From: an uncultured Pelagibacteraceae bacterium
Lineage (GTDB): Bacteria > Pseudomonadota > Alphaproteobacteria > Pelagibacterales > Pelagibacteraceae
Reading direction: 5' to 3'
NCBI GenBank assembly: GCA_902577525.1
Contig: CACGZG010000005.1
Coordinates: 1 to 64,000 of the forward strand
DNA length: 64,000 nt
In this document: positions 1 to 64,000 of the stretch, piece by piece
Numbering within the stretch: position 1 is the first letter of the stretch
How the letters are laid out: every line of letters starts with the position of its first letter
The notes under the pieces: generated by a model
Seen by the model: the letters and a program-made list of their open reading frames with translations, nothing else
Databases searched by the model: none
What the model was told of the DNA's origin: nothing
Position numbers and translations under genes: made by a program

Positions 1-737
1 AAACAAAATTTATCTTTTGATAAATTCAACAAAATTTGTGTATTTAGTATTTTTTTTAACTCATCTAAAAGTCTTTCCTTTGATAGTTTTGAAATACCAA
101 CGAGGTTTTTTTTAATAAAGCTTTTTGTTTCATCCTTATGTTTTTTTTTTGAGTAAATTAAAAAAAATCTTAGATATCTTAATATTCTTAAATAATCTTC
201 TTTAATTCTTTTTTCTGGATCTCCTATGAAATTAATTTCACCATTTTTTAAATCTTCAATTCCATTAAATGGATCAAACAAATTTCCATCCTTATCTGAA
301 TAAATTGAATTTATCGTAAAATCTCTTCTCAATGCATCTTTTTTCCAATCCTTTGAAAATTTTACTTTAGCATGTCTTCCATCTGTTAAAATATCCTCTC
401 TTAAACTGGTGATTTCAAATTTATGTTTCTCAATCAGTGCAGTGATAGTTCCATGTTCAATTCCGCTTTCGTGATAATTTATCTTGTATTTTTTTAGTGC
501 TTCACAAATTTCTTTTGGTTCTAAATTAGTTGCTAAATCTATATCATCAACATCTTCATTTTTTAATATCTTTCTAACACATCCACCTACATATCTAATT
601 TCACTTTTAGTTGAATAAGAATTAATTGCCTCAAAAATTTTTGATACTTGAGTTTGATGAAATAATTTTTTTAAATTTTGACTTACATTATCTAAATTAT
701 TTATTCTTGAAAAAAGTCTATCTAATAAGTTTCTCAT
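1..737 (-). CDS. cca: CCA tRNA nucleotidyltransferase / poly(A) polymerase family (partial, 3' end beyond the window)
   Basis: Adds or repairs the 3' CCA of tRNAs. Reading the minus strand from the ATG at 737 gives MRNLLDRLFSRINNLDNV, then the class II nucleotidyltransferase head: YVGGCVRKIL, the metal-binding pair in DVDDIDLAT, RRDFTINSIY, and IGDPEKRIKEDYLRILR of the neck. The frame is open to base 1, so the C-terminus is missing. The start codon lies only three bases after the 3' CCA of tRNA-Gln, leaving no room for a separate ribosome-binding site. Cca versus PcnB-type activity cannot be separated from this fragment; an alphaproteobacterial Cca is the likelier reading. Confidence 0.88.
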   Translation of the reverse strand, partial: MRNLLDRLFSRINNLDNVSQNLKKLFHQTQVSKIFEAINSYSTKSEIRYVGGCVRKILKNEDVDDIDLATNLEPKEICEALKKYKINYHESGIEHGTITALIEKHKFEITSLREDILTDGRHAKVKFSKDWKKDALRRDFTINSIYSDKDGNLFDPFNGIEDLKNGEINFIGDPEKRIKEDYLRILRYLRFFLIYSKKKHKDETKSFIKKNLVGISKLSKERLLDELKKILNTQILLNLSKDKFC

Positions 738-740
738 ATT

Positions 741-814
741 TGGCTGGGGCGCTAGGATTCGAACCTAGGATGCAGGTACCAAAAACCCGTGCCTTACCGC
801 TTGGCTACGCCCCA
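741..814 (-). tRNA. tRNA-Gln (anticodon UUG)
   Basis: The minus strand folds as a complete cloverleaf. The acceptor arms TGGGGCG (808-814) and CGCCCCA (745-751) pair perfectly. The D stem is GCC/GGC and the anticodon stem CGGGT/ACCTG. The loop TTTTGGT places TTG at positions 34-36. The T arm is CCTAG-GTTCGAAT-CCTAG. Discriminator G (744) and an encoded CCA (741-743) follow. The gene is directly upstream of cca and is probably co-transcribed with it. Confidence 0.96.
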
Positions 815-847
815 ATTATAAAAATCGTATAACATAAAAATTAAAAT

Positions 848-1690
848 TTATATAGTTTTTGAACTAATACTCCAATATTTTTTATTGTCTCTAATAAACT
901 CTTCGTGTGCTTTGTCACATCGATTTTTTGAAAAATAATAAGAAACAAAAGCAGATCCAGAGCCAGTCATCCTCACAAATATTGGACTTCTCAAATTAAT
1001 TAAATAATTTTTTATTTTCTTGAGATCTGGGTATTTACGAAGCACAATTGGCTCCAGTGAATTACTCATTTTTTTCAAAAATTCTGGATTAAACATTTTT
1101 TTTTTTGGTATAGCAAATTTGATTTTGTCAAATTGTTTTACCTTAGAATAGATATATTTAGAAGAACAACCAATTTTGGGCATAACAATTAAAGTATATA
1201 ACTTTGGACAATTTTTGAATCTTTTAATCTTATTTTTCGAAGTAAGAACTGAATGAGTAGACTCTAGACCTAAAATCACATCTGATCCAACAAGGTTAGA
1301 AATCTCAATTATTTGTTTCTTATTCGTATTAATTATTTTTTTTTTAATAAAATATTTTAAAATATTTGCTGCGTTCATTGAGCCACCACCTAAACCAGAT
1401 TTTTGAGGTATTCTTTTATCAATCTGTATTAAAAACTTATGATTTATCAATTTTTTTTGATCCAGAATTTTTAGTAACTTTAAAACAGTATTATCTGTTT
1501 TAATTTTTTTTGAAAACTTTCCTTTAAAAATAATTATATGTTTATTAGATTTAATTTTCTTGATTAATATTTTGTCATGTAAGTCAATAAAAGAGACTAA
1601 GCTTTCTATTCTATGTAGTTTTGTTGACTTACTTATAATATTTAAAGCTAAATTTATTTTGGCGAATGATTTAATCTTATCAAAACCCAT
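848..1690 (-). CDS. ispE: 4-diphosphocytidyl-2-C-methyl-D-erythritol kinase
   Basis: ATP-dependent GHMP kinase of the MEP isoprenoid pathway, cytosolic. The N-terminus has SFAKINLALNI with the conserved Lys. The glycine-rich ATP loop is SGLGGGSMNAANIL, and the catalytic Asp is in LVGSDVILGL. The C-terminal GHMP segment MTGSGSAFV is present. An upstream in-frame ATG at 1711 gives seven more residues, but the ATG at 1690 starts MGFDKIKSFAKINL one base after the TGA of the upstream TPR gene and fits family length (280 residues), so I prefer it. It belongs to the same pathway as ispH at 18144 and feeds ubiquinone and carotenoid synthesis. Confidence 0.93.
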   Translation of the reverse strand: MGFDKIKSFAKINLALNIISKSTKLHRIESLVSFIDLHDKILIKKIKSNKHIIIFKGKFSKKIKTDNTVLKLLKILDQKKLINHKFLIQIDKRIPQKSGLGGGSMNAANILKYFIKKKIINTNKKQIIEISNLVGSDVILGLESTHSVLTSKNKIKRFKNCPKLYTLIVMPKIGCSSKYIYSKVKQFDKIKFAIPKKKMFNPEFLKKMSNSLEPIVLRKYPDLKKIKNYLINLRSPIFVRMTGSGSAFVSYYFSKNRCDKAHEEFIRDNKKYWSISSKTI

Positions 1691-1691
1691 A

Positions 1692-3377
1692 TCAGGAGCT
1701 AATGAGGCCATTTACCATTTTTTTATGAATATTTTTTCTCATAGCTTCTTCTAGATCTTTCATTTCAAGAACATTGTTCCAAAAATACCTTGCCTGAATT
1801 TTTCTATCAAGTTTCCAAAGTATATCACCGTAATGATCATTCACAGTTGGATCATCAGGCATTAGTTCAACTGCCCTTTTTAAGAACCTTTCAGCATTTA
1901 AATAATCTTTAATTAAGTAATAGGCCCAACCAATAGAATCTATGATATAAGGATCATCACTTTCCATGTTGTAAGCCTTTATTAACATCTCCAGTGCTTC
2001 ATCAATCTTATAATCTCTCTCTAGCCAAGAGTATGCTAAATAATTTAAAACATATGCATCATCTGGATTAATTTTTAAAGACTCAATTAAATCTTTATCA
2101 GCTTTTTCATAATTGCCTATACGCTCATATGAACTACCTCTTCTATAATAAATCTCTGATTTAATTTCAGCACTATGAGTTGAAGAATTTAAGATTTCTG
2201 TGTAGTAATTTATTGCTTTTTTATACTCTTTTGAGTTTCTTAAAAAATTAGCAAGATCAAATAAAATTTTATCATTAAGTTTATCAATTTTTTTGAAGTG
2301 TGAAGTAATGTAATTGACTGACTCTTTCTTATTTCTTTCTTTAGCAATAATCTGAGCTTCTTTTTTAATACGATACCAAAAATAAAACTTATCCTCTTTT
2401 TTAAAATTTTTTAAAGTTTGTTTAGCTTTTATAAATTCATTATTCAAAAATTGATTTTCAGCCACTAAAGATAGGTTAAAAATAAATCTAGGATTTAAAA
2501 AATTCGCAAGATTGAGATAAAAATTTGATTTATCAAAATTATCATCAGAGGAGTAAAGATTTGAAATTAAAAAAATAAATTCACTTATTATATCATTATG
2601 ACTCTTGCATGAAAAAACACTTTTAAACTTTTGGTGGTCTCCATTTTCAATCCAGCTTTTAGCTTGCGATAGTAGAAGTGTAGTATTTATATACTCTATA
2701 TCATTTATTAATTGTTTTACTTTTGCGAATTCATTATTTTCTATTAAATAACTTAAATAAAAAAAATTATATCTAGTATAATCACCATCGATATCATTAA
2801 TCAAATTTAAAAAATAATTTTCAGTTTTTTCGTCATTCAAATAACATAATTGAAATGTCTCTGAAATAATTGAGAGAGTCCCAAAGTTTTTTTTATTTCT
2901 TAAAAATTTCTTTTCCTTAAATACATAAATATACTGTTTTAAACTCTCTAAAATTGCTAAATTAAACTTATCATTTTTAAAAAGTTCTGAAATTTTTATT
3001 ATTTGATTATAAGCATAATCTAGGTCATTTTTTTTTATGCTATCTATTATTAATAGAAAATGGGCATCAAAAAAATTTAAATTATCTTCGCTCTTATTAT
3101 TTTTAATCAAATAAATTGCTTGATTAATTTTATTCTCTAACACTAGAGAATAGATATATCTTTTAAAATATGGATCATGTTTATTGATTAAAACTTTTGA
3201 AGTATTAAAAAAACTTAAAGCTTTTGTATTATCCTTATTTTGATGAGCAACAATTCCTGAAAAATACCTTGATAGATTTTTAGAGTCAAAATTGTCAAAA
3301 CTAGCGCTTTGAGAAAATACAGGAATTTGATAAAATAAAAATATATATAAAATAAATTTTATTTTTTTATAAAACAT
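1692..3377 (-). CDS. Exported tetratricopeptide-repeat protein
   Basis: 561 residues. The N-terminus (MFYKKIKFILYIFLFYQ...) is a hydrophobic signal peptide ending near VFSQS, so the protein is probably periplasmic or outer-membrane associated. The C-terminal third carries TPR units, e.g. AEIKSEIYYRRGSSYERIGN, NPDDAYVLNYLAYSWLERD, SDDPYIIDSIGWAYYLIKD and MPDDPTVNDHYGDILWKLDR. The remainder is helical and divergent. It resembles alphaproteobacterial TPR proteins of unknown specific role; a scaffold or assembly job is only an inference. It sits one base before ispE, so the two are probably co-transcribed, and diverges from the uracil-DNA glycosylase gene 11 bases away. Confidence 0.8.
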   Translation of the reverse strand: MFYKKIKFILYIFLFYQIPVFSQSASFDNFDSKNLSRYFSGIVAHQNKDNTKALSFFNTSKVLINKHDPYFKRYIYSLVLENKINQAIYLIKNNKSEDNLNFFDAHFLLIIDSIKKNDLDYAYNQIIKISELFKNDKFNLAILESLKQYIYVFKEKKFLRNKKNFGTLSIISETFQLCYLNDEKTENYFLNLINDIDGDYTRYNFFYLSYLIENNEFAKVKQLINDIEYINTTLLLSQAKSWIENGDHQKFKSVFSCKSHNDIISEFIFLISNLYSSDDNFDKSNFYLNLANFLNPRFIFNLSLVAENQFLNNEFIKAKQTLKNFKKEDKFYFWYRIKKEAQIIAKERNKKESVNYITSHFKKIDKLNDKILFDLANFLRNSKEYKKAINYYTEILNSSTHSAEIKSEIYYRRGSSYERIGNYEKADKDLIESLKINPDDAYVLNYLAYSWLERDYKIDEALEMLIKAYNMESDDPYIIDSIGWAYYLIKDYLNAERFLKRAVELMPDDPTVNDHYGDILWKLDRKIQARYFWNNVLEMKDLEEAMRKNIHKKMVNGLISS

Positions 3378-3388
3378 TATTGTACTTT

Positions 3389-4105
3389 ATGACTAAAAAG
3401 TCCTTAAATCAAAATGCTAAATATGTTCAAGAACTCATAAATATTATAGAGCCTAATTTTGTATTTGAAAATAAACCCATTAATAGACTCAATAAAATTA
3501 AATATGAAAAAAGTGTTGAGCAAGATAAATCGAAAAGATTGATTGAATTAAAATCAAAGATTAATTCAATTGAAAATTGTAATTTAAAACAAAATTCAAA
3601 AAATATGGTTTTGAGTAGTGGAAGTATCAATAGCCCCATTATGTTAGTTGGGGAGACTCCAGGGGAGTTAGAGGATAAATCTGGTTTACCTTTTCAAGGA
3701 GATGTAGGGACTCTTTTAAATAAAATGCTTATAGCCATAAATCTTAATCCAAAAAAAGTTTATTTAACATACTCTATAAACTATAGAACTCCTGAAGACA
3801 GAAAACCATCAAGCCAAGAGATTAAAAGATACTCCCCATTTTTAAAGGAACATATCTCAATAATTGATCCAAAAATTATTGTGCTTCTAGGGAGCACGGC
3901 AATGGAGTCTGTAACAGGTTCAAAAGATAAAATTTCCAAAGAAAGAGGTAAATGGAAGGAAATTATTTTAGGAAGTAAGAGTGTACCTTTGATGGTTACG
4001 TTAAGTCCATCTTATTTGATGAGGTTTCCAGAAAATAAGAAATATTCCTGGGAAGACTTAAAAAAAATTAGAAAAAAAATTCAAGATCTCAACATCAAAA
4101 CTTAA
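3389..4105 (+). CDS. Uracil-DNA glycosylase, family 4-like (lacks Fe-S cysteines)
   Basis: Base-excision repair glycosylase superfamily. Recognisable family-4 features are MLVGETPGELEDKSGLPFQG followed by DVGTLLNKML (usual GEAPG..ED..G.PFVG..G.LL), VYLTYSINYRTPEDRKPSSQE, and a C-terminal LSPSYLMRFP..KKYSWEDL. The open frame begins with TTG at 3380, but ATG at 3389 (MTKKSLNQNAK) is the likelier start. Family 4 enzymes bind a 4Fe-4S cluster through four cysteines; this protein has a single cysteine in its whole length. The usual His of motif HPS/A is Ser here. Activity on uracil is therefore inferred, not certain. Its stop overlaps rnhB (TAATG). Confidence 0.82.
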   Translation: MTKKSLNQNAKYVQELINIIEPNFVFENKPINRLNKIKYEKSVEQDKSKRLIELKSKINSIENCNLKQNSKNMVLSSGSINSPIMLVGETPGELEDKSGLPFQGDVGTLLNKMLIAINLNPKKVYLTYSINYRTPEDRKPSSQEIKRYSPFLKEHISIIDPKIIVLLGSTAMESVTGSKDKISKERGKWKEIILGSKSVPLMVTLSPSYLMRFPENKKYSWEDLKKIRKKIQDLNIKT

Positions 4106-4665
4106 TGAAATTAATAGCGGGAGTTGATGAAGTTGGTAGAGGAAGTTTAATTGGACCAGTATATGCAGCTGCAGTTATACTTAACACATCTATAAAAAAA
4201 AAATTATTAAAAGACTCAAAAAGTTTGAGTAAAAATAAAAGAGAATTTTTAGCAAAATATATCAAGAAAAACTCAGTATGGGCAGTAGGCAAAGCATCTG
4301 TCAAAGAAATTGAAAAAATGAATATTCTACAAGCAAGTCTACTTGCAATGAAAAGGTCAATTATAAAACTAAAAAAAAAACCAAAGCTAGTTTTAATTGA
4401 TGGAAATAAAATACCTGAAATTAAAAATTATAAATTAAAATCAATAATTAAAGGTGATCAAAAAATAGCCTCTATTTCAGCGGCTTCAATTATTGCTAAA
4501 GTTTCGCGTGATAAAATGATATCTACATTAGGAAAAAAATTTAAGGGTTACGATTGGGATAAAAATTACGGTTATGGAACTAAAAAGCATTTAAAAGCCA
4601 TTAAAAATTTAGGAATAACATCCCACCATAGGAAAACTTTTTCTCCAATTAATAAAATTAAATAG
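4105..4665 (+). CDS. rnhB: Ribonuclease HII
   Basis: Removes RNA from RNA-DNA hybrids and single misincorporated ribonucleotides. 186 residues, normal for the family. The N-terminus LIAGVDEVGRGSLIGPVYAA has the D-E of the active site, LKDSKSLSKNKRE follows, and LVLIDGNK and ISAASIIAKVSRD supply the later acidic residues and the SIIAK motif. The C-terminal YGYGTKKHL is typical. The start ATG overlaps the stop of the glycosylase gene by one base, so they form an operon. RNase HI is also present in this window (20054). Confidence 0.95.
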   Translation: MKLIAGVDEVGRGSLIGPVYAAAVILNTSIKKKLLKDSKSLSKNKREFLAKYIKKNSVWAVGKASVKEIEKMNILQASLLAMKRSIIKLKKKPKLVLIDGNKIPEIKNYKLKSIIKGDQKIASISAASIIAKVSRDKMISTLGKKFKGYDWDKNYGYGTKKHLKAIKNLGITSHHRKTFSPINKIK

Positions 4666-4680
4666 GTTTCACGTAGAAAC
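4666..4680. other. parS-like interrupted palindrome
   Basis: GTTTCACGTAGAAAC directly follows the rnhB stop. It equals the bacterial parS core GTTTCACGTGAAAC with one extra A in the centre. The arms GTTTC/GAAAC are perfect. The extra base would alter half-site phasing, so a working ParB site is doubtful; it may simply be a small hairpin behind rnhB. Confidence 0.25.
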
Positions 4681-4735
4681 ACTACATATAGTTTTCTCAA
4701 AAAAAACTTACACTAATTAAACCCATATATTTCAA

Positions 4736-4753
4736 TCACAGGTTGACCTGTGA
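4736..4753. promoter_or_regulatory. 18-bp perfect palindrome over the ccrM -35 region (operator candidate)
   Basis: TCACAGGT-TG-ACCTGTGA is a perfect inverted repeat with a two-base centre. It covers the candidate -35 hexamer TTGACC and ends inside a GANTC site (GAATC, 4752-4756). The position is typical of a dimeric repressor operator. The regulator is unknown. Confidence 0.5.
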
Positions 4754-4771
4754 ATCTTTTTGGAGTCTAAT
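4743..4771 (+). promoter_or_regulatory. ccrM promoter containing two GANTC methylation sites
   Basis: TTGACC (4743-4748), a 17-base spacer and TCTAAT (4766-4771) form a good sigma-70 type promoter. GAATC (4752-4756) lies in the spacer and GAGTC (4763-4767) overlaps the -10. Transcription would start about 8 bases before the ATG at 4786, a near-leaderless message. In Caulobacter, ccrM transcription is sensitive to methylation of GANTC sites near its promoter; a similar autoregulatory loop is inferred here. Confidence 0.55.
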
Positions 4772-4785
4772 TAAATTTCTTAAAA

Positions 4786-5856
4786 ATGAGTTTAGATTTT
4801 AAAAATAAATTAATTAATGGCGATAGCTTAGATGAACTAAGAAAAATTCCTGATGAGACTTTTGATTTAATTTTTGCAGACCCTCCTTATAATCTTCAAT
4901 TAAAAAATGAGCTTACAAGACCAGATAGATCTAAAGTTAGTGCAGTAAATGACAAATGGGATAAATTTGAAAATTTCAAAAAATATGATGACTTCACTTA
5001 TTCATGGTTAAGAGAATGCAAAAGGATTTTAAAAAAGAATGGAGCAATTTGGGTAATTGGAAGTTATCACAATATTTTTAGAGTTGGAACAGCAATTCAA
5101 AATTTAGGTTTTTGGATTTTAAATGATGTTATTTGGAATAAAAAAAATCCAATGCCAAATTTTAGAGGAACACGTTTTACAAATGCTCATGAAACTTTAA
5201 TATGGGCATCAAAAACTGAAAAATCAAAATATACATTTAATTATCAATCTTTAAAGTGTTTAAATGATGATCTTCAAATGAGGTCTAACTGGGAATTACC
5301 TATTTGTAACGGTTTAGAGAGATTAAAAAAGAATGGTAAAAAACTACATTCTACTCAAAAACCTGAGTCTTTACTGCACAGAATTTTATTAGCAACATCA
5401 AATAAAAATGATCTAATTTTAGATCCTTTCTTAGGATCGGGAACAACAGCTACTGTCGCAAAAAAATTAGGAAGAAACTATTACGGTATTGAAAAAAAAA
5501 AATTATATTTTAAAGCTGCTGAACAAAGATTAAAAAAAACAAAACCTATAGAAGATGATTATTTAGATACTTTGCAAAATGGTAGATCTAAGCCGAGAAT
5601 ACCTTTTGGATCATTGGTTGAATTAGGAATAATTAAACCAGGCACTACTATTTTTGATAATAAAAAGAAAATCAGTGCAAAAATTATGGCTGATGGCAGT
5701 ATCAAACATGCTCAAACTGAAGGCTCAATTCATAAAGTAGCAGCTACAATTTTAGGTGCTGAAAGCTGTAATGGATGGACCTATTGGCATTATAACTTGA
5801 ATGGAAACGCAGTTCCTATCGATCATTTAAGACAAAGATTAATTTCTAATAGTTAG
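4786..5856 (+). CDS. ccrM: CcrM-type DNA adenine-N6 methyltransferase (GANTC)
   Basis: 356 residues, the usual CcrM length. The order is that of a beta-class N6-adenine methyltransferase: catalytic DPPY in LIFADPPYNLQL near residue 30, a target-recognition region, then the SAM-binding LDPFLGSGTTATVA. The C-terminal extension (from about residue 265: RIPFGSLVELGIIKPGT ... HKVAATILGAESCNGWTYWH) is the CcrM-specific domain, which supports GANTC recognition. In alphaproteobacteria this enzyme methylates the chromosome in a cell-cycle dependent way. The promoter has its own GANTC sites. The 3' end overlaps the convergent monooxygenase gene by four bases. Confidence 0.95.
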   Translation: MSLDFKNKLINGDSLDELRKIPDETFDLIFADPPYNLQLKNELTRPDRSKVSAVNDKWDKFENFKKYDDFTYSWLRECKRILKKNGAIWVIGSYHNIFRVGTAIQNLGFWILNDVIWNKKNPMPNFRGTRFTNAHETLIWASKTEKSKYTFNYQSLKCLNDDLQMRSNWELPICNGLERLKKNGKKLHSTQKPESLLHRILLATSNKNDLILDPFLGSGTTATVAKKLGRNYYGIEKKKLYFKAAEQRLKKTKPIEDDYLDTLQNGRSKPRIPFGSLVELGIIKPGTTIFDNKKKISAKIMADGSIKHAQTEGSIHKVAATILGAESCNGWTYWHYNLNGNAVPIDHLRQRLISNS

Positions 5857-6998
5857 TTTTTATATATTTTGCCCAAATAGCCCTCTAAAAACTTTTTGCT
5901 TTTTACTAATCTTTTCAAAAAGAAGTTTCTAACAAATATATTTAAGGGATTAGATAAATGAAAAGCAAATTGATTAATTTTTGAGCGATTATTTACCATC
6001 TTTATTTTATCAACTCTATTTCTAAAAAAATTACTTTCAGTATTATTTTCTATATTTTCAAATAATTCGTATGCGCCTTCTATTGATTGTGATGCACCTT
6101 GAGCAAATGATGGTGAAAAAGCAAAAAAAGCATCTCCTATTAGATGAATATTATTATTATTAACCTCAAAAAAATCATTACTCACAAATACTGGGTATAT
6201 CTTTAAATCATTAATACTATCAAAAAATTCCTTGTTTAAGTGCGGAACTTTTTCTAAAATCTTTTTAATAAAATTATTGTCTTTAAACAACGAAAAATCT
6301 TTTTGCTCATCATCTGAAAGATTATATTTCATTATAGCTATAAAGTTTAAATCTCCATCGGGAGATACTGGATAAATAACATAATGGAAATTTGAACCTA
6401 AAAACAATGAGATGTTTTTTTTATCAGCCTTGTTTGAGGAGCTTGGTATTATTCCTCTAATAGCTAACGTATCATTAAATTTTGGTTCGATTTGATTTTT
6501 TGATAACAGATTTTTACTCTTTGAAAAAACTCCATCTGAAATAATTAAATAATCAAATTCACAAATTTCATTATTTTCAAAAGTAATTTTAACAATTTGG
6601 TCTTGTTGTTCTATCTTCGAAATTGTGTGGTCAAATTTTATTTCTTTTTCTAAATCCTTTTTTAAAAAATTAATAAGTGATGATCGTTTAAGAGTAGTAT
6701 ATTTACAATTTTCAGTATTAAAATCTGATATATTTAACTCACATATTTTATTAGAATTTTTAACTGAGTAAAAATTGATTTTATCTGGATTAAATTTCTT
6801 GTCATTTTCTAATTTATCGAACTGAATTTCATTTAATAGTTTGATGCTGTTAACAGATAATTGGATTCCATAACCTTCTTCTAGATTTATTGAGTTTTTT
6901 TTTTCATAAATTACAACTTGATAATCTAATTTTTTTTTGAATAAATTAGCAATAAATAGTCCTGAAATACCTGCTCCTATAATTGCTATTTTTTTCAT
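5853..6998 (-). CDS. FAD-dependent aromatic-ring monooxygenase (PF01494-like)
   Basis: 381 residues with the flavin hydroxylase layout. The N-terminal dinucleotide fold is IAIIGAGISGLFIANLFKKK with an acidic residue ending beta-2 (VVIYEK). A DG motif is at YLIISDGVFSKSK, and the FAD-ribityl motif is LIGDAFFAFSPSFAQGASQS. The family includes UbiH-like ubiquinone hydroxylases, salicylate hydroxylase and 3-hydroxybenzoate 6-hydroxylase; the sequence does not settle the substrate. The start overlaps the mutY stop (ATGA), so the two are co-transcribed. It meets ccrM tail to tail. Confidence 0.78.
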   Translation of the reverse strand: MKKIAIIGAGISGLFIANLFKKKLDYQVVIYEKKNSINLEEGYGIQLSVNSIKLLNEIQFDKLENDKKFNPDKINFYSVKNSNKICELNISDFNTENCKYTTLKRSSLINFLKKDLEKEIKFDHTISKIEQQDQIVKITFENNEICEFDYLIISDGVFSKSKNLLSKNQIEPKFNDTLAIRGIIPSSSNKADKKNISLFLGSNFHYVIYPVSPDGDLNFIAIMKYNLSDDEQKDFSLFKDNNFIKKILEKVPHLNKEFFDSINDLKIYPVFVSNDFFEVNNNNIHLIGDAFFAFSPSFAQGASQSIEGAYELFENIENNTESNFFRNRVDKIKMVNNRSKINQFAFHLSNPLNIFVRNFFLKRLVKSKKFLEGYLGKIYKN

Positions 6999-7978
6999 AG
7001 GTTACCCTCTAAATATTTAACAACCTTTTTTGTAAATGTAGGCAACATAGAATTACTAATTTTTTTTTGATCAACCCAATAATAAGAAGGTACATCTTTA
7101 ATATTTTTTGGATATTGAATTTTGATATTCATATTCATGTTAGACATTTTAAAATTTATAGTTTTATTAAATTTTTTTGGTTTAGATAATTCTTGCATTG
7201 GAAAAATTCTTAAGTTTTTGAGAAAGTTAAATTTTGTATTTTTAACCAATAGATATTTTTTATCTTTTTTATAAACATTTAAAACAAAATACTTATCTAT
7301 ATTTTTTTTACTATTCTTTGTAAGTTTGAAATCTTTTTTAATAAATGATTTACATTTTTTTGAGATTGGACATTTAAAACAGTTGGGACTTGTAGGTTTG
7401 CAAATCAAAGCCCCTAATTCCATTAAAGCTTGTGCATAATCGCTAGATCTTTGGGATGTACCTAATATAGATTTTTTTTTGTGCAAATTTTCCTTAGAAA
7501 TTTCTTTATCTTTTTTAAGAAATAGATATCTCTTTAAAACTCTTTCAACGTTTCCATCAAGAGGTATAAAAGGCTTATTAAATGCAATAGCTAAAATTGC
7601 ACTTGCAGTATAATTTCCAATTCCTGGCAAAGAAATTAAATCATCAAAAGTATCTGGTAATTTTCCTCGAAAGTTTTTTTTAACAACTTGAGCAGTTCTT
7701 TTTAAATTTTTTACTCTAGAATAATATCCAAGACCTTCCCAGAGTTTATAAAGTTTTTTGTCATTAGTTTTAGCAAGTGAATTGAGATTTGGGATATTTT
7801 TAATGAAATGATTAAAATAAGGAATGACTGTTGCAACCTGAGTTTGTTGTAACATAAACTCACTTACTAATGTAAAATATTGTTTTTTGACGGGTGAAAC
7901 ATTTTTTCGCCATGGTAGTGATCTTTTATTTAAATCATACCAATTTAGAATTTTTTTTGTTACAAATTGTTCTCTCAT
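6995..7978 (-). CDS. mutY: A/G-specific adenine DNA glycosylase
   Basis: Removes adenine mispaired with 8-oxoguanine. Start MREQFVTKKILNWYDLNKR matches MutY N-termini; a TTG-initiated extension to 8023 is unlikely. The helix-hairpin-helix is LISLPGIGNYTASAILAIAF, followed by the catalytic Asp in PLDGNVERVLKR. Iron-sulfur ligands are intact: C-x6-C-x2-C-x5-C in CKPTSPNCFKCPISKKC. The C-terminal NUDIX-like domain is short and divergent. The start codon is the minus strand of CATATG whose plus strand starts the DciA-like gene. Confidence 0.94.
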   Translation of the reverse strand: MREQFVTKKILNWYDLNKRSLPWRKNVSPVKKQYFTLVSEFMLQQTQVATVIPYFNHFIKNIPNLNSLAKTNDKKLYKLWEGLGYYSRVKNLKRTAQVVKKNFRGKLPDTFDDLISLPGIGNYTASAILAIAFNKPFIPLDGNVERVLKRYLFLKKDKEISKENLHKKKSILGTSQRSSDYAQALMELGALICKPTSPNCFKCPISKKCKSFIKKDFKLTKNSKKNIDKYFVLNVYKKDKKYLLVKNTKFNFLKNLRIFPMQELSKPKKFNKTINFKMSNMNMNIKIQYPKNIKDVPSYYWVDQKKISNSMLPTFTKKVVKYLEGNL

Positions 7979-8467
7979 ATGCAATATAAAAAATATATTA
8001 AGCAGAGATCTGTTAGCATTCAAGGATTAAGGTCCTTTAAGGACACATTGCCAAAAAATATCAAAAAAGTTATTTATAAAAGAGGCCAGATTTATTCTGA
8101 AACACTAAATAATTGGAAGCATATTGTTGGTGAAGATTTATTTAAAGTCTGTTACCCAAAATCTTTTAAAAATTCAAATAAGTTTAATGTTGGTACGCTT
8201 GTGATTATGGTGCAAAGAGGTCATGAAACTGAACTTGAATATTCAAAAAAGAAAATATTAGATAAAATGAATTTTTTTTTTAAAACTGAAGTTGTTAAAC
8301 GAGTAAAATTTATAAGTTTTAATGATGAGTCTAGAAATGATGAGAAGATGAAAATGCTAAATCCTAATGTGACAAATAATAAATACAAATATAAGATTAA
8401 TGATGTTAAAAATGAAAAAATTAAAAAATCACTTTTAGAATTAACGAAAGTCTTTAAAGAAAAATGA
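7979..8467 (+). CDS. DUF721 / DciA-like protein (candidate helicase loader)
   Basis: 162 residues from the ATG at 7979, the plus-strand half of CATATG shared with mutY. The region KKVIYKRGQIYSETLNNW, KHIVGEDLFKVCYPKSF and GTLVIMVQRGHETELEYSKK is a DUF721 domain: Trp-x2-IVG, then a KH-like beta segment. DciA proteins of this family load the replicative helicase DnaB in bacteria lacking DnaC; that role is inferred. The C-terminus is lysine-rich and disordered-looking. It overlaps the next gene (DsbA-like) by four bases (ATGA). Confidence 0.78.
   Translation: MQYKKYIKQRSVSIQGLRSFKDTLPKNIKKVIYKRGQIYSETLNNWKHIVGEDLFKVCYPKSFKNSNKFNVGTLVIMVQRGHETELEYSKKKILDKMNFFFKTEVVKRVKFISFNDESRNDEKMKMLNPNVTNNKYKYKINDVKNEKIKKSLLELTKVFKEK
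7995..8023 (-). promoter_or_regulatory. Candidate mutY promoter inside the dciA-like coding region
   Basis: On the minus strand TTGAAT (8018-8023), a 17-base spacer and TAATAT (7995-8000) make a near-consensus sigma-70 promoter. It would give mutY mRNA with a leader of about ten bases. The element lies wholly within codons of the head-to-head DciA-like gene. Confidence 0.5.
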
Positions 8468-9039
8468 AGAAAATTTTTATATTCTTAATATTTTTTTTAA
8501 GTTCAATATCTAATATTAATGCAGAGGTAAAAAGAATAATCTCTGGAAACGAGAATGCTAAGATTACTATAATTGCATATGAGTCGCTTACATGTAGCCA
8601 CTGTGCAAATTTTCATAAAGAAATTTATCCAAAGCTTAAAAATGATTATATTGACACTGGTTTGGTTAAAATTGAGTTTAGACATTTTCCACTAGATATT
8701 GCTGCTTTAAATGCGGCTAAAATTTCTCAGTGTAGACAAGATAAAAGTTTAGAAATTTTAGAACGACTTTATTCAAATCAACAGGGATGGGTAAAAGGAA
8801 GTTCATTTGAAGAGGTAAATGAAAATTTAAAAAAATTTCTTAAAGATGAAGCTTTTGATATTGATTTTGAAAAATGCATCAATGATAAAGAAATAGAGGA
8901 CTTCATTTTGAATGATCGAATCGAGGGAACAAAGAAATTTAAAGTAAATGCTACTCCTACGATAATAATTAATAATGAAAAGTTCGAAAAATCCTTAAAT
9001 TACAAAAATTTAAAAAAAACTATAGAAAAACTGATATAA
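8464..9039 (+). CDS. DsbA-like periplasmic thiol:disulfide oxidoreductase
   Basis: 191 residues with a signal peptide (MKKIFIFLIFFLSSISNINA). The mature protein begins with a thioredoxin fold, redox motif CSHC in YESLTCSHCANFHKE, and the cis-Pro loop KVNATPTIIINNEKF. The helical insertion contains two further cysteines (SQCRQ, KCIND). It is of the DsbA/DSBA-like oxidoreductase family (PF13462 type) found beside genes of exported proteins in alphaproteobacteria. It is translationally coupled to the DUF721 gene and followed 8 bases later by smc. Confidence 0.88.
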   Translation: MKKIFIFLIFFLSSISNINAEVKRIISGNENAKITIIAYESLTCSHCANFHKEIYPKLKNDYIDTGLVKIEFRHFPLDIAALNAAKISQCRQDKSLEILERLYSNQQGWVKGSSFEEVNENLKKFLKDEAFDIDFEKCINDKEIEDFILNDRIEGTKKFKVNATPTIIINNEKFEKSLNYKNLKKTIEKLI

Positions 9040-9047
9040 GTTAATCT

Positions 9048-11444
9048 ATGGAGTTTAAAAAAATCCAATTAAATGGATTTAAATCTTTTGCTGATAAAAC
9101 TAACTTCTTGATTGAAGATGGTTTAACAGGGATAGTTGGCCCAAATGGTTGTGGGAAATCCAATATAGTTGAATCTTTAAGATGGGTAATGGGAGAAACA
9201 TCTGCAAAAAGTATGAGAGGGTCTGGGATGGAAGATGTAATATTTTCAGGAACTTCAAACAAACCTTCCAAAAACATTGCTGAGGTTTCTGTAACTGTTT
9301 CCAATGATGATAATGAGGGTCCGATACAGTTTAGAGAACTGAATGAAATTAATGTGAGAAGAAAAATAGAAAAAGACAAAGGATCAAAATTTTATATAAA
9401 TGACAAAGAAGTAAGATCAAGAGATGCTCAAATGTTCTTTGCTGATTTATCTACAGGTGCTCACTCACCATCTATGATTAGTCAAGGTCGGATTGGAGCA
9501 CTTGTTACTGCAAAACCTACTGATAGAAGAGCAATTTTAGAAGAGGCAGCTGGTATTTCTGGTCTTCATGTGAGAAGACATGAAGCAGAATTGAGATTAA
9601 ATGCTGCAGAAAATAATTTAAAAAGAGCTGATGAGCTTAGAAAACAACAAGAAAAGCAATTAGCAAATCTGCAAAAACAAGCAGAAGAGGCTACAAAATA
9701 TAAAAATATCACTGATGAAATTAAAAAAATAGAAGCGGGATTGTATTATTTAAAATTATTAGAGATTGATAAAGAAATTAGAATTGAAAATGAAATAAAT
9801 ACTGAAGCTGAGACAGAGGTGAGTGGTTTTAATAATAGAATTAATGAGTTAGAAAATCTAATAAAATTAGAAACTGATAAAGTCACACCTTTGCGAGAGA
9901 AAAATATTGAAAATTTATCAAAAATACAAAGGCTAAACTTAGAGCTTCAAAATCTTGATGAAGAAAACAATAGAATTCAAGATGAAATTAAGAATATAAA
10001 AGACTCTCTTCAAACTTTTGATGACGATATCATTAGAGAAAAAGGAATAGTAATTGATGCTAACTCAAATGAAAAAAGACTTAAAGAAGAAAAAAATGAA
10101 CTAATAGAAATTGATTCAAAATATTATCAAACTGAAAAACAATCTAAAGACGATTTAGACAATGCAAAAAATAGACTTAATTCAGAGATAGATAATATAA
10201 AAAAATTAATCGCCTCTAAAAAAAATGAAGAAGCAATATCAATTCTAAATAACTGTACAGTCTTAATTGAGGAATATGCGGATAGTTATAGCAAAAATCA
10301 AAATATCAAAAAAGAGTCAGTTAAAAGAAATGAAAGAATAAGTGTAATAGATAAAGAAATTGAAAGCTGGAAAAATTTATTATCAAATTCTGAAAAAATG
10401 TTAATCGAATTAAATGAGAGAAAAAGTAAACTTAATTTACAGTTAGATAAATTAGATAATCAACCAAAAATACAAGCAGAAAAAAAAGGACAAATTTCTG
10501 AAAATTTAAGAATTTCTGAAGAAGAAAAAAAAGAGAATGAGTCAATTATCAGCATAACTGATGAAAAAATTGAAACTTTAAGAAATAAACTAAATGAGAT
10601 ACAGGAACAATCAATCCAAATTCGAGAACGTAAAGCCAGTTCGGGTGCTACAATAGAAGGTCTTAAAAAAAGAAAAAATGATCTAGTAGATAGGATAACT
10701 TCAGAGCTTAACTTAAACGAAGAAAATATTTTAGAAAATTCCAATTTATATGGTAAAGATGAGCTTCCCGATGCTGTTAATCAAGAGGATCTATTAGATA
10801 AAAAGAAACAAGAAAGAGAAAAGTTGGGTTCAGTAAATCTTAAAGCTGATGAGGAAACAAACAAATATGAGGCTGAAATTAAAAAAATGGAACAAGATAG
10901 AGAAGATTTAGTTACTGCAATATTGAAATTAAAAGAAAGTATTAATGAGCTGAATCAAAAAGGAAGAGAAAGATTAATTGAAGCTTTTGACAAAGTTAAT
11001 AGAAAATTTAATGAAGTTTATACTAGATTGTTTAATGGAGGAAATGCAAAACTTGAATTGGTTGATTCTGACGATCCGCTTGAAGCTGGATTGGAAATGC
11101 TTGTAAGTCCTCCTGGAAAAAGACTTCAATCTATAACATTACTATCCGGAGGCGAACAAGCTTTAACGGCTCTTTCATTAATTTTTGCAGTTTTTTTAAC
11201 TAATCCATCCCCTATTTGTGTTTTAGATGAAGTAGATGCTCCTTTAGATGATGCTAATGTTACAAGATTTTGTAACTTGCTTGAGGAACTAACCAAAATT
11301 ACCAATACAAAATTTATAATCGTTACACACCATGCTTTAACAATGTCTAAAATGAATAGATTATATGGTGTTACAATGCCTGAAAAAGGCATCAGTCAAC
11401 TTGTAGCTGTTGATTTACAAAAAGCAGAAAGTATGGTTGCTTAA
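9048..11444 (+). CDS. smc: SMC-family chromosome segregation ATPase, short and without a recognisable hinge
   Basis: 798 residues against about 1150-1190 for usual bacterial SMC. The N-terminal head has GFKSFADKT, Walker A GPNGCGKSN (about 32-40) and GRIGALVTAKPTDRRAILEE. The C-terminal head has VSPPGKRLQSITLLSGGEQA (about 690-705), Walker B ICVLDEVDAPLDDANV and a D-loop/H-loop IIVTHHALTM. Between them is heptad-type coiled coil, but nothing resembling the hinge (no G-V-x-G-x-[VI] entry, no A-L-G motif, no G-G-S-x-T-G exit). A short break near residues 375-425 (IASKKNEEAISILNNCTVLI) may be the turn between arms. Both ATPase halves are intact, so this is not decay. Confidence 0.88.
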   Translation: MEFKKIQLNGFKSFADKTNFLIEDGLTGIVGPNGCGKSNIVESLRWVMGETSAKSMRGSGMEDVIFSGTSNKPSKNIAEVSVTVSNDDNEGPIQFRELNEINVRRKIEKDKGSKFYINDKEVRSRDAQMFFADLSTGAHSPSMISQGRIGALVTAKPTDRRAILEEAAGISGLHVRRHEAELRLNAAENNLKRADELRKQQEKQLANLQKQAEEATKYKNITDEIKKIEAGLYYLKLLEIDKEIRIENEINTEAETEVSGFNNRINELENLIKLETDKVTPLREKNIENLSKIQRLNLELQNLDEENNRIQDEIKNIKDSLQTFDDDIIREKGIVIDANSNEKRLKEEKNELIEIDSKYYQTEKQSKDDLDNAKNRLNSEIDNIKKLIASKKNEEAISILNNCTVLIEEYADSYSKNQNIKKESVKRNERISVIDKEIESWKNLLSNSEKMLIELNERKSKLNLQLDKLDNQPKIQAEKKGQISENLRISEEEKKENESIISITDEKIETLRNKLNEIQEQSIQIRERKASSGATIEGLKKRKNDLVDRITSELNLNEENILENSNLYGKDELPDAVNQEDLLDKKKQEREKLGSVNLKADEETNKYEAEIKKMEQDREDLVTAILKLKESINELNQKGRERLIEAFDKVNRKFNEVYTRLFNGGNAKLELVDSDDPLEAGLEMLVSPPGKRLQSITLLSGGEQALTALSLIFAVFLTNPSPICVLDEVDAPLDDANVTRFCNLLEELTKITNTKFIIVTHHALTMSKMNRLYGVTMPEKGISQLVAVDLQKAESMVA

Positions 11445-11458
11445 AAAGTTTTAATCAT

Positions 11459-11734
11459 ATGTCAAAAGATCCATTTAAAACTCGCTTGGAGATTGCAAAA
11501 AAAAAAGTTAAAAAAAGAGACTTATCCAACAAAAATTATAATCCATCCCCAATTGGCAATGCTTTTAAGCTAAGTACAGAGCTAGTTTCAGCTGTGGTGG
11601 TAGGGACAATTATTGGGTTTATTTTAGACAAGACCTTTGGTACTAAACCTTGGTTAATTTTAATATTTTTTTTTGTAGGTGTAATTGCCGGAATATTAAA
11701 TGTAATTAAATCTGCAAAAAATATGCAAAAATAG
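11459..11734 (+). CDS. atpI: ATP synthase assembly protein AtpI/AtpZ type
   Basis: 91 residues. After a basic N-terminus there are two membrane segments, LVSAVVVGTIIGFILD and PWLILIFFFVGVIAGILNVI, separated by the conserved short loop KTFGTKPW. It is the first gene of the F0 operon, the usual alphaproteobacterial position. AtpI-type proteins help c-ring assembly and may carry Mg2+/Ca2+; the role is taken from the family. Confidence 0.85.
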   Translation: MSKDPFKTRLEIAKKKVKKRDLSNKNYNPSPIGNAFKLSTELVSAVVVGTIIGFILDKTFGTKPWLILIFFFVGVIAGILNVIKSAKNMQK

Positions 11735-11744
11735 ATAAAAAATT

Positions 11745-12479
11745 ATGGCAGCAAATCCAATGACACAATTTGAAGTTTATCGAATTGGTCCGGAAATAAA
11801 GATAGGTAGTTTTGATTTATCATTTACAAACGCGAGTTTGTTCATGGTAATAAGCTCATTAGCAATTTTAATAATTTTTAATCTTGGTTCTAAAAAAAAT
11901 TCAATGTTACCAAATAAGATTCAACTTTTGGCTGAACTTAGTTATTCTTTTGTATCAAAAATGATTAATGATACTGCAGGATCAAAGGCAAAACCATATT
12001 TTGCTTTTATCTTTTCATTATTTATGTTTGTACTTTTCTGCAACATGTTTGGGATGATCCCATATACCTTCACTGTTACAAGTCATATAATTGTAACGTT
12101 TGTTCTTGCAGCATTTATTTTTATTGGAGTAACTGTCATTGGTTTTATAAAACATGGATTAGGCTATTTAAAATTATTTGTACCTAGCGGGGTGCCGATT
12201 GTTTTACTTCCATTGATAGTTGTTATAGAAATTATTTCATATTTGAGTAGACCTATAAGCTTATCTGTGAGACTTTTTGCTAATATGATGGCTGGTCACA
12301 CTATGATGAAGGTTTTCGGAGGCTTTGTTATAAGTCTTGGAATAGTTGGTGGTTGGCTTCCACTGAGCTTTTCGGTTGCTTTAACTGGTTTGGAAATATT
12401 AGTTGCTTTTCTCCAAGCCTATGTTTTTGCAATCTTAACATGCATCTATTTGAATGATGCATTAAATTTACACCATTAA
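11745..12479 (+). CDS. atpB: F0F1 ATP synthase subunit a
   Basis: 244 residues with about six membrane helices. The essential stator Arg lies in SLSVRLFANMMAGHTMMKV, and LQAYVFAILTCIYLNDALN is the conserved C-terminal helix. Subunit a forms the proton half-channels against the c-ring. It follows atpI by ten bases and precedes atpE. Confidence 0.96.
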   Translation: MAANPMTQFEVYRIGPEIKIGSFDLSFTNASLFMVISSLAILIIFNLGSKKNSMLPNKIQLLAELSYSFVSKMINDTAGSKAKPYFAFIFSLFMFVLFCNMFGMIPYTFTVTSHIIVTFVLAAFIFIGVTVIGFIKHGLGYLKLFVPSGVPIVLLPLIVVIEIISYLSRPISLSVRLFANMMAGHTMMKVFGGFVISLGIVGGWLPLSFSVALTGLEILVAFLQAYVFAILTCIYLNDALNLHH

Positions 12480-12485
12480 TAAACA

Positions 12486-12492
12486 AAGGAGG
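12486..12492 (+). promoter_or_regulatory. Strong Shine-Dalgarno of atpE
   Basis: AAGGAGG, five bases before the atpE ATG. Most genes here have weak or no Shine-Dalgarno sequence. A full-strength one fits the need for many c subunits per enzyme. Confidence 0.8.
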
Positions 12493-12497
12493 ATATA

Positions 12498-12725
12498 ATG
12501 GAATTAGAAGCAGCAAAAATGATCGGTGCAGGTTTGGCGGCTATTGCGCTAGCAGGTGCTGGTGTAGGAATAGGAATAATCTTTGGAAACTATTTGTCAG
12601 GAGCGATGAGAAATCCTTCTGCGGCACAAAAACAATTTCCAAACTTGCTTTTAGGATTTGCTCTAGCTGAGGCGACAGGATTGTTCGGACTGGTAGTTGC
12701 GTTAATCATTCTTTTCGCATTTTAA
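12498..12725 (+). CDS. atpE: F0F1 ATP synthase subunit c
   Basis: 75 residues, two transmembrane helices joined by the polar loop RNPSA. The first helix has the glycine-rich GAGLAAIALAGAGVGIGIIF and the second the ion-binding Glu in LLLGFALAEATGLFGLVVAL. No sodium-type Gln/Ser ligand set is evident, so a proton ring is likely. Confidence 0.97.
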   Translation: MELEAAKMIGAGLAAIALAGAGVGIGIIFGNYLSGAMRNPSAAQKQFPNLLLGFALAEATGLFGLVVALIILFAF

Positions 12726-12729
12726 ATTA

Positions 12730-13320
12730 ATGATTAAAAAAATATTTTTTCAGACGATATTTTTTAATTTCTTTTTTATAAGAGAAGTTTTTGCAGCTGA
12801 AAGTGGAGGCATGCCTCAATTAAATCCTGAGTTTTGGGTTTCCCAAATATTTTGGCTTACGCTAACATTTGGTATTTTATATGTTGTTTTATCAAAACTT
12901 ATACTCCCAAAAATTAGTGCTAATTTAGAGCTAAGAAAATCTCAAATCCAAGAGAATATTGAAGCAGCAGAAAAACAAAGAGAAAGTAGCGAGTCAAAGC
13001 TCAAAGAATATGATGAAATAATTCTTAAAAGTAAATTAGAGGCAAAAAATATTTTTAAAGATGCGAGAGAGAAAGTGCTTAAAGATATAAATTCTAAAAA
13101 AGAAATATTAGATAAACAAATTAATGAAGAAATTAATATTGCTGAAATGGAAATAGAAACTTTAAAAAAAAGTGCTTCAGAAAAAATAAATAAAATTGCT
13201 ATTGAGACATCTTCGGATCTCATAAAAAAAATAATTGGAACAGAGATAAACAATAGTAGTATATCTACAATCGTTGCTGACCTTTCAAAAAAGAATGGGG
13301 ACGAGAACTATGGCTCTTGA
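12730..13320 (+). CDS. atpF': F0F1 ATP synthase subunit b' (second b-type subunit)
   Basis: 196 residues. An N-terminal stretch resembling a leader (MIKKIFFQTIFFNFFFIREVFA) is followed by GGMPQLNPEFWVSQIFWLTL, a membrane helix, and a long charged coiled coil (about 70-180). Alphaproteobacteria and phototrophs use a b/b' pair as the peripheral stalk; this copy is b' because it comes first and carries the extra N-terminal segment. Its 3' end overlaps the next b gene by 11 bases. Confidence 0.88.
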   Translation: MIKKIFFQTIFFNFFFIREVFAAESGGMPQLNPEFWVSQIFWLTLTFGILYVVLSKLILPKISANLELRKSQIQENIEAAEKQRESSESKLKEYDEIILKSKLEAKNIFKDAREKVLKDINSKKEILDKQINEEINIAEMEIETLKKSASEKINKIAIETSSDLIKKIIGTEINNSSISTIVADLSKKNGDENYGS

Positions 13321-13807
13321 TTCAACTTTTTGGGTAGCAGTTTCATTTTTCATTTTTTTTGGTGGACTAGTTTATTTAAAAGTACCTCAAAAAATAAATG
13401 AATTACTTAATAAACTTATTTTAGATATTAAAAATGAAATAGACGAAAGTGAAAAATTAAGAACCGAGGCTAAGATGCTATTGGAAAATGCTCAAAAAAA
13501 ACTAAATACTGCACAATCAGTTAGCAACGAAATTTTAAAGCAGGCAAAAAAAGATAGTGATAGATTAATTATTGAGTTAAATGATAAATTTCACAAATCA
13601 TCAGAAATTAAAAAGAATTCAGCGCAAACTAAAATTACACAAATGAAAGATACAGCAATAAAAGAAATAAAAAATACTTCGGTCAAAATTGCCATAGAAT
13701 CTGTTAAAAAAATTATTACAACCTCAGTAGATAAATCTAAATTAGATACATTGTTCCAGAAAAATTTAGAGGAAACTAAAGAAGAGTTAAAAAAAATTAA
13801 CTCATAA
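13310..13807 (+). CDS. atpF: F0F1 ATP synthase subunit b
   Basis: 165 residues from the ATG at 13310 (MALDSTFWVAVSFFIFF). Alternative in-frame starts are ATG 13295 and TTG 13274; 13310 fits b-subunit N-termini best. One membrane helix, then coiled coil (IDESEKLRTEAKMLLENAQK) typical of the stator stalk. It ends the F0 operon; the F1 genes (atpHAGDC) are not in the window, which is normal for alphaproteobacteria. Confidence 0.9.
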   Translation: MALDSTFWVAVSFFIFFGGLVYLKVPQKINELLNKLILDIKNEIDESEKLRTEAKMLLENAQKKLNTAQSVSNEILKQAKKDSDRLIIELNDKFHKSSEIKKNSAQTKITQMKDTAIKEIKNTSVKIAIESVKKIITTSVDKSKLDTLFQKNLEETKEELKKINS

Positions 13808-13846
13808 TCCTCTTACAATTATTCAAAAAAACTATAAATTAACCTA

Positions 13847-15307
13847 ATGAATTCTATAGTAATTGGTTCTGGTTTTGGAGGTATTGCTGCTGCTCTACGT
13901 CTTAAAGCAAAAGGACATGATGTAACTTTGATAGAAAAACATCCAGATCTTGGTGGTAGAGCTAGAGTATTTAAGAAAAATGGTTTTATTTATGATGGTG
14001 GGCCAACTGTAATTACTGCTCCCTACTTAATTAATGAGTTATTCGAATTATTTAAGAAAGATCCTAAAGATTACATTAAGCTTTCTCCTCTTAAGATTTG
14101 GTATCAGTTTATTTTTGAAGATAAAACAAAATTTAATTACTCAGGGGATGAGAATGAAATGAAAAGACAAATTGAGAAATTAAATAAGAATGATGTTGAA
14201 GGCTACGTAAAATTAGTAAATTTTACTAAAAAAATTTTCGATAAAGGTTTTACTGAATTAGCTGATGTACCATTTGATAGACCATTAGTGATGGCACAAC
14301 AATTGCCTGCTCTTTTAAAACTTAAAAGCTACAAGTCAGTTTATTCATTAGTTTCATCATATATAAAAAATGAAAAATTGAGAAGAATTTTAAGTATGCA
14401 CCCATTGCTTGTTGGGGGTAATCCTTTTACAACAACATCAATTTATGGATTAATTTTATATTTAGAAAAAAAATGGGGAATACATTATTCGATGGGAGGA
14501 ACTGGAAATATTATAAAAGGCTTTGAAAGATTAATGGACGAGGAGGGAATAAAGATAATCAGAGGTCATGAAGTAACAAAAATAATTTCAGATAAAAAAA
14601 AAATAACTGGTGTTCAACTTAACGATCAAACTATATTACAGTCTAATTATGTCATTTGTAATGCAGATCCACCTGATGTTTATGAAAAAATGTTGAATGG
14701 AAGCACAAATAATTCTTTTCTTTTTAAATGGAAAAAAAATCGAATGGAATATTCAATGGGTTTATTTGTTTATTACTTTGGCACTAAAGTAAAATATGAA
14801 AATGTAGAACATCATACAATTAAGTTTGGCAACAAATATAAAGAACATTTAGATGATATATTTGATAATAAAAAGTTAAATAATGATATTAGTTATTATC
14901 TACACAGACCATCTTCAACTGATAAATCTATGGCACCTGAAGGAAATGATTGTTTTTATGTACTTGTGCCTGTTCCAAATAATCAATCAAAAATTGATTG
15001 GACTGTAGAGGGAGAAAAAATGAAAAATTTAGTAATCAGTAAAATGCAAAATGATTTAATGCCTAATCTTAAAAATAATATTGTTGAGGATTTTTATTTA
15101 ACCCCAGATTACTTTGAAAAAGATTTAAACACCAAATATGGTTCTGGTTTTTCAATTCAACCAAAATTTTCTCAATCAGCTTATTTTAGATTCCATAACA
15201 AATCTGAAATTTATAAGGGGCTTTATTTTGTAGGAGCAGGTACTCATCCAGGTGCTGGTGTGCCTGGCGTTCTTTCATCAGCAAAAGTATTAGATAAAAT
15301 TTTATAA
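13847..15307 (+). CDS. crtI: Phytoene desaturase (CrtI type)
   Basis: 486 residues. FAD-binding N-terminus SIVIGSGFGGIAAALRLKAK with VTLIEKHPDLGGRARVF and the substrate-side YDGGPTVITAPYL. The C-terminal CrtI signature is at GLYFVGAGTHPGAGVPGVLS. Converts phytoene to lycopene in the membrane. First gene of a crtI-crtB-crtY-blh run 39 bases behind the F0 operon, with no terminator visible between, so read-through from atp genes is possible. Confidence 0.96.
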   Translation: MNSIVIGSGFGGIAAALRLKAKGHDVTLIEKHPDLGGRARVFKKNGFIYDGGPTVITAPYLINELFELFKKDPKDYIKLSPLKIWYQFIFEDKTKFNYSGDENEMKRQIEKLNKNDVEGYVKLVNFTKKIFDKGFTELADVPFDRPLVMAQQLPALLKLKSYKSVYSLVSSYIKNEKLRRILSMHPLLVGGNPFTTTSIYGLILYLEKKWGIHYSMGGTGNIIKGFERLMDEEGIKIIRGHEVTKIISDKKKITGVQLNDQTILQSNYVICNADPPDVYEKMLNGSTNNSFLFKWKKNRMEYSMGLFVYYFGTKVKYENVEHHTIKFGNKYKEHLDDIFDNKKLNNDISYYLHRPSSTDKSMAPEGNDCFYVLVPVPNNQSKIDWTVEGEKMKNLVISKMQNDLMPNLKNNIVEDFYLTPDYFEKDLNTKYGSGFSIQPKFSQSAYFRFHNKSEIYKGLYFVGAGTHPGAGVPGVLSSAKVLDKIL

Positions 15308-16158
15308 TGTCAAATAAAAGTTACTTGTCTGTTTATGCTAAATCATTTAGTTGGGCTGGTTTTTTTTTACCAAAAAAAACACTCAATAAATGTTCAAACT
15401 TATATGATTTTTGCAGAGTTGTAGACAACTTAGCAGATGATGAAGAAAAGATTGGAAACAAAGAAAAAAAATTTAATCAATTCGAGAAGGATTTTAATCA
15501 AAAAAACTTTAATAATCCTATTATCAAAAATATGTGGGATCTCATTGAGGAATTTAATATATCTTTGAAGATTGTTCACGATTTATTGATTGGGATAAAA
15601 TCAGACATAAAAGAAAGTGTTAAATTAAATTCAAAAAAAGATTTGCTAATTTATTCATACAGAGTGGCTGGGACAGTTGGGCTTATGATGGCAAAAATTT
15701 TAAGAGTAAGTAAAAAAAGTTCACTTAAATCAGCTATCGATCTTGGTATAGCAATGCAACTTACCAATATATCAAGAGATGTGGTAGAGGACTTTAAAAA
15801 TAACCGTTCTTACATAGACAAAAATTTTGAAAAAATTTCATCAACTGTCAATTTGGCTGAAACTTTCTATGAAAGTTCTTTTTATTCAATAAAAGATATA
15901 CCAATAAGTTTTCGTTTTTCAATTTTAGTTGCAAGAAGAGTTTATAGAAAAATAGGACATAAAATTCTTAATAAAAAAAACTTAAATAACTATCAAAATT
16001 CAGGAAAAATATATGTTTCTAATGCAGAAAAGATCTTGGAGACTTTCTTTTCAATTATTGACTTAATTAAACTATCATTCGTTTATAAAAAAGATGAGCA
16101 AATAAAACACGATCATAATTTGATAAATGAAGAAATTAATTTAGATGAAAGAATTTGA
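15307..16158 (+). CDS. crtB: Phytoene synthase
   Basis: 283 residues. Condenses two geranylgeranyl-PP to phytoene. The first Asp-rich motif is FCRVVDNLADDEE and the second is in QLTNISRDVVEDFKNNRSYI. SYRVAGTVGLMMAKIL is the conserved middle helix. The start overlaps the crtI stop by one base (TAATG). Confidence 0.95.
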   Translation: MSNKSYLSVYAKSFSWAGFFLPKKTLNKCSNLYDFCRVVDNLADDEEKIGNKEKKFNQFEKDFNQKNFNNPIIKNMWDLIEEFNISLKIVHDLLIGIKSDIKESVKLNSKKDLLIYSYRVAGTVGLMMAKILRVSKKSSLKSAIDLGIAMQLTNISRDVVEDFKNNRSYIDKNFEKISSTVNLAETFYESSFYSIKDIPISFRFSILVARRVYRKIGHKILNKKNLNNYQNSGKIYVSNAEKILETFFSIIDLIKLSFVYKKDEQIKHDHNLINEEINLDERI

Positions 16159-17212
16159 TTTTATTATTATTGGTGGTGGTTGTGCCGGTTTATCACTTGC
16201 ATATGAATTAGAAATCAACGAAAAATTAAAGGATAAAACTTTAGCCATTGTTGAACCAAGACTAGAATATAAAAGAGATAAAACATGGTCTTTCTGGAAA
16301 GTAGTGCCCCACAATTTTGAAGATTGTGTTAAAAAAAACTGGCAAAATTTTTCAATCAACATTCCAGGTAAAACCAATTATCTAGAATGTAAAGATTATC
16401 CATACCAAAGTATTGATAGTAGTTTATTTTATGCAAAAATAAATAATGAACTAAAAAAAAATAAAAATATTTATTTCTATAAAGATTTAAAAGAAATCAA
16501 TACAAGAAATTCATTTACCTTCAATAGTGTACCAAATATAAAAAAAAATCATCTTAATCTTTGGCAACATTTTTGTGGTGTAGAAATTGAGACTAAAACT
16601 AATTATTTTGATGATGAAATTTTTAATCTAATGGACTTTGATTGCGAACAAAGGGATAGTGTTCATTTTTTTTATACACTTCCCTATTCAAAAAATAAGG
16701 CTCTAGTTGAAACAACTTGGCTATCAAGAATGAATGACAACTCTCAAAAGGACTATAATAAGCAAATTAAAGATTACATTGATAAACATCTTAAAATTAA
16801 AGATTACGAAATCACATACAGAGAAGAAGGTGCTATTCCCCTATTCTATCCATCCTACGAAAAAGAAAAAAATAGAATAAATATTGGAACTGCTGGTGGT
16901 ATGACAAGACTAAGCACTGGATATACTTTTTTAAATATTCAAGAACATAGTAAATTTATTAGTAAAAATATTGAAAATATTCATCATACTAAAAAATTTG
17001 AAATTAATAAAAAATATCAATTTTTGGATGAAATATTTTTACGTGTTCTTAAAAAACACCCAAAAAAAATGCCAGAAATTTTTTTTAAAATGTTTCAAAG
17101 TTCACCCAAAACAATTATCAAATTTCTTTCCAATAAAAGTAATTTTCTTGAAGATTTGACTATAATTTTAAAAATGCCAAAATGGATTTTTATTAAAGCT
17201 TTATTTTATTAA
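16145..17212 (+). CDS. crtY: Lycopene beta-cyclase (CrtY type)
   Basis: 355 residues. The N-terminal flavin/dinucleotide fold FDFIIIGGGCAGLSLAYELE is followed by DKTWSFWKVVPHNFE. The middle has ALVETTWLSRM, and GTAGGMTRLSTGYTFLNIQE carries the CrtY signature. Closes both ends of lycopene to beta-carotene. It overlaps crtB by 14 bases. Confidence 0.93.
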   Translation: MKEFDFIIIGGGCAGLSLAYELEINEKLKDKTLAIVEPRLEYKRDKTWSFWKVVPHNFEDCVKKNWQNFSINIPGKTNYLECKDYPYQSIDSSLFYAKINNELKKNKNIYFYKDLKEINTRNSFTFNSVPNIKKNHLNLWQHFCGVEIETKTNYFDDEIFNLMDFDCEQRDSVHFFYTLPYSKNKALVETTWLSRMNDNSQKDYNKQIKDYIDKHLKIKDYEITYREEGAIPLFYPSYEKEKNRINIGTAGGMTRLSTGYTFLNIQEHSKFISKNIENIHHTKKFEINKKYQFLDEIFLRVLKKHPKKMPEIFFKMFQSSPKTIIKFLSNKSNFLEDLTIILKMPKWIFIKALFY

Positions 17213-17218
17213 ACCTAA

Positions 17219-18163
17219 ATGAATATCAATCTAAAAAAAATAAATCTAAATCATTCTTTTATTTTTTTTTTATTCTGTAATATTTTTTCTTTAATACTGT
17301 TCAAATTTAACAACTTTATATTGTCACCATTATTTTGTTTATTTTTGATTTTAATCATTGGTGTATCACATGGATCTTTGGATCATGTTAAAGGTGGGAA
17401 ACTTCTAAAGATTTTTAAAATTGAAAATATAGCTCTATTTTATATTTCATATATCTTAATAGCTGTAATTGTAATATCACTTTGGATTTTAATGCCGTCT
17501 ATCTTGTTAATAATATTTCTTCTGGTTGCTTCATATCATTTTGGTAAAGAGGATACACAATTCTTGCATGATTATAATTCACACTTTATGGGAATATTAT
17601 ATTTCCTAAAAGGATCTCTTGTTATTTTGGCACCATTGTATTTTCATTTTAATGAAACCATAGCAATATTTAAATTATTATTAATTGATAATGAGAATTT
17701 TAATTCAAGTTTAAGTTTTATTGAAAATAATAGATTAATAGATTTGATGATAATTTTAAGCTCCATTTCAAGTATTATTTTGTTTATTAAAAAATTTAAT
17801 TTAAGAAATTTTTCTATTTTTTTTGATTATTTTTCTATATTAATTTTAAATTACTATCTCTCTCCTTTGATTGCATTTACTGCTTATTTTTGCTTTTTAC
17901 ATTCAGTAAGACATAGTATGACATTAATTTATGAATTAGATAACGATAATATAAAAAATGGTTTGTTGATTTTTATTAAAAAAGCTATGCCACTTACTGT
18001 ATTAACTGCAGCTATTTGTTTTATTGGTATTTATTTACTCAATTTAAAATATGAATTTAATAACTCAATTGTTAAAGTCATATTTATAGGTTTGGCGTCT
18101 TTAACATTTCCACATATATTACTCGAGTATCTTTTAGATAAAAATGAAAAACAAAGAACTTAA
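17219..18163 (+). CDS. blh: Beta-carotene 15,15'-dioxygenase, Brp/Blh family
   Basis: 314 residues, polytopic membrane protein with about eight hydrophobic segments. Conserved iron-binding histidines are visible in GVSHGSLDHVKGGK, VASYHFGKEDTQF and FLHSVRHSMTL. Cleaves beta-carotene to two retinals, the chromophore of microbial rhodopsins. No rhodopsin gene is in the window. The gene ends crtIBY-blh and overlaps ispH by 20 bases. Confidence 0.92.
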   Translation: MNINLKKINLNHSFIFFLFCNIFSLILFKFNNFILSPLFCLFLILIIGVSHGSLDHVKGGKLLKIFKIENIALFYISYILIAVIVISLWILMPSILLIIFLLVASYHFGKEDTQFLHDYNSHFMGILYFLKGSLVILAPLYFHFNETIAIFKLLLIDNENFNSSLSFIENNRLIDLMIILSSISSIILFIKKFNLRNFSIFFDYFSILILNYYLSPLIAFTAYFCFLHSVRHSMTLIYELDNDNIKNGLLIFIKKAMPLTVLTAAICFIGIYLLNLKYEFNNSIVKVIFIGLASLTFPHILLEYLLDKNEKQRT

Positions 18164-19088
18164 AATATTGTTATCTGCTCCCAGAGGATTTTGTGCTGGT
18201 GTTGAAAGAGCCATTGAAATTGTTGAAAAGTCAATTCAAAAGTACGGTTCCCCAGTTTATGTTAGACATGAAATAGTACATAATAAATTTGTTGTTGATG
18301 ACTTAAAAAATAAAGGTGCAATATTTGTAGAAGAGCTTGAAGAAATTGAAGATAAATCAAGACCGGTTATTTTTTCTGCCCATGGTGTTCCAAAAAAAAT
18401 TCCTCAAGATGCAAAAAATTATAACATGACTTATATTGATGCAACATGTCCCTTAGTTTCTAAAGTTCATAGAGAGGCTGAAAATCTTCATAAAGCTGGA
18501 TACCATTTAATCTTAATAGGACATGAAAATCATCCTGAGGTAATTGGAACAATGGGACAATTGCCTAAAGGATCTATCGACCTTATTCAAAATGAGGATG
18601 AAGCAAGGAATTATGATATAAAAAATTTTGAAAAAATTGCCTATGTTACTCAAACAACTTTATCAGTGGATGACACGAAAGAAATAATATCAATAATTAA
18701 AGAAAAATTTTCGAATATTAAAGAACCTGCAAAAGAAGATATTTGTTACGCGACAACTAATAGACAAATGGCTGTTAAAAACATTGCAAAAAAGTGTGAT
18801 CTATTTTTTGTTATTGGTAGCCGAAATTCATCTAACTCAGTAAGACTTGTTGAGGTTGCTAAAAAATCAGGGTGTGAGAACTCAGTACTGATCCACTCAC
18901 AAAGTGAAATTCCATTCAACTTAATTGAAAATTCAAATATAATAGGAATTTCATCCGGTGCTTCTGCCCCTGAAATACTTGTTGAAAATTTTATTAAAGA
19001 ATTGAAAAATAAATTTACAGTCACTATAGAAGAAGTAGAAATTATAAAGGAAAACGTTGTTTTTCGTGTTCCAAAAAAATTAAATTAA
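18144..19088 (+). CDS. ispH: 4-hydroxy-3-methylbut-2-enyl diphosphate reductase
   Basis: Last step of the MEP pathway, making IPP and DMAPP; Fe-S enzyme. 314 residues. APRGFCAGVERAIEIVE holds the first cluster Cys, YIDATCPLVSKVHRE the second, and DICYATTNRQ the third. GHENHPEVIGTMGQ and TQTTLSVDDT are typical active-site loops. The start lies within the end of blh, so isoprenoid supply is translated together with retinal production. Confidence 0.96.
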   Translation: MKNKELKILLSAPRGFCAGVERAIEIVEKSIQKYGSPVYVRHEIVHNKFVVDDLKNKGAIFVEELEEIEDKSRPVIFSAHGVPKKIPQDAKNYNMTYIDATCPLVSKVHREAENLHKAGYHLILIGHENHPEVIGTMGQLPKGSIDLIQNEDEARNYDIKNFEKIAYVTQTTLSVDDTKEIISIIKEKFSNIKEPAKEDICYATTNRQMAVKNIAKKCDLFFVIGSRNSSNSVRLVEVAKKSGCENSVLIHSQSEIPFNLIENSNIIGISSGASAPEILVENFIKELKNKFTVTIEEVEIIKENVVFRVPKKLN

Positions 19089-20054
19089 ATGGCTGTTTAT
19101 ACAAAGATAAATAAGAAAGACATTTTATATTTTAATAAAAAATTTGAAGACCAAAAATTTTTAAGTTTTAAGGGTATAAAACAAGGAATTGAAAATACTA
19201 ATTATCTATTAAAATCAAAAGACAATAAATTTATATTAACTATTTTCGAAAAAAGAGTTCAAAAAAGTGAAATACCTTTTTTTATGAAATTGATGGATCA
19301 ACTTAATGACCTTAAGATAAGATGTCCAAAACCATTAAAAAATCGTGATGGAAAATATCTATTTAAAATAAAAGATAAGGTTGCTTGTGTTGTTTCATTT
19401 CTTGATGGAAAAGACAAAAAAAATCTTAGTTTGAAGAATTGTTATGATATTGGAAAAACTGTTGCTCAAATGCACTCATCCTCAAAAAAAATAAAATTAT
19501 TTAGAAAAAACTCAATGAATATCAAAAATTTAAATCCATTATTAAAAAGTATTAAGTTTAAATCAAAAAAATTTGTTAATTTAGAAAAATTTCTCAAGAG
19601 CAATTATAGAGAAATTAAAAATAAATGGCCAAAAAAATTACCAAATGGAATAATACATGGTGATCTTTTTATAGATAATATATTTTTCAAAAAAAATAAG
19701 ATCTCTGGAATTATTGATTTTTATTTTGCCGCAAACGATTATTTTATGTATGAAATAGCGATATGTATCAACGCTCTTTGTTTTGATAAAAAAAAAACAC
19801 AATTTAAATTAAATAAAAAAAAGGTTAAAAATTTAATTAGAGGATATGAAAGTATTAAAAAGATCTCTGGAATTGAAAAAAAATCATTGAATATTTTATG
19901 CCGAGCTGCTGCGCTGAGGTATTTTCTTACGAGACTTTACGATTACACAAATACTCCAAAAACTGCTTTGATAAAAATTAAAGATCCAAGAGAATATTAT
20001 CAAAAACTAATAATTCATAATAATTTAAAAAACTATAAGGATTATCTAGTTTAA
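19089..20054 (+). CDS. thrB: Homoserine kinase, aminoglycoside-phosphotransferase-like type (ThrB2)
   Basis: 321 residues of the APH/choline-kinase fold rather than GHMP kinase. N-terminal GIKQGIENTNYLLKSKDNKF matches this homoserine kinase family, catalytic loop GIIHGDLFIDNIFFKKNK, metal Asp in GIIDFYFAAND. Phosphorylates homoserine for threonine synthesis. It directly abuts ispH and overlaps rnhA by one base. Threonine synthase is on the opposite strand at 20987-22360. Confidence 0.9.
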   Translation: MAVYTKINKKDILYFNKKFEDQKFLSFKGIKQGIENTNYLLKSKDNKFILTIFEKRVQKSEIPFFMKLMDQLNDLKIRCPKPLKNRDGKYLFKIKDKVACVVSFLDGKDKKNLSLKNCYDIGKTVAQMHSSSKKIKLFRKNSMNIKNLNPLLKSIKFKSKKFVNLEKFLKSNYREIKNKWPKKLPNGIIHGDLFIDNIFFKKNKISGIIDFYFAANDYFMYEIAICINALCFDKKKTQFKLNKKKVKNLIRGYESIKKISGIEKKSLNILCRAAALRYFLTRLYDYTNTPKTALIKIKDPREYYQKLIIHNNLKNYKDYLV

Positions 20055-20476
20055 TGATTAAAATTTATACCGATGGTTCGTGTCTTGGTAATCCAGGCAA
20101 AGGTGGTTGGGCAGCAATAATATTAAATAAAGGAAAAAAAATGAAAATCAAGGGAAGTAAAAAAGATACTACTAATAATCAGATGGAATTATTAGCACCT
20201 ATTGAAGCTCTTAAAAAAATTCCAAAAGGAAGCAAAGTTCAAATTTTTACAGACTCTAAATACGTAAAGTCTGGAATAACAGAGTGGATATACAATTGGA
20301 AAAAAAATGGTTGGAAAACTGCAAACAAAAAAGAGGTGAGTAATAAAGCACTTTGGACAGAATTAGATCTTCTAAATAATGAGTTTGAAATAAGTTGGAA
20401 CTGGGTAAAAGCCCATTCAACGGATGGATTAAATAATGAAGTAGATTTACTTGCAAGATCAGCAGCTGAAAATTGA
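20054..20476 (+). CDS. rnhA: Ribonuclease HI
   Basis: 140 residues. Active-site acids are all visible: IYTDGSCLGNPGKGGWA, NQMELLAPIEAL, IFTDSKYVKSG, and the final HSTDGLNNEVDLLARSAA with the conserved His and Asp. Degrades RNA of RNA-DNA hybrids. The thrB-rnhA pairing is common in alphaproteobacteria. Confidence 0.96.
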   Translation: MIKIYTDGSCLGNPGKGGWAAIILNKGKKMKIKGSKKDTTNNQMELLAPIEALKKIPKGSKVQIFTDSKYVKSGITEWIYNWKKNGWKTANKKEVSNKALWTELDLLNNEFEISWNWVKAHSTDGLNNEVDLLARSAAEN

Positions 20477-20482
20477 AGCGCA

Positions 20483-20495
20483 CGCTTGTAAAGCG
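20483..20495. terminator. Small hairpin between convergent rnhA and peroxiredoxin genes
   Basis: CGCTT-GTA-AAGCG is a perfect five-base-pair hairpin in the 25-base gap between two convergent stop codons. There is no strong T tract on either side, so termination is only suggested by location. Confidence 0.3.
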
Positions 20496-20501
20496 CATTG
20501 T

Positions 20502-20990
20502 TTATAGTAAATTATTTAATAAATTTTCCGCAGAGGTTAATCCGCATTCTTTAGTTTCTTGTTCTTCATGAATGTTAACAACTGTGAAATTTTCAATCAC
20601 CATTAAATAACGATTTGATCTAATTCCCATTCCTTTTGCATTACGATCAACTTCTGCTCCAATTGCTCTCGTAAATAATAAATATGGATCAGATAACATT
20701 TTTATTTTATCCTCAGTTTTATTAATGTCTCCCCAACCTTTCATTACATAAGGATCATTTACTGATAAACAAAAAATATTTTCTATTCCTTTTGCTTTAA
20801 TCTTATCTGCATTTGATACAAAACCTGGTAGATGAAGTTTGGAGCAAGTTGATGTAAATGCCCCTGGTAAACCAAATAAAACAATTTTACCATTACCAAT
20901 AGTTTCTCTTAATTTGCTTTTTTTAGGTTCTCCATCAACAAGTTGAAAAATCTCTGTGTCTGGTAATTGGTCTTTTATTTTAAGTTTCAT
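20502..20990 (-). CDS. Peroxiredoxin, Prx5-like
   Basis: 162 residues. The peroxidatic Cys is in the motif PGAFTSTCSKLHLPGF, and the Prx5 features VNDPYVMKGWG and GMGIRSNRYLMVIENF follow. Reduces hydrogen peroxide and alkyl peroxides in the cytosol using thiols. It overlaps thrC by four bases and is the last gene of the cytochrome oxidase operon, which suggests coupling of respiration with peroxide defence (inference). Confidence 0.92.
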   Translation of the reverse strand: MKLKIKDQLPDTEIFQLVDGEPKKSKLRETIGNGKIVLFGLPGAFTSTCSKLHLPGFVSNADKIKAKGIENIFCLSVNDPYVMKGWGDINKTEDKIKMLSDPYLLFTRAIGAEVDRNAKGMGIRSNRYLMVIENFTVVNIHEEQETKECGLTSAENLLNNLL

Positions 20991-22360
20991 ATCGAATTAA
21001 TTACATATTTTTTAACTTTTTCAATATCATTTGATAGAATTTCAAATTTTTCTTTTCTGTCATTAACATATTTAAGACTTTCTGGTAAATTTTCAGTTTT
21101 TGAAATTGCATCTTCTATTGCTTTTGGAAATTTACATGGGTGTGCAGTTGACAATACAACACAATTTTTTTCTAATCCTAATTTTCTCACAGCACCAATG
21201 CCCACTGCAGTATGTGGATCTACTACCATCTGATATTCATCATTAATGGTTTTTATTATTTCAATAGTTTCATTTTCATCGAGCATTTCAGATATAAAAT
21301 TCTTTTTAATTTTTTCTAGATCATTTTTATCAATTTTATAAGTATTATTTTTTATTTCAGCCATTAGACTTTTTGTTAATTCCGAGTTACAATCTTTCAC
21401 GTCGTATAAAAGCCTTTCAAAATTACTTGCTATCTGTATATCCATACTTGGTGTATTTGTTTCCTCAACTTTTTTTTGTGAGTAGTCACCACCAGATATG
21501 GCTCTATGAAGTATGTCATTTTTATTTGTAGCTACGATAAGTTTATCAATTGGAAGACCAAGTTTTTTCGCTAAGTAACCAGCATAAATATCACCAAAAT
21601 TTCCTGTTGGGACAGAAAAGGATAAAGGTTGACCATTTCCAACTTTAAAGTGAGCATAAAAATAATACACCGATTGAGCAACTATTCTTGCCCAATTAAT
21701 TGAATTTACTCCTGACATGTTAATTTCTTTAGAAAATTTTTTGTCATTAAACATCGCTTTTACTAAATTTTGGCAATCATCAAAATTACCCTCTACCGCA
21801 ATATTAAATACATTGCTCTCTTTATGTATTGTCATTAGTCTTCTTTGCACAGGTGAAATTTTATTATTAGGGTGTAAGACAAAAACATTTAAATTATTCT
21901 TTCCCTTTAAAGCGTCTATGGCAGCTGCACCTGTATCACCTGAAGTTGCTACTATTATGTTAATTTTTTTTTGGTCACGGCCTAAATGGTATTGATAAAA
22001 ATTACCTATTAGTTGCATTGCAATATCTTTAAAAGCAAGTGTAGGTCCATGAAATAGTTCTAATACTTTTAAATTTCCTAGATCTGAAATTTTAACAACT
22101 TCATTAGATCTGAAATTTAAATATGATTTTGAGATCATGTAGCTTAGGTCATCTTTAGACATGAAATCTCCTATGAATGGATAAATTATTTCAGCTGCTA
22201 AATCATTGTAAGTAAGATTTTTTAAATTATCTAATTCTTCCTCTTTAAATGGTTTAATTAATTTTGGTACAAATAGCCCCCCATCGTCTGCCAAACCTTT
22301 GAGGAAAACATCTTTAAAAGTAAAGTTTTTCTGACTATTTCTTGTACTTATATAATTCAT
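20987..22360 (-). CDS. thrC: Threonine synthase
   Basis: 457 residues, the long (E. coli-like) form. N-terminus MNYISTRNSQKNFTFKDVFL with LADDGGLFVPK. PLP-binding Lys is in FHGPTLAFKDIAMQLIG, phosphate-binding loop ATSGDTGAAAIDALKG, and VPTGNFGDIYAGYLAKK. Converts O-phosphohomoserine to threonine. It starts immediately after the SURF1 stop, inside the cta operon, an unusual neighbour for amino acid synthesis. Confidence 0.95.
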   Translation of the reverse strand: MNYISTRNSQKNFTFKDVFLKGLADDGGLFVPKLIKPFKEEELDNLKNLTYNDLAAEIIYPFIGDFMSKDDLSYMISKSYLNFRSNEVVKISDLGNLKVLELFHGPTLAFKDIAMQLIGNFYQYHLGRDQKKINIIVATSGDTGAAAIDALKGKNNLNVFVLHPNNKISPVQRRLMTIHKESNVFNIAVEGNFDDCQNLVKAMFNDKKFSKEINMSGVNSINWARIVAQSVYYFYAHFKVGNGQPLSFSVPTGNFGDIYAGYLAKKLGLPIDKLIVATNKNDILHRAISGGDYSQKKVEETNTPSMDIQIASNFERLLYDVKDCNSELTKSLMAEIKNNTYKIDKNDLEKIKKNFISEMLDENETIEIIKTINDEYQMVVDPHTAVGIGAVRKLGLEKNCVVLSTAHPCKFPKAIEDAISKTENLPESLKYVNDRKEKFEILSNDIEKVKKYVINSI

Positions 22361-23014
22361 TTAATAGTTCTTTTTTCTAAAATATAGATATAACAAAAGA
22401 ATTGAAATCGCTAATGAAAACCATGTCATTGCATATTTTTTATGATTATTAGAAATATTAGCAGTGATTTTTTTTGGTCTTGGAAATTGGTAGTCCCCGT
22501 CTAAATATATTATGTACTTAGAAAATTTTTTACCAGTAAAATTTGAGATATCTTTTCTATTTAAACTAAACCAATAATTTTCTTTTATATCATTATCTGG
22601 TTTAAATATATTATTTCTTCCCTGAATTTTGAGAGTGCCTACTATATTATTTGAGTCAAACATGTTAATCTCAGGCGTATCTTTTTTTTCAAAGGGTATC
22701 CATCCTCTATTGAGTAAATAGTTTTCACCATCAATAAAGATTGGATTTAAGACTTCAAAACCAGGTGTTCCAGCATCATTCAAATTATATAGGTAAATTT
22801 GTTTTTCAAAATCTATATTTCCTGATGTTTTAATCTTAAGATAATTTTGTTTATTTGATTGCGTTAGTTCGACTGGGGAATTTTTCAATGAATTTTCAAT
22901 TTCTAAAATTAGATTATTCTTCCAATTCAAGCGAATTATTTGCCAAGTTCCTAATGCAATAAAAACAAATATAAAAAAAATTATAAAAACTGAAAATAAA
23001 GATTTATGTTTCAA
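22361..23014 (-). CDS. SURF1-family cytochrome oxidase assembly protein
   Basis: 217 residues with the SURF1 layout: an N-terminal transmembrane helix (SVFIIFFIFVFIALGTWQII, with the GxWQ motif), a periplasmic domain containing LNRGWIPFEK, and a C-terminal helix (KKYAMTWFSLAISILLLYLY, conserved HxYAxTWF-like). Helps insert heme a into subunit I. Lies in the cta operon. Confidence 0.9.
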   Translation of the reverse strand: MKHKSLFSVFIIFFIFVFIALGTWQIIRLNWKNNLILEIENSLKNSPVELTQSNKQNYLKIKTSGNIDFEKQIYLYNLNDAGTPGFEVLNPIFIDGENYLLNRGWIPFEKKDTPEINMFDSNNIVGTLKIQGRNNIFKPDNDIKENYWFSLNRKDISNFTGKKFSKYIIYLDGDYQFPRPKKITANISNNHKKYAMTWFSLAISILLLYLYFRKKNY

Positions 23015-23023
23015 GATTCAAAA

Positions 23024-23812
23024 TTAGCTTCCCCAAATATATATAGCAGCAAATAAGAATAACCATACTACATCAACAAAATGCCAATACCAAGCTGCAG
23101 CCTCAAAACCAAAATGATGTTCTTTATTAAAATGACCTAGTTTCCCACGCCACAAACATACTGCTAAAAATATAGTTCCAACTATCACATGAAAACCATG
23201 GAAACCTGTTGCCATGTAAAATACTGAACCATAAATATGATCTGAAAAAGTAAAAGTTGCATGATGATACTCGTATGCCTGTAGAGCTGTAAAACAAACT
23301 CCTAAGATCACTGTCAAAATTAAGCCATTAATAAAACTTTTTCTATCATCCTCAAGTAGAGCATGATGCGACCAGGTTACTGTAGTGCCTGATAGTAATA
23401 ATACTAGTGTATTGATTAATGGAATATCCCAAGGATCAAAAGTCTCAATATCTTTTGGAGGCCATACATTTCCGACAAATTCGTTTGGAAAAAGACTTAT
23501 ATCAAAATAAGCCCAGAACCATGCAACAAAAAACATTACCTCAGATGCGATGAATAATGTCATTCCATATCGATGATGAATTTGTACAACTGGAGTATGG
23601 TGACCCTGATGCTCAGCCTCTATAACAACATCTCTAAACCACATATAGGCTCCATAGATTAATAAAGCAAAACCTAAATACATTCCCCATGATACTTCTG
23701 AATGCATAAAATAAACCGCTCCCAATGCTAATACTAAGCATGAAAATGAAACATAAATAGGCCAAGGACTTGGGTCTACTAGATGATAATCATGTTTTTT
23801 TTCGACTGACAT
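23024..23812 (-). CDS. ctaE: Cytochrome c oxidase subunit III
   Basis: 262 residues with seven membrane helices. Starts HDYHLVDPSPWPIYVSFS, typical of aa3 subunit III. FIASEVMFFVAWFWAYFD carries the conserved Glu, and GFHGFHVIVGTIFLAV and AAAWYWHFVDVVWLFLFAAI are signature helices. Confidence 0.97.
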   Translation of the reverse strand: MSVEKKHDYHLVDPSPWPIYVSFSCLVLALGAVYFMHSEVSWGMYLGFALLIYGAYMWFRDVVIEAEHQGHHTPVVQIHHRYGMTLFIASEVMFFVAWFWAYFDISLFPNEFVGNVWPPKDIETFDPWDIPLINTLVLLLSGTTVTWSHHALLEDDRKSFINGLILTVILGVCFTALQAYEYHHATFTFSDHIYGSVFYMATGFHGFHVIVGTIFLAVCLWRGKLGHFNKEHHFGFEAAAWYWHFVDVVWLFLFAAIYIWGS

Positions 23813-23819
23813 TTTTAAA

Positions 23820-24353
23820 TTATGATTGTTTATAGTAATCTGTCGAGAAAAAAGTATACGACATAGTTACATCTTGTAAGTTTTTAACTGTTGGATCATT
23901 GACCATTTCAGGATCTAAATAAAAAGTCATTACATATGTAGCTTTTTCACCTGCTTTAAGTTCTTGTTTTTCAAAACAAAAACATCCCAATTTACTATAA
24001 TATTTTCCAAAACTTGAAGGTGAGACGTTGAAACTTGCCACCCCTGCTGTAGGTTCGTCACTATAATTTGTTACCTCAAACTCTATCTTATTTACTTGTC
24101 CAACTTTAACATCAATAACATTTGATTTTGCCTCAAAATCCCATGGTAAGTTATTTACATTGGTATCAAATCTTACACTAACTACTTTGTCTAGAACTAT
24201 TTTTGGTGCTTTATTTGCAACTTGAGTGGTCCCTCCAAAACCAGTCACTCTGCAAAAAAGATCATATAAAGGTACTGCAGCATAGGATAATCCTAACATT
24301 AAAATAAAAATTCCTGCAAGTATTAGAGGAGTTAATTTTTTTTTTTCAATCAT
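23820..24353 (-). CDS. ctaG: Cytochrome c oxidase assembly protein CtaG/Cox11 (CuB insertion)
   Basis: 177 residues. Single N-terminal membrane anchor, then AAVPLYDLFCRVTGFGGTTQ and the copper-binding KLGCFCFEKQELKAGE with the CFCF motif. Delivers copper to the CuB site of subunit I. Its start overlaps the stop of the small membrane protein gene. Confidence 0.95.
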   Translation of the reverse strand: MIEKKKLTPLILAGIFILMLGLSYAAVPLYDLFCRVTGFGGTTQVANKAPKIVLDKVVSVRFDTNVNNLPWDFEAKSNVIDVKVGQVNKIEFEVTNYSDEPTAGVASFNVSPSSFGKYYSKLGCFCFEKQELKAGEKATYVMTFYLDPEMVNDPTVKNLQDVTMSYTFFSTDYYKQS

Positions 24354-24472
24354 ATTGCTCTATCAAACACTCCTGTATTATATAAAGTAAAAAAGAAAAG
24401 GAAAATCATAAAAGCAATAATTGCTAATGCTGTAAGAATATTTTTTTTCTTGGTTTTTTTGTCAGGTACCAT
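24350..24472 (-). CDS. Small single-span membrane protein between ctaB and ctaG (CoxF-like position)
   Basis: 40 residues: MVPDKKTKKKNILTALAIIA, then a hydrophobic helix and a short tail ending GVFDRAI. A basic N-terminus and one membrane span. The ATG shares its A with the ctaB stop (TGATG), and its TGA overlaps the ctaG start by four bases, so it is translationally coupled on both sides. Alphaproteobacterial cta operons often carry a small hydrophobic protein at this place (called CoxF or a cox-associated small protein); the assignment rests on position and size. Confidence 0.78.
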   Translation of the reverse strand: MVPDKKTKKKNILTALAIIAFMIFLFFFTLYNTGVFDRAI

Positions 24473-25383
24473 CATAAAATCTTATCTATTAAAAATAAAA
24501 CAAAAACTAAAAATAAATAAAGAATTGAATACCCAAATATAGATTTTGCTTTTTTTGGTTCAAACTTATTCTTTTTAAATTTATAGAGCTCATAACATAA
24601 AAAATTATAATAAAAAGTAAGTAATAATGATGGAATTAAATAAATTAATCCGACAAAATTTATTAAATATGGAAAAATAATAACTGGTAACATTAATAAA
24701 GAGTAAACAAATATATTTACTTTTGTACTTTCAACACCGTTAGTTAAAGGAAGCATTGGTATATTTGCTTTTTTATAATCATCAGATTTATACAAACTCA
24801 AAGCCCAAAAATGAGATGGAGTCCAAAAAAATATAATCAAAAAAAAAGCTAAGGGTTCCATTGAAAGCGAGCCAGTAGAAATCGTCCATCCAATAACTGG
24901 GGGGAATGCGCCAGCCGCTCCACCTATAACAATATTTTGTGGTGTTCTTCTTTTTAACCAAATTGTATATACAAAAACATAAAATAAAATTGTTATAAGT
25001 AATATTGATGCGGAAATTCTATTTGTAAAATAATCTAAAGCTATTACTGAAACTATTGACAATGTGACACCAAAAATTAAAGCTTGATTTCTATTTATTT
25101 TTCCAGTCGGTATCGGTCTTAAACAAGTTCTTGTCATTAGAGCATCAAGATCAGATTCATACCACATATTTAATGCCCCAGCTGCTCCAGCCCCAAGAGA
25201 AACTAACAAGATGCCGATTATAGCATCTTTAGTAGAAACTAAGTTTGGTGCAGTTAATAATCCAACAGCACAAGTAAAGATTACTAAAGACATTACCCTT
25301 GGCTTCATCAATTTAAATAATTCTGAAAAATTAAATAAGTCTTCTTGAGATAAAACTTTTTTTTTTAGCTTTAAATTATCCAT
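24472..25383 (-). CDS. ctaB: Protoheme IX farnesyltransferase
   Basis: 303 residues, UbiA superfamily with about eight membrane helices. The first Asp-rich motif is NMWYESDLDALMTRT and the second is YKSDDYKKANIPMLPLTNG. Makes heme O from heme b, the precursor of heme a. Lies between ctaD and the small membrane protein. Confidence 0.95.
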   Translation of the reverse strand: MDNLKLKKKVLSQEDLFNFSELFKLMKPRVMSLVIFTCAVGLLTAPNLVSTKDAIIGILLVSLGAGAAGALNMWYESDLDALMTRTCLRPIPTGKINRNQALIFGVTLSIVSVIALDYFTNRISASILLITILFYVFVYTIWLKRRTPQNIVIGGAAGAFPPVIGWTISTGSLSMEPLAFFLIIFFWTPSHFWALSLYKSDDYKKANIPMLPLTNGVESTKVNIFVYSLLMLPVIIFPYLINFVGLIYLIPSLLLTFYYNFLCYELYKFKKNKFEPKKAKSIFGYSILYLFLVFVLFLIDKIL

Positions 25384-25404
25384 CAGTTTTTTTTAACTTT
25401 TATT

Positions 25405-27853
<2,449 letters not shown>

Positions 27854-27913
27854 TTTTAATAGCTATATAAAGCTCTTTTAAAAAAATTACACTTTAGTTT
27901 TCGCGACAATTTA

Positions 27914-28615
27914 TCAATTAATCACATAATTTACGATTGAAATCGCAGATATGACAGCTGTTTCTGATCTTAAAATATTCTCATTAATTTTGACTGATTG
28001 AACGCCTTTAAAAGAGAGAATCTTGTCTCTCTCAGGTTCTGAAAAATCACCTTCTGGGCCTATGATTATACAAACTGGTTTATCTGTGAGTTTTAATTTA
28101 TCAACTTTAATATTATTTGAGTTTAAATCTGTGAATATTAAATCCATTGAGTTATTTTTTAAAAAACCATCTAAAGTTTGTGGGCTTTCAATTAAAGGTA
28201 CATTAATCCGATTTGATTGTTCGCTTGCATCGATAACTATTTTTTCTAAACGTTCTTTATTAATCTTTCTTACAACTGTTCTATCAAAAATAATTGGTAA
28301 AAACTTTGTTACTCCTAGCTCTGTTGCTTTTTGTATCATAAAATTCTGATAGTTTGATTTGATTGGAGAAAATGCTAACCATAGTTCTTTGATATTTTCT
28401 TTTTGTCTTAATTGTTTTAAAGTTTTAAACTCAACGATGCTTTTTGATATTCCTAAAATTTTTGCTTCCCATTCTCCTTCCTTATTGAATAAAGAAAAAA
28501 CTTCATTTTCCTTAACTCTCATTACTCTTGTTAAATAGTGTGATTGAGATTTATCTAATTTATCAGTCAGATTAGCTGATAATGATTTTGAAAAAAATAA
28601 TCTAATATTACTCAT
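27914..28615 (-). CDS. rsmE: 16S rRNA m3U1498 methyltransferase
   Basis: 233 residues, SPOUT fold. LFFSKSLSANLTDKLDKSQS then HYLTRVMRVKENEVFSLFN at the PUA-like N-terminus. C-terminal knot: CIIIGPEGDFSEPERDKI and SVKINENILRSETAVISAIS. Divergent from the haloacid dehalogenase gene with 17 bases between. Confidence 0.94.
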   Translation of the reverse strand: MSNIRLFFSKSLSANLTDKLDKSQSHYLTRVMRVKENEVFSLFNKEGEWEAKILGISKSIVEFKTLKQLRQKENIKELWLAFSPIKSNYQNFMIQKATELGVTKFLPIIFDRTVVRKINKERLEKIVIDASEQSNRINVPLIESPQTLDGFLKNNSMDLIFTDLNSNNIKVDKLKLTDKPVCIIIGPEGDFSEPERDKILSFKGVQSVKINENILRSETAVISAISIVNYVIN

Positions 28616-28632
28616 TTGTGTTAAGTTAGTTT

Positions 28633-29295
28633 ATGAAAAATATTAAAGCAATAATTTTTGATGCTTATGGCACATTGTTTGATGTCAATTCTGCTGCTGA
28701 AAAGTGTAAAGATAAAATTGGAGACAAGTGGGAGCCTTTTGCAAATTTTTGGAGAACTACTCAGCTAGAATATACCTGGCTTAGAAGTTTAATGAAAAGA
28801 CATAAAGATTTTTGGCAAATTACTGAAAATAGCTTAGATAAATCTATGATAGCTTTTAATATAGATCCTAAAATGAAAGGTGAATTATTAAATTTATATA
28901 AAGTCCTCTCCCCATTTCAAGAAGTTCCAGAAACTTTAAAAACTTTAAAAGAAAAAAAATTTAAATTAGCTATACTTTCAAATGGAACTCCTTCATTGTT
29001 AAATGAATTAGTTAAAAGTAATAATTTAAATAATCTGTTTGATGATTTATTTTCAATTGAACAAGTTGGTATTTATAAACCAAGTTCAAAAGTTTACGAT
29101 ATACCAATTAAAAAATATCAAATTGAAAAAAATGAAATCGCCTTCTTAAGTGCCAACACTTGGGATGTTTCTGGTGCAGGAAATTATGGATATAACGCTA
29201 TATGGGTAAACAGAAATAATAATATTTTTGATAACCTTGATTATGAACCTCAAAATCAAATAAAAAATTTGAGTGGACTTATTAACTTAGTCTGA
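28633..29295 (+). CDS. Haloacid dehalogenase type II (L-2-haloacid dehalogenase)
   Basis: 220 residues, HAD superfamily. The nucleophile Asp is in AIIFDAYGTLFD. Residues known to matter in L-2-haloacid dehalogenases are present: the Arg in FWRTTQLEYTWLRSL, Ser/Asn in LSNGTPSLL, Lys in GIYKPSSKVYD, and Ser-x-Asn-x2-Asp in FLSANTWDVSGAGNYGY. This set is more specific than for a generic HAD phosphatase. It hydrolyses 2-haloalkanoates to 2-hydroxyacids in the family. Confidence 0.85.
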   Translation: MKNIKAIIFDAYGTLFDVNSAAEKCKDKIGDKWEPFANFWRTTQLEYTWLRSLMKRHKDFWQITENSLDKSMIAFNIDPKMKGELLNLYKVLSPFQEVPETLKTLKEKKFKLAILSNGTPSLLNELVKSNNLNNLFDDLFSIEQVGIYKPSSKVYDIPIKKYQIEKNEIAFLSANTWDVSGAGNYGYNAIWVNRNNNIFDNLDYEPQNQIKNLSGLINLV

Positions 29296-29310
29296 TTGTT
29301 TATTAAGCTG

Positions 29311-29340
29311 AAGCAACAAAAAAAGTGTTTTTTTGTGCTT
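29311..29340 (+). terminator. Long hairpin behind the haloacid dehalogenase gene
   Basis: AAGCAACAAAAAAA, loop GTG, then TTTTTTTGTGCTT: 13 base pairs with one bulged A, 16 bases after the stop codon. The downstream strand contains its own T run inside the stem but no T tract follows, so it may be an intrinsic terminator or an mRNA end-protecting hairpin. Confidence 0.45.
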
Positions 29341-29366
29341 ATAAACAAACTAATAAATAGCTCTTT

Positions 29367-29380
29367 TGTGACGTTTCACA
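29367..29380. promoter_or_regulatory. Inverted repeat TGTGA-N4-TCACA upstream of pirin
   Basis: Perfect inverted repeat with a four-base centre (CGTT), 51 bases before the pirin ATG. The spacing is like FNR-family sites, while the half-site is like CRP. A regulator cannot be named. Confidence 0.35.
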
Positions 29381-29431
29381 TAACAAAAAGTATCATTGAA
29401 AATTTAGATTTAACAATTACTGTAAAGACAT

Positions 29432-30265
29432 ATGACAATTGAAGTAGATAAAATTATCGATCCAATTCTAGCATCTGATGGTGCAGGAGTAAAATTAAAG
29501 AGAAGCATTGGTGTAGAACCAAATTATTTTGATCCTTTTTTAATGTTAGATGAATTTGGATCAGAAAATAGTGAAGACTATATTGCTGGTTTTCCACCCC
29601 ACCCTCATAGAGGTATTGAAACCGTGACTTATATGCTTGCAGGAGATTTTGAACATAAAGATAGCACAGGTGGTGAAGGTAGAATGACAGCAGGAGATGT
29701 TCAATGGATGAAAACAGGCAGTGGAATAATACACTCTGAAATGCCAGCTATGAAAGAGGGAAAGCTTCACGGATTTCAATTATGGATTAACATGCCAGCT
29801 AAATTAAAGATGAGTAAACCAGAGTACATTTATATCGATGCGAATAAAATGAGTGTTCATAAAGATGATGATAAGCAAGTAAAAGTTATAGCTGGTAAAT
29901 TTGAAAAAGCTGAAGGTCCTGTTAAGGGACATAATTTAGAACCAACTTATTTTGACGTTGAATTAAAAAAAGAAAAAAAATTTAAGTACAACTTACTTTC
30001 TACTCACAATACTTTTATCTATTTAATTAATGGTGAAATAAAAATTGGTGAAAAGAAACACAAAAAAGTTAAAGATAGTACTTTAATCTTATTATCAAAA
30101 GGAGAAGCTTTAAAAGTTGCAGCACAAACTAATGCAAAATTTCTTGTTATTTCAGGAAAACCTATTAATGAGGAAATAGCCAGAGGTGGTCCTTTTGTAA
30201 TGAATACTAAAGCGGAGATCTTGCAAGCTGTTCAAGATTATCATAATGGTACGTTTGTAAAATAG
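29432..30265 (+). CDS. Pirin family protein
   Basis: 277 residues, bicupin. Metal-binding motif PPHPHRGIETVTYMLAGDFE and GSGIIHSEMP supply the three His and the Glu of the N-terminal cupin; LHGFQLWINMPAKLKMSKPE is typical of pirins. Family members bind iron and some act as quercetinases or protein regulators; the role here is unknown. It is followed two bases later by a quinone oxidoreductase. Confidence 0.92.
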   Translation: MTIEVDKIIDPILASDGAGVKLKRSIGVEPNYFDPFLMLDEFGSENSEDYIAGFPPHPHRGIETVTYMLAGDFEHKDSTGGEGRMTAGDVQWMKTGSGIIHSEMPAMKEGKLHGFQLWINMPAKLKMSKPEYIYIDANKMSVHKDDDKQVKVIAGKFEKAEGPVKGHNLEPTYFDVELKKEKKFKYNLLSTHNTFIYLINGEIKIGEKKHKKVKDSTLILLSKGEALKVAAQTNAKFLVISGKPINEEIARGGPFVMNTKAEILQAVQDYHNGTFVK

Positions 30266-30267
30266 AT

Positions 30268-31239
30268 ATGAAATCAATACAAATTGAAAAATTTGGTGGA
30301 CCTGAGGTTCTTGTTTATAAGGATGAAGAAATTAGAAAACCAGGACCAAAAGAGGTTTTAATTAAAAATTTATCAATCGGTTTAAATTTTATAGACGTTT
30401 ATCATCGAACAGGTCTTTACCCTATTCCACTACCTAGTGGTATTGGTCTTGAAGCCTGTGGTGTTATCGAAGAAGTTGGATCTGAGGTGAATTTATTTAA
30501 CGTTGGTGATAGAGTTACTCATGCATCAATGCCAATTGGAGCATATTCAGAAAAACAAATAATGCCTGAAGAAAAATTAGTATCCGTCCCTGATGGTGTT
30601 TCTGATGAGGTAGCGTCTTGTATTACTTTAAAAGGAATTACTGCAGAATATTTACTACATAGGGCATATCCATTAAAAAAAGGTGACAAAGTTTTGTATC
30701 ATGCTGCTGCAGGTGGACTTGGTCAAATTTTATGCCAATGGGCAAATGCCTTAGGTGCACAAGTGATTGGCACTGTAGGTTCAAAAGCTAAAGAGGAAAT
30801 AGCGAAAAAAAATGGTTGCCATCATGTAATTAATTATACTGAAAAAAATTTTGTAGAAGAAGTAGAAAAAATTGTAGGTAAAAATAGTATTGACGTAGTC
30901 TATGATGGTGTTGGTATCAAAACATTCAAAGGATCAATTGAAACATTAAAGATTAGAGGAATGATGGTAGCATTCGGAAATGCTTCAGGGTATGTAGATA
31001 CAATTGATGTTAAAAAAGATATAAATGCCAAAGGATTATTTTTTACTCGACCGTCTATCGCGCATTACACTGTTACTAGAGAAGAATTAGTTGAGTCAGC
31101 AAAAAAAGTTTTTGATGCTATTTTATCAGCTAAATTCAAAGTTGATATCTCAAAAAAATATTCTCTTCAAGACGCTGCTCAAGCACACAAAGATTTAGAG
31201 GCAAGAGTAATAACTGGCCCTGCAGTAATAATTCCTTAA
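30268..31239 (+). CDS. NADPH:quinone oxidoreductase, zinc-free MDR family
   Basis: 323 residues. GroES-like N-terminal domain with NFIDVYHRTGLYPIPLPSGI and GLEACGVIEEVGSEV. The nucleotide fold contains LYHAAAGGLGQILCQWANAL. Lacks the Cys/His zinc ligands of alcohol dehydrogenases. Reduces quinones with NADPH in related proteins. It follows the pirin gene by two bases, an operon of two. Confidence 0.92.
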   Translation: MKSIQIEKFGGPEVLVYKDEEIRKPGPKEVLIKNLSIGLNFIDVYHRTGLYPIPLPSGIGLEACGVIEEVGSEVNLFNVGDRVTHASMPIGAYSEKQIMPEEKLVSVPDGVSDEVASCITLKGITAEYLLHRAYPLKKGDKVLYHAAAGGLGQILCQWANALGAQVIGTVGSKAKEEIAKKNGCHHVINYTEKNFVEEVEKIVGKNSIDVVYDGVGIKTFKGSIETLKIRGMMVAFGNASGYVDTIDVKKDINAKGLFFTRPSIAHYTVTREELVESAKKVFDAILSAKFKVDISKKYSLQDAAQAHKDLEARVITGPAVIIP

Positions 31240-31640
31240 TCAACCTTCACATCCATATCTGACATATGTAATCTAAGGGCATTTGTTGAAACATGAATTT
31301 CTCTTATAAAAAAAATTATTGAAATCATCATTGATAGACAACAAGATCCAAAGATTAATCTTGCTATAAAAACCTCATTTAGGTAAAGACCCAAGACTGT
31401 AAGCATATTAAATAAAAAACCAAATGCTCCAAACATAATTGACCATCTTAATAATGTTATTCTTCCACTTAAATTTATAAACTGCTTTTTCCATTCAGGA
31501 GGAACGTGTTTTTCATAAACATGTTCATCATGAAGTTCTCTTATCAAAGCACTCAATGAATGAAATCTATTACTATACACTCCCATTATCAAAGGAATTG
31601 CCGGAAACATCAAGGCTGTCACAGTGTAATCAATATTCAT
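31236..31640 (-). CDS. DUF2721 membrane protein
   Basis: 134 residues from the ATG at 31640 (MNIDYTVTALMFPAIPLIMG); a TTG start at 31661 is less likely. Three hydrophobic segments with the conserved NRFHSLSALIREL after the first. Matches the DUF2721 pattern of small inner-membrane proteins; function unknown. Converges with the quinone oxidoreductase (four-base overlap). Confidence 0.72.
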   Translation of the reverse strand: MNIDYTVTALMFPAIPLIMGVYSNRFHSLSALIRELHDEHVYEKHVPPEWKKQFINLSGRITLLRWSIMFGAFGFLFNMLTVLGLYLNEVFIARLIFGSCCLSMMISIIFFIREIHVSTNALRLHMSDMDVKVD

Positions 31641-31693
31641 ACGAATCAGTTTGATTATCAATCTTGCCTTTGTTATTTACAAGAAAAATTTTT

Positions 31694-32562
31694 ATGAACC
31701 AACTAAATTTATTTATTGATCTAACGAGACTAAAAAAACCAATAGGTTATATGCTGTTATTTTGGCCATGTGTGTGGGGGCTAACACTCGGTTATGATTT
31801 TTCTAGTGATAAAAATAATTATTTTTTTTATTTAATTTTATTTTTTTTGGGAGCAGTTCTGATGAGATCAGCAGGATGTATAGTAAACGATATTGTAGAT
31901 AGAAATTTCGACAAAAAAGTGTTTAGAACAAAACATAGACCTATTGCATCAGGAAATGTTTCTATTAAACTTGGATTTTTTTACTCTATTCTTTTGTGTT
32001 TTTTTAGCATTATTAGTTTTAATAAATTTTAACTTATTTACAATTTTACTAGCATTAGGTTCTATGCCTTTGGCTTTTACCTATCCTTTGATGAAACGAT
32101 TTACATATTGGCCTCAGCTTTTTTTGGGAATTACTTTTAATTATGGTCTAATTTTAGGTTGGACCTCAGTAAACAACGAAGTAAACCTTGTGCCAATAAT
32201 TTTTTACTTAGGAGCCATATTTTGGACACTAGGTTATGACACCATTTATGGATACCAAGACATTAAAGATGACGAAATAATAGGAGTTAAATCAACATCA
32301 ATAAGATTTAAAGAAAATCCAAAAAAATTTTTATACATGGTTTATTCAATTTTTATTATTGCATTAATATCAGTGGGCACTTTGATGAAATTTAATTTTC
32401 TATATTTTATTTTTTTAGCATTAATTTCTTATCAATTATTTTTTTTTTCAAATTAAAAAATTTAATAAGGAAATTCCTGATACTTGTTTTAAAATATTTA
32501 AAAGTAATAATTTTTTAGGTTTTGCCGTATACATAAATATTTTATTAGGGAAATTAATATGA
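31694..32562 (+). pseudogene. ubiA: 4-hydroxybenzoate polyprenyltransferase, split by two frameshifts
   Basis: Prenylates 4-hydroxybenzoate for ubiquinone. The start MNQLNLFIDLTRLKKPIGYM and the Asp-rich RSAGCIVNDIVDRNFDKKV are in frame 2. The frame changes by +1 near the T7 run at 31999-32005. LGSMPLAFTYPLMKRFTYWP and GYDTIYGYQDIKDDEIIGVK continue in frame 3. A second +1 shift at the T run near 32440-32450 leads to frame 1, where QIKKFNKEIPDTCFKIFKSN ... GFAVYINILLGKLI ends at TGA 32560-32562, overlapping the msbA start. With one T removed at each run the protein is complete. So this is either sequence error or a slippage-dependent gene rather than a decayed one. Confidence 0.85.
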
Positions 32563-34304
32563 TGAATAATAACTATGAAACAATGAAACGATTATTCAAT
32601 GATTATACAAGAAAACATATAAAAAAAATTTTCCTTGCAGTTTTTTTTTCAATTTTAGTAGCCGGAAGCACTTCTGGTATTGCTTATTTGTTAGACCCTG
32701 CGATTGAAAAAATCTTTATCAATCAAGACGAAACATTAATGTATGTAATTCCTTTTGTAATAGTTGTGGCCTTTTTTACCAAAGGGATATCTTTATATCT
32801 TGCAAAAATTTTGATGATTAGAGTATCTCAAGAACTTAAAGCAGATGTCCAAAAAGATATGATGAAGACACTTATATCGACTGATACTAAATTTATCGAT
32901 AGTGCTCATACTGGAAAGTTTATTTCTAACTTAACTTTAGATACAACTTTATTGGTTAACCTTATTAGCACAGCTTTACTCAATCTTTTTAAAGATAGTT
33001 TAAGTTTAATTGGACTTTTAGCGGTAATGTTCTTTCAAAATTGGAAACTTTCTCTAATTGCGATAATTATGATACCTTTAGCTACTATAGTTGCAAGATC
33101 TCTCGGAAAAAGAGTTAATAAAGCTACCCGGCAAACTATGGATACATCTGCATTATTCACAAAAAGATTAGTAGAAATTTTTAAAAACCACAGAATAATT
33201 AAAAGCTTTCAAGCGGAAAATTTTGAGCAAGAAAGATCTTCAAGAGACATAAGTGACTTGAAAGAAAAAGCAATCAAAATGACAGAAATTTTTACAAGAA
33301 ACACACCAATAATGGAGTGTTTAACAGGAATCATGATTGCATTATTAATATTTTATTCTGGAGTATTAATTAAAAATGGTGAATTGGGAATTAATAATTT
33401 TTTCTCTTTTTTAGCAGCAATGATGTTAGCTTACCAACCTGTGCGCTCACTAGCTGGTTTAAATATTGCAGTGAACCAAGGATTAAGTGCTGCAAGCAGA
33501 GTGTTACCAATTGTTGATAGAAAGTCAGATATTACAGACAATAAACAATTACCAAACCTAAAGATAAATAAAGCAGGTATTCATTTTAATAATGTAAATT
33601 TTTCTTATGACAATAAAGATAAAACAGCATTAAAAGAAGCAAGTCTCACAATGGATGGAGGAAAGATGACTGCGTTAATAGGTTTAAGTGGTGCTGGAAA
33701 ATCCACCATATTAAACCTTATACCAAGGTTTTATGATAGAGAAACTGGTGATATTTCAATAGATGACCAATCTATTTATCAAGTTAATCTTTTTTCATTA
33801 AGAGAAAATATTTCATTAGTTAGTCAAGATACCACTCTCTTCGATGATACAATTAAAAATAATATAAAATATGCAAATTTACTTGCAGATGACGAAGAAA
33901 TTTATATAGCAGCAAAAAACTCTTATGCTCATGACTTTATTCAAGAGTTACCAGATAAATATGACACTTTGATTGGGGAAAACGGAGTAAGACTTTCTGG
34001 TGGAGAAAAACAAAGAATATCAATTGCTAGAGCAATGTTAAAAAAAAGTCCAATTATACTTTTGGATGAAGCTACATCATCATTAGATGCAGACACTGAA
34101 AACAAAATTCAAAAAGCTATTAATGAATTGACAAAAAATAAAACCACAATTGTAATTGCTCACAGATTATCAACTATTTTAAATGCTAATAAAATTTATG
34201 TCATTGAGAGTGGAAAAATTTTAGAACATGGAACCCATGATGATCTTTTAAAAAATTCTCAAACTTATAAAAATTTTTATGAAAAACAATTAAGAAAAGA
34301 CTAA
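32559..34304 (+). CDS. msbA: ABC transporter, MsbA-like lipid exporter
   Basis: 581 residues, half-transporter with an N-terminal six-helix domain and a C-terminal ATPase. Walker A GLSGAGKSTILNL, Q-loop SLVSQDTTLFDDT, signature RLSGGEKQRISIARAM, Walker B IILLDEATSSLD and H-loop VIAHRLSTI are all intact. Flips lipid A core in related bacteria. Start overlaps the ubiA stop; a second ATG follows at 32562. Context with waaA-lpxK-lpxL supports an LPS role. Confidence 0.9.
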   Translation: MMNNNYETMKRLFNDYTRKHIKKIFLAVFFSILVAGSTSGIAYLLDPAIEKIFINQDETLMYVIPFVIVVAFFTKGISLYLAKILMIRVSQELKADVQKDMMKTLISTDTKFIDSAHTGKFISNLTLDTTLLVNLISTALLNLFKDSLSLIGLLAVMFFQNWKLSLIAIIMIPLATIVARSLGKRVNKATRQTMDTSALFTKRLVEIFKNHRIIKSFQAENFEQERSSRDISDLKEKAIKMTEIFTRNTPIMECLTGIMIALLIFYSGVLIKNGELGINNFFSFLAAMMLAYQPVRSLAGLNIAVNQGLSAASRVLPIVDRKSDITDNKQLPNLKINKAGIHFNNVNFSYDNKDKTALKEASLTMDGGKMTALIGLSGAGKSTILNLIPRFYDRETGDISIDDQSIYQVNLFSLRENISLVSQDTTLFDDTIKNNIKYANLLADDEEIYIAAKNSYAHDFIQELPDKYDTLIGENGVRLSGGEKQRISIARAMLKKSPIILLDEATSSLDADTENKIQKAINELTKNKTTIVIAHRLSTILNANKIYVIESGKILEHGTHDDLLKNSQTYKNFYEKQLRKD

Positions 34305-35545
34305 TGATTTATATTTATAGATTAATAATAAATATAATTTTAATATTTTCACCATTAATAATTTTAGTAAGACTAATTAATAAAAAAGAAGATATAAAAA
34401 GATTTAAAGAAAAATTTTCTTTTGCTTCAAAAGAAAGAAAAAAAGGAAAATTAATTTGGTTTCATGCAGCAAGTGTAGGTGAATTTTTAAGTATTGTTTC
34501 TTTAATTAAAAAATTAGAATCAAATAAAAAAATTTCCCAAATATTATTGACCACATCAACCTTAACATCATCAAAACTTTTTGCAAAATTTAAATTTAAA
34601 AAAACAATACATCAATTTTTTCCAATAGATGCAAATATTGTTTCTAGAAGATTTTTAAATTTTTGGAAACCTGATTTAGCAATATTTGTTGATTCTGAAA
34701 TTTGGCCTAATACACTTTTAAATTTAAAAGAACGTTCTATAAAACGAATCTTATTGAATGCAAGAATTTCAAAAAGATCATTTAAAAAATGGAAAAAGTT
34801 AGGGAAATTTTCAAATTCAATATTTCAAATTTTTAATTATACATATCCTCAAAATTCAGAGTCAAAACATCATCTTCAAAAGATTGGTGTAAATAATATT
34901 AAAAATCTTGGCAATTTAAAGTTTTCCCAAAATAATTTTAATACTTATAAATCAAACAAGAATTTTAATAAGTTAATTAAATCAAAAAAGATATGGTGTG
35001 CTGCTAGCACTCACCCTGGAGAAGAGGAACTTTGTTTAGAAATTCATTTAAAACTAATTAAAAGATATCCTAATTTGTTACTTATATTAATCCCAAGACA
35101 CGTTGAAAGAATTAATGATTTGAGAAGAAATCTTGTCAAATATAACTTAAAATATCATATTCATAGTGATAACAGATCTATCAACAAAGAAACAAAATTA
35201 TATATAGTTGATACTTACGGGGAAACTGGTCTTTTTTTTAAAAAATGTAAAATTGTTTTTTTAGGAAAATCTCTAACTGTTGAAGGTGGTCAAAATCCTT
35301 TGGAACCAGCAAGAGATAACTGCTTGATAATTCATGGACCCAAAGTATCAAATTTTAAAGAAATTTATTATAATTTGAATAAAAGCAAAATAGCTTTTAA
35401 AATTAGTAACTCTAATCAGTTATACAAAAAAATTAAAGACTTACTGAGAAATACAAAAAAAAATTCTAAAGCTAAAAAACAAATTAATCTTTTAGGATCT
35501 AAAATTTTGAATAATAATTTTAATGAAATAAGGCAATATCTATAA
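34304..35545 (+). CDS. waaA: 3-deoxy-D-manno-octulosonic acid (Kdo) transferase
   Basis: 413 residues, GT30. N-terminal membrane anchor, then WFHAASVGEFLSIVSLIKK with the catalytic Glu, ILLTTSTLTSSKLFAK, FVDSEIWPNTLLNLKER, and the C-terminal VEGGQNPLEPARDNCLIIHG. Adds Kdo to the lipid A precursor at the inner membrane. Overlaps msbA by one base (TAATG). Confidence 0.93.
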   Translation: MIYIYRLIINIILIFSPLIILVRLINKKEDIKRFKEKFSFASKERKKGKLIWFHAASVGEFLSIVSLIKKLESNKKISQILLTTSTLTSSKLFAKFKFKKTIHQFFPIDANIVSRRFLNFWKPDLAIFVDSEIWPNTLLNLKERSIKRILLNARISKRSFKKWKKLGKFSNSIFQIFNYTYPQNSESKHHLQKIGVNNIKNLGNLKFSQNNFNTYKSNKNFNKLIKSKKIWCAASTHPGEEELCLEIHLKLIKRYPNLLLILIPRHVERINDLRRNLVKYNLKYHIHSDNRSINKETKLYIVDTYGETGLFFKKCKIVFLGKSLTVEGGQNPLEPARDNCLIIHGPKVSNFKEIYYNLNKSKIAFKISNSNQLYKKIKDLLRNTKKNSKAKKQINLLGSKILNNNFNEIRQYL

Positions 35546-35546
35546 A

Positions 35547-36479
35547 ATGTTTTTTAAAAAACCAAAATTTTGGGACGAAAAAAAAGCAAATTTGATAAGT
35601 TTTTTTTTACTACCGTTTACAATTGTAATTTATTTTTCGAATATAGTTAAAAATTTTTATAAAGAGAAAAAATTTAATATAAAAACAATTTGTGTAGGAA
35701 ATATATACTTGGGAGGAACTGGAAAAACACCATTATCAATAGAAATATTCAATATTTTAAAAAAATTAAAATTCAAAGTAGTATTTATTAAAAAATTTCA
35801 TTCAAACTTTAAGGATGAATTAAGATTATTGTCTAAAATTGGTCCTGTAATTAGTCTCAGCTCAAGGCAAAAATCATTAGAAATTGCTGAGTCAAAAAAA
35901 TATGATTTTGCAATTATTGATGATGGACTTCAAGACAAAACAATAAATTATGATCTTAAAATTGTTTGCTTTGATAAAGAAAATTTTATTGGTAATGGAA
36001 AGTTAATTCCTGCTGGACCATTAAGAGAAAGCTTAAGTAATATCAAAAATTTTGATGTAGTTTTTTTTAATGGTCCTAATAAATGTAAAAAGGAAATCAA
36101 ATTTCTTCTAAAAAGAATGAATAATAATATTAAAATTTTTGAGACTAACCCTAAAATATTAAAAAATACAAAGATTAATAGACAAAATAATTATTTAATT
36201 TTTTCAGGAATTGGCAACCCGCAAAATTTTGAATTTCTCCTAAGAAAAAATAAATTCAAAATTCTTAAAAAATTTGAATTTCCAGATCATTATGATTTTA
36301 GTGATAAAGAAATAAAAGAAATAAAATATACAGCAAAAAAAAATAAACTTAAAATACTGACAACGGAAAAGGACTTTTTAAGGCTTAAAAAAAATCAAAA
36401 AAAAAATGTTCAAAAAATTTGTATCAAACTAAAAATTGATGATAGCAAGAAATTTGTTAAAATCTTAAAAAGAATATGA
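35547..36479 (+). CDS. lpxK: Tetraacyldisaccharide 4'-kinase
   Basis: 310 residues. Walker A CVGNIYLGGTGKTPLSIEIF, the conserved AIIDDGLQDKTINYDLKIVC and LIPAGPLRESLSNIKNFDVV are LpxK hallmarks. Phosphorylates the lipid A disaccharide at the 4' position. One base after waaA, and overlapping the acyltransferase gene by four bases. Confidence 0.93.
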   Translation: MFFKKPKFWDEKKANLISFFLLPFTIVIYFSNIVKNFYKEKKFNIKTICVGNIYLGGTGKTPLSIEIFNILKKLKFKVVFIKKFHSNFKDELRLLSKIGPVISLSSRQKSLEIAESKKYDFAIIDDGLQDKTINYDLKIVCFDKENFIGNGKLIPAGPLRESLSNIKNFDVVFFNGPNKCKKEIKFLLKRMNNNIKIFETNPKILKNTKINRQNNYLIFSGIGNPQNFEFLLRKNKFKILKKFEFPDHYDFSDKEIKEIKYTAKKNKLKILTTEKDFLRLKKNQKKNVQKICIKLKIDDSKKFVKILKRI

Positions 36480-37336
36480 AAAATTTAAAATATTTTTTTC
36501 AATTTATTATAATTTATATATTTTTTTTATTCTGTAAAATTTTGGGATATAAAAAATCATCAGACTTTGGATCATTTATTGGAAAATTTTTTGGACCTTT
36601 GTTTAGATCAAAAAAAATAATAACAAAAAATCTAAAATTAGCTTATCCAAAAATTTCAAATAATGAGATTGATATCATCACAAATAATATGTGGAAAAAT
36701 TATGGAAGAATTCTATCTGATTACGTATTTATAAAAGATTTCAGAAAGTTAAATTTAGATAATTATATTAAATTAGAAAATGAGGAAATCATAAAAAAAA
36801 TCAAATCATTTGATAAACCTGTTGTTTTTATTTCTGGCCATTTCAATAACTTTGAATTACTTGCAATGAAAATTGAAATGTTGGGTATTAATCTCTCTGC
36901 AATTTATAGACCATTAAATAATTTTTTTTTAAATAAAATTATGATGAATATAAGAACTAAATATATTTGCAAATCTCAAATTCCTAAAGGCTTATCGGGA
37001 TTAAAAAAATCATTAAACTTTTTCAAAAATGGATCATCTCTTGCTTTAATGATTGATCAAAGAGTAAGTGAAGGTGAGTCTGTTAATTTTTTTAATCATA
37101 AAGCTTTAACTACGACTATACCTGCTCAATTTGTTAAAAAATTTAAGTGTTTAATTGTTCCAGTTTATATTGAAAGAGTAGATAAATATTATTTTAAAGT
37201 CAAAATAGATGAACCTTTAAAATTTGATGAAAAATTATCGGTAAATCAAATTACTCAAGAATTAAATAATTGGCTTGAAAAAAAAATAAATCACAATCCA
37301 AGTCAATGGATCTGGACACATAATCGATGGAAATAA
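36476..37336 (+). CDS. lpxL: Lipid A biosynthesis (lauroyl) acyltransferase, LpxL/HtrB family
   Basis: 286 residues with an N-terminal membrane anchor. The acyltransferase HX4E motif is in VFISGHFNNFELLAMKIEML, the Arg-containing AIYRPLNNFFLNKIM follows, and MIDQRVSEGESVNFFN is typical of LpxL. The C-terminal NPSQWIWTHNRWK is characteristic. Ends the ubiA-msbA-waaA-lpxK-lpxL run. Confidence 0.9.
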   Translation: MKNLKYFFQFIIIYIFFLFCKILGYKKSSDFGSFIGKFFGPLFRSKKIITKNLKLAYPKISNNEIDIITNNMWKNYGRILSDYVFIKDFRKLNLDNYIKLENEEIIKKIKSFDKPVVFISGHFNNFELLAMKIEMLGINLSAIYRPLNNFFLNKIMMNIRTKYICKSQIPKGLSGLKKSLNFFKNGSSLALMIDQRVSEGESVNFFNHKALTTTIPAQFVKKFKCLIVPVYIERVDKYYFKVKIDEPLKFDEKLSVNQITQELNNWLEKKINHNPSQWIWTHNRWK

Positions 37337-37534
37337 TTATTTTTTCTCCAGTGAGTCTCTTTTGAGTTGTGCTTCAACAGGAGAATAATAAGCTTCTTGA
37401 AGTTCAACATTCCAATAATTTAATTTTTCTAGAGGTATTTTTTTTTGACTTATTGCACACTCAACATGATCTCCATCCTCAACAACTTGAAAATTATTAG
37501 GTAAATATTTTAATTTTGCTAATTTTTTAAACAT
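37337..37534 (-). CDS. DUF2093 small protein
   Basis: 65 residues from the ATG at 37534 (MFKKLAKLKYLPNNF); the longer frame back to 37600 would run into purD and is not credible. Contains the DUF2093 core: GDHVECAISQKKIPLEKLNY followed by WNVELQEAYYSP. This domain is found almost only in alphaproteobacteria and has no known function. Converges with lpxL with no gap and diverges from purD by 27 bases. Confidence 0.75.
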   Translation of the reverse strand: MFKKLAKLKYLPNNFQVVEDGDHVECAISQKKIPLEKLNYWNVELQEAYYSPVEAQLKRDSLEKK

Positions 37535-37561
37535 TTTTAGTTTATATATAAATATATATAT

Positions 37562-38824
37562 ATGAAAATAGCAATTATTGGTAGTGGAGGAAGAGAACAT
37601 GCAATCTGTAAAATTCTCAATCGTTCTGAAAAATTAGAAAAAATATTCTGTATACCAGGAAATGCTGGCACTTCATTAATCGCAGAAAATATAAACTTAA
37701 ATTTAGAAAATTTTGATGAAATTAAAAACTTTGTACTAAATAATAAAATTGAACTAGTTGTAGTTGGACCTGAAAAACCTCTAGTGGAAGGTATTGTAGA
37801 TTATCTAGAAAGATATGGAATAAAAGTTTTTGGGCCTAATAAATTAGCTTCAAAACTAGAGGGCTCAAAAATTTTTACTAAAAAAATTTGTCAAAAATTT
37901 AATATTCCTACAGCTAAATTTGGAATTTTTGAAAATGAAAAAAATGCATTGGAATTTTTAAAAAAATCGAACCATCCAATTGTAATAAAGGCGGATAATT
38001 TAGCTTCAGGAAAAGGAGTTTATATTTGTGAAAATATTGAAGAATCAAAATTAGCTGTTTTTGAAATATTTAATGGAAAATTTGGACAAGCTAAGAATGT
38101 TTTAATCGAAGAATTTTTAAAAGGTGAGGAAATGAGTTTTTTTGTAATAAGTGATGGTGTCTCAATAAGAAATTTTGGTACGGCTCAAGACCATAAACGT
38201 GTACTTGATGGAGATAAAGGCAAAAATACAGGAGGTATGGGTGCTTATTCACCATCAAGACTTATGTCAAATGAATTGGAAAACAAGGTGATAAAAAAAA
38301 TTATTCAACCTACTCTTAAAGCATTGTTAGATTTAAATACTAAATATAAAGGATTTTTATACGCTGGATTAATGATTGTAAATGATGAACCATTTCTAAT
38401 TGAGTATAACGTTCGTATGGGTGATCCCGAGTGTCAGACAATTCTTCCAAAATTAAAAACTGATTTATTAGAAATACTTTTAGCATGTTGTAATAAAAGT
38501 CTAAGTAAAACAAATATTGAATGGCAAAATAAAAAAAGTATGTGTGTAGTGTTATGTTCAAATGGGTATCCTGAAAAATTTAAAAAAAATATTGAAATTA
38601 AAAATTTAGATAAAATTAAGTTAGATGAAAATAATTTTTTATTTCATGCAGGTACTATCAATAAAAATGATAAAGTTTTTTCATCAGGTGGGAGGGTTTT
38701 AAATTTTGTATCAATTTCCGATACTTTTGAAGATACTAAAAAAAAAGTATATTCAAAGCTTGATGAACTTAATTGGACTGGTGGATTTTGCAGAAGAGAC
38801 ATAGGTTACAAAGTTACAAATTAA
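37562..38824 (+). CDS. purD: Phosphoribosylamine-glycine ligase
   Basis: 420 residues, ATP-grasp enzyme of purine synthesis. N-terminus MKIAIIGSGGREHAICKIL. PIVIKADNLASGKGVYICEN and LIEEFLKGEEMSFFVISDG bind ATP. The signature RMGDPECQTILPKLKTDL is intact. A very AT-rich gap with an alternating TA tract (about 37545-37561) precedes the start. Overlaps rsmD by one base. Confidence 0.97.
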   Translation: MKIAIIGSGGREHAICKILNRSEKLEKIFCIPGNAGTSLIAENINLNLENFDEIKNFVLNNKIELVVVGPEKPLVEGIVDYLERYGIKVFGPNKLASKLEGSKIFTKKICQKFNIPTAKFGIFENEKNALEFLKKSNHPIVIKADNLASGKGVYICENIEESKLAVFEIFNGKFGQAKNVLIEEFLKGEEMSFFVISDGVSIRNFGTAQDHKRVLDGDKGKNTGGMGAYSPSRLMSNELENKVIKKIIQPTLKALLDLNTKYKGFLYAGLMIVNDEPFLIEYNVRMGDPECQTILPKLKTDLLEILLACCNKSLSKTNIEWQNKKSMCVVLCSNGYPEKFKKNIEIKNLDKIKLDENNFLFHAGTINKNDKVFSSGGRVLNFVSISDTFEDTKKKVYSKLDELNWTGGFCRRDIGYKVTN

Positions 38825-39390
38825 TGAGAATTATATCAGGCAATTTTAAAGGTAAAAAAATTCTTAAACCAAAAGATTTAATTACTAGGCCTCTAAAAGA
38901 TTTAACAAAGGAGTCGATATTCAATATCATTAATCATTCAAATAAGTTTTCCATAGATATTCAAAAATCAACTGTGCTTGATTTATTTTCAGGGGTTGGT
39001 TCTTTTGGTATAGAATGCTTATCTCGAGGCGCAAAATACGTAACTTTCGTTGACAATTACAGTGATGTTACAGAAGTTTTAAAAAAAAATCTTAGTAGTC
39101 TAAGCAATATTAATAACTATGAAATTTTGCAAAAAGATATAATTCAGGATTTACAATTTATAAATTTTAAAAAAAAATTTGATATAATTTTTTTAGATCC
39201 ACCATATAAATTAAAAGAACTGTCAAAAATATTAAAAAATATTTATGAACAAAAATGTTTAAAGTCAGACGGTATATTAATTATTCATAGGCATAAAAAA
39301 GAGGTCGATCTACACCCAAAAAAATTCAAAATTATAGAGGAAAAAAAATATGGTATTTCAAAAATTATTTTTGGTTTATTTATTGACTAG
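38824..39390 (+). CDS. rsmD: 16S rRNA m2G966 methyltransferase
   Basis: 188 residues from the ATG overlapping the purD stop (TAATG): MRIISGNFKGKKILKPKDL. SAM motif VLDLFSGVGSFGIECLSRGA, catalytic IIFLDPPYKLKELSKIL, and RPLKDLTKESIFNIINH are RsmD hallmarks. An upstream frame opening at 38773 is a shadow of purD. Overlaps the convergent pgi by 15 bases. Confidence 0.93.
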   Translation: MRIISGNFKGKKILKPKDLITRPLKDLTKESIFNIINHSNKFSIDIQKSTVLDLFSGVGSFGIECLSRGAKYVTFVDNYSDVTEVLKKNLSSLSNINNYEILQKDIIQDLQFINFKKKFDIIFLDPPYKLKELSKILKNIYEQKCLKSDGILIIHRHKKEVDLHPKKFKIIEEKKYGISKIIFGLFID

Positions 39391-40539
39391 ATAGTTTTTA
39401 GTTTCTTTTTTAATTAATTCTACTGCTGGCTGATCATATGGGTTAATTTTCAAAGCCTTTGCAACTAAAATTGTTTCTAAAATAAAAAAAGTGAATAACT
39501 CTCCAAGAGCCTCTTCATTTTTTTTAAAAATTTGGAAGCTCCTGAACGGTATATTTTTTTTTTTGAAAACTTTTTCTGTTGCTTTTTTCTGAAATGACAA
39601 AATATCATTTGTACTTATATTCTTTAAATATTTATGACTATTTAATAAAAATTTATCACTTAATTTTGTTGAATCTTTATTAATAAAATTAAAAAAAGTA
39701 TAAAAACTTTTTTTTGGCCCATCTAAATATAATTGCATCAAACTATGATTATCCTTAGGCATCAAAGATATATTTGGATATATCCCAGTATCATTTTTTC
39801 CTAAACTTTCAGCAACTAATTGTTGATACCACTCAAATAATTCTTGTGAATCTTTATCATAATTAATAATTATCGAATTATATTTTTTATTATTTATATA
39901 AAATATTATATTTGCAGCATTTCTTATAAGCGAATTAACAAAATTTTTATTTTTGATTAAATTGTTAAATTGTTTAAACTTTTTTTCTTTTAAACCAAAC
40001 AGACTGGCAGGTAACATGCCCACTTCTGATAAAACGGAATATCTTCCACCAATAAAATTATTATGATCTATAATTTCAGATTTAAGTTTTTTTGCTAGAG
40101 CTCTCAGATAATTTTCATCATTTTGTGTGATAAATAAATTTTTATCACTTTTTTTTAATAAAATATTAACATTAGAAATCGTTTCAAGAGTGTTACCTGA
40201 CTTAGAAACAATTATATTAAAAAAATTTTTAGAATTAGTACTCTTTTTATAAGACTCTAAATTATCTACAAAATACACTTTTTTTTTTATTTTATGTTTT
40301 AAAAATTTATATATTGCTTTTGTTCCAAGTATCGAGCCACCCATTCCTATTATTCTACAATCAAGTTTATTTTTTATTTTTTTGATAAAATTATTGGAAT
40401 AAGAATAATTGTAATTTGGTTTAAGTGAATTCAAAACTTCATTTTTATTTTCAATTATTTCATAAAAATTTTTTTTTAAAATATTAGATTTTTTATTCCT
40501 ATTGAAATTTATAAAAAAAATATTTTTTGTTAAATTCAT
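39376..40539 (-). CDS. pgi: Glucose-6-phosphate isomerase, short form
   Basis: 387 residues versus about 550 in E. coli. Core elements remain: RIIGMGGSILGTKAIYKFL, IIVSKSGNTLETISNVNILL (sugar-phosphate SIS motif), catalytic Arg in FIGGRYSVLSEVGMLP, Glu in QLVAESLGKND, His in KDNHSLMQLYLDGP, and Lys in NPYDQPAVELIKK. The reduction is in the N-terminal and connecting regions, not at the active site. Interconverts glucose-6-P and fructose-6-P. Confidence 0.9.
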   Translation of the reverse strand: MNLTKNIFFINFNRNKKSNILKKNFYEIIENKNEVLNSLKPNYNYSYSNNFIKKIKNKLDCRIIGMGGSILGTKAIYKFLKHKIKKKVYFVDNLESYKKSTNSKNFFNIIVSKSGNTLETISNVNILLKKSDKNLFITQNDENYLRALAKKLKSEIIDHNNFIGGRYSVLSEVGMLPASLFGLKEKKFKQFNNLIKNKNFVNSLIRNAANIIFYINNKKYNSIIINYDKDSQELFEWYQQLVAESLGKNDTGIYPNISLMPKDNHSLMQLYLDGPKKSFYTFFNFINKDSTKLSDKFLLNSHKYLKNISTNDILSFQKKATEKVFKKKNIPFRSFQIFKKNEEALGELFTFFILETILVAKALKINPYDQPAVELIKKETKNYLVNK

Positions 40540-40847
40540 TTTTTTTCAATTTTATCAATAATTGATTTCTCTAAATTATCTTTTGAAATAATATTTTTAT
40601 CAGTTTCAGTCTCACTTAATATTTTAGACAAATCTATAGTCTCTTTTTCTTTTTTGATTTTATTCTTTTCTTTTCTAGGTACTGGTAATTCAGAATAATC
40701 AGGTGGTAATACTAGAGGATTTTTTTTCTCAATCAAAAATTCGTCAGTAGTAGCTTTTTTTTTCATACTTAACGATTCCTTAATGCCTGAACAAGCTGAA
40801 ATTAAAAGAAGAGACAATATTGGTAAACAAAATTTAATTATTTTCAT
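40536..40847 (-). CDS. BamF-like lipoprotein (DUF3035)
   Basis: 103 residues. Lipoprotein signal MKIIKFCLPILSLLLISACS with lipobox ISAC. The DUF3035 core DEFLIEKKNPLVLPPDYSEL follows (usual PDEFxVxxxxPLVxPPDF), then a charged tail. In alphaproteobacteria BamF is a lipoprotein subunit of the outer-membrane protein assembly machine. It overlaps lspA, the signal peptidase that would process it, by 14 bases. Confidence 0.78.
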   Translation of the reverse strand: MKIIKFCLPILSLLLISACSGIKESLSMKKKATTDEFLIEKKNPLVLPPDYSELPVPRKEKNKIKKEKETIDLSKILSETETDKNIISKDNLEKSIIDKIEKK

Positions 40848-41325
40848 AATTCTTGATCCATAGTTCTTTTATTATTAAAAGCACAACTCCTGATGTGATA
40901 AATATATCTGCAACATTGAATATAAACCAATGAAAATTTCCAACATGAAAATCTATAAAATCTGGAACCGCTTTGTAATAAAGTCTATCGAATAAATTTC
41001 CAAATGCACCTCCAATAATGAATATAAATGCAAATTTTTCGTTAAAATTTTCAGATTTAAGCATATAAATTATTAATACAAAAATAACTAATATTATAAT
41101 TAAGGTAATAATTTGATAAATATTTGAGCTACCAAATGAAAACAAGCCAAAAGCAATACCTTCATTCCATATTAAATGGAAATTTATAAAATTTGAGGAA
41201 AAAATTTCAAGTTGATCAAGTTCTTTGGACTTATTGATAATTAATATTTTAGAAATTCTATCTATCAAGAAAATAAAGGATATTGATAAAAAGATAAAAA
41301 TATTTTTTTTAAGATAATTAAGCAT
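40834..41325 (-). CDS. lspA: Lipoprotein signal peptidase (signal peptidase II)
   Basis: 163 residues, four membrane helices. The catalytic aspartates are in IIGGAFGNLFDRLYYKAVPD and IFNVADIFITSGVV. FHLIWNEGIAFGLF matches the conserved NxGxAFG region. Removes signal peptides from prolipoproteins. Start overlaps the restored end of ileS by 8 bases, the classic ileS-lspA order. Confidence 0.95.
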   Translation of the reverse strand: MLNYLKKNIFIFLSISFIFLIDRISKILIINKSKELDQLEIFSSNFINFHLIWNEGIAFGLFSFGSSNIYQIITLIIILVIFVLIIYMLKSENFNEKFAFIFIIGGAFGNLFDRLYYKAVPDFIDFHVGNFHWFIFNVADIFITSGVVLLIIKELWIKNYENN

Positions 41326-44042
41326 TTTGCGGATGTCTAGTACAAGGATCTGGGCTTATTTTCCAACACACAGGACACTTATCACCTTTAGCTTTTTTAC
41401 TGTTTACCACAATATCTACTTTATCATCATAAATAATTTCTGCTTTAGATGTTATACATAATTCAGATAAATCAACATTAGTAAAAATCTTTTTATAATT
41501 ATTATTTAATTGAATACTAATTTCAGCTTCTAAACTTGAACCAATTTCTTTATTTGCCCTCTTTTCCTCAATACTTATATTGCAAATATTTCTAATTTTA
41601 ATTAACTCTGTCCATTTTTTTTTCTAAATCTTCATTTTTAAATTTTATAGGATAATTCATAAATTTTTCCATATGAATACTTTTATTTTGTTTTGAAATT
41701 AACTGATATATTTCTTCAGTGGTAAAAGAAAGAATAGGTGCAAACCATTTAAGTAGAGAATCTAATAATATTTTTAAAATAATGATACATGACTTTCTTT
41801 TGTTTGAATTTAAAGAGTCACAATAAAGGGTGTCTTTTCTAATATCAAAATAAAATGCTGATAAGTCTACAGTACAAAAATTTAATAATTCTTTATAAAG
41901 ATTATGAAAATCGTAGTTTTTAAAATATTTAATAAATTTTTCATTTAAAGAATAAACTCTATTTAATATAAATCTTTCTAACTCAGGTAAAATTGCTAAG
42001 TCTAAGCTTTCTAAATCGATATCATCAAATTTATCATTTAGATTTCCTAATAAATATCTAAAAGTATTTCTTATTTTTCTATAAGAGTCTGAATGTTGAT
42101 CTAATATAGAGTAATCTATTCTTAAATCTTCAGCATAATTAGACGAAGCTACCCAAATTCTAAGGATATCTGCTCCATATTTTTTTAAAATATCCTCTGG
42201 AGCTATTACGTTGCCAAGAGATTTTGACATTTTTAAACCTTTGCCGTCAACTACAAATCCATGAGATAAAATTGACTCGAATGGTGCTTTGCCCCTGGTG
42301 CCACAAGACTGTAATAATGACGAATGGAACCATCCCCTATGCTGATCTGATCCTTCAAGATACATCGACGCGGGCCATTTCAGATCATCTCTTTTTTCCA
42401 AAACAAATGAGTGTGTAGAACCACTATCAAACCATACTTCAACAATATCACTTAATTTATGGTAATCACTTGCTTTATATTTGCTTCCTAAAAATTTTTG
42501 AGGATCATCAGAAAACCAACAATCAGATCCTTCCTTTTCATAAATTTTTGCAATATTTTCAAATACATCATCATCTACTAAAATTTTGTTATCTTTTTTA
42601 TTTACAAAGATAGGCAGTGGAACTCCCCAAACTCTCTGTCTAGAAACGCACCAATCCGGTCTCGTTTCAATCATTGATTTTAATCTTTCCTTACCTTTCC
42701 TCGGATAAAAAATTGTATCATTAATTGCCTTTAAAGCTTTGCTTCTCAATTTGTGACTTTCCATTGAAATAAACCATTGTGGAGTTGCTCTATGAACTAA
42801 GGGCGCTTTTGAACGCCAGGAATGTGGGTAAGAATGTACTAGCTCACCATTGGCAAGAAGTTTTTTTTGATTTTTTAGTTTTTCAATTACTATAGGATTA
42901 GCCTTAAAAATATGAGTCCCTTCAAATAAAATTACATTTTTTGTATACTTTCCATCTCCATCTACAGTCTCAACAGCTTTAATACCATTTTTTAAACAAA
43001 GATTAAAATCATCAGGACCATGGCTTGGAGCACAATGCACTATACCTGTTCCTTGCTCCGTAGTTACAAAACCTGCATCTAAAAGGGGTATATTATAATC
43101 ATAACCTAGCTCAAAAAACGGATGTTTACAAATTGTACCTTTTAATTCTTTTCCCTTAAATTTTTTTAAAGTTTTATAATTTTTTATACTGCAATTTTCA
43201 ATAACAGATTCTAATAAAGCTTCTGCAATAACAATTTTTTTATTCTTGAAGTGATTTTCATCAGTAATTTTAACAACTAAATAATCCAAATTTTCGTTAT
43301 ATGCCAAAGCTTTATTAGCAGGTATTGTCCAAGGAGTGGTGGTCCAAATAACTATCTCGCTATTATCTAATTCTTTAAGCTTTGATGTTAGTACCTCAAA
43401 CAATGCATAAATAGTATCAGATTTATGATCTTGATATTCAACTTCTGCATCAGCTAATGCAGTTTTTTCTACCGTAGACCAAAGAACTGGCTTGTATCCT
43501 CTGTAAAGACTTCCTTCCTTTAAAAATTTTCCCAGTTCTCTTACAATTTGAGCTTCAGCATCATAACTCATTGTGGAATAATAATTCTCCCAATCACCAA
43601 CAACTCCTAATCTTTTAAATTGGTCTTTGTGTACCTCTATCCATTTTTCTGCAAAAGCTCTACATTCTTTTCTAAATTCAACTATAGGCACTTCATTTTT
43701 ATTTTTTTTATTTTTTTTATATTGTTCCTCAATTTTCCATTCTATGGGCAATCCATGACAATCCCAGCCAGGGACATATACAGAATCCTTACCATCCATT
43801 TGATGGAATTTAACAATTATATCTTTTAAAATTTTATTAAGTGCTGTCCCCATGTGTATGTTGCCATTTGCATAAGGCGGGCCGTCATGTAGAACAAACT
43901 TTTCTTTACCCTTCCTCGAATTTCTCAGCTCTTGATAAAGGTTTATCTTTTCCCAAAATTTTAAAAATTCAGGTTCCCTTATCGGTAAATTTGCTTTCAT
44001 AGGAAAAGCAGTTTTAGGTAAATTAATCTCAAATTTGCTCAT
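41318..44042 (-). CDS. ileS: Isoleucyl-tRNA synthetase, with one frameshift near its 3' end
   Basis: Class I synthetase. PPYANGNIHMGTALNKILKD is the HIGH region (here HMGT), followed by the CP1 editing domain and GKGLKMSKSLGNVIAPED. The uninterrupted frame stops at 41598 after DLEKKMDRVN. One base fewer in the A9 run (T9 at 41615-41623 on the plus strand) continues as KKWTELIKIRNICNIS to the zinc finger KAKGDKCPVCWKISPDPC and TRHPQNA, stop at 41318. That gives about 907 residues, the normal length. The lost tail is conserved, so a sequence error or slippage is more likely than decay. Confidence 0.92.
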
Positions 44043-44971
44043 TATATTTTCTTTGCTTTCAATAAATCAATTCTAATTTGTTTTTTTAATTGATTTATAT
44101 TTTTAAATTTTTTTTCTTTTCTTATAAATTTAAGAAAATTAATTGTTAAATACTTATTATATAAATTTCCAGAAAAATTAAATAGATGAACTTCCAATAA
44201 TATTTTTTTTTGATTAAAAGTAGGTCTATATCCTAAATTTGCTATTCCCTTTATAAACTTTTTATCATTTTGTTTTTTCACTTTAACCGCATAAACTCCA
44301 GGCTTTGCCAAAATATAATCCTTAATATCAATATTTGCAGTTGGGAAACCTATTTTTTTCCCTAATTGTCTACCTTTCTGAACTTTACCCTCAATAGACC
44401 ATTCTCTATTTAAAAATTTATTTGCTTGATTTAATTTGCCATTTTGAAGTAAACGACGAATTAAGGATGATGATATAATTTTTTTATATTTATATAGAGG
44501 CTTTGGTTTAATAATTTTGTATTTATATAAATGTTCATATCTTATTAATTGCTTTAAGTTACCTTCCCTTTTATTCCCAAATCTAAAATTATTACTAACA
44601 AATATAAACTTAGCATTTAATTTTGAACTTAGAACATTTTTAATAAAGCTCGTTGATTTTGTTTTTGAAAATTTTTTATCAAATTTTTTAATAACTACAA
44701 AATCAACATCAAATCTTTGTAAGAGACTGATTTTTTGTTTTTGATTTGATATTCTAAAATTTTTAAGATCCTTATAAAAAAACATTTTAGGCATTGGTTC
44801 GAAAGTTAAAACACCAACTTTTAAAGCAAATTTTTTCTTAAAATTTTTTGCTAGTTTAAATAATTTTTGATGTCCTAAATGCAATCCATCAAAATTACCT
44901 ATAAGAATTATTGAACCTCTATGTGTCCTATTAACATTAAAATTTTTATAAATTTTTATTGAATTTACCAT
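44042..44971 (-). CDS. ribF: Bifunctional riboflavin kinase / FMN adenylyltransferase
   Basis: 309 residues. N-terminal nucleotidyltransferase: SIILIGNFDGLHLGHQKLF (GxFDGxHxGH), SNNFRFGNKREGN, and ISSSLIRRLLQNG. C-terminal kinase: GRQLGKKIGFPTANIDIKD and GIANLGYRPTFN. Makes FMN and FAD. Overlaps ileS by one base and the HAD gene by seven, the usual ribF-ileS-lspA order. Confidence 0.95.
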   Translation of the reverse strand: MVNSIKIYKNFNVNRTHRGSIILIGNFDGLHLGHQKLFKLAKNFKKKFALKVGVLTFEPMPKMFFYKDLKNFRISNQKQKISLLQRFDVDFVVIKKFDKKFSKTKSTSFIKNVLSSKLNAKFIFVSNNFRFGNKREGNLKQLIRYEHLYKYKIIKPKPLYKYKKIISSSLIRRLLQNGKLNQANKFLNREWSIEGKVQKGRQLGKKIGFPTANIDIKDYILAKPGVYAVKVKKQNDKKFIKGIANLGYRPTFNQKKILLEVHLFNFSGNLYNKYLTINFLKFIRKEKKFKNINQLKKQIRIDLLKAKKI

Positions 44972-45783
44972 TTAAGCTCTGATTGAATATAATTACAAAT
45001 TGCTTCATAGGATTTAGCTGTTTCTTTTATTCCATTTTTTTCTATTTCAAATTTATGAATTCCATTTGATATAATCAATGAATCATAGTTTAGCAAATTT
45101 GCTCCTTTAATGTCAGTATTTAAGTTATCACCTATTGAGAGTACTTTTTTTTCCTTATTATTAATCGATTGATTATAAACTTCAGGGTAAGGTTTTCCAA
45201 AATATAGAACATCTCCTCCCATTTTTTCAAAAACCATTGCCACTGAGCCAGCGCAAAATTCTCTTAAATTACCTCTATCAACAATTAAATCAGGATTTGT
45301 GCAAATCATTTTCTTTTTTAAATGAGGATTTAATAAATCTTTATAATAATTCAAATCTTTATCGTGATCATCGAATAATCCAGTGCATAATATATAATCG
45401 CTCTCATCAATATTGTTTGACTTGTTTTTTTCTAAATCCTTAAATAAGTCGAAATCTCTTGGTGGGCCAATATGAAAAAAAAATTTATTTAAAAAATTTT
45501 TTTTCAAGTAATTTAATGCAGCCTCTCCTGAAGTGAAAACATGATCCCTAATTTCCTTCTCCATTCCCATTTTTTCTAAAAAGTTTTTTACTGAGCTATT
45601 TGGTCTAGGCGCGTTCGTAAGAAGAACATAATCTTTTTTTTTTTTTGATATTTGCTTTAAAGCGTTAATGGCCTCATTATGTAAGTTTATACCATTGTGG
45701 ACAACCCCCCATAAGTCTATATAAAATAACTGATAGTTATCAGCGATAGAGCTGAGCCCTTCTTTATCTAAATTTTTTGTCAT
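44965..45783 (-). CDS. HAD-superfamily class IIA phosphatase (TIGR01459-like)
   Basis: 272 residues. Motif [21 protein letters not shown] with the nucleophile Asp, motif [16 protein letters not shown], and motif [25 protein letters not shown]. Resembles the NagD-like alphaproteobacterial family that sits before ribF. The substrate is unknown; sugar phosphate or nucleotide hydrolysis is a family inference. Confidence 0.85.
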
Positions 45784-45852
45784 TAAAATAATCTATAACC
45801 CAAAAAATCCACAAATTCCTTTATTTTTTAACGAACTTATTTCTAACTATAT

Positions 45853-45880
45853 CTTGAAAAACTTTGGTCAATCTCTATAT
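45853..45880 (+). promoter_or_regulatory. Sigma-32 type heat-shock promoter of groES-groEL
   Basis: CTTGAAA (45853-45859), 13 bases, then CTCTATAT (45873-45880). This matches the RpoH pattern CTTGAAA-N(11-16)-CCCCATnT with an imperfect -10. The same N13 spacing occurs in the hsp20 promoter at 63504. Start would be near 45887, about 20 bases before the groES ATG. Confidence 0.6.
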
Positions 45881-45907
45881 GAAGTTCATATTTATAAAGG
45901 AGTATTT

Positions 45908-46198
45908 ATGAAATTTAGACCGTTACATGATCGTGTTCTTATAGAAGTCTTAGATAGCAGTGAGAAAACTGCTGGTGGAATAATCATACCAGATACAGCT
46001 CAAGAAAAACCTCAAGAAGGTAAAGTGGTAGCTGTTGGAGGTGGTGCAAAAACAGATGATGGAAAAAAAATTCCAATGGATGTAAAAGTTGGTGATAAAG
46101 TCTTATTTGGCAAATGGTCAGGAACTGAAGTCAAGATTGATGGAAAAGAATATAGCATAATGAAAGAGTCTGACATTATGGGTATTTCAAGTAAGTAA
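45908..46198 (+). CDS. groES: Co-chaperonin GroES
   Basis: 96 residues from [20 protein letters not shown]; the frame open from 45854 is an upstream extension overlapping the promoter. The mobile loop is [21 protein letters not shown] strong Shine-Dalgarno AAAGGAG (45896-45902) selects this start. Forms the lid of the GroEL chamber. 22 bases before groEL. Confidence 0.97.
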
Positions 46199-46202
46199 TT
46201 AA

Positions 46203-47882
<1,680 letters not shown>

Positions 47883-47910
47883 TACCTATTAATCCCAAAT
47901 AAAAATTCAA

Positions 47911-47940
47911 AAAGGGCAGTTTTTACTGCCCTTTTTTTTT
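47911..47940 (+). terminator. Intrinsic terminator of groES-groEL
   Basis: AAAAGGGCAGT, loop TTTT, ACTGCCCTTTT, running into an eight-T tract. The 11-bp stem with GGGCAG/CTGCCC at its core is the clearest rho-independent terminator in the window, 28 bases after the groEL stop. Confidence 0.93.
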
Positions 47941-47979
47941 GTTTTAACTAACAATATTTAAAATATTAATAATACCTCT

Positions 47980-48726
47980 ATGAAAATTAAATATTACTTA
48001 ACTTTTAAATTAATTGAAATTTTTCCAAGAATTTTCATAAACCTGATTAATGCTTTGCACAGACAGAAATTAAACCATGCACTAAAATATCTTAAAAAAA
48101 ATAAGATAAAAATTAATACAGTTTATGATATTGGTGCTTATAAAGGACACTGGAGCACTTTTTTAAATAAAACCTCCCTTAAAAAAAGCAAATTTTATTT
48201 ATTTGAGGCAAACTCAGAAAATGAAAAATTTCTTAAAAATTTAAATTTTAAATATTTCATATCAATCCTTTCAGACAAAGAAAAAAAAGTCAAATTCTAT
48301 TCAAAGATTTTGGGTGGTGACTCTTATTATTTAGAAAATACAAATTTTTATAATAAAAATTTAGATATAAAAGAAGTTAATACTACTACCTTAGATCAAA
48401 TTGTAAAAAAAAATGACATTCCTTTTCCTGATTTTATCAAAATAGATACACAAGGAAGTGAAATAGATATTCTAAAAGGTGGAAATACGATTTTAAAAAA
48501 TTGTTCAATAATATATCTTGAGTGCCCGATAATGGAATATAATTTAGGTGCTCCTAGTTTTTCAGAGTATACTAGTTACATGAAAAAAATTGGATATTCA
48601 CCTTATGAAATTTGCGAAATACATCACGTAGATAAAGCATTGGTTCAAATAGATATATTATTTTTAAAAACTTCCATTTTAGAAATGATAAATCCTAATA
48701 AGAAAATACTAAATATATTTAGGTAA
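47980..48726 (+). CDS. FkbM-family SAM-dependent methyltransferase
   Basis: 248 residues. SAM-binding motif INTVYDIGAYKGHWSTFLNK, then FYLFEANSENEKFLKNL and the FkbM-type LDQIVKKNDIPFPDFIKIDT-QGSEIDILKGG. The family O-methylates sugars or other small molecules; substrate not known. Isolated behind the groEL terminator. Visibly more AT-rich and lysine-rich than groEL, as for most genes here. Confidence 0.85.
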   Translation: MKIKYYLTFKLIEIFPRIFINLINALHRQKLNHALKYLKKNKIKINTVYDIGAYKGHWSTFLNKTSLKKSKFYLFEANSENEKFLKNLNFKYFISILSDKEKKVKFYSKILGGDSYYLENTNFYNKNLDIKEVNTTTLDQIVKKNDIPFPDFIKIDTQGSEIDILKGGNTILKNCSIIYLECPIMEYNLGAPSFSEYTSYMKKIGYSPYEICEIHHVDKALVQIDILFLKTSILEMINPNKKILNIFR

Positions 48727-48728
48727 GT

Positions 48729-48851
48729 ATGTCTAAAAGATATAGTGGAAAATCATTTAAAGACTCGAGTGTAAAAAAAAAACCAAAATTTAGTCTTAAA
48801 CAAAAAAGAAAAATTAAGAGAGAAAAGCAAAAAAAAATAAATCAACTATAA
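48729..48851 (+). CDS. Tiny basic protein (hypothetical)
   Basis: 40 residues: MSKRYSGKSFKDSSVKKKPK, then a tail of mostly Lys, Arg and Gln ending KINQL. 17 of 40 residues are Lys or Arg. It begins two bases after the FkbM gene stop, so it could be translated by coupling. No family recognised. It might be a ribosome- or nucleic-acid-associated peptide, or a chance frame in A-rich sequence. Confidence 0.4.
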   Translation: MSKRYSGKSFKDSSVKKKPKFSLKQKRKIKREKQKKINQL

Positions 48852-48929
48852 TTTCAACAAATATTGCATGTTAAATGTGAGTTTTTTTGAGTTTTCAAAT
48901 CAATTTTAATGTGTATAAGAGCCAAAAAT

Positions 48930-50756
48930 ATGACAAATAATATTAGAAACATTACAATCATTGCACACGTTGATCACGGCAAAACAACTTTAATAGACAA
49001 TCTAATGAAACAGAGCGGGTCTTTTAGAGAAAATGAAATTGTAGATGAAAGACTTATGGACTCTGGAGAACTTGAGAAAGAAAGAGGTATTACTATTTTA
49101 GCTAAGCCTGCTTCGATAAATTGGAAAGATTCTAGAATAAATATAATTGATACCCCCGGCCACAGAGATTTTGCTGCTGAAGTTGAAAGAGTACTTAGTA
49201 TGGCTGATGGAGCATTATTACTAATAGACTCTGCTGAAGGTGTGATGCCTCAAACAAAATTCGTTTTAGCAAAAGCACTTAAGCAAGGTTTAAAACCAAT
49301 TGTTGTAATTAATAAACTTGATAAATCTGACCAGAGAGCTAATGAAGTCTTAGATGAAACTTTTGACTTATTTGTTAGTTTAGATGCGAATGAAGATCAA
49401 TTAGATTTTCCAGTTTTATACGCAAGTGGAAGATCTGGATGGGCTGATGTGGATGTAGACGGTCCAAGAAAAAATCTTAATCCATTATTAGATAAAATCA
49501 TTGAACACGTTAATCCTGCTAAATTGGATAAATCTAAGCCATTTGCTATGCTATCTACTTTGCTTTATGCAGATAGTTTTTTAGGAAGAAGTTTAGTTGG
49601 TAAAATTTCACAAGGAACAGCAAAAGCTAACCAAACAATAAAAGCAATTAATTTAAAAGGTGAAAAAATAGATGAAGGAAGACTTACTAAAATTTTTAGA
49701 TATGAGGGTACAAAAAAAGTACCAATAGAAATTGGTGAAGCTGGGGATATTGTAGTTGTAGCTGGTCTAGAAAAAGCAAATGTTGCGGATACGATTTGCG
49801 ATCTTGAGGTAAACCATCCTATTAAAGCTACTCCAATCGATCCACCAACAATGTCAATCACAATTACTGTTAACACATCTCCTCTTGCAGGAACTGAGGG
49901 TAAAAAGCTTACCAGTACTCAAATTAGAGATAGGTTAGTTCAAGAGGCTCAAAATAATGTTGGAATTACTTTTACAGAAAATGAGGGTAATGATTCTTTT
50001 GTTGTAAGCGGGCGAGGTGAACTAATGTTAGAAATTTTACTTACTCAAATGAGAAGAGAAGGTTTTGAAATGACTGTAAGTCCACCAAAAGTTCTCTATA
50101 AGAAAGATGAAAATGGTAACAAGCTTGAACCAATCGAGGAAATAACGATGGATTTAGATGAGGAACATTCATCTAAGATAATTGACTCAATGAATAGAAG
50201 AAAAGGTAAATTGATAGAATTAAAAGATACTGGTAAAAATAAAAAAAGATTAATATTTCATGCACCAACAAGAGGATTGATGGGATATACAAGCAGGTTT
50301 TTAACACTCACCAAAGGTAATGGTGTAATAAATAGAATTTTTCATGCTTATGGAACATTTGAGGGTGAAATGGAAGGCAGAAGAAATGGTGCACTTATTT
50401 CAATGGAACAAGGAAAAGCTGTAGCATTTGCAATATTTAATTTACAGGCTAGAGGTGAGATGTTTGTAACTCATAATGATCCTGTTTATCCAGGTATGAT
50501 TGTGGGCTTATCTCCTAAACCAGGAGATATGATCATCAATGTTATGAAGGGTAAAAAATTAACTAATATGAGAACACAAGGAACTGACGAAAACGTTGTT
50601 CTCACACCGGTAAGAAAAATGTCCATTGCAGAACAATTAAGTATGCTAAATACTGATGAGGCTTTAGAAATTACTCCAGAGTCTTGTAGATTAAGAAAAG
50701 CAATTCTCGATCCACATGAAAGGAAGAGAAGTGAAAAATCAGGTGCTGCAGCCTAA
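48930..50756 (+). CDS. typA: GTP-binding translation factor TypA/BipA
   Basis: 608 residues from MTNNIRNITIIAHVDHGKTT; an in-frame ATG at 48909 would add MCIRAKN and is less likely. G1 AHVDHGKTT, G2 KERGITILAKPA, G3 DTPGHRDFAAEVER, G4 VINKLDKSDQR. C-terminal RGLMGYTSRFLTLTKGNG is TypA-specific. Ribosome-associated GTPase for growth at low temperature or stress. Confidence 0.96.
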   Translation: MTNNIRNITIIAHVDHGKTTLIDNLMKQSGSFRENEIVDERLMDSGELEKERGITILAKPASINWKDSRINIIDTPGHRDFAAEVERVLSMADGALLLIDSAEGVMPQTKFVLAKALKQGLKPIVVINKLDKSDQRANEVLDETFDLFVSLDANEDQLDFPVLYASGRSGWADVDVDGPRKNLNPLLDKIIEHVNPAKLDKSKPFAMLSTLLYADSFLGRSLVGKISQGTAKANQTIKAINLKGEKIDEGRLTKIFRYEGTKKVPIEIGEAGDIVVVAGLEKANVADTICDLEVNHPIKATPIDPPTMSITITVNTSPLAGTEGKKLTSTQIRDRLVQEAQNNVGITFTENEGNDSFVVSGRGELMLEILLTQMRREGFEMTVSPPKVLYKKDENGNKLEPIEEITMDLDEEHSSKIIDSMNRRKGKLIELKDTGKNKKRLIFHAPTRGLMGYTSRFLTLTKGNGVINRIFHAYGTFEGEMEGRRNGALISMEQGKAVAFAIFNLQARGEMFVTHNDPVYPGMIVGLSPKPGDMIINVMKGKKLTNMRTQGTDENVVLTPVRKMSIAEQLSMLNTDEALEITPESCRLRKAILDPHERKRSEKSGAAA

Positions 50757-51400
50757 TCGAAAATTTTATCAACTAAATATAAACCTAAAGCAATACAAGG
50801 ACCTATTCCAAAAGCAAACAATAAGGTTCCCACTCCCACAGTTCCACCCAAGTACCATCCAATACTTACAACAGAAATCTCCAAAAATGCTCTTACAGCA
50901 GCAACTGGTAAGTTTGTAATTTTTTGTAGACCGATCATCAAACCATCTCTTGGTCCTGGCCCTAGATTGGATACTAAATAAATACCTCCACCAATCCCAA
51001 CCATAATAACTGAAATTATTGCCAAAATTAATTGATACAGGAAGTTAGATGGGGTTGGAATAAATTTTATACAAAAGTCAATCATTAATGCAATAATGAT
51101 TGCATTTAGTATTGTTCCCATCCCTGGTTTTTGTTCAAGCGGTATCCACAAAATTAAAACTGCAACACTGATCAAAAATGTTATTGTTCCTATACTCAAG
51201 CTAACATTTAAAGAAATACCTTGTGCTAAAACACTCCATGGAGAGGCACCAGTAAAAGATACAATTAATAAACCTTCTCCAAGACCAAATAACATGAGAC
51301 CAAAACATAAAAAAAAGAATGTAGAGAATTTTGGTTTAAAATTATAAGGCTTATTAGAACTCCAATTTACCCTTGGTATTTTCTTAATTTTTAAAAACAT
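50753..51400 (-). CDS. YczE/YitT-like integral membrane protein
   Basis: 215 residues with about five or six membrane helices. GLGEGLLIVSFTGASPWSVL, VSNLGPGPRDGLMIGLQKIT and AFGIGPCIALGLYLVDKIF match the YczE family (DUF6198-like). Function unknown. Converges with typA (four-base overlap) and diverges from the exported protein at 51451. Confidence 0.75.
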   Translation of the reverse strand: MFLKIKKIPRVNWSSNKPYNFKPKFSTFFFLCFGLMLFGLGEGLLIVSFTGASPWSVLAQGISLNVSLSIGTITFLISVAVLILWIPLEQKPGMGTILNAIIIALMIDFCIKFIPTPSNFLYQLILAIISVIMVGIGGGIYLVSNLGPGPRDGLMIGLQKITNLPVAAVRAFLEISVVSIGWYLGGTVGVGTLLFAFGIGPCIALGLYLVDKIFD

Positions 51401-51450
51401 TTTAATAAATTATTTCTATTGTTAATAAAGTCTATTAAACTAGTTGTTAA

Positions 51451-52131
51451 ATGAAAAAAATTATAGTCATTTTATTTCTCTTGATTTATCCAACAAATTC
51501 AATCTCTCATATTGGACATTATATTAAATACAAGAAAATTGAGATGGAGATTTTTCGAAATGGAGAACTTATTGGCTATAATCATTATTTTTTTAATAAA
51601 AATGGAGAAGAAACTATTGTTACTAATCAAATTAAGTTTGTTGTTAAACTATTGGGAGCAACAATTTTCCAAATTGAAGGCTATAGCGAGGAAAAATATC
51701 TGAAAAATCAATTAGTTTCTTATAGTTCTAAAACTTTACAAAATAATAAAAAAAAATTTGTAAATTTAAAATTTAATCAAAAGAATAAAAAATTTGATAT
51801 TAAAGGCTCTTCGTATAATGGAGAGGCATCAACTGATAACGTAATTGGAAATTGGTGGAATCATAAAATTTTACAAGCAAGTTCTCAAATAAGTCCTATC
51901 TCGGGTAGCATTAAGGAACAAGTGGTAACCTTTTTAGGTAAAGAAAAAATAAATCTTTATGGAAAAATTTATGATGTTGATCATTTTACTTTAAAATCAA
52001 AAGATATGAGCATACCGAAAGATAAAAGATTAGATTTTAATATTTGGTATGATCGTGAAAATTTAATAATATTAAAAGTATCCTATTCAAGAATGGGAAA
52101 CTGGGAATACAAATTAAAAAATTTTGATTAG
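51451..52131 (+). CDS. Exported protein, DUF6134-like
   Basis: 226 residues with a signal peptide (MKKIIVILFLLIYPTNSISH). The mature part is rich in beta strands: MEIFRNGELIGYNHYFFNKN, KFVVKLLGATIFQIEGYSEE, and NWWNHKILQASSQISPISGS, ending LKVSYSRMGNWEYKLKNFD. This matches the pattern of DUF6134 periplasmic proteins of unknown function. It converges with the FAD oxidoreductase with a single base between stops. Confidence 0.6.
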   Translation: MKKIIVILFLLIYPTNSISHIGHYIKYKKIEMEIFRNGELIGYNHYFFNKNGEETIVTNQIKFVVKLLGATIFQIEGYSEEKYLKNQLVSYSSKTLQNNKKKFVNLKFNQKNKKFDIKGSSYNGEASTDNVIGNWWNHKILQASSQISPISGSIKEQVVTFLGKEKINLYGKIYDVDHFTLKSKDMSIPKDKRLDFNIWYDRENLIILKVSYSRMGNWEYKLKNFD

Positions 52132-52132
52132 A

Positions 52133-53104
52133 TTATCTTGAAATTTTTTTAAATAGGTCATTTGCACTTATCCATCCTGACTCTAGTCTAGGTCCTACAA
52201 ACCAATCAGCACAAACACCTATTTTTTTCTTTGAGTCCCAATAACTTTTTATCTTAAACGATTTCGAATTTGAAGAGTATTTCCAGCCATGATTAAGTGA
52301 ATAATAAATTTTTGTTTTTTTTATGTTTGAAAGTTTAAAAAATTTATCAATCATAATTTTTGAATTCTCTTTTTTATTATTTTTGTTATTATTAATTTTT
52401 TTATTTGCCCACTTAAATGTACTCTGAAGGGTCCATAAATCATATTTTGATTTAAACCTTTTTTTCGAGTTTTCATTGCCTGCCCAACCAAGAATTGGAT
52501 CTTCGAAAAGATAGCTACTATTTGATTTCTTGTTTTTTTTTATTGCAATCATAGTAGTGATATTTGCATCCATTTTTATTGATTTTTTTAAAAAAGAATT
52601 ATTTATGAATCTTTTAGAGAGTTTTTTTAATTGTGGAAAAGGACAGGTCAAAATAATGCTTTTAAAAGATTTCAATTTTCCATCAGCAAATGATAAATGC
52701 CAAAGTTTGTTTTTATAATGAATTTTTTTTAATTCACTTTGATAGTTGCAATTAATTTTTTTTAATAAGTACTTGCAAATATCATTGTTTCCGTTTTTAC
52801 CTATAATTTTCAGATGTTTTTTATTTTTTTTTTTTTTGGAGTTAAGAAAAACGTGTTTACCACCCCAAACCTTTAAAATTCTTTTTTTAATTAAATCTTT
52901 AGTAAATTTTTTAAATTCCGGGGTTTTTGGCGAAAAGTATTGAGTGCCATGATCAAAGCCTATATTGCCTTTCATTCTTTTGAAAGATGCACGTCCTCCT
53001 GGACCTCTCGCTTTGTCAAATAGGATTACTGAATTTTTTTTATTAAGAAGATTCGCAATCGTAGCTCCAGAAATACCTGAGCCAATTACACAAAATTCAC
53101 TCAT
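52133..53104 (-). CDS. FAD/NAD(P)-dependent amine-oxidase-like oxidoreductase (renalase-like)
   Basis: 323 residues. FCVIGSGISGATIANLLNKK, then VILFDKARGPGGRASFKRMK and IGFDHGTQYFSPKTPEFKKF are the signature of the COG3380/renalase-like group. The C-terminus SYWDSKKKIGVCADWFVGPR-LESGWISANDL is conserved too. Substrate unknown. Its start overlaps the pmbA stop by four bases, giving a tldD-pmbA-oxidoreductase operon. Confidence 0.8.
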   Translation of the reverse strand: MSEFCVIGSGISGATIANLLNKKNSVILFDKARGPGGRASFKRMKGNIGFDHGTQYFSPKTPEFKKFTKDLIKKRILKVWGGKHVFLNSKKKKNKKHLKIIGKNGNNDICKYLLKKINCNYQSELKKIHYKNKLWHLSFADGKLKSFKSIILTCPFPQLKKLSKRFINNSFLKKSIKMDANITTMIAIKKNKKSNSSYLFEDPILGWAGNENSKKRFKSKYDLWTLQSTFKWANKKINNNKNNKKENSKIMIDKFFKLSNIKKTKIYYSLNHGWKYSSNSKSFKIKSYWDSKKKIGVCADWFVGPRLESGWISANDLFKKISR

Positions 53105-54417
53105 TTACCAGCAACAACCATACCCTCAATCATAATGGTAGGTGAATTGGTTGCATATTTGAACTCTAAATCATTTGCGAGGGTAATATTTTTAAACATG
53201 TCTTTAAAATTACCTGCAATAGTAATTTCATTTATAGGATACTTAAACTCTCCGTTTTCTACTAAAAACCCTGTTGCACCTACAGAATAATCACCAGTTA
53301 CAATATTACTTCCGTGTCCTATAGTTTCTGTAATATAAAGGCTTTTTGATTTTGAACACAATAAATCTTTAAAACTAATATTTCCATTTTCAAAATAAAG
53401 ATTACTTGTCCCTCCACATCTTCCATTTGATTTAAGGTTTAATTTTTTTCCATTGTAAGTATCAATCAAATAATGTTTTAAAATTCCCTGGTCTACTAAT
53501 TTAAGAGTATCAGTTTTAACCCCCTCGCTATCAAAATTTCTTGAGCCTAAACCTTTGGGTATATCTGGTTTATCTAAGACATTAATTGTATCAGAAAATA
53601 TTTTTTGGTTAACTTTATCTTTTAAAAAAGAGGTTCCTCTTGATATCGCTAATGATGAAATCGCACTTGCAAAGGTACTTAGTATTCCCTTAGCTATTCT
53701 TTTATCAAAAATTATAGCAATTTTTTCACTACCTATTTTTTTAGGGCTTAATTTTCTAATTGTTTGATCAGCAGCTTGTTTACCTAAATCTTCTGCGTCA
53801 TCCAAGTCTTTAAGAAAACATTTACTAGAATACTCATAATCTCTCTCCATGCTTTTTTCATCTTTTGCAACTGTGACGCTCGAAGCTGTAAATGAAGATG
53901 TTTTGTAGCCAGCACAAAAATCTTCACTATTAGCTAAAATAAAATTTGATTTATTTTGAGTAAAACTAGATTCTGTATTAACAATCTTTTTATCATTGGA
54001 AGCAGCAGATTCTAATTTTTTTAAATAGTCTATTTTTTGATCATTTTCTATATGGGTATCGTCATAAAGACTCAAATCCTTAACCTCTTTGGCCAACAAA
54101 TCTTTATCTGGTAAAGAATTAAATTCATCTTCAGGAGTATTTTTTGTTGTCTCAACACACTTTTCAATCAAAATTTTTAGGTTTTCATCAAGTAAATTAG
54201 AAGAAGATATTGATGACTTTTTTTTTCCAATGTAAGTGGTAATGTTTATTCCAAGATCATCTGATCTATTAGACTCGTCTAGTTTTTTATTTCTAAAATT
54301 AACAGTTTCAGATACAGAGTTATTAACAATCACACTAGACTCGGTTGCGCCTAATTTCTTAGCCAAACCTAAACAATACGATGCTTTTTTCTCTAGAAAT
54401 TCTTGATCTTTAACCAT
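53101..54417 (-). CDS. pmbA: PmbA/TldE metalloprotease subunit
   Basis: 438 residues. Partner of TldD without the HExxxH motif. N-terminal ATESSVIVNNSVSETVNFRN; middle IAIIFDKRIAKGILSTFASAI-SSLAISRGTSFLKDKVNQKI; C-terminal TGDYSVGATGFLVENGEFKY and INEITIAGNFKDMFKNI are characteristic. TldD/TldE complexes degrade unfolded peptides and process some modified peptides. It starts right after the tldD stop. Confidence 0.92.
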   Translation of the reverse strand: MVKDQEFLEKKASYCLGLAKKLGATESSVIVNNSVSETVNFRNKKLDESNRSDDLGINITTYIGKKKSSISSSNLLDENLKILIEKCVETTKNTPEDEFNSLPDKDLLAKEVKDLSLYDDTHIENDQKIDYLKKLESAASNDKKIVNTESSFTQNKSNFILANSEDFCAGYKTSSFTASSVTVAKDEKSMERDYEYSSKCFLKDLDDAEDLGKQAADQTIRKLSPKKIGSEKIAIIFDKRIAKGILSTFASAISSLAISRGTSFLKDKVNQKIFSDTINVLDKPDIPKGLGSRNFDSEGVKTDTLKLVDQGILKHYLIDTYNGKKLNLKSNGRCGGTSNLYFENGNISFKDLLCSKSKSLYITETIGHGSNIVTGDYSVGATGFLVENGEFKYPINEITIAGNFKDMFKNITLANDLEFKYATNSPTIMIEGMVVAGK

Positions 54418-55839
54418 TTAAAGTTTTGTGCCCCCAACAGTCATCTTATTAATTAGTATAGATGGTTGAGCAACACCTACAGGAACACCTTGGCCAGCTT
54501 TTCCGCATGTTCCAATACCAGGATCCATCATCATGTCATTCCCAACCATAGAAACTTCTTTTAAAATTGAAGGTCCATCTCCAATAAGTGTTGCACCTTT
54601 AATTGGAGATCCAATTTTGCCATTAACAATCTCATAAGCTTCAGTACAATTAAATACAAATTTTCCAGAGGTAATATCAACCTGTCCGCCACCAAAACTC
54701 ACAGCAAAAATACCTTTATCGACAGCTTTAATCATCTCGTCTTGAGTCTGATTTCCACTCAGCATCATCGTATTTCTCATTCTTGGAAGAACGATATGTC
54801 TATAGTTTTCTCTTCTTCCACTACCAGTAGATTTGGTTTTCATTAAACGAGCGTTTAGACGATCTTGCATAAAATTTTTTAAAATCCCATTCTCAATTAA
54901 AACAGTTTTTTCTGTCGGGGTTCCCTCATCATCAATCGTAAGACTACCTCTCCTGTTATCAATAGTACCATCATCAACAATTGTAACTCCCTCACTTGCA
55001 ACTTTTTGGCCCATTAAATTATGAAAAGCTGAGGTTTTTTTTCTGTTAAAATCCCCTTCTAAACCATGACCAACAGCCTCATGAATTAATATTGCTGGCC
55101 AACCAGGTCCTAGCACAACTTTCATTTCACCAGCTGGTGCAGGTTTACTCTCTAAATTTACCAAAGCTATTCTCAAAGCCTCGTCACAAACACTTTTCCA
55201 ATTATCACCTTTTAAATAAGAGTCATAAGATTGTCTTCCCCCAACACCATACACACCCGTCTCTTTTCTCCCATTTTTCTCAAGCATAACGGATACATTG
55301 AATCTTATTAAAGGACGAACATCAGTTAAAGTTTCTCCACCAGATCTAATTATTTCAACCGATTTTTGTTCTCCCAAAAAATTAGCTGTAACTTGTTTAA
55401 TGTTGTCATCTTTTGATCGTAAATAATCATTTACTTCATTAAGTATTTTAATTTTTTCATTAAGAGATTTTTGTTCAATAGGGTTAATGTTTTCATAATA
55501 TTTCTTATTAGATTTAGGAATTTCATGATTATAGGTACCTTTGACAGATTTAAGTGTCGATTTTAAATTTTCTGAAGATTGCTTTAATGAGTTTTTTGAA
55601 ATTTCGTTAGAGTGAGAATAAGCAACTACTTCATCGGAGATAGCTCTAAACCCAAATCCTAAATCTGAATTATAACTAGAATTTTTTATCTTATTATCAT
55701 CTAGTAAAATTGACTCAGATTTTGAATTTTCTAAGTACAACTCACCATCGTCACATTTTTGAAGAGTATCCGAAATAATATTTTCAGCCTCACTTCTTGA
55801 TAGGTCAGATTTTTTAAAGAAACTACTCATAGAAGACAC
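54418..55839 (-). CDS. tldD: Metalloprotease TldD
   Basis: 473 residues. The zinc motif HEAVGH is in WPAILIHEAVGHGLEGDFNR; the third ligand region is GSGRRENYRHIVLPRMRNTM. C-terminal GTCGKAGQGVPVGVAQPSIL is conserved. First gene of the tldD-pmbA pair. No precursor peptide or peptide-modifying enzyme is visible nearby, so general peptide turnover is the likelier role. Confidence 0.94.
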   Translation of the reverse strand: MSSMSSFFKKSDLSRSEAENIISDTLQKCDDGELYLENSKSESILLDDNKIKNSSYNSDLGFGFRAISDEVVAYSHSNEISKNSLKQSSENLKSTLKSVKGTYNHEIPKSNKKYYENINPIEQKSLNEKIKILNEVNDYLRSKDDNIKQVTANFLGEQKSVEIIRSGGETLTDVRPLIRFNVSVMLEKNGRKETGVYGVGGRQSYDSYLKGDNWKSVCDEALRIALVNLESKPAPAGEMKVVLGPGWPAILIHEAVGHGLEGDFNRKKTSAFHNLMGQKVASEGVTIVDDGTIDNRRGSLTIDDEGTPTEKTVLIENGILKNFMQDRLNARLMKTKSTGSGRRENYRHIVLPRMRNTMMLSGNQTQDEMIKAVDKGIFAVSFGGGQVDITSGKFVFNCTEAYEIVNGKIGSPIKGATLIGDGPSILKEVSMVGNDMMMDPGIGTCGKAGQGVPVGVAQPSILINKMTVGGTKL

Positions 55840-55924
55840 TAAATAAATTGTTTCAAAGATTTTTCAACTAGAGTATTTTACGCATGTACATATATTATAT
55901 AAATTAGTAATAAAACATCTAATT

Positions 55925-56281
55925 ATGAAAGTTTATTTTAATAATTCTTGTAAAATTTGTAAGGCAGAAATTGATCTCTATAAGAAGGAAAAAATAGAGG
56001 AAATTGATTGGGTTGATATTACAGATAATGAACTAGCTGAACAAGAAACCTCTAAAGATAGAAAACAACTTTTGAGAAGACTGCATGTCAAAGATGGTGA
56101 AAAAGTTATTGGAGGTGCAGAAGCTTTTTTATTATTATGGAAAAAAATGCCAAAATATAAATTTCTTTATAAATTTTTTAAATTACCAATCATCTTCAAT
56201 ATATTTACAATTATATATGAGATAGTGGCTTTTTTTCTTTACTTAAAAAATAAAAAGCAACTTAAAAAATCTAACTTGTAA
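55925..56281 (+). CDS. DCC-family thiol-disulfide oxidoreductase-like protein (DUF393)
   Basis: 118 residues. MKVYFNNSCKICKAEIDLYK carries the C-x2-C that replaces the usual D-x2-C-x2-C DCC pattern. The DUF393 features LRRLHVKDGEKVIGGAEAFL and LLWKKMPKYKFLYKFFKLPI follow, and the C-terminus has a hydrophobic helix. Redox role inferred from the motif. Converges with the next gene (11-base overlap). Confidence 0.8.
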   Translation: MKVYFNNSCKICKAEIDLYKKEKIEEIDWVDITDNELAEQETSKDRKQLLRRLHVKDGEKVIGGAEAFLLLWKKMPKYKFLYKFFKLPIIFNIFTIIYEIVAFFLYLKNKKQLKKSNL

Positions 56282-56564
56282 AAAATAATAAAAATTTACT
56301 TAATAGAGACATAGAAGATACAAACATCACTAAGACTATTGAGTACATTAATAAAATAATTTTATTCTTTTTTCTTCTTAATCTAACAAATTCCTTATCA
56401 TCTAAATCAGAGATATCTCTCTCACCGACTACTGGATAATCATACGTAAACCGCCATGTACTATCACCAAGTCTTGGGTCTAAACTATTAAAATATGTGA
56501 TCCATGCAATAATGTATCTGAAAATTAAATATAAAATTATTAAAAAGGCAGATCCTAAAATCAT
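56271..56564 (-). CDS. Two-span membrane protein (hypothetical)
   Basis: 97 residues with hydrophobic helices at both ends (MILGSAFLIILYLIFRYIIA and IILLMYSIVLVMFVSSMSLL). The polar middle has YDYPVVGERDISDLDDKEFV and RLRRKKNK. No family recognised. It lies 30 bases behind the lysine-rich coiled-coil gene on the same strand and may be co-transcribed with it. Confidence 0.55.
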   Translation of the reverse strand: MILGSAFLIILYLIFRYIIAWITYFNSLDPRLGDSTWRFTYDYPVVGERDISDLDDKEFVRLRRKKNKIILLMYSIVLVMFVSSMSLLSKFLLFFTS

Positions 56565-56594
56565 TACAGATAATACCTAATTTAATATAAATGT

Positions 56595-57791
56595 TTAATT
56601 ATTATTTTTGGCTCTTTTCCTTGCAATGAGTTGCGTTAAAGAGTCTACCATTGTATCTGAGGCTTTGAAGATATCTACATTTCTAAACTCATGAGAAAGA
56701 TTTTTTTCAGGATTAGTTTTATCTTCAATAACAATTCCTTCATCTGGAGAATTATTTTTAATATAAATCAATAATAACCAGTCATCATCTTGTGACTCAT
56801 CCCATTTAATAAAAACTTCACCTGTTTCAAATCTTCTGTCTATACAACGAAAAATAGACATGTCACGGGTGATATGTCTTTTATTTAACTGAAATACTAG
56901 GCTACTTGCACTTCTGTAAAAACTTTCTAATGCAAATTCAATTTTTTGTCTTGCTAAAGTATATTCTTTTTCTTTTTCTAATAAGGTTTCTCTATCTTCA
57001 TCACCTTGAAGTTTAACTCCTAATGCTTCAACCCTCTCTTTAATTTTTTGATCTCGAAGTAATCGATATTTTTCCTTAAGTTTATCAATTCTTTCTTGTA
57101 AACCTGCATAGTCTTCCCTTTTTTCTTTTAAAGAAATTTTCTCAAGTTTTTCTAGTTCCTTGACTTCTCTAATTCTGAATTTTTCAATTTGTTTATCTAG
57201 TCTTAATTGTTTTAAAAACTGTTTTTGTTTTTCTGCTTGCTCAATTCTCAAAAGTGCTTGCTCTTTTCTTAAGAATAATTTTATATCTTTTACTCGTTGT
57301 TTTTCTAATCTAGCTTCTTCTTTAAGTGTTTGTTCTTTTAGTTTAATTCTGAGAGCTTTTTCTTCCTCTTTTTGTTTAGCCAACTCAATTTTTTCTTCCC
57401 TCTCTCTTTCAATTTTTTCTATCTTAATTCTTCTTTTTTCATCACGTTTTAAAACTTTATAACTTGAAATTGTCTCTGAAATTTTGTCAAAAAAACCTTG
57501 AATATATTTTTCTAAACTAAAATTGAATTTAAAATTGAATTGAGGTTTCAGGGATAGCTGTAATTTGACTAATTTTAAAATTATACTTTCGTTTTGGGTT
57601 TTATTAATTTGTTTTAAATAATTAGTTTTTTTTAATTTTTTAACTTTATTTTTCCTTTTTTTGATAACTCTTTTTTTTTTAAATCTTTTAACAACCTTTT
57701 TAGTTTTTTTACCTTTTTTTCGAAGCTTATAGGATTTGGCTTTTTTTAATATTTTTCTTTTTTTTTTTGATTTTTTTTGTTTTTTTTTCAT
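56595..57791 (-). CDS. Lysine-rich coiled-coil protein with an H1-like basic N-terminus
   Basis: 398 residues. The first 56 residues contain 36 Lys or Arg (MKKKQKKSKKKRKILKKAKS ...). About residues 110-290 are Glu/Lys/Arg-rich helix predicted as coiled coil (e.g. IEKIEREREEKIELAKQKEE). The last ~100 residues look globular (FALESFYRSASSLVFQLNKR, VFIKWDESQDDDWLLLIYIK). No signal peptide. I do not recognise a family. A nucleic-acid-binding or nucleoid role is an inference from the basic tail. Confidence 0.75.
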   Translation of the reverse strand: MKKKQKKSKKKRKILKKAKSYKLRKKGKKTKKVVKRFKKKRVIKKRKNKVKKLKKTNYLKQINKTQNESIILKLVKLQLSLKPQFNFKFNFSLEKYIQGFFDKISETISSYKVLKRDEKRRIKIEKIEREREEKIELAKQKEEEKALRIKLKEQTLKEEARLEKQRVKDIKLFLRKEQALLRIEQAEKQKQFLKQLRLDKQIEKFRIREVKELEKLEKISLKEKREDYAGLQERIDKLKEKYRLLRDQKIKERVEALGVKLQGDEDRETLLEKEKEYTLARQKIEFALESFYRSASSLVFQLNKRHITRDMSIFRCIDRRFETGEVFIKWDESQDDDWLLLIYIKNNSPDEGIVIEDKTNPEKNLSHEFRNVDIFKASDTMVDSLTQLIARKRAKNNN

Positions 57792-57820
57792 TTCTGAGAA
57801 GAAATGATCCTATCAATAAT

Positions 57821-59008
57821 TTATTGATAAATATAGTCTCTAGTCACAGGGGTTGATCTATAATTTTTAGTGAGTTGAAATTGATAAACTACTTGATCAC
57901 CCCATTTGAATGCCATTTCACAACCAGCAAGATAAAATTCCCACATTCTAAAAAATTTTTCATCAAACATTTGGATTATTTTATCTTTATTTTTTAAACA
58001 GTTTTCTTTCCAGTGTCTTAAAGTATGAGCATAATGAAGTCTTAAAACTTCAATATCGGTTACAATTAAGCCTGCTTTTTCAATAGGATTCGTTACTTCA
58101 CTTAAGCTTGGTGTATAACCACCAGGAAAAATATATTTAGTTATCCAAGGATGAGGATCTCTTGGTGGGTTAACAGACCCAATAGTATGAATTAATGAAA
58201 CTCCGTCATCTTTTAATAATTTTTCAATTTGTTTAAAAAACTTTTTATAAAATTTCCTTCCAACGTGTTCAAACATGCCGACACTCACTATTCTATCAAA
58301 TTTCTCATCCAACTCTCTATAATCCATCAGTTTAAATTTTACTTGGTTCTGTAAATTCATTTCTTTCGCTTTTTGATTACAATAGTTTAGTTGATTTTTT
58401 GATAGGGTTATTCCTGTAACTTCACACTTGGCATTTTTAGCAATATCAATTGCTAACGATCCCCAGCCACAACCTATATCTAAAACCTTTTGATCAGGTT
58501 TTATATTTAATTTTTTAATTATATGTTGAATTTTATTGTTTTGAGCAACTGCAAGACTATCATCTTCATTTTTAAAATAAGCACATGAGTATTGTCTTTT
58601 AGGATCTAAAAATAAATCATAAAGATCATCTTTTATATCATAGTGATGAGAGACATTCATTTTTGATTTTTTTATAAAGTTAAAATTTGTTAAGTATCTA
58701 TATGAACCTCTCAATCTATTAATTACATAACTAAATATATTTAATTCTCCTCTTCCAATATTCATTAAAGCTAAATTAAGAAAATCTGTTAATGTGCCAT
58801 TTTCAATAATTATATCTCCATCAGTATAAGCTTCACCAAAATAAAGATCAGGATGAAATAGTAATTTATAGTGAAGTTTTTTGTTAAGAATCTTTAATTT
58901 TATTGGGTTTTCATTTGGTTGACCAATAATATAATCTTTTGAATAAGCATCGGTTAAAATAAACCCCCCTTTTTTAAAAACTTTATTAAGAAATCTAGCT
59001 AAATACAT
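57821..59008 (-). CDS. cfa: Cyclopropane-fatty-acyl-phospholipid synthase family methyltransferase
   Basis: 395 residues. SAM motif KVLDIGCGWGSLAIDIAKNA, then IVSVGMFEHVGRKFYKKFFK and IHTIGSVNPPRDPHPWITKY-IFPGGYTPSL, all typical of Cfa. Cys/Glu-type active-site residues of the family (QYSCAYF) are present. Transfers methylene from SAM to unsaturated lipid chains. One base from the downstream end of the aldolase-like gene at 59010. Confidence 0.92.
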   Translation of the reverse strand: MYLARFLNKVFKKGGFILTDAYSKDYIIGQPNENPIKLKILNKKLHYKLLFHPDLYFGEAYTDGDIIIENGTLTDFLNLALMNIGRGELNIFSYVINRLRGSYRYLTNFNFIKKSKMNVSHHYDIKDDLYDLFLDPKRQYSCAYFKNEDDSLAVAQNNKIQHIIKKLNIKPDQKVLDIGCGWGSLAIDIAKNAKCEVTGITLSKNQLNYCNQKAKEMNLQNQVKFKLMDYRELDEKFDRIVSVGMFEHVGRKFYKKFFKQIEKLLKDDGVSLIHTIGSVNPPRDPHPWITKYIFPGGYTPSLSEVTNPIEKAGLIVTDIEVLRLHYAHTLRHWKENCLKNKDKIIQMFDEKFFRMWEFYLAGCEMAFKWGDQVVYQFQLTKNYRSTPVTRDYIYQ

Positions 59009-59009
59009 T

Positions 59010-59894
59010 TCATGCTGCCAGTTGGGATTTTTTTTCGAAATTAAGATCTTTTAAATTTTGTAAAAGATTTTTCTTATCAGCTTCATTTAAAAGACTTAAA
59101 GGTGGTAAAAGATTTTCATAAATCTTATCCTCTAATGAAAATAAGGTATGAAGACCAGAAATTAAATTATATTTTTCAAAACTTTCTCTTACATTAATTA
59201 ATTTTTGATTGAATAGTTGATCTTTATTGTCTTTGAAATCATCATAAACTTTTCTTGCAAGTTGAGAAGTGGCATTACAAGTTGCCGTTATAACACCTGA
59301 GCAACCATTTTCCAATCCCTTTAACAATTTTGCTTCTGATCCAACCATTACTGAAAAATTTTTTAAATTTAATTTTTCAAATAAATTATAAGAACTATCC
59401 TTAACTCCTACAATTTGATCTGGAAATTTTTTTACAAGATTTTCTACACACTCAATACTAAATTTATATCCACATAATTTTTCAAAATTATATAATATGA
59501 TTTTAGACTCTGGGATAACATTTATAATTTTTGAATAAAAATTTATGACATCTTTATCCTGATATTTATAATAAGCTGGTGGCATTATCAAAAATTTTTT
59601 AAAATTTAAAGTAACAGATATCCTCATTAGATTGATTGTTTCATTTAATGAGTTTAAACCTGTTCCAATTATATGTTTGTCTTTATATTTACTTTTTGAA
59701 AGGCTATTAAGTAATTTTATTTTTTCATGAATCGAAATTAATTGTGCTTGACCTGTACTTCCAAAAATTGCTGTTCCATGGCAACCTTGATCAATTAATT
59801 TTTCTGCATGATGTATTGTTTTTTCAACATTTAAGCTTAAATCGGAGTTGAGAATAGACATTGAAGCCGCGTAAATTCCACTTATTTTTGTCAT
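59010..59894 (-). CDS. DapA-family (N-acetylneuraminate lyase/dihydrodipicolinate synthase) aldolase-like protein
   Basis: 294 residues, TIM barrel. Schiff-base Lys is in DQIVGVKDSSYNLFEKL and the Tyr in KIILYNFEKLCGYKF. The usual substrate loop GTTGE is GSTGQ here and the YNVPxRT segment of true dihydrodipicolinate synthase is replaced, so lysine synthesis is unlikely. It may be a keto-acid aldolase of sugar or amino-acid metabolism. Divergent from the GT9 gene. Confidence 0.78.
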   Translation of the reverse strand: MTKISGIYAASMSILNSDLSLNVEKTIHHAEKLIDQGCHGTAIFGSTGQAQLISIHEKIKLLNSLSKSKYKDKHIIGTGLNSLNETINLMRISVTLNFKKFLIMPPAYYKYQDKDVINFYSKIINVIPESKIILYNFEKLCGYKFSIECVENLVKKFPDQIVGVKDSSYNLFEKLNLKNFSVMVGSEAKLLKGLENGCSGVITATCNATSQLARKVYDDFKDNKDQLFNQKLINVRESFEKYNLISGLHTLFSLEDKIYENLLPPLSLLNEADKKNLLQNLKDLNFEKKSQLAA

Positions 59895-59943
59895 AATAAA
59901 AATTTATATAAAAAATATACCTAGTAAAGATTATAAATACTAT

Positions 59944-60906
59944 ATGAAAATATTAGCAATCCAAAATAGAATGGGTATTGGGGATACGGTTATTTTTTTA
60001 CCTTTTATAAAGGCTTTATATAAAAAATTTAATTCGCCTATTAGTTTACTTGTTAAGGAAAGTTCTAAAGCAGATCAATTTTTGTTCCAAACTAATTACA
60101 TAGATAAAATTCTTATTTTGGAAAGAGACAATGATAATAATAGCAGACACAGTGGTTTTTTAGGGAGTTTAAATTTAATCAAAGATTTAAAAAAACATAA
60201 TTTTGATAAAGTTTTCATTTTTAATTCTTCTTTAAGATTTTATTTAATTGCTCGATTTTCAAATATTCCAGAAATTTATCAATATCCTTTGTTAAATAAA
60301 AATAAACAGCATATTACTGATACACCAAAAAAATTTATCAAAGATAAGTTAAATATTGATATTGATGAAGATCCAAAAATTCAAATCAATGATGAATTGA
60401 AATTAAATGCTATAAAAAAATTTCAAATTAAAAATGATGAATTAAATATTCTTTTAGGTATAGGAGGCTCTGGACCCACAAAAAGAATTCCGTCAAAAAT
60501 ATTTATAAATGTTATTGATAAAATTTTGAAAGAAAAAAAATGTAAGTTTTTTCTTGCAACTGGTAAAAATAATGAAGAACAAGAAATTCTTAATGAAATA
60601 TTAAATTCTAAATTTAAAAATTTTTGTGTGCCTCTAGACAACTTTTCAATCAAAGAAACTTTGCCTATTATTAAGTTTTGTAATTTATCTGTATGTAATG
60701 ACTCAAGTTTTAGTCATTTATCAGCAGCTTTAGGTGTTAAAACAATCACATTAATGGCTGACACTCCATTAATTTATGGTAACTACAGCTCAAATATGTT
60801 CCCTATAATTCCTGACGGTGAAGAAACAGTTAATCATAATACTTTAGGAAAAGATAAAATAAATTCTCAAAAAATTTTTGATAAAATAATTGAGATTTGC
60901 AATTAA
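59944..60906 (+). CDS. Glycosyltransferase family 9 (heptosyltransferase-like)
   Basis: 320 residues. MKILAIQNRMGIGDTVIFLP matches the GT9 N-terminus (GxGDxxxxxP). GIGGSGPTKRIPSKIFINVI and VCNDSSFSHLSAALGVKTIT supply the nucleotide-sugar and acceptor region. Related enzymes add heptose or other sugars to the LPS core. Converges with the J-domain gene. Confidence 0.85.
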   Translation: MKILAIQNRMGIGDTVIFLPFIKALYKKFNSPISLLVKESSKADQFLFQTNYIDKILILERDNDNNSRHSGFLGSLNLIKDLKKHNFDKVFIFNSSLRFYLIARFSNIPEIYQYPLLNKNKQHITDTPKKFIKDKLNIDIDEDPKIQINDELKLNAIKKFQIKNDELNILLGIGGSGPTKRIPSKIFINVIDKILKEKKCKFFLATGKNNEEQEILNEILNSKFKNFCVPLDNFSIKETLPIIKFCNLSVCNDSSFSHLSAALGVKTITLMADTPLIYGNYSSNMFPIIPDGEETVNHNTLGKDKINSQKIFDKIIEICN

Positions 60907-61406
60907 GAAATATCGTTTAAAACAATATCTTTTGCTTCATTAACTATTGAAGATAGTCTGGAAGTTTCAGGAGAAATATCTGGATGAATTTTTTTTTGAA
61001 TTTTAATATATGCTTTATTTACATCTTCTTTGGTAATTTTTTTACTTATATCTAAATTTAAAATCTTATAAGCTTCAGATACAGATATGGATGATTGATT
61101 GTTCAAATTTGTTTGATTAAAAGAAAATCTTCCAGATCTTCTTAATGTTTGAATTAATCTAAAAAGTGATATCAATTGAAAAATTGATAGACCTTTTAAT
61201 TTTAGTAAAGCAAGACTTGCAAGTGTAAGGGGTAAAGTTAGAATGTATCTGCCAGCTATCGCAAATAAAACTGCTAACACAATCAAACCAATTATCAAAA
61301 GGACTCTGAGAGTTTTTGATATCTTTTTTGATGAAATACTACTAATGAATTTCAATAGGAAATAAAAAATGGTTAATATTACCACTGTATAAATTACTAT
61401 ATTCAT
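60903..61406 (-). CDS. Membrane-anchored J-domain protein
   Basis: 167 residues from ATG 61406 (MNIVIYTVVILTIFYFLL); nine more residues upstream would overlap the divergent oligopeptidase start. Two or three hydrophobic segments, then a C-terminal J domain (EAYKILNLDISKKITKEDVN ... KKIHPDISPE) with the HPD motif. Layout resembles the alphaproteobacterial TIM14/Pam18-like proteins that recruit DnaK to the membrane (family inference). Confidence 0.8.
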   Translation of the reverse strand: MNIVIYTVVILTIFYFLLKFISSISSKKISKTLRVLLIIGLIVLAVLFAIAGRYILTLPLTLASLALLKLKGLSIFQLISLFRLIQTLRRSGRFSFNQTNLNNQSSISVSEAYKILNLDISKKITKEDVNKAYIKIQKKIHPDISPETSRLSSIVNEAKDIVLNDIS

Positions 61407-61420
61407 ATATTTTTCAGTTA

Positions 61421-63496
61421 ATGAAAATACCACAACTCAAAAAAAAACCAGAGATAAAATCTTGTCACAATGTAGATTGGGAAGATGATTATAGTTGGGT
61501 ACACCAAGAAAATATTCTTGAAGTTTTAAAAGATAGCTCAAAATTGCTTCCAGAAGTAAAAGAATATCTTGAGCAAGAAAATAACTATACAGAGTATAAC
61601 TTGAAAGATACTAAAGATTCTCAAAAAAAATTATTTCACGAAATTAAAGGTAGAATAAAATTAGATGATGAGTCTCTTAAGTTTAAGGATACAGAGTACG
61701 AGTATTGGACAAAAACAACAACTGAAGGAAATTATTCGATAAAACTTAGAAAAAAAATTGGTTCGAATAAAATTGAGGAAGTTTGGAATGGAGATAAAGA
61801 AAAAGAAAAACTTAAAACTGAGTATTTTGGTGTAGGTGATCTAGAGGTAAGTTATAATGACAAGTATTTAGGTTATTCTCTAGATCTAAAAGGCTCGGAA
61901 TATTATACAATTTACATAAGAGATATTTTATCCGAAAAATTAATTACTCAAAAAATAGAGAATACAAGTGGAAGTATTACTTTTAGTTTAGATGATAAAT
62001 ATCTTTTTTATTCAAAACTTGATGAATTTCATAGACCTAGAAAAATTTTCAGACATAAAATTGGAACATCTCCTAAAAAAGATGAGCTTATTTTTGAAGA
62101 AAAAAGTGATGCTTTTACTGTTGGAATAAGTTTAAGTTCAGATGAAAAATTTTTTTTTATAACAACTTCTGATCATAATACTTCTGAGCAATACTATTTT
62201 AGTATAGATGAAGACAAACCAGAGCCAAAATTAATAAAAAAAAGAAAAAGAGGCATAATTTATTCGGTGAATTCCTGGAATAATTGTTTTTATTGTCATA
62301 CAAATGAAAATGCAGAAGATTTTAAAATTGAAAAATGTGACAATTTACTAAAACAAAATTGGGAAGAATATATAGCGCCAAAAGATGAAGTCCTTATTGG
62401 TGGTCTTATCTTTTTAAACAATTGGGTCATTAGGGGGGAAAAATCAAATGCTTTGGGGAAATTATTTGTAAAAAATGTTAAATCAGGAGACGAAGAAGAA
62501 CTAAATTTTACTAATGAAAAAGTGATTGTTCCAAGTGTTTCACTGACTCAGAGAGATAGAAATACAGATTTGATTTATCTTTCTTATTCATCTCCAAAAA
62601 CACCTAGTAAAACATATTTATACAATTTAAATACAAAAGAAAAAAAATTAGTTAAGGAACAAGAGATACCATCTGGTCATAATCCAAATGATTATATTGT
62701 TGAAAGATTAGAGTGTCCTTCACATGATGGAAGATTAGTTCCAATTACAATTACAAGACATAAAAAAACCAAAATTGATGGATCGGCTAACTTACTCTTG
62801 TATGGTTATGGTTCTTATGGAAGCTCAATGTCACCCGACTTTTCCTCAACCAAGTTTAGTTTAATTAATAGAGATATTATTTGGGTAACTGCTCATATAA
62901 GAGGTGGAATGGAACGAGGAATGAAATGGTGGAAAGAAGGAAAGCTTTTAAATAAAAAAAATACTTTTGAAGATTACATCTATGTCGCAAAATACTTAAT
63001 TAAAAATAAATATACTTCTGAAGGAAAGATAATTGGTATGGGTGGATCAGCGGGAGGATTATTAATGGGAGCGGTAGTAAACAGATCACCAGAGTTATTT
63101 TTAGGTATTATTATGGCAGTTCCATTTGTAGACTCTTTAACAACTAATCTTGATCACTCTTTGCCACTGACAGTTGGTGAATTTGATGAATTTGGGAATG
63201 CAAAAGAAAATAAAGAACATTTTGATTATATTTACTCTTATGCTCCTTATCACAATATAAAAAAAATTGACTATCCTCACATACTAATTACCACAAGTTT
63301 AAGTGATAATAGAGTTTTATTTGATGAGCCAACTAAGTTCACAGCTAAATTAAGAGATCTTAAAACTGATAATAATTTATTACTTTTAAAAACTGAAATG
63401 AATGCTGGTCATGGTGGTAAATCAGGTAGAGATGGGGCAATCGAAGAAATTGCTCTTGACTACGCTTTCATATTAAAAATCACAAAAAAAATTTAA
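61421..63496 (+). CDS. ptrB: Oligopeptidase B / prolyl-oligopeptidase family peptidase (S9A)
   Basis: 691 residues. N-terminal beta-propeller (e.g. YWTKTTTEGNYSIKLRKKIG) followed by the alpha/beta-hydrolase: LLLYGYGSYGSSMSPDFSST, ITWVTAHIRGGMERG-like WVTAHIRGGMERGMKWW, nucleophile Ser in IIGMGGSAGGLLMGAVVNRS, Asp in LITTSLSDNRVLFDEP, His in MNAGHGGKSGRDG. Cleaves short peptides after basic residues in related enzymes; cytosolic. Divergent from the J-domain gene by 14 bases. Confidence 0.93.
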   Translation: MKIPQLKKKPEIKSCHNVDWEDDYSWVHQENILEVLKDSSKLLPEVKEYLEQENNYTEYNLKDTKDSQKKLFHEIKGRIKLDDESLKFKDTEYEYWTKTTTEGNYSIKLRKKIGSNKIEEVWNGDKEKEKLKTEYFGVGDLEVSYNDKYLGYSLDLKGSEYYTIYIRDILSEKLITQKIENTSGSITFSLDDKYLFYSKLDEFHRPRKIFRHKIGTSPKKDELIFEEKSDAFTVGISLSSDEKFFFITTSDHNTSEQYYFSIDEDKPEPKLIKKRKRGIIYSVNSWNNCFYCHTNENAEDFKIEKCDNLLKQNWEEYIAPKDEVLIGGLIFLNNWVIRGEKSNALGKLFVKNVKSGDEEELNFTNEKVIVPSVSLTQRDRNTDLIYLSYSSPKTPSKTYLYNLNTKEKKLVKEQEIPSGHNPNDYIVERLECPSHDGRLVPITITRHKKTKIDGSANLLLYGYGSYGSSMSPDFSSTKFSLINRDIIWVTAHIRGGMERGMKWWKEGKLLNKKNTFEDYIYVAKYLIKNKYTSEGKIIGMGGSAGGLLMGAVVNRSPELFLGIIMAVPFVDSLTTNLDHSLPLTVGEFDEFGNAKENKEHFDYIYSYAPYHNIKKIDYPHILITTSLSDNRVLFDEPTKFTAKLRDLKTDNNLLLLKTEMNAGHGGKSGRDGAIEEIALDYAFILKITKKI

Positions 63497-63503
63497 TTTA
63501 GTA

Positions 63504-63530
63504 TTGAAAAAATTTAAATTATCCCCATAT
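63504..63530 (+). promoter_or_regulatory. Sigma-32 type heat-shock promoter of hsp20
   Basis: TTGAAA (63504-63509), 13 bases, CCCCATAT (63523-63530). This is an essentially perfect RpoH promoter (TTGAAA / CCCCATnT). Transcription would start near 63537, giving a leader of about 57 bases. Confidence 0.82.
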
Positions 63531-63537
63531 AAATTAC

Positions 63538-63593
63538 GTATTTCGCCTAATGGGAAATACATAAATAAACTTGCTTAAAAAAGGAGGATATAT
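63538..63593 (+). promoter_or_regulatory. ROSE-type RNA thermometer candidate in the hsp20 leader
   Basis: Two hairpins fill the leader. Hairpin 1: GTATTTC (63538-63544) with GAAATAC (63554-63560). Hairpin 2: CTTGCTT (63570-63576), loop AAAA, AAGGAGG (63581-63587). In hairpin 2 all seven positions pair (one G-U) except a central G opposite G, which matches the UUGCU/AGGA arrangement with a G-G mismatch known from ROSE elements before small heat-shock genes. The Shine-Dalgarno is thus sequestered six bases before the ATG. Confidence 0.7.
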
Positions 63594-64000
63594 ATGACAA
63601 GTAAGGATCTATCTATATTCAACTCATTAAGACCATTTTCAATTGGTTTTGACGACATGTTTGATCAATTTGAAAATATGTTAGGCAATGGAGGTTTGAC
63701 TATGCAGTCAAATTACCCACCGTATAACATAAGAAAAACCGGTAAAGACAACTACGCTATTGAAGTTGCTTTAGCTGGTTTTAATAAAGATGACGTTGAA
63801 GTGGAGTTTGAAGATAATTTATTAACTGTCAAAACAAAACAAGTTAATAAATCGGAAAACAAAAATGATGATGGTGAAGTAATTCACAGAGGTATCTCGC
63901 AAAGACAATTTGCAAGATCATTTACAATTGCTGATGATGTGAAAGTAAATGGAGCTCAATTAAAAGATGGGCTTTTAACAATAGCTTGTGAAAGAATTTT
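63594..64000 (+). CDS. Small heat-shock protein Hsp20/IbpA family (partial, runs off the window)
   Basis: At least 135 residues from MTSKDLSIFNSLRPFSIGFD. The alpha-crystallin domain begins at YPPYNIRKTGKDNYAIEVAL and continues with AGFNKDDVEVEFEDNLLTVK, then HRGISQRQFARSFTIADDVK and LKDGLLTIACERI, where the sequence ends. It resembles IbpA-type holdases that keep aggregated proteins soluble. Expression appears doubly heat-controlled (sigma-32 promoter and leader thermometer). Confidence 0.95.
   Translation, partial: MTSKDLSIFNSLRPFSIGFDDMFDQFENMLGNGGLTMQSNYPPYNIRKTGKDNYAIEVALAGFNKDDVEVEFEDNLLTVKTKQVNKSENKNDDGEVIHRGISQRQFARSFTIADDVKVNGAQLKDGLLTIACERI

Follow-up and report, generated by a model that had tools for sequence, protein, structure and literature searches.

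A hinge-less SMC protein encoded across the SAR11 order (Pelagibacterales)

The window analysed here (the whole stretch of 64,000 nucleotides, positions 1 to 64,000 of the forward strand of contig CACGZG010000005.1, assembly GCA_902577525.1, from an uncultured Pelagibacteraceae bacterium) contains an intact open reading frame that encodes an SMC protein of 798 amino acids (smc; Table 1). The protein is matched by the bacterial SMC equivalog model TIGR02168 at 675.1 bits (cut-off 567.35), as compared to 45.9 bits for the best of the Rad50 family models, and its Pfam matches comprise SMC_N, several AAA families and one weak chance match. The nucleotide-binding motifs of both ATPase head halves (Walker A, ABC signature, Walker B and D-loop) are invariant in 49 aligned rows, which bears out the preliminary description, in which the heads were read as intact and the gene as not decayed. 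The nearest named relatives are Pelagibacteraceae/Pelagibacterales (SAR11), and the best 80 of 452 loci all match residues 1-798; the SMC frames of three relatives (L015, L020 and L177) carry in-frame stops, which are perhaps sequencing errors. A search of the whole host genome (1.14 Mb, 30 contigs, 90% complete) with the SMC_N profile recovered no second SMC, the existence of which had been raised as a point to check. The other SMC_N match over the cut-off (C5:33663) reads by eye as an ABC exporter and was rejected as a second SMC, and ten further matches were weaker still. In the neighbourhood of smc, the window encodes a DNA methyltransferase (4786-5856; N6_N4_Mtase with a C-terminal RAMA domain), which we take to be of the CcrM type, a DciA-family protein two genes upstream of smc (7967-8467), presumably a replicative helicase loader, and putative genes of carotenoid/retinal synthesis (13847-18163; crtI, crtB, crtY and blh-like by eye), which stand downstream of ATP synthase genes (also by eye).

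Table 1. Features of the smc gene in the window (positions are those of the window, residues those of the encoded protein).
Feature	Residues	Position	Strand	Basis
smc, hinge-less SMC, sole SMC found in the genome		9048..11444	+	ORF; TIGR02168 675.1 bits
Walker A, GPNGCGKSN	31-39	9138..9164	+	read directly; invariant in 49 aligned rows
Outgoing arm helix	172-389	9561..10214	+	AF2 model m5c8557166944; block pLDDT 75-91 from residue 181
Conserved distal-arm block	331-372	10038..10163	+	pN/pS 0.146; invariant runs
Tip hairpin, in place of distal arms and hinge	373-406	10164..10265	+	AF2 bare hairpin; entropy 1.49 bits; pN/pS 0.498
Tip turn	390-392	10215-10223	+	AF2
Return arm, breaks near 471 and 555-575	393-640	10224..10967	+	AF2 secondary structure
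Conserved distal-arm block, return helix, with W441	407-450	10266..10397	+	pN/pS 0.141; colinear with L050 from residue 761
ABC signature, LLSGGEQ	698-704	11139..11159	+	invariant in 49 aligned rows
Walker B and D-loop, ICVLDEVDAPLDD	723-735	11214..11252	+	invariant in 49 aligned rows

The 798-residue protein has no detectable hinge. The hinge family PF06470, an expected feature of bacterial Smc, did not match it at E up to 10 (the HMMER filters drop most matches above about 0.1), so that the search of the middle region, named beforehand as able to overturn the claim of a missing hinge domain, left that claim standing. Nor did PF06470 match over its cut-off in any of the 147 genomes of the order. 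Sub-threshold matches (E<=1) occurred in 11 of the 147, in frames of 99-747 aa; the 747-aa frame reads by eye as the initiation factor IF-2, and the other ten (99, 404 and 474-524 aa) are too short for an SMC and were treated as chance. PF06470 is a weak test within the class, since it matched only 143 of 289 class genomes at E<=0.01 and missed the Caulobacter control, which led us to train a separate hinge HMM, specific to this class, on six of its canonical SMCs. This model detected all nine held-out canonical rows (8 different genes; E 3.5e-42 to 4e-60) as well as the hinge of five divergent short SMCs from other lineages (E 4.6e-21 to 6.1e-47), which renders its negative result in SAR11 meaningful: against 150 SAR11 SMCs the best E was 0.37. 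When the profiles of four alignments of the SAR11 middle region were compared with that of the hinge, the probabilities were likewise no more than 0.2-0.3%. In one family of the order (f2; loci L181-L189 except L184 and L185) a conserved tip, VEGYDDPxxWTxIFxEKFY, stands where the hinge would be. A hinge remnant in this family, as suggested by a MAFFT alignment that sets VEGYDDP..W against the hinge start, was unsupported by the hinge HMM (E 1.0-1.4 for L181, L182 and L188) and by hhalign (0.2% probability).

When set against a canonical SMC of 1,154 residues (L050), the SAR11 protein (L010) could be followed at a constant offset on both sides of its middle (residues 33-380 at +2, residues 407-760 at +354, as checked), with no net insertion or deletion up to residue 380 and from residue 407 onwards. 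Some 378 canonical residues (L050 383-760: distal arms and hinge) thus correspond to 26 residues in the SAR11 SMC, and, as judged from this alignment, what is missing is the hinge and, of the arms, no more than the distal third. The shortened arms of the preliminary description are hence confirmed as regards their distal third, and the proximal parts proved colinear with L050, so that the arms are not shortened throughout. AlphaFold2 (input of 49 close sequences; mean pLDDT 66, pTM 0.34) modelled residues 172-389 as a single helix, followed by a turn of three residues and by a second helix that runs back from residue 393, that is to say a bare helical hairpin. As the heads were poorly predicted (block pLDDT 27-64, as compared to mostly 75-92 for the arms), only the arms and the hairpin of the model are usable. 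The outgoing arm measures about 218 residues, versus roughly 323 in L050 (the hinge start being set by us). Foldseek searches of the PDB returned SMC, Rad50 and other coiled-coil proteins as top matches, with a TM too low and an rmsd too large to be informative. A Rad50-like contact of the tips, which had been proposed for the protein, is unlikely in the form of a zinc hook, given that residues 373-406 are devoid of a CXXC motif and that the single cysteine remarked on in the tip (C403) is variable, with I, L, S or F at this position in certain relatives.

The lack of a hinge, first noted in this one genome, extends as a rule across the order: the SMC was matched in 136 of 147 genomes (9 of 10 genera; 101 of 106 if only genomes of at least 90% completeness are counted), in none of which a hinge passed the PF06470 cut-off. 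Frames that hold the whole protein span 799-891 codons among the matches listed, and among these same matches none approaches 1,150 residues; the comparison of lengths across SAR11, put forward as a test for an internal deletion or misassembly, hence yielded no sign of either. The 11 order genomes without a match (five of them >90% complete, namely four of the window's genus and G046) are taken as probable assembly gaps, and the tenth genus, which has no match, rests on two genomes that are 54-61% complete. At the level of the class, TIGR02168 matches at E<=1e-50 in 212 of 289 genomes and not in the other 77; among the matches listed, those from outside the order that cover the model lie in frames of at least 1,102 residues, and the shorter frames are partial matches, several of them at contig ends. 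An inspection of 25 further class genomes with split TIGR02168 matches revealed short SMCs in five, of 869 aa (three genomes, family f27), 882 aa and 936 aa, with the remainder showing frames of 1,145-1,563 residues or an SMC split between contigs or between frames (G192, G214, G251 and G363). These five short proteins (L192-L196, from G203, G392, G460, G312 and G402; 869-936 aa) bear a hinge. Shortening of the SMC is therefore also found elsewhere in the class; among genomes with a match, hinge loss is seen solely in this order.

In a tree of the heads of 26 SMCs, the 11 from the order group as a single clade (bootstrap 100, SH-aLRT 99), apart from the canonical SMCs and from the five short ones that bear a hinge. 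A single SAR11 clade fits a hinge lost once, at the root of the order. By alignment and tree, the SAR11 SMC descends from an alphaproteobacterial SMC with a hinge, which was lost together with the hinge-proximal part of both arms. None of the 54 viral contig stretches that matched a peptide pattern encodes a homologue.

Within the window's genus the protein occurs in two lengths, 798 aa (114 fetched proteins, 97 distinct, some from one genome) and 857 aa (20 proteins), the latter carrying 29 additional residues before and 30 after a tip hairpin that is common to both forms. Of the 20 proteins of 857 aa, 12 have a tip that an HMM of the 798-form tip recognises at E<1e-4, from which we take the tip to be kept as a unit; eight were missed at this threshold, four of them (L032, L033, L035 and L037) wholly. 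Other genera likewise have both short and long forms (809, 811-814, 859 and 880-881 aa). The changes between the 798 and 857 forms were counted on trees of the same 44 rows (21 of the 114 proteins of 798 aa being chosen), all of them short-search trees with many weak forks. The head tree needs 7 changes, at least 3 of which are forced by well supported branches, the proximal arms need 6 (residues 170-300) and 4 (residues 481-640), and the distal arms only 1 (residues 360-430) and 2 (residues 300-480). This departure of the distal arm from the head tree was observed at window positions 10164-10265 and in loci L016-L038, L190 and L191. Repeated exact deletions within the genus are disfavoured by the 1-2 changes of the distal-arm trees as compared to the 7 of the head tree; the pattern suggests instead that a distal-arm allele has been exchanged between SAR11 lineages by recombination, and form-specific selection may be an alternative source of the mosaic. 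As regards arm length, the available text of PMC5344682 gives major modes of prokaryotic SMC arms at 238, 341 and 515 residues and reports that B. subtilis Smc with its hinge tolerated arms of 253-267 residues; the SAR11 outgoing arms of about 218 and 247 residues (247 being 218 + 29; boundaries uncertain) lie near the short mode.

The distribution of selective constraint along the protein was estimated from 800 pairs sampled among 100 distinct 798-codon sequences, in which pS was near saturation (0.59-0.68), so that the pN/pS ratios are only comparative. Constraint was strongest in the head halves (0.088 and 0.055), followed by the distal-arm blocks 331-372 and 407-450 (0.146 and 0.141) and the arms (0.16 and 0.19), and the tip reached 0.498 and, with 1.49 bits, surpassed the other six regions compared in entropy. 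Core positions at or beside the tip (377, 381, 384, 387, 388, 397, 400, 407, 410 and 414) are hydrophobic in 98-100% of the sequences, and the hydrophobic content here is 0.27-0.31 per window, within the range of the arms (0.14-0.56). This pattern fits a bare coiled-coil hairpin, and the substitutions give no sign of a conserved tip interface. The distal-arm block, W441 included, also aligns with the arms of canonical SMCs.

The partners of a condensin are encoded alongside: the scpA and scpB genes that the preliminary description had proposed to look for are both present in the host genome, in overlapping frames (ScpA 246 aa, ScpB 233 aa), as is ParB. ScpB was found in 126 of 147 order genomes (96 of the 106 that are at least 90% complete). 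Pfam recognises no more than about 70 residues of the SAR11 ScpA, close to the N-terminus, and the protein falls below the NCBIfam cut-offs, yet it can be aligned along nearly its whole length.

Taken together, these observations incline us, by a small degree, to the view that the SAR11 SMC belongs to a working Smc-ScpAB condensin held together by its heads, its kleisin and contact between its arms, with a passive tip. The protein would act as the ATPase of the complex, loaded with the help of ParB, and two chains would be joined by ATP-dependent engagement of their heads; ScpA, with ScpB, is predicted to bridge them by binding one chain at its neck and the other at its cap, and the arms would lie side by side as a rod, perhaps in contact at the conserved block 331-372 / 407-450. 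The tip hairpin would merely cap the arms. The hinge would be dispensed with both as a stable dimer interface and as a DNA gate, and an opening of the rod could therefore let DNA in or out between the ends of the arms. Since the hinge is gone and no recognisable substitute has taken its place, the two chains are most likely bonded by heads, kleisin and arms. Work on B. subtilis Smc is counted in favour of this arrangement (PMC5526789, as far as the available text goes). The accessible part of PMC5344682 further reports that the Rad50 zinc hook can replace the hinge in B. subtilis Smc; this shows that another dimeriser can serve, and not that none is needed. More tentatively, and with rather more doubt than conviction, we consider that this whole order of free-living bacteria may run its chromosome on an Smc-ScpAB without any dimerisation at the tips, as an open-ended clamp of two arms driven by heads and kleisin, whose distal arm comes in two lengths, differing by 29-30 residues in each helix, that are passed between lineages. 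If true, such a clamp would imply that closure and gating by a hinge are not needed for loading or loop extrusion.

The main rival to bonding by heads, kleisin and arms is a cryptic dimer of the tips, in which the hairpins would pair (as a four-helix bundle, in the manner of hookless Rad50 or a RecN-type contact), replace the hinge and keep the ring closed. The retention of the hairpin while arm length changes (seen in those 857 forms that the tip model recovers) speaks for it, as does the ability of foreign dimerisers to substitute for one another (PMC5344682 and PMC6969161, in the parts available). We nevertheless judge it unlikely, since conservation at the tip is the lowest among the seven regions compared, the hydrophobic content does not stand out from that of the arms, and the tip holds no CXXC and no conserved cysteine; a homodimer interface of this kind could, however, drift in sequence and so escape a test based on conservation.

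A partner protein that substitutes for the hinge at the arm ends is improbable. The low, arm-like pN/pS of the block 331-372 / 407-450 and its invariant runs (e.g. 340-349), which must include surface positions, would be in keeping with a bound partner; the same block, with W441, aligns with canonical arms, and part of its conservation therefore predates the loss of the hinge. Still less credible, and in our opinion very improbable, is that the SAR11 SMC is no longer a condensin and has become a monomeric or repair ATPase: canonical SMCs with hinge mutations are frequently crippled, which lends the idea some weight, but the protein is the sole SMC found in the host genome, is kept across the order along with ScpB, and has its strongest constraint in the head halves. 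An internal deletion or misassembly in this one genome can practically be dismissed, since the hinge-less form recurs in all of the best 80 of 452 named loci, in the many fetched proteins of exactly 798 aa and in single-contig genomes (G062 with 798 aa; G012 and G063 with 857 aa).

The hinge counts among the defining parts of SMC motors, in that it forms their stable dimer interface, and recent work considers it as a gate (PMC12647877, in the text available). SAR11, among the commonest bacteria of the ocean, have kept Smc, ScpA, ScpB and ParB and have discarded the hinge and the distal arms. Their complex may thus represent a naturally minimised condensin suited to structural work and a direct natural test of the need for tip closure. 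In comparison to canonical Smc (TIGR02168), the SAR11 protein has colinear heads and proximal arms, passes the family cut-off and is accompanied by ScpAB; it differs by the lack of the hinge and by the shorter outgoing arm. The short hinge-bearing SMCs L192-L196 are similar in total length and have their arms cut at about an equal level, but keep a hinge (at the E-values given above) and stand outside the SAR11 clade, by which they constitute a naturally occurring control for the loss of the hinge. A helical hairpin without an SMC hinge is also present in Rad50/SbcC, RecN and further hinge-less relatives of SMC. On the other hand, the SAR11 heads are of the SMC type (675 bits, versus at most 46 for Rad50 models) and there is no zinc hook.

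The closest likeness is to a hinge-less SMC reported in 2025 for a cluster of marine Actinobacteria (PMC12153180, on which we draw through the text available). The features by which it was defined there (SMC heads and arms, no hinge, no CXXC) are all found in the 798-residue protein, and both groups combine SMC heads, antiparallel arms and the lack of hinge and CXXC with a marine and abundant host. Furthermore, in the genomes screened there the actinobacterial protein was not accompanied in tandem by a regular SMC, a trait shared with the SMC of the window's genome. The main text of that report, as available, contains neither 'SAR11' nor 'Pelagibacter', and we found no report of a hinge-less SMC in SAR11 in the titles and abstracts of the literature searched (which covered few subscription journals and no bioRxiv preprints). 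The actinobacterial protein belongs to another phylum and was described from environmental clusters, whereas for SAR11 the organism, the ScpAB and ParB genes, the ancestry and the distribution across the order can be given. The colinearity of the SAR11 protein with the canonical SMCs of its own class speaks for a hinge loss separate from that of the actinobacterial clade.
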